51,154 nt of DNA. Source: Cryomorpha ignava (GTDB lineage Bacteria; Bacteroidota; Bacteroidia; Flavobacteriales_D; Cryomorphaceae). Below the pieces are notes generated by a model. That model was given only the letters and a program-made list of their open reading frames with translations. It was not told the DNA's origin and made no database searches. The position numbers and the translations under genes were made by a program. How positions within the stretch are numbered: position 1 is the stretch's first letter; each line of letters starts with the position of its first letter. Shown here piece by piece: positions 1 to 51,154 of this stretch. The DNA lies in contig NZ_JAAGVY010000037.1 of assembly GCF_010686655.1 (NCBI RefSeq), positions 1-51,154 of the forward strand. The letters are read 5' to 3'.

Positions 1-123
1 AAATCCATGGAGGGAGCGGATCGGTTTGCCATTCTAAGATCTATCACCGATACTGCAATCAAAAATGGGCAGAATGTATTAAATTCGCTGCGATGTCTTG
101 CTATTCAAGTAGGTGCTGATTAG
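1..123 (+). pseudogene. C-terminal fragment of a transposase (IS66-like?)
   Basis: A reading frame enters from the left edge and stops at 121-123. The 40 visible residues include GADRFAILRSITDTAIKNGQ, which resembles the C-terminal tail of IS66-type transposases (an Arg-rich turn followed by a helix of the type sxxxTAxxNGxnv). Only the tail is visible, so the element may be complete or truncated outside the window. Family assignment is from memory of such tails and is uncertain. The gene remnant and dispersed repeat just downstream fit an insertion-prone site. Confidence 0.4.
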
Positions 124-338
124 TTACGATCTTTTATATTTGGAGGGCTCTTTTTCGCAGGTGGATTTATGGTCTGATCGGGGCAAGCAATCGACCGAAG
201 GGTTTAGGTCCATTAAGTGAACGTTTTGCCATAAACCTACTAGCTGTAACAAGCTTTGGGTTAGGAATTCCGTTAATAGTCAGGGGGGTGAATAAGAATA
301 AGGAATCCAGAAACTACTTGAATGAAGCATTAAATTAA
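120..338 (+). other. open frame without a start codon, possible gene remnant
   Basis: About 72 codons run without a stop from 120 to the TAA at 336-338, but the frame has no ATG, GTG or TTG near its beginning. The translation has a hydrophobic stretch (INLLAVTSFGLGIPLIV) followed by a charged tail (NKNKESRNYLNEALN), as at the end of a small membrane protein. It overlaps the end of the transposase fragment. I read it as the 3' end of a gene cut by the insertion, but it may be chance. No function can be assigned. Confidence 0.25.
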
Positions 339-366
339 GCTGAAGAAAAATAAAAAAAACTGCACC

Positions 367-461
367 TAATAACTAAGTATTTGTCCCGCCGATACGCCAG
401 GGATGAACTTCTCTCTTGAGTGCCAAAAATACAAATAATCGCGAAAAATAATTTGATGACG
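367..461. repeat. dispersed repeat, left copy (shortened)
   Basis: This segment matches the reverse complement of 49995-50112. Shared blocks are AATAACTAAGTATT, TCCCGCCGATA, CCAGGGATGAACTTCTCTCT with TGAGTGCC, and GCGAAAAATAATTTG followed by TGACG. The left copy lacks about 21 nt between the CCCGCCGATA and CCAGGG blocks that the right copy has. No open frame of note lies inside. It could be a non-autonomous mobile element or an intergenic repeat family. The remaining bases up to 554 show nothing recognisable. Confidence 0.75.
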
Positions 462-554
462 AAGCTCTGCTGACATTAATCGTCAGTCATCCGATTACTA
501 TTCTCCAAGCTGTATTGCCCCTTCCCTTATATCGATTCTGCCTTAAATTTTGAA

Positions 555-1856
555 CTACCTATCCATCTGCGCACCAATAAACGGAATGCGCGGTGCCAGA
601 AAGTAGCCCGTTAAACTGGCAAATAGAATGGGGATAAAATACGTAAATCCGGTGAGGGTGGCCAGCAAAATGGTGGTGCTCATAGGCGTGCGGGTCACGC
701 AGGCGTTTATGGCAGCCATGCAACTCACTACTGCGAGCGTTAAATTTGTATCTGGAAATAATTGATGGATTATCATACCAAGTGCTGCACCCACAAAAAA
801 CAGCGGAATGATAAAACCTCCGCGCCAGCCTGAAGTTACAGTAATAGCGATGGCAATTATTTTAAAGATTAACACAGCCACCAAAAGCTTAAAGGTGAGT
901 TCTCCATTTAGTAATTCATTTATCTCAAAATGACTGAAATAGCGGGTTATCGGGAGGTAATAAGCGATGGTGCCCAGAAGAATTCCACCAATCACGGTTT
1001 TGATATAAATGGGAAGCGGTTTTGCTTCGAACAAGGTCTTAAAAAATTTTACACAATAAATAAATCCCCAACCCAGCGCCGCGCCTGCTGCGGCAAAGAT
1101 GATTGCCATCCCAAAGTCTGCCACACCTGTGTATTCATAGGTCTTTAAATCCCACATTGGGCCCAGACCCAGCTCAATGATCAATGCAAAAACAACAAAG
1201 CTGAAGCAGCTGGCCACCAGAGCGGGAATGATAGCTTTGTAATATTCTACAGCGTGTTTGTGATGCAATATTTCAAGAGCAAAAAGGCTTCCGCCCAGTG
1301 GTGCGCCAAAAAGAGCTGTAAATCCAGAAGCCATTCCGGCAATACTCATTGAGCGCAACTCCTCGCCCTTCAGCCTGAAAAGCTTACCCATCCAGGTTCC
1401 AGTGCTTCCGGTAATTTGCACCAACGGCGATTCAGGCCCTAAACTACCCCCCGATGCTACGCATAGTAGCGAAGATAGAATCATGGAGGGATTGTTCTTT
1501 GGATCTAGCTTGCCCTTGTTGAAGCGAATATTGTTGACGATAAGCTGCATCTCTCCGGGGTCGCCAATAAAGTGAATCACCAAACCTGCAAGCAAACCCG
1601 CAATAGCCATGGTTGGAATAACAAGCCAACCGTTAAAAACGGCAAATTGCTCTGTGAGGAAAACCAAAGCCAACCAGTACAACCCGGCGATAAGCCCGCC
1701 AATTAAGCCAAGCAAAGCCCACAGCAAAAACACACGGCTAAACAAAAACGGACTAAACCGGATAGGCTGATCAAGCACATCCAGATACTTTACGATTTTT
1801 CTCTTGCTCTTTAGCTTCACGGGATTATAAAATGCAGCATTAAAACCAGCCGACAA
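555..1856 (-). CDS. ClC-family chloride channel/transporter
   Basis: This 433-residue polytopic inner-membrane protein belongs to the voltage-gated chloride channel family, which moves Cl- or other anions and in some members exchanges protons. About ten hydrophobic segments begin near residue 42. The signature GGSLGPESP lies at residues 136-144 and the late filter motif GGFIIP near residue 345. In E. coli ClcA the equivalent of the first motif is GREGP, whose Glu is the external gate; here that position is Leu, so a gate of different chemistry or a channel-like mode is inferred. It lies 53 nt downstream of the small membrane protein gene on the same strand, so co-transcription is likely. The anion specificity cannot be read from sequence. 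Confidence 0.88.
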   Translation of the reverse strand: MSAGFNAAFYNPVKLKSKRKIVKYLDVLDQPIRFSPFLFSRVFLLWALLGLIGGLIAGLYWLALVFLTEQFAVFNGWLVIPTMAIAGLLAGLVIHFIGDPGEMQLIVNNIRFNKGKLDPKNNPSMILSSLLCVASGGSLGPESPLVQITGSTGTWMGKLFRLKGEELRSMSIAGMASGFTALFGAPLGGSLFALEILHHKHAVEYYKAIIPALVASCFSFVVFALIIELGLGPMWDLKTYEYTGVADFGMAIIFAAAGAALGWGFIYCVKFFKTLFEAKPLPIYIKTVIGGILLGTIAYYLPITRYFSHFEINELLNGELTFKLLVAVLIFKIIAIAITVTSGWRGGFIIPLFFVGAALGMIIHQLFPDTNLTLAVVSCMAAINACVTRTPMSTTILLATLTGFTYFIPILFASLTGYFLAPRIPFIGAQMDR

Positions 1857-1909
1857 ATGAACGGGCTAATTATTGGAAAACAAATTTTTTAGCTTAAATC
1901 TAATCGTAA

Positions 1910-2356
1910 TTAATTTCTCGAAATACCTTCAAATATTGCCTTACGCAAAACATCAGCCTGTTTAGAGCCAACCCGAATTACAGATACGCTATCTTTTCGC
2001 TTAATTTCCACGCCATCTAATCCGCTGATATTGTATAGCCAACCATTTGGGATAAGCCGTATTCCCCAACCGTAATACCATTTGTTTCTTACGGTTTCAA
2101 CTGCTTTCACATTGTTTAAATGAATGGTTTTTCGAATCAATCCTATACCAAATGCAATTCTGATTTTAGTATCATCAACGTAGGTTTTCATTCCGAAAAA
2201 AAGAAGCCCGACTACTATAAATATCGCGGAAGCAATGAGAAAAGTGTTTAATGTCATGCCTGAATCCAGACTAAAATAGGGAATGGCCACTGTAAACCAA
2301 ATCGGTATCAGAATAAAAATCCACCAGGCAAACTGGAATTCTTTGTATTGAGCCAT
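1910..2356 (-). CDS. small membrane protein with PH-like C-terminal domain
   Basis: 148 residues. Two hydrophobic segments (about residues 11-27 and 38-58) form a hairpin. They are followed by a soluble region beginning YVDDTKIRIAFG with alternating strands, of the kind seen in bacterial PH-like domains, and ending in a helix (QADVLRKAIFEG). Such proteins are usually uncharacterised. It is the first gene of a likely two-gene unit with the ClC channel. The start at 2356 (MAQYKEF) directly precedes the first membrane segment. Function unknown; the domain reading is by pattern only. Confidence 0.65.
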   Translation of the reverse strand: MAQYKEFQFAWWIFILIPIWFTVAIPYFSLDSGMTLNTFLIASAIFIVVGLLFFGMKTYVDDTKIRIAFGIGLIRKTIHLNNVKAVETVRNKWYYGWGIRLIPNGWLYNISGLDGVEIKRKDSVSVIRVGSKQADVLRKAIFEGISRN

Positions 2357-2483
2357 TTTAATATTGCTATAGGTTTCTTATGTGAAAGTAATAAAAACAT
2401 GGTAAATTTGATTACTCAAAAATCTAATCTTCTAAATAACCCATGGTATAGTTTTTTGCTAAAAGTTTGATTTTCGGATGGTT

Positions 2484-2515
2484 TTGGACTATCGTAAAAA
2501 GTAAATACATAATTG
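2484..2515 (+). promoter_or_regulatory. candidate Bacteroidota-type promoter for a small RNA
   Basis: TTG at 2484-2486 is followed by 19 nt and then TACATAATTG at 2506-2515. This fits the Bacteroidota layout (TTG, 19 nt, TAnnTTTG), with the TA in place and the final TTG two bases late, so it is a weak match. It points at the structured stretch that ends in a strong terminator. Confidence 0.35.
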
Positions 2516-2517
2516 TA

Positions 2518-2605
2518 GAACCGAGCTTTGGCGAGGTTTTAACTAAATATAGAGCGATAGTTCAGATTTGAGCCCCGGTTGTGCGTCGTGCAGCCGGGGT
2601 TTTTT
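2518..2605 (+). ncRNA. candidate small RNA of about 90 nt with its own terminator
   Basis: No reading frame fits here. The sequence can fold into AACC...GGTT (near 2519-2539), AACTA...TAGTT (about 2541-2562), and a final GC-rich hairpin CCCCGG (2573-2578) with CCGGGG (2594-2599) followed by six T. A promoter-like element lies just upstream. The neighbouring genes point away from it or are too distant to need this terminator: the membrane-protein gene is on the other strand and starts at 2356. I infer an independent transcript. I do not recognise the family. Confidence 0.4.
2571..2605 (+). terminator. intrinsic terminator of the candidate small RNA
   Basis: The 6-bp stem CCCCGG/CCGGGG is extended by a G-T and an A-T pair. 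The loop contains a second small pairing (TGC/GCA), and the stem is followed directly by TTTTTT. This is a clear rho-independent terminator on the plus strand. Confidence 0.75.
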
Positions 2606-2622
2606 GCATTAAGCTGATTAGT

Positions 2623-2657
2623 AGCTATAAGCTATGAGCTATAAGCTATAAGCTACA
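2623..2657. repeat. heptanucleotide tandem repeat, 5 units of AGCTAYR
   Basis: Consecutive 7-mers read AGCTATA, AGCTATG, AGCTATA, AGCTATA, AGCTACA. The period is exactly 7 and substitutions fall only at positions 6-7. It lies just after the terminator. The period matches the arrays at 11767, 41094 and 41193, although the unit sequence differs. Confidence 0.85.
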
Positions 2658-2888
2658 AGTTGGGGCGGCGACCCGCAAGGTCTCCAATACCTTTCATGTT
2701 TATTCATTGCAAATATAATATTCTCATATCTTTGTTTTCATAACGAATCGAAATACCCAAAGGCATTCGAAGTCCAAATCAATAGTTGTTTCAATTGGAT
2801 CTGATTATTCGTCAAATTCTGTCTGTATTGAAGGTGTGCACAATTATAGATTCCGTTCAATGCATAATTAGTGACAAATGATTGTATA

Positions 2889-2916
2889 TTTGATACTATC
2901 AAATGATAGTATCAAA
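2889..2916. promoter_or_regulatory. double palindromic operator TGATASTATCA upstream of fic
   Basis: TTTGATACTATCA (2889-2901) and its exact reverse complement (2904-2916) are separated by AA. Each half is itself a palindrome, TGATA-C-TATCA and TGATA-G-TATCA, so there are two tandem dimer sites. The element ends one base before the ATG of the fic gene, which is the place for a repressor that blocks transcription or initiation. The Fic protein has a C-terminal winged-helix-like region, which suggests autoregulation (inference). Confidence 0.7.
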
Positions 2917-2917
2917 A

Positions 2918-3892
2918 ATGAATCCGCCTTATGAAATAACTCCAGAAATTTAAAATTAATAACTTCCATTTCAGAAAAAATTGGAAAAATAAATGCAACG
3001 TATTTAAACAGGCCTTCTCCTAAATTAAGAAAGCAGAACAGAATAAAAACGATCCATTCTTCATTAAAAATAGAAGGAAATAGTTTGACAGAATAACAAA
3101 TAACCGCACTTCTTGAAAAGAAAATGGTTATCGGACCCAACAAAAGACGTTCTCGAAGTTTTAAACGCAATCGAGATTTACGAAAATCTAAATCAATTAA
3201 ATCCCAACAGCGAAAAGTCATTTTTAAAGGCCCATCAAAATTTAATGAAAAGTCTCCTTGGTGATGTGGGAAAATATAGAAAACAAAGTGTTGGAGTTGT
3301 AAAAGGTTCAAAAGTTAAACACTTGGCGCCACCATTTGAAAATGTGCCATTTTTAATGAAACACCTCTTAGAATATTTAAAAACATCAAAAGAAATCGAA
3401 TTAATTAAAAGCTGTGTTTTTCATTACGAAATGGAATTTATACATCCATTTTTAGATGGGAATGGCAGAATGGGAAGGCTATGGCAAACTCTGATTTTAA
3501 TGCAAAAATATCCACTCTTTGAGTTTTTGCCTTTTGAAACTTTGATCAGTAATGACCAAGACAAATATTATAAAGCCTTAGATCAAAGCAATAAATCTGG
3601 AAGATCAACTAAATTTATTGAATATATGCTTAACGTGATTGATGTTTCAATGAATAAATTATTAGATTTCAATAATCGGACATTAATTGAAATTGATCGA
3701 CTGGAATACTTTGTTTCATTGAATAAAAGTGAGTTTTCAAGAAAAGACTATATGGATATTTTCAAGGATATTTCTTCTTCAACAGCAAGTAGAGATTTAA
3801 AAAGGGGATTGGAATTGAATTTATTCGAGAAAATTGGAGAAAAGAACAAAACTACATACAGAATAAGTGGCCACAATTCCGTGCAAAATTAA
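2918..3892 (+). pseudogene. fic: Fic-family AMP-transferase gene, broken by two frameshifts and a stop
   Basis: The original protein would be about 324 residues. It starts MNPPYEITPEI at 2918. A lost base near 2950 then shifts the frame, and the protein continues LKLITSISEKIGKINATYLN. The inhibitory-type motif SSLKIEGN is followed by an in-frame TAA at 3094-3096. An extra base near 3140 shifts the frame again to KDVLEVLNAIEIYENL, and the rest is intact to 3892. The catalytic motif HPFLDGNGRMGR is complete, and the C-terminus (STASRDLKRGLELNLFEK) looks like a winged helix. Fic enzymes transfer AMP from ATP to target hydroxyls. A shortened protein from the TTG at 3113 would contain the catalytic motif but not the inhibitory helix; whether it is made is unknown. 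Three separate lesions favour decay. Nothing else recognisable lies between 3893 and 4167. Confidence 0.85.
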
Positions 3893-4167
3893 TTACTTGG
3901 TTTCCTACTACTTAGGAAGATTATGGACAATGTTCTACTTGGTTTTATTTGCGCAATTACGTGCTTAGCCACACAGTTAATCCTACGCTTGCCGAGAGTT
4001 ACGAACGGCTAAAATTTATTACCTAACTGATGATAAGATGGCGGGACCGACCCATCAGTGTTGTTCAGAGAATCGGATTCGTCTCTTACGTCTCCAATAA
4101 AAATATTTTAAACTACCACACCTTTTTTTTGTTGCTTTATCACAATATCTAACCAAACGGTGATACA

Positions 4168-5166
4168 ATGAAAACACAAGAAATAGTTCTGGCATCGCGC
4201 CCAAAGGGAATGCCAACCAAAAATAATTTTGAATTTAGAGAATCTGATGTTCCATCATTGAAGGATGGCGAGGTGCATTTAAAAGGATTGTACCATTCTG
4301 TAGATCCATACATGCGCGGTCGCATGAATGAAGGCAAATCGTATGTGCCGCCTTTTAAAGTCGGTGAGCCAATAGAAGGTGCAGTGATTGCCGAAGTGGT
4401 GGATTCAAAAAGTCCCAACTTCAAGGAAGGAGATAAAGTACAAGCTCGACTTCCATGGAAAAAGGAGATGGTTGCCAAAGGAGAGCATTTACAAAAGATT
4501 GATGACTCAATGGCGCCGGCAAGCTATTATCTAAGCATATTGGGAATGACCGGTTTAACGGCCTATTTTGGCTTGCTCGATATCGGTAAACCTAAGCCGG
4601 GCGAAACGGTAGTAGTATCTGGAGCTGCGGGTGCTGTTGGATCTGTGGTTGGTCAAATTGCCAAAATAAAAGATTGTCGTGTATTAGGAATTGCCGGTTC
4701 GGATGCCAAAATAAAAATGCTCAAAGAAAAATTCGGTTTTGATGAAGCAATAAATTACAAAACCAACGAAGATATTAAAGGCGCCATTGCCGAGGCCTGT
4801 CCAGATAAAGTCGATATTTATTTCGATAATGTGGGTGGTCCTATTTCAGATGCTGTTGTTGCAAACATAAATTTTCATGCGCGCATCGCACTCTGCGGGC
4901 AAATCTCGCTTTACAATGCTACTGAAACGCCAAAAGGCCCGCGACTGCAGCCTATGTTGCTGACCAGAAGTGTGCTGATGCAAGGGTTTATAGTTGGGAA
5001 TTACAGCGATCGGTTTCCCGAAGGGATTAAGCAACTTGCCGAGTGGGTGAAAGAAGGTAAATTGACTTTCGAAGAAACTATCGTCGATGGCTTTGACAAG
5101 CTTCCCGAAGCCTTTCTGGGACTGTTTCATGGTGATAATAAAGGGAAAATGGTCGTGAAGGCATAA
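4168..5166 (+). CDS. NADP-dependent, zinc-free alcohol dehydrogenase-like reductase (CurA/PTGR type)
   Basis: 332 residues, the usual length for the medium-chain dehydrogenase/reductase subfamily that includes NADPH-dependent curcumin reductase CurA and prostaglandin/leukotriene reductase PTGR1. These reduce the C=C bond of alpha,beta-unsaturated ketones and aldehydes in the cytoplasm. The N-terminal catalytic fold carries the family motif SVDPYMRGRM (about residues 44-53). The Rossmann core has GAAGAVGSVVGQIAK (about 151-165), and the C-terminal half has DIYFDNVGG. The zinc-ligand Cys/His set of classical alcohol dehydrogenases is absent. It stands alone and converges with rlmF. Natural substrate unknown; detoxification of reactive carbonyls is a reasonable guess. 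Confidence 0.88.
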   Translation: MKTQEIVLASRPKGMPTKNNFEFRESDVPSLKDGEVHLKGLYHSVDPYMRGRMNEGKSYVPPFKVGEPIEGAVIAEVVDSKSPNFKEGDKVQARLPWKKEMVAKGEHLQKIDDSMAPASYYLSILGMTGLTAYFGLLDIGKPKPGETVVVSGAAGAVGSVVGQIAKIKDCRVLGIAGSDAKIKMLKEKFGFDEAINYKTNEDIKGAIAEACPDKVDIYFDNVGGPISDAVVANINFHARIALCGQISLYNATETPKGPRLQPMLLTRSVLMQGFIVGNYSDRFPEGIKQLAEWVKEGKLTFEETIVDGFDKLPEAFLGLFHGDNKGKMVVKA

Positions 5167-5190
5167 GCTTCGCAAAGTAAATCTCGGGTT

Positions 5191-6156
5191 TTATTTTCCA
5201 GAATTCCATTGTTTGGTAACCCATTCATATTGCTCTGTTTTGCCCAAAAATGTCCAGGCGACAATCCGGCTTGATTTATTGCTCGTTCCCAGATTTATGG
5301 TTTTTACATGGGTGACTTTGAGTTTTTCCAATGCTCTGTAAATGCTTTTTAAAGTTGATTGTTTCGATACCAAAGTTGAAAACCAATATACATTTTTAGA
5401 AAAATATTTACTTCCGCGAAGCATGTTTTGTATAAAGGTTTGCTCGCCGCCTTCATAAATCAGTTCAGAGGAAATACCGCCAAAATTCATTTCGGGCTTC
5501 TTGTCCTTTTTGCCGCTGAGGTTTCTTACTTTTCGTTGCGTTCCTTTGCTTGCATCATCCGCGGAAGCGTGAAACGGAGGATTGCAAATTACGATGTCTA
5601 TCTTCTCGCCGGGATTTATAATTCCATGAAAAATGTCGTTCGGATTTTCTTGTAGCCTGCACTCTATCTTGCCGGTAAGCGATGGGTTGGAGCTAACAAT
5701 ATTTCGTGCCGAATCAATCGCTTTTTGATCAGTGTCAGAACCAATAAAGTTCCAGCCGTACTCCCTAACTCCGATTATGGGATAAATGCAACTAGCGCCG
5801 ATGCCAATATCCAGGCAAGTAACTTTTTTGCCCATTGGTATTTTCTCGGTATAGCTTTCAGTCAATAGGTCGGCTATGTAGTGCAGGTAGTCTGCCCTTC
5901 CGGGGATAGGAGGGGTGAGGTTCTCTTTCGGAAAATCCCAATTTTCTATCCCATAATAATGGTGGAGCAATGCTTTATTAAGAAGTTTTACCGCTTCAGG
6001 ATTTGAAAAATCCACCGAATCGTTGCCGTATTTGTTTGGCTTTACGTAATTTCCCAATTCGGGAATAGCTGTAACCAAAGCACTTAAATCATATCTCTCA
6101 CGGTTTTTGTTTCTGGGGTGAAGTCTTGATTTTTCTTCTTTTTTTTCTAACGACAT
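5191..6156 (-). CDS. rlmF: 23S rRNA (adenine(1618)-N(6))-methyltransferase
   Basis: 321 residues, close to E. coli RlmF (YbiN). It methylates N6 of A1618 in 23S rRNA using S-adenosylmethionine. The N-terminus (LHPRNKNRERYDLSAL) is the family's opening. The SAM-binding motif CLDIGIGASCIYPIIG lies around residues 112-127, and the catalytic motif NPPFH around 190 is followed by a basic loop (KGTQRKVRNL) typical of this family. The start at 6156 gives the expected N-terminus. It stands alone on the minus strand, tail to tail with the reductase. The 211 nt upstream contain the perfect palindrome CTTAATCGATTAAG at 6279-6292, which could be a regulatory site, but there is no direct support. Confidence 0.93.
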   Translation of the reverse strand: MSLEKKEEKSRLHPRNKNRERYDLSALVTAIPELGNYVKPNKYGNDSVDFSNPEAVKLLNKALLHHYYGIENWDFPKENLTPPIPGRADYLHYIADLLTESYTEKIPMGKKVTCLDIGIGASCIYPIIGVREYGWNFIGSDTDQKAIDSARNIVSSNPSLTGKIECRLQENPNDIFHGIINPGEKIDIVICNPPFHASADDASKGTQRKVRNLSGKKDKKPEMNFGGISSELIYEGGEQTFIQNMLRGSKYFSKNVYWFSTLVSKQSTLKSIYRALEKLKVTHVKTINLGTSNKSSRIVAWTFLGKTEQYEWVTKQWNSGK

Positions 6157-6367
6157 GATTTTTCGGCTATTTCTTTTTTGCGAAGATACCCTAGAAATTT
6201 AAAGCCAAAGAAATCTAACCCAAATTAGCCGAAACATGTTTTTTAAAACACAAAAAATCGTCAAGCAATAGGCGATCACTTAATCGATTAAGATTTTAAT
6301 GGATAATGTGGTAGGTATAGGGGAAGTAGCTCCCGCTAAAAATAATGCACTGGTAAATGGAATGACA

Positions 6368-6757
6368 TTATTTCATTGAGTGAATACCAAACATATTGCC
6401 CTCTGTATCAGTTGCCAAAACCATAAAACCAAACTCACCAAGCGATTGCTTACCTTGTTGAATTGCGCCGCCGGCTTTCTCAATTCTTTTCTCTTCAATA
6501 GAACAGTCTTCGCTATGGAAATAAACCAATACTGAATTTTTACCCGATTCAAATCCTGCCATTTTTACCAAAACGCCTGAAGCTCCGGGTCCATCCATAT
6601 CACTCGGAAAAGCCATCATCTTCATGTCGCTATCGAGTGTGTCAGGCATGGGAAGTTCGCTTAGTTTTACATCAAAAACAGTTTCGTAAAACTTTTGGGC
6701 ACGGTTCATATTATCAACGTATATCTCGAACCATACAATTGGATTTTTAGCTTTCAT
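6368..6757 (-). CDS. VOC (glyoxalase/bleomycin-resistance fold) family protein
   Basis: 129 residues with the paired beta-alpha-beta-beta-beta fold of the vicinal oxygen chelate family. The first module opens PIVWFEIYVDNMNRAQKFYE and the second holds ATDTEGNMFGIHS near the C-terminus. Members include glyoxalases, dioxygenases and antibiotic-binding proteins, but this small single-domain type usually has no assigned reaction. Its neighbour upstream on the same strand is a Crp-type regulator ending at 6835; the 77 nt gap leaves co-transcription open. Confidence 0.82.
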   Translation of the reverse strand: MKAKNPIVWFEIYVDNMNRAQKFYETVFDVKLSELPMPDTLDSDMKMMAFPSDMDGPGASGVLVKMAGFESGKNSVLVYFHSEDCSIEEKRIEKAGGAIQQGKQSLGEFGFMVLATDTEGNMFGIHSMK

Positions 6758-6834
6758 ATTTTATCGGTTAATAGTTTAGACCAACAAATTTACTAATCAA
6801 AATCGCGAAACATCTTGCCATATGACAAGTTATG

Positions 6835-7413
6835 CTATGCACTGAAAATTTCTTTTCGGATTCTGCTAAGTGAAGAGTTGGTAATACCCAGATAAGAGGC
6901 TATATGCTTGAGCGGAGCCTCTTTAATAATTAGCGGCTTGTGTTTTAGTATGGCCAAATACCTGTCGGCAGCACTTCGTGTGAGCATATCAATAGTGCGC
7001 TGTTTCGACATAAATAGCTGATTTGACATCCAGGCGCGGCCCCATTCGTTAAAAGCAGGTATTTTGTGGTAGAGCTCCTGAAATTTATCAAAATCTATTC
7101 TCAAAGCCGTGCCGGCAGTAAGTGCCACGATATTTTCCTTTGTGGGAATTCGCTGAAATAAAGAGGATACTTCAATTAAAATTTCACCGTCGCCATAAAA
7201 TTCCGTCGTTATCTCATCACCGTTATAGTCGTAGAGCCAGGATCTTACTAGTCCGCTTTGAATGAGATAGTACTCATTCGCTACTTTTCCGTTTTCCAGA
7301 AATACATGCCCTTTCTGAAAGTCAATTTGCTCGTGCGCATTGGCAATGCTATCCAAATCTTCTTTTCGAAGAGCGAGATGATTGTAGATTTTTTCGAATA
7401 TACTTTTGGTCAT
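6835..7413 (-). CDS. Crp/Fnr-family transcriptional regulator
   Basis: 192 residues. The N-terminal cyclic-nucleotide-binding-type barrel includes FLENGKVANEYYLIQSGLVR and GDEITTEFYGDGEIL. The C-terminus has a short helix-turn-helix, APLKHIASYLGITNSSLSRI (about residues 166-185). No Fnr-type N-terminal cysteine cluster is present, so it is not an iron-sulfur oxygen sensor. Such short Crp-like regulators are abundant in Bacteroidota and their ligands are mostly unknown. The gene may govern itself or the VOC gene downstream (inference from order only). Confidence 0.85.
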   Translation of the reverse strand: MTKSIFEKIYNHLALRKEDLDSIANAHEQIDFQKGHVFLENGKVANEYYLIQSGLVRSWLYDYNGDEITTEFYGDGEILIEVSSLFQRIPTKENIVALTAGTALRIDFDKFQELYHKIPAFNEWGRAWMSNQLFMSKQRTIDMLTRSAADRYLAILKHKPLIIKEAPLKHIASYLGITNSSLSRIRKEIFSA

Positions 7414-7556
7414 TAAAATGCTTAAATATTTAAGGCTTTCAATACTAATTTGCTGGTATTAGAGCGTTTCGTTCTGTATTCTCATTGCAATCAGATACAT
7501 GTATCCAATTGACAGAATTCCTCGAATTTTTATTTAAAGATTTCTGTTGTCCATTT

Positions 7557-7877
7557 TTATAAGTGTGGTAAGTTAAGGCAAATATCTGGCAATTTTATTC
7601 TTAAGGTCCATACTGTCATGGTGAACAGAACAACTATAACCATCTCAATTAGAGTTCGGTAAAAAATTAAATGTTGATTTATCGGAAGTACGCGATATCG
7701 AATTTTATTTAACTGATAAACCTTTCCTAAACTTTTATTATGTGAGATTACTTTGAAGCCTTCGTATAGCTCATCTTGATATTTTTCGGCTTGAGTAATT
7801 CCCCACTTGTGAAAAGTGAATTCGAAATTTTCAGCTAAATCTTTTTCCGCTTGCGGAGTTAGCTTTAGATTATTCAT
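7557..7877 (-). CDS. RelE/ParE-family toxin, C-terminus altered by a frameshift
   Basis: The first about 85 residues match a ParE-type toxin (LTPQAEKDLAENFEFTFHKWG, YQLNKIRYRVLPINQHLIFY). ParE toxins poison DNA gyrase, and related RelE toxins cut mRNA. The predicted tail after VVLF is out of character. Shifting by one base there gives HHDSMDLKNKIARYLP and a stop at 7573-7575, which is the normal ParE ending. A single base was therefore probably lost in the TTCACC stretch (about 7619-7626), and the conserved last strand and helix are replaced. The toxin is probably inactive or weakened. It overlaps the antitoxin gene by 8 nt in the standard order. Confidence 0.75.
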   Translation of the reverse strand: MNNLKLTPQAEKDLAENFEFTFHKWGITQAEKYQDELYEGFKVISHNKSLGKVYQLNKIRYRVLPINQHLIFYRTLIEMVIVVLFTMTVWTLRIKLPDICLNLPHL

Positions 7878-8121
7878 TGAAATTGAGTTTTTTTCTCAAC
7901 TTCATTTTGAATTTTTCATTATCAAAAGTGCGTGGTTCACCGCTCTCTTCTCCATCTTCCAAAGCTTTATTAATCGCCGTAATTTTACTCTTTTCATCTT
8001 CAAACATGCGCAGTCCGGAACGTATAACTTCACTAATAGAGTTATACCGACCCGATTGGATTTCGCTCTGAATAAATGAATCGAAATGATTGCCTAAAAC
8101 TATTGATGTGTTTTTTGCCAT
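7870..8121 (-). CDS. ParD-like ribbon-helix-helix antitoxin
   Basis: 83 residues. The N-terminal ribbon-helix-helix is typical of ParD: TSIVLGNHFDSFIQSEIQSG, then NSISEVIRSGLRMFEDEK. The charged C-terminal tail would wrap and neutralise the toxin (AINKALEDGEESGEPRTFDN). Such antitoxins dimerise, bind the module's promoter and repress it. It precedes and overlaps the toxin gene. With the toxin damaged there would be little selection for its neutralising role, although DNA binding could continue. Confidence 0.9.
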   Translation of the reverse strand: MAKNTSIVLGNHFDSFIQSEIQSGRYNSISEVIRSGLRMFEDEKSKITAINKALEDGEESGEPRTFDNEKFKMKLRKKLNFNE

Positions 8122-8207
8122 TGATTAGAATTTTAAAATCATATATAACTAATTCCAATAAGCTATATCATTCCAGTGGTACTCAGTGCAAAATTATGAC
8201 TTCTCTG

Positions 8208-9155
8208 TCAAAGCTTCTCCATCAAAACTTCATACAGTTTCACCATTTCCGCGATATCATCCTTAAATACCTTCTCGCCGGGCTGGTGGTAATTATCTTC
8301 GGGCGGGCCAATAAAGCACCAGTCCCATGAGTAGCTGCTGTCTTGCAAACTGTTTCCGTCGCTGCCACCTGCTTTTTCAACTTCGAGCTGAAATTTAATA
8401 TTGTGCTCTTTTGCCAGTGCAATAACCTTACGCACATAAGATTGGCGCGGAATACCGCGGTCGCGCATACTTATCGCAACACCTTCTTTATGTTTGATAT
8501 AATCTGAAAGCAAGGTAACGTCGCTGATAAGTGCTTGACGTACCTTGTATTTATCCTGAAGAAATTTTCCGGCTACCTGCGCACCGCCACCACCGTGCTC
8601 TTCGTAAGTGGAAAATACCAAAGCGCCATTTTCCATGGTATGTGCCTGTTGAATGGCATTCCACACTCCAAGCCTGTTGTCCATATAGGCGCTCTTTACA
8701 AAATTTTTAGTTTCCTTAAAATCGGGAGCGTAAGTGAGGGAAGTGCCCGGATCAATAGCGCGTTTAAATTTGTATTCAAACTTTTCGGAAGCATCTTTTC
8801 CTTTTTTCTTTTTATCCGATTTGGGAATATGGAGCGTACATTTAATTTCTCCTTTCGAATCTTCGCCCACCAGGTTTGCACCGGTTTTTGCTTTAGGATT
8901 TCCGATTTTCATTAGCTCTTTGTTGTAAGCTACTGTAAATGCCACCGTATCGGTATGTGCAAAAACGGCAACACGCGGCTTTCCAAATACTACAATCACC
9001 ATATCCTGAAATTCATTGCCAGAATACACCTTTGGAACAGATTTAAATTTCTTTTTGTTTTTGGCAAAGTAGTCAACAAGATAATCACGCATTTTGCCTT
9101 CATCGCCCGCTGTGGAAGGTATTGCGGTTATTGTTTTTAGTAATTCGAAATCCAT
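8208..9155 (-). CDS. M42/M20-type zinc aminopeptidase
   Basis: 315 residues. All ligands of a co-catalytic zinc aminopeptidase of the M42/M28 type are visible: AHTD (His67, Asp69), YMDNRLG (Asp159), the catalytic pair YEEHGGGG (Glu185, Glu186), SDVT (Asp212) and DNYHQPGEKV (His290). The region between about residues 75 and 145 is lysine-rich and variable, where M42 enzymes carry their small lid domain. Cytoplasmic peptide trimming is the likely role, and no signal peptide is seen. It follows yigZ by 29 nt and probably ends the ribD operon. Confidence 0.87.
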   Translation of the reverse strand: MDFELLKTITAIPSTAGDEGKMRDYLVDYFAKNKKKFKSVPKVYSGNEFQDMVIVVFGKPRVAVFAHTDTVAFTVAYNKELMKIGNPKAKTGANLVGEDSKGEIKCTLHIPKSDKKKKGKDASEKFEYKFKRAIDPGTSLTYAPDFKETKNFVKSAYMDNRLGVWNAIQQAHTMENGALVFSTYEEHGGGGAQVAGKFLQDKYKVRQALISDVTLLSDYIKHKEGVAISMRDRGIPRQSYVRKVIALAKEHNIKFQLEVEKAGGSDGNSLQDSSYSWDWCFIGPPEDNYHQPGEKVFKDDIAEMVKLYEVLMEKL

Positions 9156-9184
9156 TTCAGGTATGTTTTAGTTCTTCGTTCAGG

Positions 9185-9793
9185 TTAATATATTCCAAGG
9201 TATTCTCTGCGAATGTCGCTAAAAGCTTGAAAAGCCAGCTCTATTTCGTCTTTCTTTTCGGGAAGGATGGCAATTTTTATGGAGCACGATTGCCTGAAAT
9301 CGGGATCAAAATTCTCCCAGGCATTTACGCGTATGGCGAGCATTACTTCGCTCATCCGGTCGTATTCAAAGTGAATTTTAAAATGGGCAAGTAATTGTTT
9401 TTCAACAACCGTAGCATCGTCAATAGCCATTTGAGCAGCTGTGCGATACGCGTCAATCAGTCCACCTACTCCCAGTTTTGTACCACCAAAGTAGCGCACC
9501 ACGGCAATAAGCACATTCGTTAAATCGTATTTTTCAATCTGTCCCAAAATGGGTTTACCCGCCGAGTTGGCCGGCTCACCATCGTCATTTGCTCTATAAT
9601 GCTCTTTTTCAATTCCCAGTCGCCAGGCGTATGCCACGTGGCGCGCGCTGTGGTGCTCGGCTTTTACTTTTTCGAGCAGGCCTGCAATTTCTTCTTCGCT
9701 GCGCGCATTGTACGCATAGCCAAAATGTTTGCTGCCCTTAACTTTGTAAAGCCCTGTGCCCGGAGTTGATATGGTATTGTAATTAAAACTCAT
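9185..9793 (-). CDS. YigZ/IMPACT family protein
   Basis: 202 residues of the UPF0029/IMPACT family. The diagnostic motif RHVAYAWRLG is followed by YRANDDGEPANSAGKPIL (about residues 68-85), then FGGTKLGVGGLIDAYR, with a C-terminal ferredoxin-like domain. The eukaryotic relative acts on the Gcn1-Gcn2 stress pathway. The bacterial role is not settled, but nucleic acid or ribosome contact has been suggested. Its start overlaps the end of the EamA transporter gene by 4 nt (ATGA type), so the two are translationally coupled. Confidence 0.92.
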   Translation of the reverse strand: MSFNYNTISTPGTGLYKVKGSKHFGYAYNARSEEEIAGLLEKVKAEHHSARHVAYAWRLGIEKEHYRANDDGEPANSAGKPILGQIEKYDLTNVLIAVVRYFGGTKLGVGGLIDAYRTAAQMAIDDATVVEKQLLAHFKIHFEYDRMSEVMLAIRVNAWENFDPDFRQSCSIKIAILPEKKDEIELAFQAFSDIRREYLGIY

Positions 9794-10668
9794 AATCCGC
9801 GCCAGGTTAAAAGTAATATGGCTGCGAGTGCCAGGACAATTCCAATAATATTTTTCGCCGAAAGGCGCTCCTTGAAAATGGCAAAACCCACAATCGCACT
9901 CAGAGCCACAACGCCCATATTATTTGCCGGTATGGCGCTCGATCTATCCAAAATACCGCTACCCAGGATACGAAGAAGGAAGTAAATGCTGCCGTAATTT
10001 ACCAATCCCAAAGCTATCCCTGCTGCAAGGCTTTTAAGATGAATTTTATCTTTTTTGAGAATCACGCGTACAGAGAGAATTACCGTTCCAATCATTGCGC
10101 TCAAGGCAAATGGCACGGGCACAAAAGCTTTATAATCAAGCTGTGTAGCGAGATGTGTTTTTTCGGTGTATGCCAAAAGCAGATCCAAAAAACCGCTACC
10201 CACAAAGAGTACCATGGGAATAAGCCAGGCGCGATGCACTTTTTTCTCGGCATTTTTTCGAAGAGATGAGAGAATTACAGCCGCCACGCCAAGTATAATC
10301 CCCAGCAATTTTTGGGTGGTAATTCCTTCTTCCGGATCGGTAAAAATGAAGAATGCCGCCGGAATAACCATCGACATTTTTGTAGCAATACTTGTTACCG
10401 AAACTCCGTGTAGCTGACTGGTGAGCGCCATGATGTAAAACAGTGAAATAAAGAGTACGCCTATCACAGCGGCTATCCACATCCATGATTCTGTACCGCT
10501 AACTCCCACCGGCGCGCCCTGGCTTGCGGCATACCAGAATCCAAATCCCGATGCCACAAAATAATTGGCTACAATGGCCTGAAAAGTATGGATGTTGTAC
10601 CGCCCAAAAAGCTTAAACAAGGCATAAATAGAAGTGGAACATAAAATGCTCAATATCAGGTAAATCAT
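9790..10668 (-). CDS. EamA/DMT-family transporter
   Basis: 292 residues with about ten hydrophobic segments arranged as two five-helix repeats, the layout of drug/metabolite transporters of the EamA type. The ending KNIIGIVLALAAILLLTW is characteristic of the last helix. Substrates of this family are amino acids, nucleotide-sugars and other metabolites, and nothing in the sequence fixes this one. It overlaps ribD upstream by 4 nt and yigZ downstream by 4 nt. A link to riboflavin intermediates is possible from context but unproven. Confidence 0.85.
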   Translation of the reverse strand: MIYLILSILCSTSIYALFKLFGRYNIHTFQAIVANYFVASGFGFWYAASQGAPVGVSGTESWMWIAAVIGVLFISLFYIMALTSQLHGVSVTSIATKMSMVIPAAFFIFTDPEEGITTQKLLGIILGVAAVILSSLRKNAEKKVHRAWLIPMVLFVGSGFLDLLLAYTEKTHLATQLDYKAFVPVPFALSAMIGTVILSVRVILKKDKIHLKSLAAGIALGLVNYGSIYFLLRILGSGILDRSSAIPANNMGVVALSAIVGFAIFKERLSAKNIIGIVLALAAILLLTWRGL

Positions 10669-11708
10669 TTCTTATAAACGCGTGTTATTTGGTCTTTTCC
10701 ATAAGTTTCGGTTATGCCTGTTGGCGAATTGATTTCCGGAGCTTTGAGACCGGAGTCCAATCTGTTTTCAGATTGAATTATACGAGCCTCATCCCAAAGG
10801 TTATTTGCGATAAACGTATTCAAAGTCTCTGCTCCACCCTCAACCAAAACACTCGAGATTCCCTTTTCGGAAAGATCGCTCAAGGCATTTTCCAATAAAT
10901 CATTTTCAAATTTTATCCACTCCGCATTTCCGTTTTTCTTTGCTATCCGTGAGTTGTAAATCAATGTTGAATTTCCATCTGTCAAAACGTTTGAATCGTT
11001 TGGAAGATTTCCCGAATTGCTAAGCACAACCCGCAGGGGAGAAGCGCCGGCTACTTCTCGCGTGTCAAGACGTGGATTATCGTTTATTATGGTATTTCTG
11101 CCAACAAGTATCGCTTGTTCCTGGCTGCGCCAAAGGTGAACGAGTTTCTTTGTTGCCGGATTCGAAATCCAATTTATTTTTGGATCATCGGCGACATTTC
11201 TATCTCTGTCCATAAACCCATCTGCCGATTGCGCCCACTTTAAAATAATGTACGGGCGGTTCTTTCTTTGATGCATTAGAAATCTTCTGTTTAAAAACTC
11301 CGCTTCCGCTTCACAAATTCCTTCTATCACTTCAATACCGGCAGCTTGCATCCGTTCTATTCCGCGTCCGGCAACTTTTGGGTTGGGGTCGCGCTGCGCC
11401 ACCACAACTTTCGGAATTTTTGATGAAATGATCAAATCGGCACAAGGAGGCGTTTTGCCAAAATGAGCACAGGGCTCCAGATTAACAAAGAGAGTAGATT
11501 CTTTAAGTAGGTCTTTATTTTTCAAGGCATTAATAGCATTCACTTCAGCATGCGGCCCACCGAAAATTTGATGATATCCCTCGGCTATAATCATGCCGTC
11601 ATGGACTATTAAGCTGCCCACCATGGGGTTTGGCGCAACACGCCCCAAGCCTTTTTCAGCCAACTCAATACAGCGAATCATGTAGGGTTTTAAATCCATT
11701 TCCGGCAA
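10665..11708 (-). CDS. ribD: bifunctional riboflavin deaminase/reductase RibD
   Basis: 347 residues catalysing two steps of riboflavin synthesis: deamination of diaminohydroxyphosphoribosylaminopyrimidine and NADPH reduction of the ribosyl side chain. The N-terminal deaminase domain has the zinc set GGPHAEVNAI (His53, Glu55) and PCAHFGKTPPC (Cys80, Cys89). The C-terminal reductase domain (from about residue 150) includes NRPYIILKWAQSADGFM and VEGGAETLNTF. A start at MDLKPYM, three codons later, is equally plausible. It is the first gene of the minus-strand operon, and its upstream side is the 189 bp repeat region. Confidence 0.95.
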   Translation of the reverse strand: MPEMDLKPYMIRCIELAEKGLGRVAPNPMVGSLIVHDGMIIAEGYHQIFGGPHAEVNAINALKNKDLLKESTLFVNLEPCAHFGKTPPCADLIISSKIPKVVVAQRDPNPKVAGRGIERMQAAGIEVIEGICEAEAEFLNRRFLMHQRKNRPYIILKWAQSADGFMDRDRNVADDPKINWISNPATKKLVHLWRSQEQAILVGRNTIINDNPRLDTREVAGASPLRVVLSNSGNLPNDSNVLTDGNSTLIYNSRIAKKNGNAEWIKFENDLLENALSDLSEKGISSVLVEGGAETLNTFIANNLWDEARIIQSENRLDSGLKAPEINSPTGITETYGKDQITRVYKK

Positions 11709-11766
11709 AGTAAATTATTAAATGGGAATTGAGAGGATGTTGCTGGGAAAGTTTTGTTTCTTTTAA

Positions 11767-11794
11767 CCGCACTCCGCACTCCGCACTCCGCAGT
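11767..11794. repeat. heptanucleotide tandem repeat, 4 units of CCGCACT
   Basis: CCGCACT occurs three times in a row, followed by CCGCAGT, with an exact period of 7. It joins straight into the 189 bp tandem repeat, whose second copy also begins CACTCCGC. The unit is GC-rich, unlike the other heptamer arrays of the window. Confidence 0.8.
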
Positions 11795-12162
11795 CGCTCC
11801 GCCTCTGGCGAGGGACGCATCGTCCGGCGTCCCGCCGGGTTCCTTTGAATAACATTTGTTGTTTGCCCGTTTTGAACGTTATACATCAGCTTGGAATGAT
11901 CAAATTCATTTTGATCATGGTTTGCCTGGCGGGACGCCAGATGAAGACAGCCTCGCGAGACACGAGCCTGTGCACTCCGCCGTCGCTGCGCCTCTGGCGA
12001 GGGACGCTTCTTCCGGCGTCTCGCCGGGTTTCTTCGGATAGCATTTATTGTTTGCCCGTTTGGAACGTTATACATCAGCTTGGTATGATCAAATTCATTT
12101 TGATCATGGCTTGCCTGGCGGGACGCCAGATGAAAACAGCCTCGCGAGACACGAGCCTGTGC
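11783..12162. repeat. two tandem copies of a 189 bp GC-rich repeat
   Basis: Corresponding bases are exactly 189 apart (for example GCACTCCGC at 11783 and 11972, GCCTGTGC ending at 11973 and 12162), with about 90% identity by eye. Each unit holds three hairpin-forming elements: GGCGAGGGACGC against GCGTCCCGCC, TGATCAAATTCA against TTTGATCA, and CTGGCG-gga-CGCCAG. Because 189 is a multiple of 3, the minus strand carries a repeated open frame of 63 codons per unit, and the plus strand is also largely open. No convincing start signal or family is visible, so I do not call it a gene. The rest of 11709-12325 shows nothing clear. Confidence 0.9.
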
Positions 12163-12325
12163 TAAGGCTACCATTCTCCTCTGCGCCCTTTGCGTAAAAC
12201 CTTCGCGTCTTATCGGTTAATAGCGCCACGCACATTCCCATTCCGTTAATTCTGTGTAAAACCAATAACCTATTCTCTGTTTCGTGAGTTTTTCCTTGTA
12301 ATTTTGCTTCAATGCAATACCCAAT

Positions 12326-13185
12326 ATGAGATCAGAAATTATGACCGTTTCGGCGCTTGTTGACTTGTTCAGGCAAGAGCTTGTGCCTGTGTATGGAAAA
12401 GGAGAAGTAGAGCAGTTTATCACTCTGGCCTTTGAAGATGTGCTGGATTATTCGAAAATCGATATTTTCATGAATGGGCAGGAAGCCATACCTTCCGGCT
12501 TGGTTGCGCGATTTTTTGAAATTCTCGAAAACCTCAAAGAATCAAAGCCCATCCAATATATTCTCGGAAAAACCGTATTTTATGGCCTGCCATTGCAAGT
12601 GAATAAAAACGTATTAATACCGCGATCTGAAACCGAAGAGCTCATACACTGGATTTTACAAGATGATGGAAAAAAGCCCAAAACAATTTTAGACCTCGGA
12701 ACAGGTTCTGGTTGTATTGCGCTTGCTTTGAAAGATCAAATCAAATCGGCTCGGGTTTATGGCGCCGATATTAGCGTGGCAGCATTGAATGTTGCTAAAA
12801 ATAATGCGCTCGACAACGATTTGCAAGTTGAATTTTTTCAGTTTGATATCATCAGTCAGGAAAGCCTTGGATTTATGAAATTCGATTTAATGGTGAGCAA
12901 TCCGCCGTATGTGCGCATTTCTGAAAAGGAATGGATGGAAAAAAATGTGCTCAACCACGAGCCGCATCCCGCTATATTTGTCGAGGAGGAAGACCCGCTG
13001 ATTTTTTATCGTAAGATAGTCGATCTGGCCGAAGGGCACCTCAATAAACAGGGTAGGTTGTTTTTTGAAATCAATGAGGCCTACGGTGCAGAAGTGCTTC
13101 AATTGCTGAAAGATCGCGGATTTGAAAATGTAACTTTGAAAAAAGATTTCAACGGGAAAGACAGAATGGTAAGGGGTTTGAAAAA

Positions 13186-13189
<4 letters not shown>
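12326..13189 (+). CDS. prmC: release-factor glutamine N5-methyltransferase PrmC
   Basis: 287 residues. It methylates the GGQ glutamine of release factors RF1 and RF2. The N-terminal helical domain ends in SKPIQYILGKTVFYGLPL. The SAM-binding loop is LDLGTGSGCIAL (from about residue 122), and the catalytic NPPY is at residues 192-195, followed by HEPHPAIF, the family's second signature. A second ATG five codons later (MTVSALVDL) is an alternative start. It opens a plus-strand operon; its stop overlaps the TTG start of the next gene. Confidence 0.95.
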
Positions 13190-16423
<3,234 letters not shown>

Positions 16424-16437
<14 letters not shown>

Positions 16438-17299
16438 AGGGCTTGGAGTAGCTATGGTTACTCCTTTTCAGGAAGATGGAAGCGTACATTACGGCGACTT
16501 GGATAAACTGATAAAGCACTTACATAATGGCGCAGACTATCTGGTGGTGATGGGCACAACGGGCGAGGCTATTACCCTTTCGGAAGAAGAGCAGCTTGCC
16601 ATTCTCGATTTTGTAATTGAGAAAAATGCCGGCAAATTGCCCATCGTATATGGAATGGGTGGCAATAATACAGCCGATATCGTCCGGCAAATGAAAGCTT
16701 TCAAAAGCAAGGGTGTTACTGCATTCTTATCGGCCAGTCCCGCGTACAACAAGCCTACACAAGAGGGAATTTACCGCCATTATAGAGCATTGAGTGAAGC
16801 ATCGCCACTACCGATTATTCTTTACAATGTGCCTGGTAGAACTGCGAGCAATGTGCTGCCAGCCACCGTTTTACGGATAGCAAAGGAATGTAAAAGTATT
16901 GTCGCCATAAAAGAAGCCGCCGGAATTATTGAGCAGGTAATGGAGCTTTCGCGCATTTTACCCAAGTCTTTTCTCCTCCTCTCGGGCGATGATGCGCTTG
17001 CACTTCCGCACATGGCTTGCGGTGGTCACGGAATCATTTCTGTTGTTGGCAATGCTTATCCCGCGTTTTTTTCTTCTATTATTTCGGCTTCCGCCAATGG
17101 TGACTTTGAGAAAGCTCGTGAAAATCACTACAAGTTGCTGCCGCTTATCGCTAATTTATTTAAGGAAGGAAATCCTGGTGGTATTAAGGAGGTTTTGATG
17201 CACATGGGAATTTGTCAAAACCACATGAGGCTTCCGCTTTATCCGGTTTCCAATGACCTTAGTAACGTGCTTTCCAGCGCTGTGGCTGAATTAGGCTAA
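16424..17299 (+). CDS. dapA: 4-hydroxy-tetrahydrodipicolinate synthase DapA
   Basis: 291 residues. It condenses pyruvate and aspartate semialdehyde in the first committed step of lysine and diaminopimelate synthesis. The TIM-barrel markers are MGTTGE (Thr45, Thr46), YNVPGRT (Tyr134) and the Schiff-base lysine in AIKEAAG (Lys163). Length is normal for the family. It ends the prmC-ligA operon, overlapping the DUF6913 gene by 14 nt. It converges with the arsR gene across 32 nt that contain no obvious terminator. Confidence 0.96.
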
Positions 17300-17331
17300 T
17301 TCGAATATTTAGATTTTATTGATATTGTTGA

Positions 17332-17664
17332 TCAACAACATTGATCCGCAATTTCAAAGTCTCGCTTCAAAAATGTATTGAAAAGACTTTCCACTTCTTT
17401 CCACTTTTCCGGATTTATGCAATAGCATACGCTTGTGCCTTCTACCGTTCCCTGTATAATTCCGATTTTTTTCAGCTCTTTTAAATGCTGTGAAATGGTG
17501 GGTTGGGCAAGGCCTATTTCATTTACCAGATCGCCGCAAATACATGCGTTTATTTTAAACAAATGCTCAATAATAGCAATCCGCGCCGGATGGGCGAGTG
17601 CTTTCGCAAAACCGGCCATTCTGTTCTGCTCTTCTGTGAATATTTCAGTCTTTGAAAGTCCCAT
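17332..17664 (-). CDS. ArsR-family transcriptional regulator
   Basis: 110 residues with the winged helix-turn-helix of ArsR/SmtB repressors: LAHPARIAIIEHLFK, then GLAQPTISQHLKELKKIGII (recognition helix about residues 48-67). Cys residues in the alpha-3 region (ACICGDLVNEIG) match the ELCVC-type thiol site for As(III) or Sb(III), and two further Cys close the protein (DQCC). Metal or metalloid sensing is therefore likely. No efflux or reductase gene lies nearby, so the regulated gene is elsewhere or upstream across the repeat-bearing gap. Confidence 0.9.
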   Translation of the reverse strand: MGLSKTEIFTEEQNRMAGFAKALAHPARIAIIEHLFKINACICGDLVNEIGLAQPTISQHLKELKKIGIIQGTVEGTSVCYCINPEKWKEVESLFNTFLKRDFEIADQCC

Positions 17665-17826
17665 GTTAAATCTTTGTATTGCAATATTACAATAAATAAA
17701 AATAAGGATTGATCTTGTCGCTCCATTGTTGGAAAAAGGATGCCCACTAATAAAAGGATTGTCTATTAAGACTATGAGGCTATGTTTTGGAATGTATTTT
17801 GTGTATCGTCGTCAACAAAATGAGAT

Positions 17827-18024
17827 GCCACAGATGCCCAGATAAGATCATTCAGGAAAGTGATTGTTCTTAGAATCTTTTGAAAACTTAGATTATAATT
17901 TAAGTTCGAAAATCTCTCTCTAATAGTAAAAGCCAACTACTCCCTACGGTCGTGAAATCGCTGTGCTAAGTTGTGTATCTGTGGCAAAAAAAGGGTTGCC
18001 AGAGATGCCTAGATAAGGTCATTC
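17827..18024. repeat. pair of 27 nt direct repeats in a 370 nt gap
   Basis: GCCACAGATGCCCAGATAAG and its 7 following bases (17827-17853) recur at 17998-18024 with 24 of 27 identical. Between them, TATCTGTGGC is the inverted form of the start of the unit. The gap 17665-18036 otherwise shows no gene and no clear promoter. Confidence 0.7.
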
Positions 18025-18036
18025 TAAAAGTATTTC

Positions 18037-18423
18037 TTACGCCTTCGCAGAATCTTCCCAAAGCTCAATATAATTCCCTTCGGGATCGTTTACCCAGGCA
18101 AATTTTCCTTCATCGTGATTCTCAATTCCAAGTACTTCTATTTTGAGCGATTTAAGTTTCTCCACCATTTCTTCTAAATTGTTGACGCGCAGATTAATGG
18201 TGAAGCTTTTGTCAGAAATTAGGGGTCTGTTCTCGTTGTAGAGAATGGAGAAAATGGTATAGCGCAAATGGTCAGAATCAGTTTCCCGGTATGGAAAAGT
18301 AATGTAATAAGCAGTAGATTGTTCGGTGTACTCGTAGTTTAGACCAAGGCTTTTTTCATACCATTCGGCAAGTCGTTTTGGGTTTTCAGAGTAAATAAAT
18401 ATACCGCCAAGTGCTACTATCAT
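18037..18423 (-). CDS. VOC (glyoxalase-like) family protein
   Basis: 128 residues. It opens VALGGIFIYSENPKRLAEWY and closes FAWVNDPEGNYIELWE, the standard first-strand and last-strand signatures of glyoxalase-type single-domain proteins. The terminal Glu of IELWE is the usual metal ligand position. The reaction is unknown. It differs clearly from the VOC protein at 6368, so it is not a recent duplicate. It is divergent from miaE, with a gap of about 90 nt that must hold both promoters. Confidence 0.83.
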   Translation of the reverse strand: MIVALGGIFIYSENPKRLAEWYEKSLGLNYEYTEQSTAYYITFPYRETDSDHLRYTIFSILYNENRPLISDKSFTINLRVNNLEEMVEKLKSLKIEVLGIENHDEGKFAWVNDPEGNYIELWEDSAKA

Positions 18424-18516
18424 AATTCTAAGCTCTAAAACAAGTACATTTTGAAAATCGGATTCCCCACTGGAAAGGTATAAATAATGGGTTTGTAGAT
18501 CAGCAGGAAAAGCGTG

Positions 18517-19122
18517 ATGTTTGTACCAAATTATAAAAGCATGCTGGGACTAAAAATGCCTACCGACCCGCGATGGGTAGATATTGTAGAAAAGAATATT
18601 GAAGAAATTTTAACCGACCATGCCTGGTGCGAGCAAAAAGCTGCGAGTACTGCCATTAGCATCATCGTTCGATTTCCCGAATTTCCTGATCTAGTAGCAG
18701 AAATGACGGCTCTTGCCAAAGAAGAAATTGAACATTTCGCGCTGGTAACCGAAAAGATTGCAGAAAGAGGGATGACGCTCGGCTTTGAGCGAAAAGATCC
18801 CTACGTAAAAGACTTATCAAAGCATATCATAAAAGGCGGCGACCGAAGGCAACAATTGGTTGAAGTACTGCTTATGGCGGCTATGATAGAAGCCCGAAGC
18901 TGCGAGCGCTTTAGAGTGCTCTCCGAAGAAATTGCCGACGAAGACCTGCGCAAATTCTACCGCGGATTAATGGCAAGCGAAGCCCGTCACTACACCTTAT
19001 TCCTGCGCTTTGCACGAAAATACGGAGAGGGAATAGATGTTGAGAAAAAATGGCAGGACTTTCTACAATATGAAGGCGAGCTAATGAAAAACTACGGCAA
19101 GTCCGAAACGATTCACGGATAG
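18517..19122 (+). CDS. miaE: tRNA-(ms2io6A)-hydroxylase MiaE
   Basis: About 201 residues. MiaE hydroxylates the isopentenyl group of modified A37 in tRNA using a non-haem di-iron centre and O2. The four-helix bundle shows repeated E...ExxH ligands: EIEHFALVTEKI near residue 70, EARSCERF near 127 and SEARHYTLFLRFA near 152. NIEEILTDHAWCEQKAA is the family's opening signature. I chose the ATG at 18517, preceded by AGGAAA; a GTG lies one codon earlier. It is followed tail to tail by a thioesterase gene 4 nt away. Confidence 0.93.
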   Translation: MFVPNYKSMLGLKMPTDPRWVDIVEKNIEEILTDHAWCEQKAASTAISIIVRFPEFPDLVAEMTALAKEEIEHFALVTEKIAERGMTLGFERKDPYVKDLSKHIIKGGDRRQQLVEVLLMAAMIEARSCERFRVLSEEIADEDLRKFYRGLMASEARHYTLFLRFARKYGEGIDVEKKWQDFLQYEGELMKNYGKSETIHG

Positions 19123-19126
19123 CTTT

Positions 19127-19531
19127 TTACACTTCTTTTTCCACTATTTCGCGCCACTTTACCGGTACAGGAATCGTTTTTTGGGTTTGGTAATTAAAGC
19201 AAACCACAATGGACTTACCGGTGGTGCATAAAACTTCTTCGCCCTTCACATCTTTCACAATGCGGTAGCTTACATCCATGCTTTTGGTTCCCATTTGCGA
19301 TACCCAGACTTCAATACGCGGTTTGTCATTTAGTAAAATTGGGACTTTATAGTCAACTTCATTTCGGGCAAGCAAGGTGCCTTCTGTTTGCCAGTCCCAG
19401 TCTTTGCCAACATGCTCGCTAAAGTGGTCTATACGCGCTTGTTCGAAATAAGACAGATAAACAGCATTGTTTACGTGCCCCATGCTGTCTATATCATTGT
19501 AGCGGATGTGAATAGGATATGATTTTTTCAA
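19127..19531 (-). CDS. acyl-CoA thioesterase, hotdog fold (4HBT/YbgC type)
   Basis: 134 residues. The active-site motif YNDIDSMGHVNNAVYLSY (from about residue 10) is typical of 4-hydroxybenzoyl-CoA-type thioesterases, with the Asp as nucleophile or base. It probably hydrolyses acyl-CoA or acyl-carrier thioesters in the cytoplasm. It lies 7 nt after the unknown 139-residue gene, and both follow the capD-like gene, so the three form one minus-strand unit. No specific substrate can be read. Confidence 0.88.
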   Translation of the reverse strand: MKKSYPIHIRYNDIDSMGHVNNAVYLSYFEQARIDHFSEHVGKDWDWQTEGTLLARNEVDYKVPILLNDKPRIEVWVSQMGTKSMDVSYRIVKDVKGEEVLCTTGKSIVVCFNYQTQKTIPVPVKWREIVEKEV

Positions 19532-19538
19532 AATAGTT

Positions 19539-19958
19539 CTATGTAGTAGGGTTCATAATAATGCTGAAAACAGTAATGCTGTTCGGATCGCGGTCGTACA
19601 TTAATTTGTCAAGTGCAGACTGAACATTCTTAGCACTGAAGTAAGAAGTTTCCAGCGCATCGTCTGTCGCTTTTTTCCACTGTATGGTATAGGAGCTCTC
19701 TTTGTCTTTGTGGTTTTGCACATAAGTGAGCATCTTTTTAAGCGCGTCTATTTTATCGTAACCTTCTTCGCTGTGAAACAAAAACGATTGATTGTGACGC
19801 GGATTCAACGTAACAAGGTGAAGGGTGGTTTTTCCATCATTGTCACCATAATTATAAATAAGGCTGTTTTGGCCTATGCCAATGTATTTCTCAATTTCCC
19901 CTTGAACTTTTGAAATCTCTATATTTTTATCTGTCATTTCTCTGTAATTAGGCATCAA
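19539..19958 (-). CDS. conserved hypothetical soluble protein
   Basis: 139 residues, no signal peptide or membrane helix. It has a mixed composition with strands such as KTTLHLVTLNPRHNQSFLFH and a helical C-terminal half (SAKNVQSALDKLMYDRDPNS). I do not recognise the family. The start (MMPNYREM) overlaps the end of the capD-like gene by 11 nt, so it is translationally coupled to it. The downstream thioesterase gene begins after 7 nt. Context alone does not tell its role. Confidence 0.6.
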   Translation of the reverse strand: MMPNYREMTDKNIEISKVQGEIEKYIGIGQNSLIYNYGDNDGKTTLHLVTLNPRHNQSFLFHSEEGYDKIDALKKMLTYVQNHKDKESSYTIQWKKATDDALETSYFSAKNVQSALDKLMYDRDPNSITVFSIIMNPTT

Positions 19959-21816
19959 ATTTACTGAATTCTGAATTCTTGCTCTTGAATTCGGGAACGA
20001 TCTCTTTCAACTTCTGAACCAGCTTGTCGTTGTTTTGTTCTTCAAAGAGTTTTATCAAACCGGAAATTGCGAGCGTAACTTCTTCCAAATCGTAAGGTCT
20101 TATCTTGGCAATTTTAATCTGTGGATGATGCGTTTGTAGCGTATTTTCTTCCGAATTGAGTAATTCTTCGTAGAGCTTTTCACCCGGCCGCATTCCGGTA
20201 AATTTTATGTCGATGTCTTTGCCGATTTCAAGCCCGCTCAATTTTATCATTTGTGTAGCCAGATCTATTATCTTGACTGATTCGCCCATATCAAACACAA
20301 ATATCTCACCGCCCGCACCAAGTGCTCCCGCTTCTAATACCAGCTGACAAGCTTCGGGAATGGTCATAAAATAACGGGTTACTTCTGGATCGGTAACTGT
20401 TACAGGCCCTCCGGCTTCAATCTGCCGTTTAAATAGCGGAATTACAGATCCATTGCTACCAAGCACATTGCCAAAACGGGTAGTGATAAATTTCGTTTTT
20501 GAACCGGCATTATTTGATTGCGCATAAATCTCGGCAACTCGTTTGGTTGTACCCATCACATTTGTAGGATTCACCGCTTTATCGGTAGAAATGAGCACAA
20601 AAGTTTCTACGCCGTTTTCGATACTTAAATCTACGAGGGTTTTGGTTCCCAATACATTAGTCAATACCGCTTCGCTGGGGTTTAACTCCATGAGTGGCAC
20701 GTGTTTATACGCTGCCGCGTGATATACCACTTCGGGCTTAAGTTTCAAAAACAGGTTTTTCATCCGCTCAAAGCGGCGAATATCTCCAATTACAACTTCT
20801 AGTGATACCTCCGGAAACATACGGTTTATTTCAATCTCCAGTTCGTAAATTGGCGATTCAGCCTGGTCTAAAGCAATTATTTTTTTGGGATGGTAATTCG
20901 CAATTTGTCGCACTAGCCCGCTCCCAATTGACCCCGCAGCACCCGAAACAAGAATTGTTTTTCCGGTGAGCTGATTATCTACTTTTCCATCATCGAGTTT
21001 AATTACATTTCGCCCCAGCAAATCTTCAATCCGTACATCCTTAATTTGTTTAAAGCTAAGCTCCCCGTTTATCCAGCTATCGGCAGCCGGTACGTTAAGC
21101 ACCCGTGTTTGGTGTTGCAGAGCTGTCTCTATAACACGGCGTTTATTTGAAGCATCAGGTCTTTGAATCGAAATAATCAGTTTAGAAACAGGCTGTTTTT
21201 CCAATAATCTCCCCAGTTCATTTGCCTGATAAATAGGTTTGCCTTCCAGACGTTTTCCGCGTTTCTTCTGGTCATCATCTATAAATGCAATCACGTTGTA
21301 ATTTATTCCTGCATCTCTATCAAGGGTTCGCTTGGTAATTACTCCCGCCTCTCCGGCTCCATAAATTATTACGCTTTCTCTTTCAGAGCGTGGGTTTTTA
21401 AGCTCGATGTAGAGCATCTTCACAGCAATTCTAAATGAAATAAGGAGCGCTGCAGATATTATGAAATCGAGAATGATGATAGTGTACGGTAAAAAGAACC
21501 TTCCATCCCACAAATAATATTTAAGCGGGTTGAAACAAGCCATAATAATGCTGCCAATAGCAAGCACTTTGAGCACACGCATAGAATCTTGCGTACCCGT
21601 AAAGCGGATAATTCCGGCATAGGTCTTTCCCAAAATAAAAGAGAGAATCCGAATGATCATATAGATCGGAAACGCAAAAATTAATGGGCCTACTTCTGCG
21701 CTGGGTATCGTAAATTCAAATCGCAACATATACGCTGCAAAGAGCGAAATGCAAACGATAAGCGTATCGATTAAAAAAATTATCCAGCGCGGAACATTTT
21801 GATTCGGAAATATCAT
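19948..21816 (-). CDS. membrane nucleoside-diphosphate-sugar epimerase/dehydratase (CapD/WbpM-like)
   Basis: 622 residues. Four hydrophobic segments (about residues 11-30, 44-62, 83-95, 111-135) precede two Rossmann domains: GAGEAG at 153-158 and GAAGSIG at 292-298. The second is a short-chain dehydrogenase-type 4,6-dehydratase with STDKAVNPTN and MGTTK (421-425), where Met replaces the usual catalytic Tyr, as in the WbpM/FlmA class. It most likely makes a UDP-4-keto-6-deoxy-hexosamine for capsule, O-antigen or glycoprotein sugars at the inner membrane face. No other polysaccharide genes are nearby. Confidence 0.92.
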   Translation of the reverse strand: MIFPNQNVPRWIIFLIDTLIVCISLFAAYMLRFEFTIPSAEVGPLIFAFPIYMIIRILSFILGKTYAGIIRFTGTQDSMRVLKVLAIGSIIMACFNPLKYYLWDGRFFLPYTIIILDFIISAALLISFRIAVKMLYIELKNPRSERESVIIYGAGEAGVITKRTLDRDAGINYNVIAFIDDDQKKRGKRLEGKPIYQANELGRLLEKQPVSKLIISIQRPDASNKRRVIETALQHQTRVLNVPAADSWINGELSFKQIKDVRIEDLLGRNVIKLDDGKVDNQLTGKTILVSGAAGSIGSGLVRQIANYHPKKIIALDQAESPIYELEIEINRMFPEVSLEVVIGDIRRFERMKNLFLKLKPEVVYHAAAYKHVPLMELNPSEAVLTNVLGTKTLVDLSIENGVETFVLISTDKAVNPTNVMGTTKRVAEIYAQSNNAGSKTKFITTRFGNVLGSNGSVIPLFKRQIEAGGPVTVTDPEVTRYFMTIPEACQLVLEAGALGAGGEIFVFDMGESVKIIDLATQMIKLSGLEIGKDIDIKFTGMRPGEKLYEELLNSEENTLQTHHPQIKIAKIRPYDLEEVTLAISGLIKLFEEQNNDKLVQKLKEIVPEFKSKNSEFSKFDA

Positions 21817-21871
21817 ACTCTAAGCGGTGATCGCGTCAAATATACAATAATTCATTGCCGGTGCGATTTCC

Positions 21872-21900
21872 TTAATTCCCGCTTTAAAATGTTACTTTTG
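21872..21900 (+). promoter_or_regulatory. promoter of the gcvT operon
   Basis: TACTTTTG at 21893-21900 matches the Bacteroidota -7 element TAnnTTTG. The upstream triplet is TTA at 21872-21874, 18 nt away, a near match to TTG. Transcription would begin about 15 nt before the gcvT ATG. Confidence 0.6.
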
Positions 21901-21919
21901 CGCCCCAAATACATCTACA

Positions 21920-23005
21920 ATGAAAAAAACAGCTCTATACGATAAACACGTGGCTCTCGGTGCTAAAATGGTTCCTTTTGCCGGTTATGAAATGCCCGTT
22001 CAATATACGGGGGTTAAAGAAGAACACTTAATAGTTAGAAACGGCGTGGGTATGTTTGACGTGTCGCACATGGGCGAGTTTTATGTAAAGGGCGATAAAG
22101 CTTTAGCACTTTTGCAAAAAGTTACTACAAATGATGTTTCGAAATTGATTCCCGGAAAAATTCAATATAGCTGCCTGCCAAATGGGAAAGGTGGAATTGT
22201 AGATGATTTATTGGTTTACTGCATTTCCGAAAAGGAATACCTGCTTGTGGTAAACGCCTCGAATATTGAAAAAGACTGGAATTGGATTAAGAGCCAAAAC
22301 GATATGGGTGCTGAAATGGTAAATGAAAGTGATTCTATTTCGCTTTTTGCCATTCAGGGGCCAAAAACGAATGATGCTTTGCAAAGCCTAACCGATGTGG
22401 TTCTTTCTGAAATGGGATATTACACATTCAGCATCGGAAAATTTGCCGGAGTTGAGAATGTAATTATCTCTGCCACAGGTTATACCGGTTCAGGAGGGTT
22501 TGAAATCTACGTGAAAAATAAAGATGCTGAAAAGGTTTGGGACGCCATTATTGAAGCAGGCGCTAAACTTGATTTAAAGCCAATAGGCCTTGCAGCTCGC
22601 GATACTTTGCGTCTGGAAATGGGTTTTTGCCTTTACGGAAATGATATTGACGACACTACTTCGCCGATAGAAGCTGGTTTGGGATGGATTACAAAATTTA
22701 CCAAAGATTTTATTGATAATGATCTTTTGCTTTCGCAGAAAGAGAATGGTACAGATCGCAAACTTGTTGGTTTCACCATGATAGATCGCGGCATTCCCCG
22801 TAAGGATTACCGCATTTTAGATGCCGATGGAAATGAAATGGGTGTGGTAACATCAGGCACCCAAAGTCCTTCTCTCGATAAAGCTATTGGGATGGGTTAT
22901 GTGAAAGCTGAACAAAAAGCATCCGGAACTGAAATTTTCATTGAAATTAGAAATAAATCTCTGAAAGCTGAAATTACTAAGCTTCCTTTTTACAAAGCGG
23001 ATTGA
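21920..23005 (+). CDS. gcvT: aminomethyltransferase (glycine cleavage T protein)
   Basis: 361 residues, normal length. The T protein takes the aminomethyl group from the H protein and, with tetrahydrofolate, yields methylene-THF and ammonia. Family signatures visible: [25 protein letters not shown] (Asp essential for folate chemistry), [15 protein letters not shown] and the late [13 protein letters not shown]. The C-terminal beta-barrel contains DRGIPRKDY and [19 protein letters not shown]. It leads a five-gene plus-strand operon; its TGA shares a base with the ATG of comB. Confidence 0.96.
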
Positions 23006-23739
23006 TGGCAGAAGAAAAACGAAAATTCAGAGTAGAAGTTTGTTTCTCGCCCGACGAGTTTGATCTTTACAAACAGGAGTATTCAGTTGTGGTGGCTATT
23101 GATGTATTGCGCGCAACAACAGCTATTTGCACTGCTTTTGAGCATGGTGCCGAAAAGGTTATTCCGGTAAGCACTGTCGCCGAAGCTCTAGTTTATAAAA
23201 ACAAGGGCTATATGGCTGGCGCCGAGCGAAACGGGAAAATTGTTGAAGGTTTTGAATTTGGTAATTCCCCATTCAGCTATATGGGCGAAGCAATAAAAGG
23301 AAAAACACTTGTATTGACTACCACTAATGGTACGAGAGCCATTAATATTGCCGCGGCCACGCATAAAGTAATTATTGGCGCATTGGTAAATCTCGATGCC
23401 GTAATAGCCTATTTAATAGATCAGCCCGACGATGTGTTGCTTCTGGCTTCAGGTTGGCAGGGCAAGTTTAACCTCGAAGACAGCATTTGCGCAGGCGCGA
23501 TTACCGAAGCACTTCTTGAAAGCGGAAAATACATGAGCGACGAAGATTCTACAATCGCCTCCTTGTTTCTGTTTAAAGAAGCTCGGGTTAATTATTTCGG
23601 TTTTCTTAAGGCTTCATCGCATCGCCGAAGATTAAGAAACCTGAATTTGAACGAAGACATTAAATATTGCCTAACTCCAAACCAAACACGGGTAATACCT
23701 GTTTACAAAGACGGGGCGTTGGTAAAAATGGAATTATGA
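23005..23739 (+). CDS. comB: 2-phosphosulfolactate phosphatase family protein
   Basis: About 244 residues. ComB removes phosphate from 2-phosphosulfolactate in the archaeal coenzyme M pathway, but many bacteria carry a homologue without that pathway. Visible signatures: VVVAIDVLRATTAICTAFEH near the N-terminus, GAERNGKIVEGFEFGNSP, LTTTNGTRAI and ASGWQGKFNLEDSICAGAI. A TTG lies one codon upstream, but the ATG at 23005, overlapping the gcvT stop (TGATG), is the better start. The downstream yggS start overlaps its stop by 4 nt. Physiological role in this organism unknown. Confidence 0.9.
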   Translation: MAEEKRKFRVEVCFSPDEFDLYKQEYSVVVAIDVLRATTAICTAFEHGAEKVIPVSTVAEALVYKNKGYMAGAERNGKIVEGFEFGNSPFSYMGEAIKGKTLVLTTTNGTRAINIAAATHKVIIGALVNLDAVIAYLIDQPDDVLLLASGWQGKFNLEDSICAGAITEALLESGKYMSDEDSTIASLFLFKEARVNYFGFLKASSHRRRLRNLNLNEDIKYCLTPNQTRVIPVYKDGALVKMEL

Positions 23740-24395
23740 GCATTTCAGAAAATCTGAAACATATTAAGTCGCAATTGGGAGAAGGTGTTACGCTTGTCGC
23801 AGTGTCCAAATACAGCACTAATGAAGAAATTCAGGAAGCGTACGATGCCGGCCACCGCGATTTTGGTGAAAATAAAGCCCAGGATTTGGAGGTCAAAAAA
23901 GACAAATTACCTAATGATATTCGCTGGCATTTTATAGGGCACTTGCAAAGAAATAAGGCAAAGTATATTACCGATTTCATTCACCTCGTCCACGCTGTAG
24001 ATTCCTTTAAGCTGCTGCGCGAAATTAATAAGCAGGCAAAAAAATCAAATCGCACTATACCTTGTTTGTTGCAAATGCACATTGCTGCCGAAGATACCAA
24101 ATTTGGAATGGATGAGAGCGAAATAGAAAATCTTATCGCCGATCCTAAACTTACTGAATTACAAAATGTTAAAGTGGTTGGCCTTATGGGAATGGCAACA
24201 AATACAGACGATTCCGCTAAAGTGAACTCAGAGTTTAAGCAATTAAAAAACCTCTTTGAAAAACTTAAGGCGGCTACCCTTCCGGGAAATGTGAATATGG
24301 AAAAGCTTAGCATGGGCATGAGCCAGGATTATGAAATAGCTTTGGAAAATGGTTCTACGATGGTGCGAGTAGGTACTGCAGTTTTTAAATCTTAA
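23736..24395 (+). CDS. PLP-binding homeostasis protein, YggS/PROSC family
   Basis: 219 residues with the family's alanine-racemase-like TIM barrel. The PLP lysine is in LVAVSKY (Lys25), and the next signature is FGENKAQD. Then come WHFIGHLQRNKAK, GMDESE, and LSMGMSQDYEIALENGSTMV with the phosphate-binding GMS and VRVG turn. These proteins buffer pyridoxal phosphate and affect amino and keto acid balance. The frame is open further upstream, but the ATG at 23736 overlaps the comB TGA in an ATGA junction and gives the normal length. Confidence 0.94.
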   Translation: MSISENLKHIKSQLGEGVTLVAVSKYSTNEEIQEAYDAGHRDFGENKAQDLEVKKDKLPNDIRWHFIGHLQRNKAKYITDFIHLVHAVDSFKLLREINKQAKKSNRTIPCLLQMHIAAEDTKFGMDESEIENLIADPKLTELQNVKVVGLMGMATNTDDSAKVNSEFKQLKNLFEKLKAATLPGNVNMEKLSMGMSQDYEIALENGSTMVRVGTAVFKS

Positions 24396-24401
24396 GAGAA
24401 A

Positions 24402-24935
24402 ATGACAAAAACGAATTCAAAAAGATCGGAGACATTACTTACCGATCTATTTTCAACAAGAAGCGAAACCGTTAGGAATGTGCTTGAGAAAATACCCTCT
24501 CAGGGAAATGCGCAAATGGTCATTCCTTTGCTCAAAACATACAAATCGTGGGAAAGCGAAGAAGATATCCAAAACAAAATTGCCCATATCCTGGGCGAGT
24601 TAAAAACAGAATCGGCTATTCCCGAGCTTATCGAAGCACTGGAAGATCCGGAATTTGATAACGAACGCGCCTTGATCGTGAGCACATTTTGGCATGCCGG
24701 TTTGTATCCACTTAGCGATATAGATGTATTGATAAGACACGCTATTCGGGGTGACTTTTTCGTTACACTCGAAGTGCTTACTGTTATTGAGAATATTGAG
24801 GCCCAGATAGATAGTCAATTGCTTCAGGATGCAATATTCGATATAGATGAATTTTTGGATGAGCATCCTGACGTGCCTCATGCCGAATTATTAAACCAAC
24901 TAAAAGAAGTAATCACCAGATTTTATAATCAATGA
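24402..24935 (+). CDS. HEAT-repeat protein
   Basis: 177 residues, all helical, with repeats such as NKIAHILGELKTESAIPELIEALEDP that match the HEAT/PBS-lyase type. The acidic C-terminal part (DIDEFLDEHPDVPHAEL) may form a final helix pair. Such proteins are scaffolds without enzyme activity. It lies 6 nt after yggS and its stop overlaps the lipoprotein start by 4 nt, so it is part of the gcvT operon. Binding partner unknown. Confidence 0.75.
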   Translation: MTKTNSKRSETLLTDLFSTRSETVRNVLEKIPSQGNAQMVIPLLKTYKSWESEEDIQNKIAHILGELKTESAIPELIEALEDPEFDNERALIVSTFWHAGLYPLSDIDVLIRHAIRGDFFVTLEVLTVIENIEAQIDSQLLQDAIFDIDEFLDEHPDVPHAELLNQLKEVITRFYNQ

Positions 24936-25747
24936 GAACAGCAATAGCACAATCTTTCATAGCCATATTATTCATTGCTACTTTGGCAAGTTGCGATAGT
25001 AACTCTGCCACACAAGAAGGCAATTCAGATAATTCTACTGACACGAGTTCTACCGCTGCTATGTCTCCAATTAAAATGGAGGTAAAAAAGTACAGTGACC
25101 GTGAGGAAGGATGCAAAACAGATGATTGCACCTATATTGAATTGCAGATTCCGGCTATAGATGGTGGAGACGCCGCTGCCATGAAAAATATAAACACCTA
25201 TATAGATGGTGTTTACAGAGAAGCAGTAAAAGCACGCTTGGCAGAGCCAATGGGCAATACAACAATCGCGGCTATGTGCGCCGCTTTTATAGAAGGCTAT
25301 AAGTTGTTTCTAATGGAATTTCCCGACAGCGAGCAGAAGTGGTATTTAGAAATTGATGGAAGTAAGAGTATCGTTGGCGCCGATTACTTTACGGTGGTAG
25401 TAAATCACGAAGAGTATTTAGGCGGAGCTCATTCGGCAGCTTTTACACAGCTCAATTCTTTTGATCTCTCGAATGGTAACATGATAGATATTACCGAAAA
25501 GTATGGCGCCGGCAAACTCCTGACACTAGCCGAAGCTAAATTTCGCGAAATGAATAAACTAGACTCAAAAGCCGATTTAAACGATGCCGGGTTTATGTTT
25601 AAAGAGGGGAAATTTGCACTTCCCGAAAATATGGGACTTACAAAAGAAGGCGTTTTAATGGTTTACAACAGCTACGAAGTTGCCTCTTATGCACAGGGCG
25701 AAACCCGCTTTACAATTCCGTATAGTGCACTAAATGGCGATTTGTAA
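24932..25747 (+). CDS. lipoprotein with DUF4163/DUF3298 (RsiV-like) domains
   Basis: 271 residues. A signal peptide with lipobox LASC (Cys at about residue 20) predicts attachment to the membrane surface. After a Ser/Thr-rich linker, the mature domain has the DUF4163 pattern (YIELQIPAIDGGDAAAMKNI, CTY...) and the DUF3298 C-terminus (NHEEYLGGAHSAAFTQLNSF, then FTIPYSALNG). The same pair is found in the anti-sigma factor RsiV, which senses lysozyme, but there is no anti-sigma region here. It ends the gcvT operon. Confidence 0.82.
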   Translation: MRTAIAQSFIAILFIATLASCDSNSATQEGNSDNSTDTSSTAAMSPIKMEVKKYSDREEGCKTDDCTYIELQIPAIDGGDAAAMKNINTYIDGVYREAVKARLAEPMGNTTIAAMCAAFIEGYKLFLMEFPDSEQKWYLEIDGSKSIVGADYFTVVVNHEEYLGGAHSAAFTQLNSFDLSNGNMIDITEKYGAGKLLTLAEAKFREMNKLDSKADLNDAGFMFKEGKFALPENMGLTKEGVLMVYNSYEVASYAQGETRFTIPYSALNGDL

Positions 25748-25819
25748 GATTTATTTGTCGGTAAATGAAACCGCTAAATTGAAACCTGTTTTTTATTAAA
25801 GTTCATTTTGCATTTACAA

Positions 25820-25849
25820 TTGATTTTGGTGTTAAAAGTATTATCTTTG
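25820..25849 (+). promoter_or_regulatory. near-consensus promoter of the structured RNA gene
   Basis: TTG at 25820-25822, 19 nt, then TATCTTTG at 25842-25849: an exact match to the Bacteroidota TTG / TAnnTTTG arrangement. No start codon with a fitting frame follows; the structured transcript begins about 5 nt later. Confidence 0.75.
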
Positions 25850-25854
25850 CGCAC

Positions 25855-26029
25855 CTGAAATTCTCACATTTTTAGAGCAGCAAACAAGTCGATACGTTGA
25901 ACGGTATCAGGGTGCTGTTTTGAGTAAATTTTAGGTTAAACAAATAGATCGTTGCCCGAGCTTACTAAGCGGGTCACAAAGAATAATAAATCCCCCGGGC
26001 AGTAGATGCCTCGGGGGATTTGCCTTTTC
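25855..26029 (+). ncRNA. structured RNA of about 175 nt, candidate 6S RNA (6S-Flavo type)
   Basis: A consensus promoter upstream and a strong terminator enclose about 175 nt without a reading frame. The 5' two thirds fold as one long interrupted rod: AAATT with AATTT, CTCA with TGAG, an asymmetric open bubble, CAGCA with TGCTG, then GATAC with GTATC as the tip. This rod with an internal bubble is how 6S RNA mimics an open promoter to hold RNA polymerase. A second hairpin follows (CCC, GCTT, act, AAGC, GGG). Length and shape suit 6S, but I cannot compare with the family model, so another RNA class is possible. Confidence 0.55.
25988..26029 (+). terminator. intrinsic terminator of the structured RNA
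   Basis: AAATCCCCCG (25988-25997) pairs perfectly with CGGGGGATTT (26012-26021). Inside the loop GGC can pair with GCC. A CCTTTT run follows. It also separates the RNA from the convergent gene ending at 26052. Confidence 0.85.
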
Positions 26030-26051
26030 AGACATGTTTAAAGGGTACTTT

Positions 26052-26684
26052 TTATGCGGCCATAATTTCAATCATTTCACCAGGCTCGCTTACGCCTTTG
26101 GCACCAACTGCCAAAATGCGAATTCTATATATCTTTCCGGGAATAAGCGCGTTTAAAAAACATCCGCTCCGTGTTGAAAACAAGGTTTCCCAATCCGTTT
26201 TTTTAGCCGGCTTTTTGGCTGTGAATTGTACCAGATAGTTTCTGCTGTTTTTTACCGGTTTCCAATTCAGTTTCAATTCACCACTTTTTTCAGTTCTTTT
26301 TATTTTTAAGCCTTCCGGCGATTCTAGTTCCGAAGGGGTATTATTTCTTTTTCTCAATTCAAAACCTGCTGAAACAATCAGTTCATCACACCCATTTGAT
26401 TCGTGATTAACGTATGCCGCCGCTTTTCGAATTATCGAATCTAATTGCTTTTCGCATAAATTACGTGCTCCAATTGCACGCTTATCGCCAAATGCTGCCA
26501 TTTCTATTGCCTGTATTAGCGAGTTTCTCGATTTAATTAAATCACGAATCAATGCTTTGTGTTTTTTAAATTCAGTAACAGATTTCAATCCAGATTCGAT
26601 TCTTTTTGCCATCTCAACCTTCTCTTCACAGTTTAAGTCTCTCAGTCCAATTTTAATCTTACTCATAAATTTTTGCGTTATCAC
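26052..26684 (-). CDS. hypothetical protein with a fibronectin type III-like domain
   Basis: 210 residues without a signal peptide. The N-terminal half is helical and basic (residues 1-105, with ALIRDLIKSRNSLIQAIEMA). The C-terminal half (about 120-210) has fibronectin III features: LKLNWKPVKNSRNYLVQFTA (the conserved Trp and Tyr) and IPGKIYRIRILAVGAKG. This layout recurs in Bacteroidota proteins with no known function. It stands alone, and its promoter must lie in the 449 nt upstream gap. Confidence 0.7.
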   Translation of the reverse strand: MITQKFMSKIKIGLRDLNCEEKVEMAKRIESGLKSVTEFKKHKALIRDLIKSRNSLIQAIEMAAFGDKRAIGARNLCEKQLDSIIRKAAAYVNHESNGCDELIVSAGFELRKRNNTPSELESPEGLKIKRTEKSGELKLNWKPVKNSRNYLVQFTAKKPAKKTDWETLFSTRSGCFLNALIPGKIYRIRILAVGAKGVSEPGEMIEIMAA

Positions 26685-27133
26685 AAATACGTCTGACCCT
26701 GTTACGCAAGTAAGGCTTGAAAGGTTTCAAAAGATATTTTAAATTTCTTCGATGCAAAATAGTAAGGGTCATTGGTGATTTCTAAAATACCTAATGCTCA
26801 AAAAGGAAATTCCAGAGAATAAAATCAAAATGCAGCAGCAGAAGTTCAATAAATCAGAGGGTTATATATTTGAACCTTAATAAACGTCTTTTTTGCATTA
26901 GTGAAATCTGCAACGGTCTAAAGTACCTGATCGGAGTAGGTAGGAGTGGGTCAATTTGAAATGGAATTAAATATTATTAGGAAAGACGGTTGAAATACCA
27001 GTACTTAGATACACTAAAATGAAAGGAATGCAATTTTTGCAATACCCGTTAAATTGGAGTATTTAATAAAACAGAAACTGCTTTTTTTCGTTTTAAAAAT
27101 TGAAACCAGATTCTTCAACTAAATTTCTATACT
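26685..27133. other. 449 nt without a recognised gene
   Basis: AT-rich gap between divergent genes. I see no reading frame above background, no hairpin with a T run and no clear TAnnTTTG promoter. It should contain the promoters of both neighbours. Confidence 0.5.
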
Positions 27134-27433
27134 ATGGATAAAACAATTCAACCAGTAAATTTTAATGCAAGCCAGGATTTGCTCATACATGTGGGCGAAA
27201 TATTTGACAAGCTTGATAAGTTTAACGATAAAATTGTGAGTGCTGACATTTATTTGAAATCACTCCGTGAAACTCCTACAAAAGAGAAGAAAATAGAAGT
27301 CAGATTATTTATACCCGGTAAGGATATATTTATTGAGCAGCAAGCCGATTCATTTATTTCGGCGGCTCAGCAAGCATTTGATCGACTTAAAGTAATTATT
27401 ATTAAAGACAAAGAAAAGCAGAAATCGTATTGA
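27134..27433 (+). CDS. ribosome hibernation-promoting factor-like (HPF/YfiA, RaiA family)
   Basis: 99 residues with the beta-alpha-beta-beta-beta-alpha layout of short HPF: VNFNASQDLLIHVGEIFDKL, IVSADIYLKSL, KKIEVRLFIPGKDIFIEQQA, and the final helix FISAAQQAFDRLKVIIIKDK. Such proteins bind the 30S decoding region in stationary phase and help store ribosomes as inactive dimers or monomers. There is no long C-terminal dimerisation domain. It is a single-gene unit closed by a good terminator. Confidence 0.85.
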   Translation: MDKTIQPVNFNASQDLLIHVGEIFDKLDKFNDKIVSADIYLKSLRETPTKEKKIEVRLFIPGKDIFIEQQADSFISAAQQAFDRLKVIIIKDKEKQKSY

Positions 27434-27454
27434 TTCTGCATTAATAAGGTTCAG

Positions 27455-27490
27455 AAGCCACCGTCATTTTTTGATTGGTGGCTTTTTCTT
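27455..27490 (+). terminator. intrinsic terminator after the hibernation factor
   Basis: AAGCCACC (27455-27462) pairs with GGTGGCTT (27477-27484), loop of 14 nt, followed by a T-rich run TTTTTCTTT. It separates this gene from the convergent nuclease gene. Confidence 0.8.
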
Positions 27491-27499
27491 TACTGAATC

Positions 27500-28759
27500 T
27501 TACGGCGAATTAGACTCGGTATCATCTTCTATAACAATTATCTGCTTCTCAGATTGGATGTTCATTTCTAAATTTTTGCTTCCCCTGGTTACTTTCCCAT
27601 AGGCACAAACACGTTTTGATTTCAAATCAACTTCGGGTGGGTAGCTAAAGTTTTCTGCTTCTCGAGACCAGATAGTAAGTGTAAAAACTGCGTTTGGAAA
27701 CTGCTTATCGAGATTGATAAATACATTGCCTTTTTTTGACTTATGAGTTCCCGACACGGTACCACAAACTTCTACATTTTTGTTTTTACCAACATAATCG
27801 TAAGCCTGTATAGTGTTGATCTGATGCTTGCGTAAAACGGTTGGATTAAGCGCTGCATAATCTCCTTCCAGTTCACCAACCCAGCCGGTGGTTTTCACGC
27901 CAGACTCCAGCGAGTCAATTTCCACAGGGTTGAAATTCGGAAAGAAGTCGAGCCCTGTTAGCTCCTCAATCTCATCTATAGATTTCGAGTAAAATTCCAG
28001 CGGCTTACTGCAAGCCTCATTGGGCATCAAAAAGCCGATAGCCTTTAAATTAGCCGTATCCAAAACTACTTTATAGAAGTATTTAGGAATAACCACTTTA
28101 TTGATTCCCTTTTCGATACGTGGCAAATCTTCTGTGAGAACAGGTCCGGTAACAACAAATAAGTTTACATCGTTTTGTATGGCGTATTGCCTGATACCGG
28201 CTTCGAGATTTGCCCAAGCTTCGCGATTAAACTCTGCCACTTGCGGACTCATATTTGAATAGTAATAAGACTCTGAAAGTGCTATGGGGCTCCATCTAAA
28301 ATCGGCAGACGGGGCGAGGTGACCGCGGTCGTATCCAAAGCCATCGTAAACCGTTTTCTTATTCTCGTCCAGAGATGTCACAAAGTAATCTGCTTCAACA
28401 GCAGTTCCTGTAATTACAAGCGGGTCTTGTCTAAAGTCGTTGGTGCGTGAGGTATTTCCATAAGCCACCTCGCGTGAAATGACATGAGCAACCCAACTCG
28501 CCATTTCGTACTTTTCGTGATAAGACAAAGCCATGGCGCTGTGCTGAACAATTTGGCCGGTAGTTCCGGGCCATCCCATTTTTTGGAGCCCGGCTGCAAT
28601 TTCCAGAAGCTTTAAGGAATCAACCTGTGAATTAAGTGCTACAACCGAATCCTGAAAGTTGGAAATATCCTGTTCCAGGTTGTAAATTTTTTCGCTCGTG
28701 GATTGGCTATACACCTGTAAACCAATAGAAAATACCATAAGAATGACCCATTTTTTCAT
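27500..28759 (-). CDS. secreted DNA/RNA non-specific endonuclease with C-terminal OB-like domain
   Basis: 419 residues. A signal peptide (about 1-18, ending VYSQS) is followed by a short coiled coil (IYNLEQDISNFQDSVVALNS). The nuclease domain carries the betabetaalpha-metal motif DRGH (144-147; His147 the general base) and the metal-binding Asn in SNMSPQVAEFNREAW (about 168-182). The C-terminal about 90 residues (EVCGTVSGTHKSKKGNVFIN onward) look like an OB fold. It would degrade extracellular or periplasmic nucleic acid for nutrition. There is no T9SS tail, so export beyond the periplasm is uncertain. Confidence 0.88.
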   Translation of the reverse strand: MKKWVILMVFSIGLQVYSQSTSEKIYNLEQDISNFQDSVVALNSQVDSLKLLEIAAGLQKMGWPGTTGQIVQHSAMALSYHEKYEMASWVAHVISREVAYGNTSRTNDFRQDPLVITGTAVEADYFVTSLDENKKTVYDGFGYDRGHLAPSADFRWSPIALSESYYYSNMSPQVAEFNREAWANLEAGIRQYAIQNDVNLFVVTGPVLTEDLPRIEKGINKVVIPKYFYKVVLDTANLKAIGFLMPNEACSKPLEFYSKSIDEIEELTGLDFFPNFNPVEIDSLESGVKTTGWVGELEGDYAALNPTVLRKHQINTIQAYDYVGKNKNVEVCGTVSGTHKSKKGNVFINLDKQFPNAVFTLTIWSREAENFSYPPEVDLKSKRVCAYGKVTRGSKNLEMNIQSEKQIIVIEDDTESNSP

Positions 28760-28862
28760 GTGCTAAATATAGAATCAAGGTGGTGTCTAATTTCAGTAGT
28801 CGACATAAGTTAAGAACAATTTAATTTTACTTTTTCACTAACTATCAACAAATGAAACCCCT

Positions 28863-29027
28863 TTAGTCCTTTTTTGGTTTCAGATTTCTTTTCGCTTTTT
28901 TCAGACTTTGATCCAAAAGGTATTCTATTTGACCATTTGTGCTGCGAAATTCATCAGCCGCCCACTTCTCCAACGCGTTAAAAGTGTCGGGATCAATACG
29001 AATAACAAATGACTTCTTTTTCGACAT
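28863..29027 (-). CDS. 54-residue Arc-type ribbon-helix-helix protein
   Basis: A short gene starting at 29027, only 2 nt after the SPFH stop. The product opens MSKKKSFVIRIDPDTFNALE (the ribbon strand), then KWAADEFRSTNGQIEYLLDQ (two helices) and a lysine-rich tail. This is the Arc/MetJ ribbon-helix-helix DNA-binding fold, which works as a dimer. Small size, tight spacing and a complete fold support a real gene. It is probably co-translated with the SPFH gene and may regulate it; that is inference from order. Confidence 0.85.
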   Translation of the reverse strand: MSKKKSFVIRIDPDTFNALEKWAADEFRSTNGQIEYLLDQSLKKAKRNLKPKKD

Positions 29028-29029
29028 TT

Positions 29030-29884
29030 TTATTGGTGAAGCGTTCCTGCGTTTACAACGGGTGACACATCTTTATCGCCACATAGCACTACCATCAAAT
29101 TACTTACCATGGCGGCTTTTTTATCGTCGTCAAGATCTACTACATTTTTCTCACTTAGCTGTTGCAAAGCAAGTTCTACCATTCCAACAGCCCCTTCTAC
29201 AATTTTAAATCTTGCTGCAACAATCGCCTCTGCCTGTTGCCTGCGAAGCATGGCACTCGCAATTTCAGGAGCGTAAGCCAAATACCCAATTCGTGCTTCG
29301 TGCACATGTATTCCGGCTATCTCCAGGCGCTCATCAAGTTCTTTTTCCAGAGCAACATTTATCTCCTGAAGTCCTGATCGTAAGGTGAACTCTGCTTGAT
29401 CGTCATCAAAATTATCGTATGCGTACGACCCGGCCAACTTGCGCACGGCCGCATCGGTTTGAACCCGAACAAAGTTTTCATAATTATCTACATCAAAAGC
29501 GGCTCTATACGTATCATCAACACGCCATACGAGTATAACGCTTATCATTATCGGATTCCCTTTCTTGTCGTTTACCTTCAAGCGTTCACTATCAAAATTT
29601 CGCGCGCGAAGCGAGATTCGTTCCTTTTTGTAAAATGGATTTGTCCAGAAGAAACCATTCGCTTTTACAGTTCCCTTATAAGCACCAAAGAGAATCAATA
29701 CTTTGGAACCATTGGGATTTACAATCATAAAGCCGGGAAGCAAGAGCAATATAATTGGCACTACGAGAAGTCCCGTGGAGTTGCGTAAATACGAGCTGGC
29801 AATAATGGCTAATGCGATAAGTACGAGGGCCACAATCAGCATAAGGTAACCTGATTTGGGTGTTGAGATTTTTTCGTTTGTCAT
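29030..29884 (-). CDS. SPFH (Band 7/stomatin-like) membrane protein
   Basis: 284 residues. Two hydrophobic segments near the N-terminus (about 14-31 and 37-54) anchor it. The SPFH domain follows, with KKERISLRARNFDSERLKVN and MISVILVWRVDDTYRAAFDV. A helical, charged tail includes AEIASAMLRRQQAEAIVAAR-type flotillin sequence (here APEIASAMLRRQQAEAIVAA). Such proteins form ring-like cages that organise membranes or shelter proteases. It is followed immediately by the small ribbon-helix-helix gene. Confidence 0.9.
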   Translation of the reverse strand: MTNEKISTPKSGYLMLIVALVLIALAIIASSYLRNSTGLLVVPIILLLLPGFMIVNPNGSKVLILFGAYKGTVKANGFFWTNPFYKKERISLRARNFDSERLKVNDKKGNPIMISVILVWRVDDTYRAAFDVDNYENFVRVQTDAAVRKLAGSYAYDNFDDDQAEFTLRSGLQEINVALEKELDERLEIAGIHVHEARIGYLAYAPEIASAMLRRQQAEAIVAARFKIVEGAVGMVELALQQLSEKNVVDLDDDKKAAMVSNLMVVLCGDKDVSPVVNAGTLHQ

Positions 29885-30043
29885 TTTATGTGATATTAGA
29901 TTGATATCATAAAGATATTGCTAATTTTATTTAATCAAAGCATTTATTGAGATATTTTTGAATAGGTTTTCTGGTTTCTCAAGTCATTTTATGCATGTTC
30001 GTCTTCTAAATCAGAGAAATGGAAAAAGAGACATGTTGCCAAC

Positions 30044-30403
30044 ATGATAGAGTTGGCAATAATCGATGGAGTTCTACATCCCCACGAAGCTATGTTTATT
30101 CAGAGTTTAGCTCTTCGAATGGGAATTAACACGATCGTTTTTCAACGAATTGTAGAAAGGCCGGAGAATACGCCATTGCGAATTCCCACCAGCGAAAAGG
30201 AACGGTTTCAGCAAGTATGCGAACTTATAATACTGGCCCCAATAGATCAAAATAGAGACGATAAAGAATTGGAATTCATAAAACAACACGCCATAAAAAT
30301 GGGTATTCCGAATTATAAAGTAAACAAGCTCTTCGACTATCTTAAGACCAATACCATTCCCAAATATCTCAGTTCGCTTAATGCGCTTTTTGATCTGAAT
30401 TAA
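30044..30403 (+). CDS. TerB-like helical protein, start uncertain
   Basis: 119 residues in two TerB-type helical repeats: ELAIIDGVLHPHEAMFIQSL and VCELIILAPIDQNRDDKELE (a degenerate second acidic turn). TerB-like domains bind metal ions or other proteins, sometimes in membrane stress responses. The ATG at 30044 begins inside the first helix. The frame continues upstream as RHVANM without a start codon, while an ATG at 30019 (MEKETCC) is in another frame; removing one base there would give MEKRHVANMIELA. So either the short form is real or the gene has a one-base insertion near 30027. Confidence 0.6.
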   Translation: MIELAIIDGVLHPHEAMFIQSLALRMGINTIVFQRIVERPENTPLRIPTSEKERFQQVCELIILAPIDQNRDDKELEFIKQHAIKMGIPNYKVNKLFDYLKTNTIPKYLSSLNALFDLN

Positions 30404-30440
30404 AAATGAATAGACCCGAACTTTCGGGTCTATTCATTTT
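30403..30440. terminator. perfect bidirectional terminator
   Basis: An 18-base arm AAAATGAATAGACCCGAA (30403-30420) is followed by CT and its exact complement ending TTCATTTT at 30440. The runs of A and T at the ends make it work on both strands, serving the convergent TerB-like and creD genes. Confidence 0.9.
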
Positions 30441-30451
30441 ATAAAGAACAA

Positions 30452-31795
30452 TTATTCTAGTGAAACCGCCGGTTCGAGACCCGCGTCTTCTGAGCTTTCG
30501 TACCAGTTGATGTTTCTTGTGAAATGAATAATCAGCGAGATAAGACTTAATAAACCAAGACTTCCGATGAGCAGCGAATAGGCTTCTGCATTGAGAATGA
30601 CATAGATAAAGCCATATATAAATGCAAACATGAGCGTAAAAAGGATGGTGATCTTAAACGAATGCGAAATGAAGTAAAAGTAATAGCCAACGATACCAAC
30701 AATGGACATGGCGCTAAGTAAAAACGCCCATTGGAATGCCATTTGCTCTGATAAGGCGATAAGTAGAACATAGAAAATAAGAATTGCGAAACCCACGATG
30801 GTGTATTGTATAGGATGAATTTTGAGCTTCTTTAATATTTCGAAAAAGAAGAAAAAGGTAAATGTGAGTGCGATTATCATAAATCCATATTTCACAGCGC
30901 GCGTTGTTTTTTGATACACATCTACCGGATCAATGAGGTTAACACCAAATTTCCATTCATCCAATGCCGGAAAATAATTATTCCATACTTGGCCATAACT
31001 TCTGTTATAATCTAATATCTGCCATTTTGCAGTAAAACCGTCTTTGTCAATGTTGCTTTCTTCGGGTAAGAATGCGCCACCAAAACCCGGATCTACCCAC
31101 GACGAATTTAGTGCTACTCTGGTCGTTTTTCCCAATGGAATAAAATCTATTTTGGAGCTGCCTTTTAGACTTAAAACGCTTGTGAATTGTACGGTCTTCT
31201 CCGGGATTTCGTCAATATTTAATTTGCTTTGAATGCCATTCTTATTTGGCATTGCAGCGGGCAACCCCGGTTCAGTTTCAAGCGCTTTATTGTCCCACGA
31301 TATTCTTCCAATATCGCTTATGCCTCTTGGGTCTGATATGCCATAACTGATTGTGCTCTTACTCCATTGCAATTGATCTGCGCTAATGCCGAGATCTTTT
31401 ATTTTGTCAAAATCAAAACTACCGGAAATTGAAATATTTGAATTGTAAAGAAATGCTTTGTAAATACTTCTCTTTTTAATGTTTGGCAACACTTCCCCAT
31501 CTATATTTAACTCTTCAGGAAGTATGAATATGTGCTTTGTGCTGCGCTTCTCATAAGTGGTGCCCTCATTTTCTATTTCAATATAAGGCACAGTGACAAT
31601 TGGTCCGGAAAGGGTTTGTTTTTCTCCCCACTTGCTGCTTATTTCATTCGTAACATCTGTTTGTAAATTTTGCCTCTCAGAGATTAACGACTCGATTTTA
31701 TAGGCGGGAATTAATAAAATTAGTGTGATGATTAAAACTGCGAGAACTTTAAATGTCGGTGAATTCTTTACTTGGTTCTGAATGGAATCTTTCAT
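30452..31795 (-). CDS. creD: inner membrane protein CreD family
   Basis: 447 residues. It has the CreD layout: one N-terminal membrane segment (about 19-33), a large periplasmic domain with SLISERQNLQTDVTNEISSK, LSGPIVTVPY and FIPLGKTTRVALNSSWVDPGFGG, then about five C-terminal membrane segments from residue 305. In E. coli CreD belongs to the CreBC regulon and affects envelope stability and colicin tolerance. No CreBC pair lies nearby. It is the only gene of its unit. Confidence 0.92.
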   Translation of the reverse strand: MKDSIQNQVKNSPTFKVLAVLIITLILLIPAYKIESLISERQNLQTDVTNEISSKWGEKQTLSGPIVTVPYIEIENEGTTYEKRSTKHIFILPEELNIDGEVLPNIKKRSIYKAFLYNSNISISGSFDFDKIKDLGISADQLQWSKSTISYGISDPRGISDIGRISWDNKALETEPGLPAAMPNKNGIQSKLNIDEIPEKTVQFTSVLSLKGSSKIDFIPLGKTTRVALNSSWVDPGFGGAFLPEESNIDKDGFTAKWQILDYNRSYGQVWNNYFPALDEWKFGVNLIDPVDVYQKTTRAVKYGFMIIALTFTFFFFFEILKKLKIHPIQYTIVGFAILIFYVLLIALSEQMAFQWAFLLSAMSIVGIVGYYFYFISHSFKITILFTLMFAFIYGFIYVILNAEAYSLLIGSLGLLSLISLIIHFTRNINWYESSEDAGLEPAVSLE

Positions 31796-32001
31796 GATAG
31801 ATAGGTTTAGTTTTTTTTCCTATCGGCAATTCCTGTATTATTATTAGAGCGGTTTCGCCAACGGTTCTAAAAAGCGGTTAAGAGATGCAAATATTCCAAC
31901 AAAAACAGTATTTTAGCGGTGTAAATAGTTTCTTACAGAAGGGCTTCTGGTATCAAATAATCTTGGTAAACTATTAAATTTGAACGCTGAAAAATTATAA
32001 A

Positions 32002-32427
32002 ATGAAAGCCGAAATTTATAAGGAATTGCTAGCAGACCCTCGCGTTACAAAGTGCAAGGACGAACTGGACTATCAATGTAAAACGCGCGATAATCAGGTT
32101 AGCATTGGCCTATATTTCAATTGCCACGGATTATGCGATTTGGAGAATAAATCAAACATTACGCGGATAATTCTTACAATTTATCCCGGCATTAGTAGAG
32201 AGCTGAGAGATTGCAACGATTTTGACAAAGAACACTTTTTTATGGTTTATTCTCACAATCCATCAAAAGCATATACCTATAGGTTATCAATCGATTCTGA
32301 TTTGGAATCAGCGACCATAAAAGTGTGTCACTTGCCAGAAGAAGGTGTGGATTTAATTTGTAACGAAGAAATCGATGGCCTCACTAAGTCGGTTTTAGCA
32401 TCTCACAAAACATTTCGCGTCAATTAA
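32002..32427 (+). CDS. hypothetical protein
   Basis: 141 residues, no signal peptide, with six Cys residues (TKCKDELDYQC, FNCHGLCDLENK, VCHLPEEGVDLIC), which could bind a metal or form a redox site. The strand-rich middle includes IGLYFNCHGLCDL and IILTIYPGI. I do not recognise the family. It precedes the AraC-type gene by 63 nt on the same strand and may be co-transcribed, though the codon and start context give no proof. Confidence 0.5.
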   Translation: MKAEIYKELLADPRVTKCKDELDYQCKTRDNQVSIGLYFNCHGLCDLENKSNITRIILTIYPGISRELRDCNDFDKEHFFMVYSHNPSKAYTYRLSIDSDLESATIKVCHLPEEGVDLICNEEIDGLTKSVLASHKTFRVN

Positions 32428-32490
32428 TGCTTATGCTACTGATATCTTGTCAGTAATTTGTCATTAAAAAAATAGTAAATTATCGCTCTT

Positions 32491-33507
32491 ATGAAAGAAA
32501 TGCGCGTTAAATCGTTGCCGCTTAAGGATGTTATTAAAGACTTGGCTGAAGAAATGAATACTTCTTACACCGAAGATTGTGACGTGTATATTCTCAATAT
32601 TCCAAAGGACTTCGGAAAAGGTCAGATTTTTGGAATAAATTTTCCCTCCGGGCTTGGGCTCATCTGCTACGACTGCACATTTACAATTGATTTGGAGATT
32701 GCGTTTTCGATAAATAGTGTTCATCCGGCGAAATTTCTCTATATCGTTGATGGTAAACTCGAACACTCATTTGAGCATGAAAACGACAAGCATTATCTTT
32801 CACAATACCAAAACGCAATAGTGGCAAGCAGCAGCTACAATGGACATGCCTTAAATTTTAAGAAAGATGTTCACACTAAATTGTACAGCCTTGAGATTGA
32901 TCGAAAGCGATTTTCTGAAAAATTAAATTGCTCAATTGAAAAAATGTCAAATCCATTAAGAGATTTACTCCTTGATTCTGATGCGAGTGAAACCTTTTAT
33001 CATGAGGGCGGATATAGCCTTGAGCTTTTTGACATGTTGCGCAAAATGGCTTTAACCTCATTTAGTGGGTTATCCCGACAATTGTTTTTGCTAAGCACCA
33101 CGGCAGGTATTTTACATCAACAGCTCGTTCAATTCGAATTGGATATGAATAAGTCTAATACGCAATCGTTGAAAAAGGAACAGGTAGTACTCGTGCAGAA
33201 AGCGATAAGGCTTATAGAAGAAAATATGCGTGAACCTGTTAACATAGATTATCTGGCTAAAACTATCGGAACTAATTCTGCCCGGCTTCAGCATTGTTTT
33301 AAACTCTTATATGGCAATACTGTAAATGGCTATATTAAAAACGCGAGAATAGTCAAGGCAGCCGAACTTCTGACATATTCTGAACTTTCTGTTACAGAAG
33401 TAATATCAGAAGTGGGCTTAATAAACAGAGGGTATTTCTCTAAAATTTTTAAATCGCATTACGGCTTTACACCAAAGTCATTTAGGTCGCGATACGCCAC
33501 AAAATAA
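32491..33507 (+). CDS. AraC-family transcriptional regulator
   Basis: 338 residues. The C-terminal about 100 residues hold the two helix-turn-helix motifs of AraC/XylS proteins: VNIDYLAKTIGTNSARLQHC and VTEVISEVGLINRGYFSKIF, with the final signature HYGFTPKSFR. The N-terminal about 220 residues are a ligand or partner domain of the type described for 'AraC binding-like' proteins in this phylum; no effector can be inferred. The start (MKEMRVKSLPL) follows a short AT-rich gap. Confidence 0.88.
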   Translation: MKEMRVKSLPLKDVIKDLAEEMNTSYTEDCDVYILNIPKDFGKGQIFGINFPSGLGLICYDCTFTIDLEIAFSINSVHPAKFLYIVDGKLEHSFEHENDKHYLSQYQNAIVASSSYNGHALNFKKDVHTKLYSLEIDRKRFSEKLNCSIEKMSNPLRDLLLDSDASETFYHEGGYSLELFDMLRKMALTSFSGLSRQLFLLSTTAGILHQQLVQFELDMNKSNTQSLKKEQVVLVQKAIRLIEENMREPVNIDYLAKTIGTNSARLQHCFKLLYGNTVNGYIKNARIVKAAELLTYSELSVTEVISEVGLINRGYFSKIFKSHYGFTPKSFRSRYATK

Positions 33508-33744
33508 ATTGGAAGTATTTAATTCACTCAATCTTGTTTACGTGATGTTTTTATGATCGGGTATTTGTGAATACTAAATCCAGATTGTAATAATCTTGCG
33601 AATAAACCAGTGCCAATTGACTTCTTCGCGCCCCAGTTCGGGTAAAGCTTTCTACAATTCTACAAAAAAAGGCATCTGATATTCAGTAGTATACGGCAAG
33701 GTTTGCTTTTTGCTAAGTTTTATATTAATCTAACACTTAGTATT

Positions 33745-34257
33745 ATGAATATTCACAATCATTTACTGTCAGGTAGTTCCATAAACGGCACTATCGTACA
33801 AAATAGAAACGGCGATAGTATAGGAAATATCAAAGACGTAATGATTGATACCAGGTTCGGAGAAATATCGTACGCCGTACTCGAGGTCGATTCAGGTTTC
33901 TTAAATTTGGGAAGCAAGTACTTCGCCGTTCCACTTCAGGCATTTGAGTTTGATTTTGAGCATAAACGTGTTTTGATGGATATCACGCGCGAGCGATTGG
34001 AAAATGCGCCGGGTTTTGACAAAGAAGACTGGCCAAGTGGTCCACAATCAGACTTTATCGGCTCGGTGTATGATTTTTATGAAGTACCACTCACTGACAG
34101 ATACTCGGCCGAAATGCCCTCTAATCGCAATAGCCTTTCTGGGAATGCCGCTACGCGACAGACGAGTGGAGGCTTTAAAAGCGAAGGCTCTGATCAGCAA
34201 GAGGAAACATCTTACGATCACAGTATTAAAGGAAGTTACAACAAATCAATACATTAA
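33745..34257 (+). CDS. PRC-barrel domain protein
   Basis: About 170 residues from the ATG at 33745; an upstream in-frame TTG is less likely because the PRC fold begins directly after the ATG. The PRC-barrel is visible as IVQNRNGDSIGNIKDVMIDT, YAVLEVDSGFLNLGSKYFAV, PLQAFEFD and RVLMDITRERLENAP. The C-terminal 50 residues are polar and probably disordered. Stand-alone PRC-barrel proteins of this type often appear in stress-related genes of soil and marine bacteria; no function is established here. A good terminator follows. Confidence 0.87.
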   Translation: MNIHNHLLSGSSINGTIVQNRNGDSIGNIKDVMIDTRFGEISYAVLEVDSGFLNLGSKYFAVPLQAFEFDFEHKRVLMDITRERLENAPGFDKEDWPSGPQSDFIGSVYDFYEVPLTDRYSAEMPSNRNSLSGNAATRQTSGGFKSEGSDQQEETSYDHSIKGSYNKSIH

Positions 34258-34299
34258 TTTTTCTTTTGGTCAATCGATAAAATTATTGTTTTGTAAAAG

Positions 34300-34330
34300 A
34301 ACCTGCTATAAACGTATAGCAGGTTTTTCT
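34300..34330 (+). terminator. intrinsic terminator after the PRC-barrel gene
   Basis: AACCTGCTATA (34300-34310) pairs perfectly with TATAGCAGGTT (34315-34325) around AACG, followed by TTTTCTTTTTT. Confidence 0.9.
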
Positions 34331-34397
34331 TTTTTGAATTTTTTTAATTCAATTACTACAAGATAATTAAAGCGAATTTGAGAATTGATACTAAAAA

Positions 34398-34420
34398 AAT
34401 ACCACCGGTGGGGTGGTATT
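34398..34420 (-). terminator. intrinsic terminator for the minus-strand TUDOR-type gene
   Basis: AATACCACC (34398-34406) pairs with GGTGGTATT (34412-34420). Read on the minus strand, the stem is followed by a run of seven T, placing it 26 nt after the end of the gene at 34446. Confidence 0.8.
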
Positions 34421-34445
34421 TCATTTCTAGATTTTTTACTCTAAC

Positions 34446-34670
34446 CTATGCGAAAGCTTTTAGCTCACTTTCAGGTAATATGGTGTGACTGCTTTCCGAC
34501 ATTTTGATTAGGTAAGCCGGGTTCTCAGATGTCGCTTTGTGCGTAATCGTTTTTCCGTCAATTTCAAGTTCAGTGTTTTGAATAAATCTCGCCTGCACTT
34601 CACCTGATTTTTCGCTTTGGTTTTCGTGAAACTTTACGAGTTGTCCTTTTTTAAATTTGATATTATCCAT
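34446..34670 (-). CDS. small HVA1/DUF2945 TUDOR-like protein
   Basis: 74 residues. The sequence KFKKGQLVKFHENQSEKSGE opens, followed by THKATSENPAYLIKMSESSH and the ending LPESELKAF. This is the pattern of DUF2945 proteins described as having a TUDOR-like barrel, and the conserved N-P-x-Y/F segment is present. The biochemical role is unknown. It is flanked by a response-regulator gene 48 nt upstream on the same strand. Confidence 0.75.
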   Translation of the reverse strand: MDNIKFKKGQLVKFHENQSEKSGEVQARFIQNTELEIDGKTITHKATSENPAYLIKMSESSHTILPESELKAFA

Positions 34671-34717
34671 GATATTGATTTTAGTTTGTATCGAGTCTGT
34701 GATTATATGTGTTTTGT

Positions 34718-35086
34718 TTATTGAATTGAGTAAACATTTAATATTGCCCGTAATTTGTCTATGTCAAATGGCTTTTTAATATAAAGCTTATTGAGTTGAC
34801 TGGCAAACAGTTCAATGTCGGGATCGGCAGACATAAAAATAACTGGGATATAAGAAGTAGATTCATTCGCATAAAGCATTCTTGTGGCATCTACACCGTT
34901 AATATCAGGCATTGAGATATCCATCAGAATCATATCGGGATCAAATTTCTGCACCTTGTCCATAAAATCGACCATTTGGGTAATTTCATCTACATCGTAA
35001 CCGTTTTTGGTCAACATTCGAGAAATTAGTTTTACCATATCCACGTCATCATCGCATATTAAAATCCGTGTATTCATAGCATTCAC
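34718..35086 (-). CDS. single-domain response regulator (CheY-like)
   Basis: 122 residues, receiver domain only. The acidic pocket is CDDD (Asp12-14), the phospho-acceptor is Asp56 in LMDISMP, the switch residue is Ser86 (FMSAD), and the conserved Lys105 lies in IKKPF. All needed residues are present. With no output domain it must act by binding a partner or as an intermediate in a phosphorelay. No kinase gene is adjacent. Confidence 0.92.
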   Translation of the reverse strand: MNAMNTRILICDDDVDMVKLISRMLTKNGYDVDEITQMVDFMDKVQKFDPDMILMDISMPDINGVDATRMLYANESTSYIPVIFMSADPDIELFASQLNKLYIKKPFDIDKLRAILNVYSIQ

Positions 35087-35486
35087 CTTATAGTTTATAC
35101 TTATTGCTAGGCATCTTCTTTACTTTTTTCACTTATACTTTATGCAAGAACTATTCCCACCTACCTATTATTTATTCAATTTTGAATCAAAATGGGTAAT
35201 TATCTAGCTAAATTTTGCTTTTACAAATGAAATTGCAGTAAGTGCTGCACTATAATTTTTTATAGTGTAAACCGGGAATCATTTAAATTCCTATTTCTTT
35301 CCAGAGTTTAAGATTAGTTTTGTTAGGTGAAATTTTTAATTATTGCAAATGAAATAGTGCTAGGCGATACCCTGAAGGCTTCTTTGGAGTAAAAACTTTG
35401 GGTTGCTGAAATATGTCATTTTTATAATGGTAAAATGAAATATAGTTATCCCAATTTATGATATATGTAAATGCTGATGTATATAT
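35087..35486. other. 400 nt AT-rich gap without a gene
   Basis: Between divergent genes. One perfect 8-bp hairpin, CACTATAA-tttt-TTATAGTG at 35248-35267, could be an operator or structure. No reading frame and no clear consensus promoter was seen. Confidence 0.5.
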
Positions 35487-36116
35487 ATGAAAAAAACAAT
35501 TTCAATTCTATTTGCCATCATATCGTGGTTTGCAGTTATTGCTCAATATTATCTAATTCTTGAAAACAGTGTTCAGTCCTTTGCCGAAACCACGGTGAGA
35601 TTCTTTAGTTATTTTACCATTCTAACCAATATACTTGTGGCTCTTTATTATACGATGAGCGCATTACCTAATAGTACCGACAGGAAGAAATGGATCAATA
35701 AACCCGGCGTCTTAACGGCCCTGACTGTTTATATTGTGGTTGTTGGTTTGGTTTATCAAGTTGTATTGCGCCAAATTTGGAACCCAACAGGTCTACAGAT
35801 GGCTGTAGATGAGCTACTGCACACGGTTATACCGCTTTTCGCAGTGCTTTATTGGTTGGCGAACGAAAATAAAGCCAAAATTAAGTGGCATCAAGTTCCG
35901 GCCTGGTTGATTTATCCGGCTTTCTATTTGGTTTTTATACTTGGTCGAGGTCATATTTCGGGCTTTTTTCCTTATCCATTTATCGATGTATCTGTTCTCG
36001 GCTATCAATCTGTAATGCTAAATGCAGCTGTTCTTTTAGGTGTGTTTGTAGTCCTTTCTCTCGTTTTTATTCTTGTAGGGAGAAAAATTGCCCGAAAAAG
36101 CAGGGTTAGAAAATGA
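35487..36116 (+). CDS. Pr6Pr family membrane protein
   Basis: 209 residues with six hydrophobic segments (about 5-24, 33-54, 72-92, 108-124, 138-153, 172-198). The motif SYFTILTNILVALYYTMSAL and the conserved HTVIPLFAVLYWLANENKAK with FLGRGHISGFFPYPFIDV-type ending (here FILGRGHISGFFPYPFIDV) are typical of Pr6Pr, which is related to the eukaryotic FAR-17a/AIG1 hydrolases. It may be a serine-free lipid hydrolase in the inner membrane; that is inferred from the distant family. Single gene. Confidence 0.82.
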   Translation: MKKTISILFAIISWFAVIAQYYLILENSVQSFAETTVRFFSYFTILTNILVALYYTMSALPNSTDRKKWINKPGVLTALTVYIVVVGLVYQVVLRQIWNPTGLQMAVDELLHTVIPLFAVLYWLANENKAKIKWHQVPAWLIYPAFYLVFILGRGHISGFFPYPFIDVSVLGYQSVMLNAAVLLGVFVVLSLVFILVGRKIARKSRVRK

Positions 36117-36324
36117 TACCATTAAAATAAAGATTAGACGCTATTGATGTTAATATAAAATTAAAGATTGATTAAAAACGATCGCTTTTGTACTGATAAT
36201 AAGGTGTCTAGCATTTTCAAGGTTCTTCTCGGACTATAGAGCTAACTCTTTCGCTGAATCAGTCGCTGAAACAAAACTTGGTTGAATGAGTAAATTTGAC
36301 TAATTATTGGTAAGAAAGAAGTTG

Positions 36325-36744
36325 ATGGAAGTAGAAAATGAAAAGGAGTTTGGTGCTGTCAGAAAGACTAAAATAAAATCGCTATTTTTAAGTAATTCAA
36401 GTGTTGAAGAAATTCTTGAATCAATCAAAGTTAAAAAGTTTAAGGGCAGGTTAAAAGGAGAATTGAATCAATATATTCAAAATTGGGAATACTACCCGCA
36501 AAGCAATGCAGTTAACTTTTTGTGTAAACGTATCCCAATAGGAAATATTGGTTTTTTTACGGATAGAATTCAAGACATTGTACAAGAATACAATTTAGAC
36601 TGTAGTGACTGTAATTACAGTAAACATCGACATTACTTTCTACTGAGTAGTGGAACCGATGAAATAAAATTCTTTGTAAAGAGTTACGGAGTTGATTCTA
36701 TCATCATTTATAATTGGGTCGACGAGCCAAATTCTGAATTCTAA
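36325..36744 (+). CDS. hypothetical protein
   Basis: About 139 residues from the ATG at 36325; a TTG six codons earlier is an alternative. It is basic at the N-terminus (RKTKIKSLFLSNSSVEEILE, then KVKKFKGRLKGELNQY), with a strand-rich C-terminal half (HYFLLSSGTDEIKFFVKSYG). Three Cys residues cluster (NFLCKR, LDCSDCNY). There is no signal peptide or membrane segment. I do not recognise the family, and the neighbours give no hint. Confidence 0.5.
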   Translation: MEVENEKEFGAVRKTKIKSLFLSNSSVEEILESIKVKKFKGRLKGELNQYIQNWEYYPQSNAVNFLCKRIPIGNIGFFTDRIQDIVQEYNLDCSDCNYSKHRHYFLLSSGTDEIKFFVKSYGVDSIIIYNWVDEPNSEF

Positions 36745-36835
36745 CTCTGCTGTGAAAGCAAATTTTGATTCCCATTATCTCATCCGATTGGCATTGAAAG
36801 ATGCTGTATCGTATACTTTAGTGCTGGCCTAGATC

Positions 36836-37642
36836 TTATTTGTAATAATCTTCAGCAACTTCCGGAAAGGAAATGTTTTTAAGTCTGGACTCACCTAGTT
36901 TTTTTCCTAATCCCGTTTCGGTATTCCATTCCCAAAAAGTCCAACGCTGTGCAATTGGGATTCCCTCAACCAAATCGTAGTCAGAATATTCCACTGAATG
37001 GGATAAAGCATTTTTCGACTCATAAATCTCGCTTGGCAAGCCGTAACCCGCATAACGCAGAAGTCCGGTAGATCTGTCGGCATAGACCACATACCATTCA
37101 AATAAATCATCATGACCCGGACGCGGAACAAGCCTGATGCGGCGCACTCTGAACGACTCGTCTCCAAGTAGGCTGGAACCCTCAAAGTTTTCAACCCGCA
37201 CATATTCATTTCTCAATCGCTTGGGCAATGAAAAAAAGTGAGCCCAGGCAAAATGTTTAAAACGCTCAAAATTGTGCATAATTGAATCTTCCTGTAGCGA
37301 AGTAGTACTTTCTTCATAAACCAGATAAGTGCCATCATCATTTTCAATTTTTACATCTTTTTGAGTCGTTGACATGGTAATAATGGCGTGAACTTTTTCC
37401 ATTTCTCCAAAATCGGTTGTCACTTCAAACCGGACATTCTCATGTTTTCTATATTCTGCCGCATTGTGTGCTTTTTCTAAACTTAAAACAAACAAACCTA
37501 CCATGGGTTGCGGTTTTGAGAAAGCATCAATTTTTATTTGGTCAGCATTTGCAGAATCTTTGTCTTGCTCATTACATGCCGACAAAAATGCCATAATCGC
37601 CAAATATGCCAGAAAGAACAGCGGGAATTGAGACTTCTTCAT
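36836..37642 (-). CDS. lipoprotein, DUF6503-like
   Basis: 268 residues. The signal peptide ends in the lipobox LSAC (Cys about residue 23), so it is lipidated, probably on the outer membrane side. The mature part contains strand-rich, Trp-containing sequence (DLFEWYVVYADRSTGLLRYA, AQRWTFWEWNTETG) that resembles the DUF6503 family of Bacteroidota lipoproteins, which fold like LolA/LolB-type half barrels. Function unknown. It stands alone on the minus strand. Confidence 0.7.
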   Translation of the reverse strand: MKKSQFPLFFLAYLAIMAFLSACNEQDKDSANADQIKIDAFSKPQPMVGLFVLSLEKAHNAAEYRKHENVRFEVTTDFGEMEKVHAIITMSTTQKDVKIENDDGTYLVYEESTTSLQEDSIMHNFERFKHFAWAHFFSLPKRLRNEYVRVENFEGSSLLGDESFRVRRIRLVPRPGHDDLFEWYVVYADRSTGLLRYAGYGLPSEIYESKNALSHSVEYSDYDLVEGIPIAQRWTFWEWNTETGLGKKLGESRLKNISFPEVAEDYYK

Positions 37643-37778
37643 TTCTATAAATTTAGATGTCCTAAATATACGGAAATCCCTTTCAATTTGAATTGCAGCC
37701 CAAAGATTTTAAAGATCAAATTATTTTAAACGGGAAGAATGATTTCTACGGTCGCTCACTCATAGCACCAGCAATTCT

Positions 37779-38732
37779 TTAAGCGATTGAATCTAAATAA
37801 GCCCGCGTATCTAAATTAAGTTTTTTCGGTGTGATTTCCGCAGCGGCTTTATCAAATTTCTCTCCGATTATCCGCTCGTAAAGCTCTATATATCGCTCGC
37901 TTATGGTTTTTACCCATTCAGTGCTCATTGCGGGAACCGTCTGACCTTCTTTGCCCTGAAAATTATTTTCAATGAGCCATTCACGCACAAATTCTTTCGA
38001 CAATTGCTTCTGGGCTTCACCATTTTTCTGTCGCTCGGCATATCCATCGGCGTAAAAATAACGCGACGAATCGGGTGTATGAATTTCATCCATCAAAATA
38101 ACTTTGCCATTAAGCATTCCAAACTCATATTTGGTATCAACCAAAATCAGCCCTTTCGCTGCAGCCATCTCTGTACCTCGCGCAAACAAGGCTCTGGTAT
38201 AGCGTTCCATAGTTTCGTAGGCATCTTTTGGTACCATGTTTTGATCCAGAATATCTTCTCGCGATATGTCTTCGTCATGGCCTTCGTCGGCTTTGGTGGC
38301 CGGAGTAATTATTGGTTGCAAAAACTTATCGTGTTCGCGCATCCCTTCAGGCATTTCTACACCACAAATCATGCGCTCGCCACTGCGGTAGGTTCTCCAG
38401 GCGTGTCCCGTAAGATATCCGCGAATTACCATTTCTACTCTAAATGGTTCGCATCGCATTCCCACAGCTACATTTGGTGCCGGGGTAGCCATTAACCAAT
38501 TTGGGCAAATATCTTCAGTAGCTTTTAAAAACCTTGCCGCAATTTGATTTAATATTGCTCCTTTATAGGGTATGCCTTTCGGCAAAATCACATCAAAGGC
38601 AGAGATGCGATCGCTGGCTACCATCACCAGCAAGTCGTTGCCAATTGAGTAAACGTCGCGCACCTTTCCGTGGTAAACGCCCGTTTGATTTTTAAATTGA
38701 AATGAAGTATTGGTAAGGGTATCTGTGCTCAT
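37779..38732 (-). CDS. purC: phosphoribosylaminoimidazole-succinocarboxamide synthase
   Basis: 317 residues, the longer SAICAR synthase type. It joins CAIR and aspartate with ATP in purine synthesis. Motifs visible: [10 protein letters not shown] near the N-terminus (phosphate loop), [20 protein letters not shown], and [20 protein letters not shown]. Then KTKYEFG-type sequence (here [20 protein letters not shown]) and the aspartate site in [14 protein letters not shown]. The start codon shares a base with the phoH stop (TAATG), so the two are coupled. Confidence 0.96.
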
Positions 38733-39685
38733 TATTTCTCTTTTTCCTCATTGACGTCAAATGCGCGAATTATTTTCTTTACCAGGGGATGTCTAAGCAC
38801 ATCGTTTTCATTTAAATACACCACTCCAATTTCGGGAATATCTTTTAAATAGCGCAAGGTATGCACCAGGCCACTTGACTGTCTTTTGGGAAGATCTATT
38901 TGAGATAAATCGCCGGTAATCATAAAACGCGCGGACTGGCCCATACGCGTCAAAAACATTTTTAACTGCGAAGTGGTAGCGTTTTGCGCCTCATCGAGTA
39001 TTACAAAAGCCTTATCGAGTGTGCGCCCGCGCATGTACGCCAAAGGGGCAATTTGGATTATCCCCGCCTCAAGAAAATCTCGCAGTCGCTCAGGAGGAAT
39101 CATGTCACGCAAGGCATCGTAGAGGGGCTGCAAATACGGATCGAGTTTATCCTTTAAATCTCCCGGAAGGAAACCCAGATTTTCACCTGCCTCTACCGCC
39201 GGTCGGGTTAGAATAATCTTGCGAATTTCTTTTTGTTTTAAGGCTCTTACGGCCAATGCTACCGCGGTGTAAGTCTTTCCGGTTCCGGCAGGCCCAATGG
39301 CAAAAACCATGTCGTTTTTGGCACTTAGCTCTACCATTTTGCGTTGGTTTGCCGTTCGCGCCTTTACCTGAAGACCGCTATTGCCGTGTACCAATACGTC
39401 ATCGCCGCCATTGTCAGCTAGTATATCGTGCGAATCTTCATTCAATAAGCGTTCAATGTTACTCTCTGTTAGGCGGTTGTATTTTTGAAAATGCTTCAAA
39501 AAAAGCTCCAGCTTTGACTCAAATCTGTCCAGCTCTTCTTCATCGCCTATGGCTTTTATTACATCGCCTCGTGCTATAAGTTTCAACTTTGGAAAATGCT
39601 TTCCAATAAATTGAAATTTCTTGTTGTTCACACCCAAAAGCTCTCTTGGGTCTATAGATTCAATTTGAATGGTTCTCTCGTTCAA
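38732..39685 (-). CDS. PhoH-family ATPase
   Basis: 317 residues. The N-terminal KH-like region (about 20-95) is followed by the PhoH ATPase domain with Walker [12 protein letters not shown], the strand [19 protein letters not shown] and Walker B VILDEAQN, then [13 protein letters not shown]. PhoH proteins are RNA-binding ATPases linked to RNA processing. The gene order phoH-purC is recurrent in Bacteroidota, and the SAM hydroxide adenosyltransferase gene diverges from it 132 nt upstream. Confidence 0.95.
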
Positions 39686-39727
39686 TAAATTAGATTTTAG
39701 CTAGTTCTGTTATCTATAAATGCCCAC

Positions 39728-39757
39728 TTAAGCGGTCGTTAAATTTACTTACTTTTG
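39728..39757 (+). promoter_or_regulatory. promoter of the SAM hydroxide adenosyltransferase gene
   Basis: TACTTTTG at 39750-39757 matches TAnnTTTG; TTA at 39728-39730 stands 19 nt upstream in place of TTG. The start codon follows about 60 nt later. Confidence 0.55.
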
Positions 39758-39817
39758 CCGTCGAAAATAAGCATTATTTCCACGCGGCATCCTTCTTTTT
39801 AAAGGTTTAAAATTAAC

Positions 39818-40618
39818 ATGAATATAGTAACACTTACATCCGATCTGGGCACAAAAGATTATTATCTAGCCAGTGTAAAAGCCGCCGCGCTTACGCAGAT
39901 CGCAGATGTACAGTGGGTGGATATCTCGCATCACATACCACCTTTTGATATGGCAAAGGCCGCTTTTGTGTTGAAAAATGTTTGGAAAGATTTTCCGGTA
40001 GGTAGTTTTCACATCGTGGGAGTTGATACCGATTGGCGAAAAGCTGCTCCTTATGTCGTTGTTCAAAAAGATGGACATTTTTTTATCGGCGCAGACAATG
40101 GGTTTTTCTCACTGCTTTTTAACGAAGAGCCTGCCGATGCCGTTTATGTGCTGAACTTGAGAGGCGACGAAGATCTGAATTTCCCAACCAAATCTATTTT
40201 TGTACCAATCATAGCCCGGCTTTGCAACGGAACTGAAGTTTCTGAAATTGGAACGCTCACTGAAAGCTACAAGGTGAGGCCGGGAATTATGCCCGTTTTT
40301 GAGCACAATAATATTCGCGGAACGGTAATATATGTAGATGGATATGGAAATGTGATTACCAACATTACCAAACAACTATTTGCAGAAAAAGTAGGTGACA
40401 AACCATTTCACATTGTTTTGCGCCGAGGCGATACCGAGCTTAATGCCATTTCCAGAGCTTACAACGAAGTACCTGAAGGCGAAAAACTGGCTCTTTTTAC
40501 TTTGGGTGGTTATCTCGAAATTGCCATAAACAGAGGAGTTGAAGGCAGTGGAGGAGGTGCATCGGATCTTTTAGGAATCAAGGAAAACGATATTATTAGA
40601 ATTGAAATTGAAGACTGA
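39818..40618 (+). CDS. SAM hydroxide adenosyltransferase (DUF62 family)
   Basis: 266 residues. This family hydrolyses S-adenosylmethionine to adenosine and methionine, and is related to the chlorinases and fluorinases. The N-terminal domain opens TLTSDLGTKDYYLASVKAAA (the conserved Asp contacts ribose) and continues WVDISHHIPPFDMAKAAFVL. FFIGADNGFFSLLF follows, then YVDGYGNVITNI in the C-terminal barrel. The halide-binding loop of the halogenases is not seen, so the water-using enzyme is the likely type. It diverges from the phoH-purC pair. Confidence 0.9.
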   Translation: MNIVTLTSDLGTKDYYLASVKAAALTQIADVQWVDISHHIPPFDMAKAAFVLKNVWKDFPVGSFHIVGVDTDWRKAAPYVVVQKDGHFFIGADNGFFSLLFNEEPADAVYVLNLRGDEDLNFPTKSIFVPIIARLCNGTEVSEIGTLTESYKVRPGIMPVFEHNNIRGTVIYVDGYGNVITNITKQLFAEKVGDKPFHIVLRRGDTELNAISRAYNEVPEGEKLALFTLGGYLEIAINRGVEGSGGGASDLLGIKENDIIRIEIED

Positions 40619-40656
40619 TTTAAACTTTTTAGTTCGAAAATAGTTTATCTTTAGTT

Positions 40657-40908
40657 ATGGTTTCAAAAGCTGAATTTCAGAAATGTAGATTGACGGCTCG
40701 CAAAAAGCTCTTGCAAGATGCAGGCACGCATCTGGCCAGTCGTTATTATCGCTCATACGCGGTTCATCTTTATGCTGTTAGCAATTTTTATGTAGAACTG
40801 TGGGTGCGCATGGATTTTGATGAAATATGCTGGATAGAAATCGCCGATAGTGAAAACGTAGCCGATAATTACACCGGAAAATTAAGTTTCAAAGAGCTGG
40901 GACTTTAG
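40657..40908 (+). CDS. small hypothetical protein
   Basis: 83 residues, soluble. The sequence begins MVSKAEFQKCRLTARKKLLQ and contains an aromatic strand region (YAVHLYAVSNFYVELWVRM) ending in an acidic segment. I do not recognise the family. It lies 38 nt after the SAM hydrolase gene and may be co-transcribed; the element TATCTTTA just upstream is a near match to the promoter consensus, so it may have its own start. Confidence 0.5.
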   Translation: MVSKAEFQKCRLTARKKLLQDAGTHLASRYYRSYAVHLYAVSNFYVELWVRMDFDEICWIEIADSENVADNYTGKLSFKELGL

Positions 40909-41093
40909 ATAGAGTTTGTCAATAGAGTCAAGTGGCTGGATCATAAAGTTCAATAGCAAGGCGCATGCAGAATTGAAAATCAAGGAGTTGACATTTGTCA
41001 ATAACTGTTTCAATTCAAGTGCAACGCCGATAGTGGACTTTATGGACAGACACTAGATAGGAGACCTGTTAACCTATAGCATGAGGCATTATA

Positions 41094-41170
41094 GGCAATA
41101 GGCAATGAGCAATAGGCAATGAGCAATAGGCAATGGGCAATAGGCAATAGGCAATGAGCAATAGGCAACA
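41094..41170. repeat. heptanucleotide tandem repeat, 11 units of RGCAATR
   Basis: Eleven consecutive 7-mers without any shift in phase: GGCAATA, GGCAATG, AGCAATA and their combinations, ending in GGCAACA. Variation falls only at positions 1, 6 and 7. It is the longest such array in the window and is followed 22 nt later by a second array with another unit. Confidence 0.9.
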
Positions 41171-41192
41171 TCTCGACTTCGCTCAGTGACTG

Positions 41193-41234
41193 CCCAATAC
41201 GCAATACGCCATACGCCATACGCAATACGCAATA
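41193..41234. repeat. heptanucleotide tandem repeat, 6 units of CGCMATA
   Basis: Six 7-mers in phase: CCCAATA, CGCAATA, CGCCATA, CGCCATA, CGCAATA, CGCAATA. The unit differs from the preceding array mainly in its first base. Together with it, the stretch 40909-41300 contains no gene. Confidence 0.88.
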
Positions 41235-41306
41235 CTAAGAATCGTAGATGCTGACCACACCGTCAGTGCTAATCAACAAAAACCAACCACCAAAAACCAA
41301 AAATTA

Positions 41307-41336
41307 TTTGCCATTTTAAAAGAAAGTGTATTTTTG
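41307..41336 (+). promoter_or_regulatory. consensus promoter of the amylase gene
   Basis: TTTG at 41307-41310, 18 nt, then TATTTTTG at 41329-41336, an excellent match to the Bacteroidota promoter. The ATG of the gene follows 21 nt later, so the leader is very short. An in-frame TTG at 41334 is part of this promoter and is therefore not the start. Confidence 0.8.
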
Positions 41337-41357
41337 ACACTAATAAACTTTAAGCAC

Positions 41358-44186
41358 ATGTTAAAACGTCTATCCTTTTTTTTCTTATCGGTTTTTCTTA
41401 CCGTTCAACTTACGGCGCAGATCGTTTCAATAGATCCGCCTTTTGCCACCCAATTAGATGACATTACTATAACTTACAATGCCGCTCTTGGCAATGCAGG
41501 CGTGATAGGGGTGCAACCTGTGTATGCTCACACAGGCGTAATTTTGGAAGGTGAGTCTGGCTGGCAAAATGTGCAGGGCAATTGGGGCACCGCCGATGCC
41601 AATGTAGTTATGACCCCGCTGGGAAACAACCTGCACGAAATATCATTTAATATTACCGATTTTTATAATCTCCAACCCGGCGATGTGGTTGAGCAGCTCG
41701 CCTTTGTATTTAGAAATGCAAACGGTTCGCTGGAAGGGAAAACGGCCGATGGCAACGATATTTTTGTTGCTATTTATTCAAATGTATTTGCGGGAAGCAT
41801 TACCGAACCTTTTCAACCAGTCATATTTTTCGACCCACCTGCCAATGTGAATTTTACGGCACAAACCAATGAGCCCGCAACCATAACCCTCTATTTAGAC
41901 GATGCCTCGCTTAGCTCTCAAACTGCGGTTTCAGAGCTCTCCTATTCAGTTAATCTTTCGGGCGAACCGGCAGGACAATACTGGCTATGGATGGAGGCCG
42001 ATAATGGCGCCACAACCATTACAGATTCTACCTACATTATTATTCAGGGCGCGCCGGTTGTGGCTGCAGCTCCAGCAGGTGTAATAGATGGTATAAATTA
42101 TATTGACGACGAAACGGTAATTCTCCAAATTTACGCGCCCTTTAAGGATTTTATTTATGTGCTTGGCGATTTTAACAACTGGCAGTTTCATCCCGAATAT
42201 TTCACGAAAGTGACACCCGAAGGGGATAGGTTTTGGTTGGAAATTAGCGATTTAAATCCCGGTCAGGAATACCGTTTTCAATACGCTATAGATGAGCAAG
42301 ATATGCGCGTGGCTGATATCTACGCCGATAAAATTCTCGATCCCTGGAATGATCCATATATTCCGGAATCGGTTTATCCTGATCTAATAGAATATCCTTC
42401 AGGGCTTACCACCGAAATTGTTTCTGTGTTTCAAACTGCACAACCTTCTTACAACTGGCAGGTAGAAAATTTTGACCGTCCAGATGAAAATAAACTCATA
42501 ATCTATGAATTATTGATTCGCGATTGGGACGAGAATCACTCATATCAATCTGTTACAGATCGTCTAGACTATCTGGAAACGCTTGGAGTAAACGCTATTG
42601 AATTAATGCCTTTCACCGAGTTTGAAGGAAATGAAAGCTGGGGCTATAATCCCATGTTTTACTTTGCTGCTGATAAATACTACGGACCAAAAGATGCCTT
42701 AAAAGCGTTGGTTGATGAATGCCACTTGCGTGGAATAGCAGTGATTCAGGATGTTGTTTTCAATCACTCTTTTGGCCAAAATCCACAGCTGCGCATGTAC
42801 TCTCAAAGTGGAGGCCCTGCTGGTCCGCCATCGGCCAACAGCCCTTTTTTCAACGTAACTGCAAAACACCCTTTTAATGTAGGTTACGACTATGATCACA
42901 GCCAGCCAATAGTGCAGGAATTTGTACGACGCAACTTGCAATATTGGGTGGAAGAATATAAAATTGACGGATTTCGGTTTGATTTAAGCAAAGGGTTTAC
43001 TCAAAATCAAACCAATAATGTAAGTGCTTGGAATCAATATGATCAGTCGCGCGTTGACAATTGGTTTCGCATTCGCGATGAAATTTATAGCTACGACCCG
43101 GATGTGTATATGATTCTGGAGCATTTGGGTAATAACAACGAAGAAACTGTTCTTGCAAATGGTGGAATGATGCTGTGGGGAAATATAAACCATGAGTACA
43201 ATGAGGCTTCTATGGGCTACCCCAGCAATTTAAATTGGGCCGATTATCAAAACCGGAACTGGAATGATCCCAAATTGGTAAGTTATGCTGAAAGCCACGA
43301 TGAAGAGCGCCTGATGTACAAAAATCTGGAATTCGGTAACAGTGCAACCAATTATGATATTACTGAATTGGAAACCGCTCTTGCGAGGCAAGAAGCCATT
43401 GCGGCATTTCTCATTCCGCTGGCCGGGCCAAAAATGATTTGGCAATTTGGCGAGCTGGGCTATGATTACAGCATTAATTATTGTCCAAACGGCACAATAG
43501 ATCCAGATTGCCGCGTTGCCAATAAACCTATACGCTGGGATTATTACGACGAGCCTGCCCGCCAGCGCTTATATAAAGTAAACGCAGCACTCAACAAGCT
43601 AAAAACTGAAAACGAGGCGTTTACATCAACCAATTACACATGGGATGTGGGCGCTGCCGGAAAGCGACTTATCATTGAGCATCAATCTATGGATGTGGTT
43701 ATTATTGCCAATTTTGATGTTACCCCCATTACCTTGGTACCCGGCTTTACGCACACCGGCACCTGGTACGATTATATGCTGGGCACGACTATTATTGAAG
43801 ATAATCTGAACAATGGTTTTTTACTTCAGCCGGGAGAGTATCGCATTTATACAGATGTGGAACTCGAAACTCCTGACTTGACTGTTGGTTTGGCTTCCGC
43901 CAATAAAAAAGAAGAAGCGCAGATAAGCGTTTATCCCAATCCGTTTCAGCATTTTACCAATATCTCTTATCAACTCGAACAAACAGATAGGGTAGAGGTG
44001 CGCGTTATGGATATAAGTGGAAAGCTGGTAAAAACCTTATTTGCAGGACAGCAGGCGCAGGGAAACCATACGCTAAACTGGGATGGAACTGATAATGCAG
44101 GAGGTAAGGCTGCTTCGGGAATTTATGCAATTCAAATAACTACCGGGCAAACTGTTGGAACATCAAAAGTGGTATGTATCAGGTAA
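41358..44186 (+). CDS. secreted GH13 alpha-amylase-type glycosidase with T9SS sorting domain
   Basis: About 942 residues. A signal peptide (1-20, ending LTAQ) is followed by N-terminal beta domains. One of these resembles the carbohydrate-binding CBM48/E-set fold (DFIYVLGDFNNWQFHPEYFT). The GH13 barrel carries all four conserved regions: DVVFNH (Asp465), DGFRFD (nucleophile Asp542), ILEHLG (acid/base Glu588) and SHDEERL (His647-Asp648). The C-terminal about 85 residues form a T9SS type A domain with VYPNPF (Tyr859). It should hydrolyse or rearrange alpha-1,4 or 1,6 glucans outside the cell and be released or anchored by type IX secretion. No sus-type transport genes are adjacent. Confidence 0.93.
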   Translation: MLKRLSFFFLSVFLTVQLTAQIVSIDPPFATQLDDITITYNAALGNAGVIGVQPVYAHTGVILEGESGWQNVQGNWGTADANVVMTPLGNNLHEISFNITDFYNLQPGDVVEQLAFVFRNANGSLEGKTADGNDIFVAIYSNVFAGSITEPFQPVIFFDPPANVNFTAQTNEPATITLYLDDASLSSQTAVSELSYSVNLSGEPAGQYWLWMEADNGATTITDSTYIIIQGAPVVAAAPAGVIDGINYIDDETVILQIYAPFKDFIYVLGDFNNWQFHPEYFTKVTPEGDRFWLEISDLNPGQEYRFQYAIDEQDMRVADIYADKILDPWNDPYIPESVYPDLIEYPSGLTTEIVSVFQTAQPSYNWQVENFDRPDENKLIIYELLIRDWDENHSYQSVTDRLDYLETLGVNAIELMPFTEFEGNESWGYNPMFYFAADKYYGPKDALKALVDECHLRGIAVIQDVVFNHSFGQNPQLRMYSQSGGPAGPPSANSPFFNVTAKHPFNVGYDYDHSQPIVQEFVRRNLQYWVEEYKIDGFRFDLSKGFTQNQTNNVSAWNQYDQSRVDNWFRIRDEIYSYDPDVYMILEHLGNNNEETVLANGGMMLWGNINHEYNEASMGYPSNLNWADYQNRNWNDPKLVSYAESHDEERLMYKNLEFGNSATNYDITELETALARQEAIAAFLIPLAGPKMIWQFGELGYDYSINYCPNGTIDPDCRVANKPIRWDYYDEPARQRLYKVNAALNKLKTENEAFTSTNYTWDVGAAGKRLIIEHQSMDVVIIANFDVTPITLVPGFTHTGTWYDYMLGTTIIEDNLNNGFLLQPGEYRIYTDVELETPDLTVGLASANKKEEAQISVYPNPFQHFTNISYQLEQTDRVEVRVMDISGKLVKTLFAGQQAQGNHTLNWDGTDNAGGKAASGIYAIQITTGQTVGTSKVVCIR

Positions 44187-44202
44187 TGATACCGTTCGCT
44201 AC

Positions 44203-45438
44203 TTATTGTTTTACAAATTTCATTGCAATCTGCCCTCCAACACCTTGAATTTGAATAAAATAGAATCCCTGTGAAAGTTCAGAAACATCAATTTGAGTTT
44301 TGGATTGGGTGATAGCTTCAAGCCTTAACCGCTTTCCGGAATAATCAAATATTGTAAGATAGGAGTTATCATATTGACTGAAATTTTCAATCTCTAAAGT
44401 CAGCTTTTCTCTGGTCGGGTTGGGGTAAATCGAAATCCCATCGGTAGCCGATATATCCTCAATAGCAGTGGGATTCACACTTTTCCAGGTTTCTTTTAGT
44501 CGTACATTTTCATGACTAATCCCTGTAGTGTAATAGATGTTCGTGCCATCATTAAAGCATATTCCTCCTTTTCTTCCAAATGAGGGTAGCGCATCAAGTT
44601 GTTCCCAGATCAATAAATTGAGATTGAAGCGCCACATATCGTTGTAATAATCGCCCATAACATCAACACCACCTATTACAATCAAATTATTTGGCAATGA
44701 ACTCAATGTTGAATGGCTTCTGCCGAAATTTGGAAATTCGCCGAGTTCTGTCCAGGAATCCGAAATAGGATCATATTCATATAATTCATTGTAAAATAGG
44801 TTATTCTCATCTTTGCCAAAAATTAAATACCCCTTACCATTGTTAGCTGAAGCTGAAGCCCGAAACATCGACCCAAAAGGTAAATCATTTTTTTGTTGCC
44901 AGGTATCGTTAGTAATTTCATAAGCCCAGACTTCATTTATGGCATCGCTTAAATTGGTTTTGCCGCCAATGATATAGGCCACGTTATCAATTACAAAACA
45001 GGCTGATCCGCTTCTTCCTATTGCTGGCAGACTTGATTTTTCAACCCAATTGTTTAATTCCGGATCGTATTGCCAAAGGTCACTTAAGTAAACTCCCCCC
45101 TTAACGCCTCCAAAAACAAAACCATGCGTAGATGACGAAAACCCTGATGCATATTGTCTTTCATTTCCATCGGGCAAAGAGGCGATCGGTTCCCACGTAT
45201 CTGCATTCATGCTAAATGCATAAAAATCTTTGGTTTCAGACCAGCCTACTTGTAAACCCGTTCCGCAATAGGCTGTGTTGTCAATTACAAAAGAAGCACC
45301 GTCATCTCTTTCTGTTGATGGGAAATCTGAAACCTGAATCCATGATTGAGAATGGCTGCCTAGAACACAAATAATTGCTATGTATGAGAGTATAATCTTA
45401 CGATTGCAGAGTTGCTTTATTAGAATTGACATGAACAA
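44203..45438 (-). CDS. Kelch-repeat secreted protein with T9SS sorting domain
   Basis: 411 residues with a signal peptide (ending GSHSQS near residue 31) and five to six Kelch repeats forming a beta-propeller. Repeat signatures: YIIGGKTNLSDAINEVWAYE, NDTWQQKNDLPFGSMFRASA, LIVIGGVDVMGDYYNDMWRF. The last about 80 residues are a T9SS type A domain with ISIYPNPTREKLTLEI and the ending IAMKFVKQ. The propeller probably binds carbohydrate or protein outside the cell. It converges with the amylase gene 16 nt away. A start at the third codon (MSILIKQ) is also possible. Confidence 0.88.
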   Translation of the reverse strand: MFMSILIKQLCNRKIILSYIAIICVLGSHSQSWIQVSDFPSTERDDGASFVIDNTAYCGTGLQVGWSETKDFYAFSMNADTWEPIASLPDGNERQYASGFSSSTHGFVFGGVKGGVYLSDLWQYDPELNNWVEKSSLPAIGRSGSACFVIDNVAYIIGGKTNLSDAINEVWAYEITNDTWQQKNDLPFGSMFRASASANNGKGYLIFGKDENNLFYNELYEYDPISDSWTELGEFPNFGRSHSTLSSLPNNLIVIGGVDVMGDYYNDMWRFNLNLLIWEQLDALPSFGRKGGICFNDGTNIYYTTGISHENVRLKETWKSVNPTAIEDISATDGISIYPNPTREKLTLEIENFSQYDNSYLTIFDYSGKRLRLEAITQSKTQIDVSELSQGFYFIQIQGVGGQIAMKFVKQ

Positions 45439-45498
45439 ACTTAATTAATTTAGGTGAGTAGCAGTTGGCTTTGTAAGGTAAACCTGAATTACGCAATC

Positions 45499-46098
45499 TT
45501 ATTGTTGGCCGCTACCACTTCCATTTTTAATCAGCTTAGACCGTTTACTAAGCAACGCCGCTCTTTTTGACCTCTTCTCTTCAGTATCTAATTTCAGATC
45601 AATTTCTTTTATCTCATTTTTAAGATCTATAAACGCTTTGCTTTTCGAGTATTCAGCCAGCCACTCTGAAAATTCAGGAAATGATTCTTTCTTGTAGCCA
45701 AAATACTTAATGAGCACCTCAATTGGCCAATTGTTACTTGAGCGAATATGTTCAATTGATTTCGGATCTAAAAAGTAGTCAATCAAATACTCGTTTAAAA
45801 AGTGCGCCTGAATTATTTGAGTTTTTGCTCTCTCAACTCTTTTTGTTTTATAGAGTGTCAGTGAATATTGAAACCAGAATAGCGGCGATCCAACATCATC
45901 TGAAAAATGCTTATCGAACCAATTAAAATATCTTAAAGCACCCGTATAATCTTCCAGTTTTATATAGAGTTCGGGTTGTACATACCTGAGGCCACCACCA
46001 TCATGATAGTATCCGCCCCAGTGTTTTTTATCTGCGGCCAGTGCTTTTTTAATCTTTGCGATTTTAGCTCTGACTCTTTTTTCTTGATTTTCGGTCAT
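45499..46098 (-). CDS. hypothetical soluble protein, helical with TPR-like features
   Basis: 199 residues, mostly helical. The middle (ALRYFNWFDKHFSDDVGSPL, then FQYSLTLYKTKRVERAKTQI) looks like a tetratricopeptide-type pair. The C-terminus is a charged coiled coil (NEIKEIDLKLDTEEKRSKRA) ending in a Gly-Ser tail. No signal peptide. It lies 59 nt downstream of the tail-sheath gene on the same strand, so it may be expressed with it. I cannot assign it to a known contractile-system part. Confidence 0.55.
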   Translation of the reverse strand: MTENQEKRVRAKIAKIKKALAADKKHWGGYYHDGGGLRYVQPELYIKLEDYTGALRYFNWFDKHFSDDVGSPLFWFQYSLTLYKTKRVERAKTQIIQAHFLNEYLIDYFLDPKSIEHIRSSNNWPIEVLIKYFGYKKESFPEFSEWLAEYSKSKAFIDLKNEIKEIDLKLDTEEKRSKRAALLSKRSKLIKNGSGSGQQ

Positions 46099-46157
46099 TG
46101 TACCGGGTTTTGACAGCGTCGTTAGATCGGGTGAATAAATACCGATTAACCGTCGAA

Positions 46158-47564
46158 TTAAGATTTCTGCATTTTAAGGGAGAATCTTAGATTAATGAAT
46201 TCAGCTGGTCTTACCGGAGCAAGTCCTATTTCCACTATCAAGTTTCCTTCCTGTGTGTCATAAGCAGTCATGGTTTGTCCCAGGCCAACATTTACAAAAT
46301 ATGCATGTTCGGGTTTGGCACCGCCAAGAGCCCCGGCTCGCCAAAGGGTATTGAGGTAGTTTTCTATCATTGCCTTTATTTTTATCCAGGTATTCGCATC
46401 ATTCGGTTCAAAAACAAAGCGCTCTGAAGCTTTTTTGACAGATTTTTCTACCATGTTAAAGAAACGGCGCACTGAGATGTATCTCCACTCATTGTCATTT
46501 CCAGCCAGCGTGCGGGCACCCCAAATCATAACTCCTTGCCCTACAAAGCTTCGAATGGCATTGATCGATTTTCCGGTGGAGCTAATATTGAGATCGGCTT
46601 GTTCCATGTCATTAATTTTTAGCGTAGGAGCCATTACCTTGTTAAGTGAAACATTGGCTGGAGCCTTCCACACGCCTCTGGAATTGTCAACTCGGGTGTA
46701 AGCACCTGCAACGGCAGCGCTGGGTGGCAATTCAAGCTTGATGCCATCTATGATTTTCTTTATTTCGAGATACAAATCCTTATACTTTCCATCATCTTTA
46801 TGATACAGAGATGACTCATTTTTATTCGGATCCTCCAAAATAGACTCTTCTCTATGCCTTAATACATGTTTCTCATCGTTTAACATCACCTTTATTTTAT
46901 CATCAGCAGAGGTATAAGTGAGGGTTGTAAGCAATGAAGGAAAGTAAGCTGCGCCATATTTTAAATCATTCATGCCAATGGCAAACCGGAACTCAATCGC
47001 AGATTCTGAAATCGTATTTGTTTGTTTTTTAGACTCTTCAACATCGCAGATAAGGAAGCGGTCTTTCCTTTTTGCACATTGGGCAAGTGCTGCCTTGTAC
47101 AATTCTGCAGGCTCTTCACTGTTTTTGCGGCTGGCTGCATCAGGAAAGACGATCAAAGTTGGTAAATCTTCTTCATCGAGCAGACTGAGACCTTCGATCA
47201 TTGCTTGGTTTTTTACGGTGTCCTTTCCATCGTCATAATTTCCCACGGATATGATGAAGCAATCGCCACCCCCATTGGCAAAAAACATTTCGAGCATATA
47301 AAACATTCTATAGGTCGGAGTGGTCCATATTTTCGGGGCAGTAATTATTCTGTTTTTGTTTATTTCAAATTTCCCAATTTCCTTTTGAAAAGGTCCTCCG
47401 AAACCATTTCTATATTCTGTGATAGACCTCATCCTGGTTGGCACATTAGTCCCTTTTTCTGTATATCCTATAAATGCGGGAATGGCTGTCTCCACTTGAG
47501 CAACCGAAGGGGGGAGGCTGGAAATCTCATTGATGTAAACTCCGGGTGTTTTGTATTTGGCCAT
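46158..47564 (-). CDS. phage-type contractile tail sheath protein
   Basis: 468 residues. It opens KYKTPGVYINEISSLPPSVA, the standard start of sheath proteins of contractile tails, including phage-derived particles and extracellular contractile injection systems; VETAIPAFIGYTEKG follows. The C-terminal domain carries MIWGARTLAGNDNEWRYISV, VRRFFNMVEKSVKKASERFV and the last strands GLAPVRPAEFINLRFSLKMQ, which interlock neighbouring subunits. The protein is full length with no lesion. No tube, baseplate, spike or ATPase gene is found within the window, so its partners must be elsewhere. Confidence 0.9.
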   Translation of the reverse strand: MAKYKTPGVYINEISSLPPSVAQVETAIPAFIGYTEKGTNVPTRMRSITEYRNGFGGPFQKEIGKFEINKNRIITAPKIWTTPTYRMFYMLEMFFANGGGDCFIISVGNYDDGKDTVKNQAMIEGLSLLDEEDLPTLIVFPDAASRKNSEEPAELYKAALAQCAKRKDRFLICDVEESKKQTNTISESAIEFRFAIGMNDLKYGAAYFPSLLTTLTYTSADDKIKVMLNDEKHVLRHREESILEDPNKNESSLYHKDDGKYKDLYLEIKKIIDGIKLELPPSAAVAGAYTRVDNSRGVWKAPANVSLNKVMAPTLKINDMEQADLNISSTGKSINAIRSFVGQGVMIWGARTLAGNDNEWRYISVRRFFNMVEKSVKKASERFVFEPNDANTWIKIKAMIENYLNTLWRAGALGGAKPEHAYFVNVGLGQTMTAYDTQEGNLIVEIGLAPVRPAEFINLRFSLKMQKS

Positions 47565-47931
47565 ACCGATGGGTTATTGGTTAATTGTCAGTAAATACTT
47601 ATCATTTTCACTTTTACTCACTTGATAATAAGGCGTAGAAGTACCTTTTATATCTACGTTTCAAGTTTCTAAATTAATAAACCATCCCCGGTTTCCGCCA
47701 TTTTTATTTCAGAATATATCCAATTGAAGAAAGTTGGGATTTGCTGTTAATTACTCGTCACTGTTTGAAAAAGGGTTAAATATGGAGCGTTGCCTTTCAC
47801 CACAGTGTGAGGAGGTTTAGACTTGGGTACAAAACGATGGAGCAATAAAATCAATTTGACCACAAAGTTGAAACCACATAGTAAATCATGAGAAAATAAC
47901 ACTACTTTTGCGCCCGCAAATAAATTTTGAC
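47565..47931. promoter_or_regulatory. divergent intergenic region with promoter TACTTTTG
   Basis: 367 nt between the sheath gene and the J-domain gene. TACTTTTG at 47903-47910 is the -7 element for the plus-strand gene, 21 nt before its ATG; the upstream TTG-like element is not clear. I see no hairpin or gene in the rest. Confidence 0.5.
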
Positions 47932-48381
47932 ATGAAGCGCATAAACGAATACAAAAAACTCTTTGGAGTAGAAAAGGAAATCGATTTGAAGACCTTAAAA
48001 AAGAGTTACCGCGATTTAGTAAAAGAGTGGCATCCCGACAAATTTCAAAACGGAGATGACTTACAAGTTGAGGCAGAAATTCAAAGCCGAAGAATTATAG
48101 ATGGGTATCATTTTTTGGTAAGTATAGCTCCGGAAACTACTGCCGCTAATTTAGCCACCTACACAGAAACCATTACTAACTCGGGGATTGCAGATTACAC
48201 GCACAAGGGTTTATTGCTCAAAATTACTTTTGTTGATGGATCCACTTACGAATATTTTGGTGTGACCAGACATGTCTATATTAAAATGGTAAATAGCAAT
48301 ACGGTAAACCGCTTTGCCAAACGCACTATTTATCCCAACTATCTTTACAGAAAATCGAAAGAAAGTTTGGTAGAGGCTTAA
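47932..48381 (+). CDS. J-domain protein fused to a KTSC domain
   Basis: 149 residues. The N-terminal J-domain is compact, with LKKSYRDLVKEWHPDKF carrying the HPD motif (residues 34-36) that stimulates DnaK ATPase. The C-terminal about 70 residues are a KTSC domain: SGIADYTHKGLLLKITFVDG, then STYEYFGVTRHVYIKM and the ending FAKRTIYPNYLYRK. KTSC domains are named for lysyl-tRNA synthetase association and often bind RNA-linked proteins. The upstream TTG at 47908 overlaps the promoter, so the ATG at 47932 is taken as the start. Confidence 0.87.
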   Translation: MKRINEYKKLFGVEKEIDLKTLKKSYRDLVKEWHPDKFQNGDDLQVEAEIQSRRIIDGYHFLVSIAPETTAANLATYTETITNSGIADYTHKGLLLKITFVDGSTYEYFGVTRHVYIKMVNSNTVNRFAKRTIYPNYLYRKSKESLVEA

Positions 48382-48446
48382 TTTATCGCTTGGGTTGTCG
48401 GTTTCGCTGTGTGGCTGGCATTCCATGTTTTATTATTTTTTTCTGT

Positions 48447-49019
48447 TCAATTAACTTCAACGCGTGATTTGCGATACAGTAAAGCTTCTAGCCCAATTCT
48501 GATTACCGCCATTGAAGTTACGATAATTGTTGTGTTGGCATCGCCTGCAAGCCCCAATGCAAATATGGCTGTCAGGCCAACGGCTGAAACGATCAGCGCT
48601 TGATAAATCATATTTTGTTCCAATGACTTGTACGATAATGGCAACTTTGACAGCTGCTTTGCATCAAGCAAGTAACTGGCAATTATACCCAGAGTTACGA
48701 TAAGGATAGGTAAGGAAAAATGCTCGAAAATCGACGTGAGCGTATGGGATGAAACCTGAACCCCATCTAAATTCGTCGCAAAATATACGGCAATTGTTCC
48801 TTGAAAAATCAAGATCGGAAGAAAACCGATGATAATTTTCAAGGTTCTGTCATGCATCTTTTTGGATCCATAGCGAAATGCAAAAAAAGAATAGATCGCA
48901 ACCACCAGCAATCCGTCTAAAAGCAAGCTAAATAAAATCATAAAGGCCGAAGGCTCCTGATTTACCAAAAAGTAAATCAAGTAAATGTAGGTGATTGAAA
49001 GGGTAAGGCTCTTTTTCAA
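48447..49019 (-). CDS. polytopic membrane protein, DUF6498-like
   Basis: 190 residues with about six hydrophobic segments (for example SAFMILFSLLLDGLLVVAIY, FLPILIFQGTIAVYFATNL, FSLPILIVTLGIIASYLL). The pattern resembles small integral membrane proteins grouped as DUF6498; no transport motif or catalytic residue stands out. It is a single gene on the minus strand. Function unknown. Confidence 0.6.
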   Translation of the reverse strand: MKKSLTLSITYIYLIYFLVNQEPSAFMILFSLLLDGLLVVAIYSFFAFRYGSKKMHDRTLKIIIGFLPILIFQGTIAVYFATNLDGVQVSSHTLTSIFEHFSLPILIVTLGIIASYLLDAKQLSKLPLSYKSLEQNMIYQALIVSAVGLTAIFALGLAGDANTTIIVTSMAVIRIGLEALLYRKSRVEVN

Positions 49020-49170
49020 AATTGAGTGGGGGCTGCTAAAGTCTAGTATAGGTTACAACCAGTGAATTTACGACTGTGTTGGATATTATTTTGTGCATAG
49101 TTTTGTGGTGGCTTCTTTTCAGATAATCAAAGTTCCGCTATCGGAAGAAATTATTATAATATTCGGATAA

Positions 49171-49560
49171 TCAGATTCCAAGTAATCTTGAAGTTGCTTT
49201 TAAAAGTTCTATAGCCGGTGAATCTGCAAAACATTCTTTGCAACCCGAATACATTATTAAGCAATTAATAAAATCAGTTAGCATGTGAAAGAGCAATCCA
49301 ATTCCAATTACGTTAAAAGGCTTGCGAAAAAAAAGTAAAAGAACATAAATCAACATAGCGTAATACGTATGTAAAAAGTGGAAATTGATGCTACATCTAT
49401 CTGCTTGGAAAATGGGGTTGGCAAACAAATGGTCTAAATCAACCAGCATTGTAGCAATCAGAATTAAATATACTTTTTTCCAATCTTTTCTGAAGAATAA
49501 GAATGCTATAAAGAATGGGAATACAAGGTGCAAAAAGTAATGTATAAATGTCTGCATCAA
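49171..49560 (-). CDS. DUF6122 family membrane protein
   Basis: 129 residues, four hydrophobic segments. Conserved polar residues within the helices (HYFLHLVFPFFIAFLF, MLVDLDHLFANPIFQADRCS, FHFLHTYYAM, LLFHMLTDFINC) give a His/Asp set like that of membrane-bound metal-dependent hydrolases of the YdjM type. It belongs to the Bacteroidota family DUF6122. The reaction is not known; lipid hydrolysis is a guess from the distant relationship. Confidence 0.8.
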   Translation of the reverse strand: MMQTFIHYFLHLVFPFFIAFLFFRKDWKKVYLILIATMLVDLDHLFANPIFQADRCSINFHFLHTYYAMLIYVLLLFFRKPFNVIGIGLLFHMLTDFINCLIMYSGCKECFADSPAIELLKATSRLLGI

Positions 49561-49994
49561 TTCGTCAATCTTATGTTTTTTTCAGCTTGTGTACCGCGAA
49601 AAATGTAAATTTTAAAAGCATCACAAAGGATGCTATGCAATATGCAGAATGTTGGCATAAGTGTTCTATTTTTAAATCAAATACGATCTTAATTGTCAAA
49701 ATTCTTACCACAAGGATAACAATTTAAACGCTCCACGCAAGAGTTTACGGGGTAAACTGTGCAAAGTGCGAGGCAGGAGGACTATGCGCCAACCGCAAGC
49801 TTTTAGCCAATAAGTGACCAAAAGTCGAGCGGACATTCGAAAAACTTAGGGTTAAGTGCTTTAGAAAGGTGCTTGAGTAAGAAGTCCAGCACCAAATATC
49901 GGCAAATCTGCCAAAATATATCACACAAATAAACGATAAACGCAGCGCTTTCCCCAACTTGTCCCGCCTGGGCGGGATAAAGAGAAACCGGATC
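49561..49994. other. gene-free stretch with a GC-rich hairpin
   Basis: Part of a 560 nt gap that ends in the right repeat copy. It holds one perfect hairpin TCCCGCC-TG-GGCGGGA at 49962-49977. Two short open frames on the minus strand (49745-50003) are not supported by any family resemblance or start signal. Confidence 0.5.
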
Positions 49995-50112
49995 CGTCAA
50001 CAAATTATTTTTCGCGCGTGTTTATTTTTTATGGCACTCAAGAGAGAAGTTCATCCCTGGCCTAGCTGTGCCGTCCTTTTCAGTATCGGCGGGATGAATA
50101 CTTAGTTATTGG
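49995..50112. repeat. dispersed repeat, right copy (longer, inverted)
   Basis: 118 nt that match the reverse complement of 367-461. It contains CGCGAAAAATAATTTGTTGACG and TCCCGCCGATACTG on the minus strand, plus about 21 nt (around GGACGGCACAGC) missing in the left copy. It ends at TTAGTTATTGG, next to the DUF3667 gene. Confidence 0.75.
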
Positions 50113-50121
50113 CAGTAGTAT

Positions 50122-50844
50122 TCATTTCATCAATTTTAAAATTCCAACAATTATAATCATTCCTATTAGAATTTGAAATATGAAAATCAGATAGGTTAAT
50201 GTTATTAGTATTATTCTTTTTAAAATGGTTTTATTATCAAAAAACTGGCTGTAAGCCCAAATATTAAATAACATTCCTAATACAATAGGTATTAATATTA
50301 GCGAGCTATCTCTTGTGTTTATAAAACTAAACACTAAATAAATGAGCATTTGCTGTCCTGTTACATAAAGGTTTAATACTAAATGTTCAAAGTAATTATA
50401 CCTTGATTTGAAAAAAACTAAATAGGATGCTAAAGAAAAAAACGGGATAAGAGCTAATACCATATAGGTTGTATTCTTGGACAACCAATTGAAATTTGTG
50501 TTATTAGTTCCTTTAGATGATTCTAGACCAGCAATAAAATCATCCATGAAAGTATCGTTTCCTATCAAATAATTTAATAAGACATAAATTGTAGATGTGA
50601 AAAATATAAAAGCAATAGGTTGGAAATGATTTTTCCTTTTTCCGTTTAAAAATTCTCGTATACTATAACCTGGTCTCGTAAATAATTCTTTTACTGTAAA
50701 AAGAAAACCACGATTTATTTGGAAAATACTATTCGGAATTTCATTAATCAGATATTTGAGATCAACCCTTTTTACATTTGAGTTCTGTCCGCAATTACTA
50801 CAAAAATTACCATCAAAATTCTGTTCACAGTTTTCACAAATCAT
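50122..50844 (-). CDS. DUF3667 zinc-ribbon membrane protein
   Basis: About 240 residues from MICENCEQNF. The N-terminal zinc ribbon CENCEQNFDGNFCSNCGQ holds two CxxC pairs. RGFLFTVKELFTRPGYSIRE follows, the DUF3667 signature, then five hydrophobic segments. The zinc ribbon probably faces the cytoplasm. Function unknown. The frame is open 17 codons further upstream, but the ATG at 50844 places the zinc ribbon at the very start. The gene is bracketed by short inverted repeats (TTGGCAGTA at 50109 and TACTGCCAA at 50881), as a mobile cassette might be. Confidence 0.85.
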   Translation of the reverse strand: MICENCEQNFDGNFCSNCGQNSNVKRVDLKYLINEIPNSIFQINRGFLFTVKELFTRPGYSIREFLNGKRKNHFQPIAFIFFTSTIYVLLNYLIGNDTFMDDFIAGLESSKGTNNTNFNWLSKNTTYMVLALIPFFSLASYLVFFKSRYNYFEHLVLNLYVTGQQMLIYLVFSFINTRDSSLILIPIVLGMLFNIWAYSQFFDNKTILKRIILITLTYLIFIFQILIGMIIIVGILKLMK

Positions 50845-50902
50845 TGTAGTTATATTTTCTTTCGTCTGAGCTGTTAATATTACTGCCAACGGCATGTATT
50901 AG

Positions 50903-50995
50903 CGTAGTGCGGGTTTTCGAAGCACTTACTTTCAATAAACCGTAAAGTTTGTTGCTTGAAAGATATTCATTTTTAGACGTGAAGCCCGCATTACG
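50903..50995. repeat. imperfect inverted repeat upstream of DUF3667
   Basis: CGTAGTGCGGG (50903-50913) and CCCGCATTACG (50985-50995) are complementary over 11 positions with one G-T pair, enclosing 71 nt. No reading frame covers it. Possible recombination or attachment-type structure of the adjacent cassette-like gene. Confidence 0.6.
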
Positions 50996-51019
50996 TTTAT
51001 GAAATGTTACCCTTTGCTA

Positions 51020-51154
51020 TTATTTCACGAGTTGATAATTAATTACTAAAACAGAAGCTGAGATTTGAAGAATTCGCTCCAATTCACGTATCATATCTAC
51101 GGTCAATCTTTTTTTTCGGTTAAGGATTTCTGATACTCGGCTTTTCCCTCCGAT
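51020..51154 (-). CDS. HigA-type antitoxin / XRE regulator, C-terminal end only
   Basis: The gene enters from the right edge; 44 residues and the stop at 51020-51022 are visible. IGGKSRVSEILNRKKRLTVD is the recognition-helix region of HigA-type antitoxins (GxKSRVSEILxxKRxLT), followed by MIRELERILQISASVLV. Such antitoxins repress their operon and neutralise a HigB ribonuclease; in this orientation a toxin gene would lie upstream, beyond the window. A complete domain cannot be confirmed. Confidence 0.75.
   Translation of the reverse strand: MGGKSRVSEILNRKKRLTVDMIRELERILQISASVLVINYQLVK

What the first reader, a model, noticed from the sequence alone, without database searches (positions are those of the whole stretch)
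46158..47564. Orphan contractile tail-sheath gene
A full-length, undamaged sheath gene stands next to a TPR-like gene of unknown role and a Kelch/T9SS gene, with no tube, baseplate, spike or AAA+ gene in the window. Sheaths work only as part of a multi-gene particle. A solitary intact one may supply a distant locus with an alternative sheath, or have a new use as a structural polymer.
Basis: partly seen in the sequence, partly recalled or inferred. Interest (0 to 1): 0.55.

Follow-up and report, generated by a model that had tools for sequence, protein, structure and literature searches.

The report
Lone injection-machine sheath gene
This bacterium carries an intact gene for the contractile outer sleeve of a phage-tail-like injection machine but almost none of the rest of the machine, and the same stripped-down state turns up again in some related bacteria, which suggests that the sleeve protein may have a use of its own.

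Summary
[quoted passage not shown] No eCIS baseplate J, gp25, LysM/CIS_tube or Pvc16 gene was found there; one tube gene stands alone on another contig; a T6SS has its own sheath.

Lone sheaths recur. In a phylum sample 89 of 395 genomes matched the sheath profile; 10 of the 89, this one included, hold a full-length sheath with no other eCIS gene in the stretch examined. The order sample added one. These 11 need 10 changes on a sheath tree; the 10 others have no tube match. One pair shares its locus and stayed intact beyond neutral expectation. One site with an eCIS in one species holds only a sheath in a congener.

Best reading: a sheath kept by selection after the injector was lost, probably a tube-free polymer (inferred). 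Main rival: piecemeal decay, which two genomes seem to show.

The parts
46158..47564 (-). Lone eCIS-type contractile sheath gene, 468 aa (P0001)
   Evidence: sole sheath match in the genome; 81 of 84 residues conserved in 109 clustered sheaths kept
45499..46098 (-). 199-aa TPR-like gene (P0002), 59 bases downstream on the same strand; possibly co-transcribed, but not linked to sheaths elsewhere
   Evidence: homologues in 6 of 399 order genomes, the 5 others in unrelated surroundings
44203..45438 (-). Kelch-repeat gene with T9SS C-terminal sorting domain, 60 bases further downstream; no evidence that it belongs to the sheath
47565..47907 (-). 343-base intergenic stretch upstream of the sheath, shared with a divergent DnaJ-KTSC gene; presumed promoter region
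   Evidence: no match to the Bacteroidota-type promoter pattern tried there

Best explanation
The gene is a stand-alone sheath left by the loss of an eCIS and kept by selection because the sheath protein is useful without the injector. Its nearest kin is the short first sheath of two-sheath eCIS clusters found in another class of the phylum. Most likely the protein self-assembles through its terminal arms into a tube-free, polysheath-like or rhapidosome-like cytoplasmic polymer, with no injection because baseplate and cap genes are missing. Shown by tools: intact gene; sole sheath match; missing J, gp25 (outside the T6SS), LysM and Pvc16 genes; lone sheaths on about ten separate branches of the sheath tree; no tube match in 10 of 10 other lone-sheath genomes; purifying selection in one syntenic pair; one site where a congener of an eCIS carrier holds only a sheath. 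Inferred: that selection acts on this copy as a single gene, that it polymerises, where it does so, and what the polymer is for. Whether the lone tube P0003 takes part is open.
For: Sole sheath match at E 0.1. No CIS_tube, Pvc16 or baseplate J match; the only gp25 lies in a T6SS. A related cluster scores over cut-off with the same Pfam models, and the J profile finds G233 and G300. Phylum sample: 10 of 89 sheath-bearing genomes hold a full-length sheath with no other eCIS gene in 13.5-14 kb, or for the window in its 51 kb; G150 from the order sample is the eleventh, in 20 kb. The 11 lone rows need 10 changes on the tree, 7 forced by well-supported branches. PF06841: no match in 10 of 10 lone-sheath genomes other than this one; control G233 gives 8. 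G472/G507: lone sheaths at one locus, 60% identical, dN 0.31, dS saturated; 0 of 1000 neutral simulations stayed open, mean 18.5 stops. G504 against G599: one site, both flanks shared, an eCIS cluster in one and only a sheath in the other. No relics of other eCIS genes beside the 11 full-length lone sheaths. T4 and phiKZ sheaths assemble without tube or baseplate (PMC6088184, passage).
Against: No other genome of the family has this sheath (1 of 8), so selection on this copy as a lone gene is untested. This genome, unlike the other ten, has an intact tube gene. G431 (lone tube, sheath only as a ~160-aa C-terminal piece) and G534 (lone tube, sheath in two ORFs) look like piecemeal decay. Lone sheaths have lost more core residues than clustered ones and have longer end branches, as relaxed constraint would give. 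Baseplate genes were not searched genome-wide in nine of the ten other lone-sheath genomes. No polymer has been seen, and the structure prediction failed (mean pLDDT 33).
Confidence: 0.45

Rival explanations
1. Relic in slow decay: the eCIS was lost or broken up, and sheath and tube are the last intact pieces, with no present function.
For: The genome keeps two unlinked intact pieces, sheath on C37 and tube on C2. G431 and G534 show a lone tube with a truncated or split sheath. The window sheath lies further from its shared node than its clustered kin on average, 0.49 against 0.29. Absent from the 7 other genomes of the family searched.
Against: The ORF is full-length and 81 of 84 core residues are kept. 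No relics of other eCIS genes near either piece. The G472/G507 lone pair is under purifying selection. Composition is genome-like, so the gene does not look newly arrived.
Confidence: 0.33
2. Two-part tail: P0001 and the unlinked tube P0003 together form a sheathed tube with no baseplate, used as a contractile or structural rod.
For: Exactly one sheath and one tube of eCIS type were found, both intact. P0003's best matches include tubes of the f35 clusters whose short sheath is P0001's nearest kin (59-61%). G622 has a unit of one sheath and two tubes with no other eCIS gene within about 6 kb.
Against: The genes are unlinked; 10 of 10 other lone-sheath genomes have no tube match. The tube tree does not resolve P0003's origin. 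P0003 keeps 25 of 30 conserved tube residues, third lowest of 30 rows.
Confidence: 0.12
3. Dispersed but complete injector: the remaining parts exist elsewhere in the genome, too divergent for the models used, or in assembly gaps.
For: Assembly of 149 contigs. Spike, PAAR, cap adaptor and AAA+ genes of eCIS type were not searched genome-wide. The built-in control genomes of the Pvc16 search were empty.
Against: No match for gp25 outside the T6SS, CIS_tube, Pvc16 or J, though a related cluster scores well over cut-off with the Pfam models.
Confidence: 0.07
4. Accessory sheath for the T6SS on contig C12, or for another distant contractile system.
For: A T6SS cluster exists.
Against: It has its own two-part TssB/TssC sheath, while P0001 is a one-part eCIS sheath.
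Confidence: 0.03

Closest known systems
   Same: Up to 67% identity; one set of 8 rows, SH-aLRT 99; similar length
   Different: There it lies between a Pvc16-type gene and a long sheath; in G567, G599 and G623 tubes, LysM, spike, gp25 and J follow (the contigs of G732 and G515 end earlier). Here it stands alone
AlgoCIS sheath Alg2 (7adz) and All3325 (7b5h)
   Same: One-part eCIS sheaths; P0001 1-226 and 257-468 align to the 7adz chain, 3-468 to All3325
   Different: AlgoCIS is a whole particle and Alg2 has extra outer domains III and IV (PMC8894135, passages); the 7adz chain is 692 aa, P0001 468. That All3325 belongs to an Anabaena injector is recalled
SCFP of Saprospira; rhapidosomes
   Same: A phage-tail-sheath protein reported to form cytoplasmic fibrils in a Bacteroidetes bacterium (PMC3486910, passage); rhapidosomes are discussed beside eCIS in PMC8910223 (passage)
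   Different: PMC4122934 (passage) says the gene clusters for the fibrils appear related to Afp/PVC; no lone gene is described in what I saw. The primary paper was not available and the SCFP sequence was not compared
T4 and phiKZ polysheaths
   Same: Sheath protein assembling without tube or baseplate (PMC6088184, passage)
   Different: Described there as spontaneous self-assembly in vitro into irreversibly contracted polysheaths, not as the role of a lone gene; in the same paper the diffocin sheath stayed monomeric

Membership tests
eCIS-type sheath protein | Phage_sheath_1 and Phage_sheath_1C domains over cut-off | tested here: met
   (36.9 and 61.5 bits)
eCIS-type sheath protein | Near-full-length alignment, N- and C-terminal arms included, to eCIS sheaths | tested here: met
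   81 of 84 conserved residues kept
Functional eCIS | Tube gene in the genome | tested here: met
   One lone tube gene, P0003, on contig C2
Functional eCIS | Baseplate gp25 and J-type proteins | tested here: not met
   gp25 only in the T6SS; no J match
Functional eCIS | LysM/CIS_tube protein | tested here: not met
   PF19266: no match in the own genome; a related cluster scores 148.8 bits
Functional eCIS | Pvc16-type tail terminator | tested here: not met
   PF14065: no match (whose built-in control genomes were also empty); a related cluster scores 112.7 bits
Functional eCIS | Spike/hub, PAAR tip, cap adaptor and AAA+ ATPase of eCIS type | not tested
   Not searched genome-wide; no spike match in the window
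Type VI secretion system | Two-part TssB/TssC sheath inside a T6SS cluster | tested here: not met
   P0001 is one-part and on another contig; the T6SS has its own TssB/TssC
Prophage tail | Phage genes alongside, or near-full-length phage relatives | tested here: not met
   1191 phage records match, 0 with a place covering 80% of the query; highest identity among the 10 rows listed 35.1%; of 8 genes at this end of the window scanned with Pfam only the sheath is phage-like
Rhapidosome / cytoplasmic-fibril protein (SCFP-like) | Forms tube-free tubules or fibrils in the cell | not testable with these tools
   Needs electron microscopy

The most novel reading that the evidence does not exclude
In this phylum eCIS sheaths have repeatedly been turned into stand-alone, tube-free cytoplasmic polymers: whole injectors were deleted around them while the sheath alone was kept, mostly evolved faster, and changed at shared positions (above all Leu438). 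The window gene is one of these: a one-gene, cytoskeleton-like or contractile polymer derived from an injection machine.
Probability: 0.3. Interest if true: 0.85.

Novelty: new variant of a known kind. Interest (0 to 1): 0.6.

Why it matters
Contractile sheaths are treated as parts that make sense only inside an injector, and the eCIS surveys seen here look for multi-gene loci: PMC12210884 excluded candidates lacking baseplate, tube or sheath-initiator genes (passage), and PMC8213781 works with operons of many genes (passages). A single sheath gene falls below such filters. If lone sheaths are kept by selection, they are natural one-component versions of a machine whose assembly and contraction are otherwise hard to separate from the rest. 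They could also give the old observations of rhapidosomes and cytoplasmic fibrils a genetic explanation that is testable by deleting one gene.

Tried and rejected
Second eCIS elsewhere in the genome: not found. Prophage: not supported. Recent arrival: composition is like that of the window (sheath GC 0.419, GC3 0.403; window GC 0.398). eCIS-type sheaths do occur on plasmids (123 of 72,556 records); the two opened lie beside tube and baseplate genes. Mobile elements around the window were not searched for as such.

Link to the 199-aa neighbour: homologues in 6 of 399 order genomes, itself included; the other 5 stand in unrelated surroundings; 4 plasmid records, hypothetical proteins; no viral-contig relative. 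A coincidence noted, not pressed: G150, the other full-length lone-sheath genome of the order sample, is one of the 6, with a copy that has an in-frame stop on another contig.

Sheath and tube from one donor: the sheath points to family f35; the tube tree of 188 rows does not resolve P0003. Undecided.

Leu438 as a sign of lost tube contact: lost in 8 of 11 lone sheaths against 3 of 109 clustered (Poisson p 1.3e-5, one of 109 columns tested, not corrected for kinship). Sister pairs on well-supported branches average 4.7 for and 0.0 against, sign test median p 0.0625. Phe461 is lost in 6 of 11 against 2 of 109 (pairs 2.6 to 0.1). Where these residues lie in the particle could not be established from what was read. 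Left as a lead. The lower core-residue retention of lone sheaths is partly built in, because columns were chosen by conservation in clustered rows.

Structure prediction from a two-row alignment: useless (mean pLDDT 33); no fold search was run. Promoter-pattern scan: 3 matches in the window against 4.0 expected, none before the sheath. The genome-contig scan gave one locus because the peptide patterns chosen were poor. NCBIfam and PADLOC: no match for P0001 or P0002. Paper search listed only unrelated medical papers. In the tree row L111 (the G541 lone sheath) was mislabelled 'cluster', and the retention and rate tests use the corrected label.

Full report
What is there. Window 46158-47564, minus strand, encodes an intact 468-aa sheath. 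Pfam, PHROGs and solved structures agree on a contractile-tail sheath; the best solved relatives are the 7adz chain (AlgoCIS, PMC8894135, passage) and All3325. Downstream on the same strand follow a 199-aa TPR-like gene (gap 59 bases) and a Kelch/T9SS gene (gap 60 bases, its start being uncertain); upstream lies a divergent DnaJ-KTSC gene. The window is a whole contig of a 5,006,455-base, 149-contig assembly rated 99.85% complete; the contig ends 3,590 bases upstream of the sheath. The tools name neither organism nor phylum; I take it for Bacteroidota (inference, helped by the T9SS sorting domains).

The rest of the genome. P0001 is the only sheath at E 0.1 or better. One tube gene of the T4 gp19 family exists, P0003 on contig C2, 143 aa, between a gene with an Mrr-type endonuclease domain and what I read as a zinc alcohol dehydrogenase (recalled). 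No other eCIS gene was found in the 20 kb around it. The only GPW_gp25 match lies on contig C12, in a type VI secretion cluster with VipA/TssB, TssC, a ClpB-type ATPase, a VgrG-type hub and TssF. CIS_tube/LysM, Pvc16 (whose built-in control genomes were also empty) and baseplate J gave no match. On proteins of a related cluster, G233 contig C117, the same models give gp25 76 bits, Pvc16 113, CIS_tube 149, tubes 133 and 154; the J profile found G233 and G300, whose sequences helped to build it or lie near it. Spike, PAAR, cap adaptor and AAA+ genes were not searched genome-wide.

The neighbour. P0002 homologues occur in 6 of 399 genomes of the order, itself included. The five others stand in unrelated surroundings without a sheath in the 14-20 kb fetched. 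The pairing in the window is not a conserved unit.

Recurrence, order sample. 30 of 299 genomes match P0001 at E 1e-5. Of the 29 others, 26 also have a tube match; adjacency was read off printed positions, not checked one by one. The three without are G150, with a lone full-length sheath (506 aa, 36.7% to P0001), G172, with a lone 153-aa sheath C-terminal domain, and G292, with two weak matches in very long frames, which I take for phage.

Recurrence, phylum sample. 89 of 395 genomes match the sheath profile at E 1e-10, own included. I looked at the surroundings of at least one sheath in each of the 89, with my own profiles for tube, LysM, spike, gp25, J, Pvc16 and sheath (for some only 1.5 kb of flank; for the window by tblastn). 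Result: 10 full-length lone sheaths (own, G472, G504, G507, G517, G541, G657, G662, G672, G731); 3 partial or split lone ones (G431, G534, G546); 1 with two tubes only (G622); 75 with at least one further eCIS-type gene, 5 of these (G428, G549, G575, G593, G660) with weak, divergent sheaths that may be phage. A second match in G570 (C25) and a broken fragment in G599 (C68) were not examined. Each of the ten shows one sheath match, though in several genomes only 4 of the first-look candidates were scored; G150 shows one. Several lie on long contigs, for example G657 (4.28 Mb) and G662 (1.8 Mb), so broken assembly does not explain them. The tube family has no match at E 0.1 in 10 of 10 lone-sheath genomes other than the own one; control G233 shows 8. 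Baseplate J was searched genome-wide, among lone-sheath genomes, only in G000, G150 and G172.

Origins. In a tree of 121 sheaths P0001 lies in a supported set of 8 (SH-aLRT 99) with short sheaths of family f35 clusters (67% to G515) and two other lone sheaths, G662 and G504. Cluster order in G567, G599 and G623 is Pvc16-type gene, short sheath, long sheath, tube, tube, LysM, spike, gp25, J. Eleven lone rows need 10 changes, at least 7 forced by well-supported branches, and are not clustered beyond shuffling (131 of 500 shuffles as low). So lone sheaths arose many times.

Selection. G472 and G507 (one genus) hold lone sheaths between matching neighbours (57%, 83% and 75% identical; I read them as an amidohydrolase, an aldose epimerase and a glycosidase-like gene, names recalled). 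The sheaths are 60% identical, dN 0.31, dS saturated. Codon positions differ at 32%, 20% and 58%; with half of the third-position divergence applied to one copy as neutral change, 0 of 1000 simulated genes stayed open, with 18.5 stops on average. Parsimony puts the lone state before their split; that step is inferred.

One site, two states. G504 (lone sheath) and G599 (same genus) share one site. On one side run what I read as rpsI, rpsB, tsf, pyrH, frr and an SMC gene, on the other a TPR-like lipoprotein gene, an M28 peptidase and a TonB-receptor gene (names recalled; matches; seven aligned genes 69-94% identical). Between SMC and the lipoprotein gene G599 carries about 28.7 kb with Pvc16, two sheaths, two tubes, LysM, spike, gp25 and J. 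G504 carries only a sheath: its start codon comes 12 bases after the upstream gene's stop and its stop is 3 bases from that of the SMC gene. It is 49% identical to G599's short sheath, dN 0.455 against 0.045-0.201 for the seven flanking genes; dS is saturated or very high throughout. That it is the same gene by descent is likely but not proved: its place beside G599 and G623 has SH-aLRT 80 and its branch is the longest (1.27). Retention by selection predicts this picture; a lucky deletion cannot be excluded in a single case.

Rates and residues, both ways. Lone sheaths have longer end branches (median 0.57 against 0.135, p 5e-5), but clustered rows include near-copies. In 7 of 11 the lone sheath lies further from the shared node than its clustered kin on average; in 4 it does not. 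They keep 87-99% of 84 core residues against a clustered median of 100% (p 3e-7, not corrected for kinship); P0001 keeps 81 of 84. Leu438 is lost in 8 of 11 against 3 of 109 clustered, suggestive only once kinship is allowed for. P0003 keeps 25 of 30 conserved tube residues. No relics of other eCIS genes were found beside the 11 full-length lone sheaths or beside P0003.

Results against the reading. G431 and G534 have a lone tube but only a ~160-aa sheath piece and a sheath in two ORFs: dispersed parts do decay. No other genome of the family has the sheath (1 of 8), so selection on this very copy is untested. Not every sheath self-assembles: the diffocin sheath stayed monomeric (PMC6088184, passage). 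No usable structure model was obtained.

How it most likely works. Sheath subunits link through N- and C-terminal arms (pyocin residues 2-24 and 361-386, PMC8195476, passage), and T4 and phiKZ sheaths form polysheaths without tube or baseplate (PMC6088184, passage). P0001 has both ends by alignment. I infer a tube-free polymer, possibly a cytoplasmic tubule of the SCFP or rhapidosome kind (PMC3486910 and PMC8910223, passages). It is not an injector as far as the genome shows.

Literature. Eight paper searches listed no paper whose title or abstract start describes lone eCIS sheath genes; only the held open library was searched, and only listings and passages were seen. 'Orphan' and 'rhapidosome' in the sheath-evolution paper PMC9230969 gave one unrelated hit and none. 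PMC12210884 states that candidates lacking baseplate, tube or sheath-initiator genes were excluded (passage).

Noticed in passing
G000 contig C2:239012-239443 (L035:9012-9443): Lone intact eCIS-type tube gene, 143 aa, the only one found in the genome, between an Mrr-type endonuclease gene and a dehydrogenase-like gene.
   Followed up: partly
L135 (G504); L197, L203, L204 (G599): One chromosomal site in one genus: about 28.7 kb with an eCIS cluster in G599, a single sheath gene in G504.
   Followed up: partly
L131:6190-7674 (G472) and L132:6244-7716 (G507): Syntenic lone sheaths in two genomes of one genus, both intact at 60% identity.
   Followed up: yes
L130:6287-8693 (G622): A small unit of one sheath and two tube genes with no other eCIS gene within about 6 kb.
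   Followed up: partly
L072:7929-8390 (G172) and L141:5873-6352 (G431): Free-standing sheath C-terminal domains of 153 and about 160 aa, with no other eCIS gene in the stretch fetched; a small TPR-like ORF lies near the first.
   Followed up: no
L142:5365-6288 (G546): One 308-aa frame with a Pvc16-like stretch (tblastn E 9e-6) followed by a sheath C-terminal stretch (E 7e-13); no Pfam match at E 0.001. Possibly a fusion of terminator and sheath.
   Followed up: no
L143 and L192 (G534): Lone sheath split over two ORFs (337 and 157 aa) and a lone tube on another contig.
   Followed up: no
window 45499-46098; L050 (G150): P0002 homologues are rare (6 of 399) yet present in both full-length lone-sheath genomes of the order sample, unlinked to the sheath in G150, where the copy has an in-frame stop. 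May be chance.
   Followed up: no
G000 contig C12 (L033): A T6SS cluster with TssB, TssC, ClpB-type ATPase, VgrG-type hub, gp25 and TssF.
   Followed up: partly
window 11665-12174: A 169-aa ORF in which a block of about 60 residues occurs twice; perhaps a DNA repeat rather than a gene.
   Followed up: no
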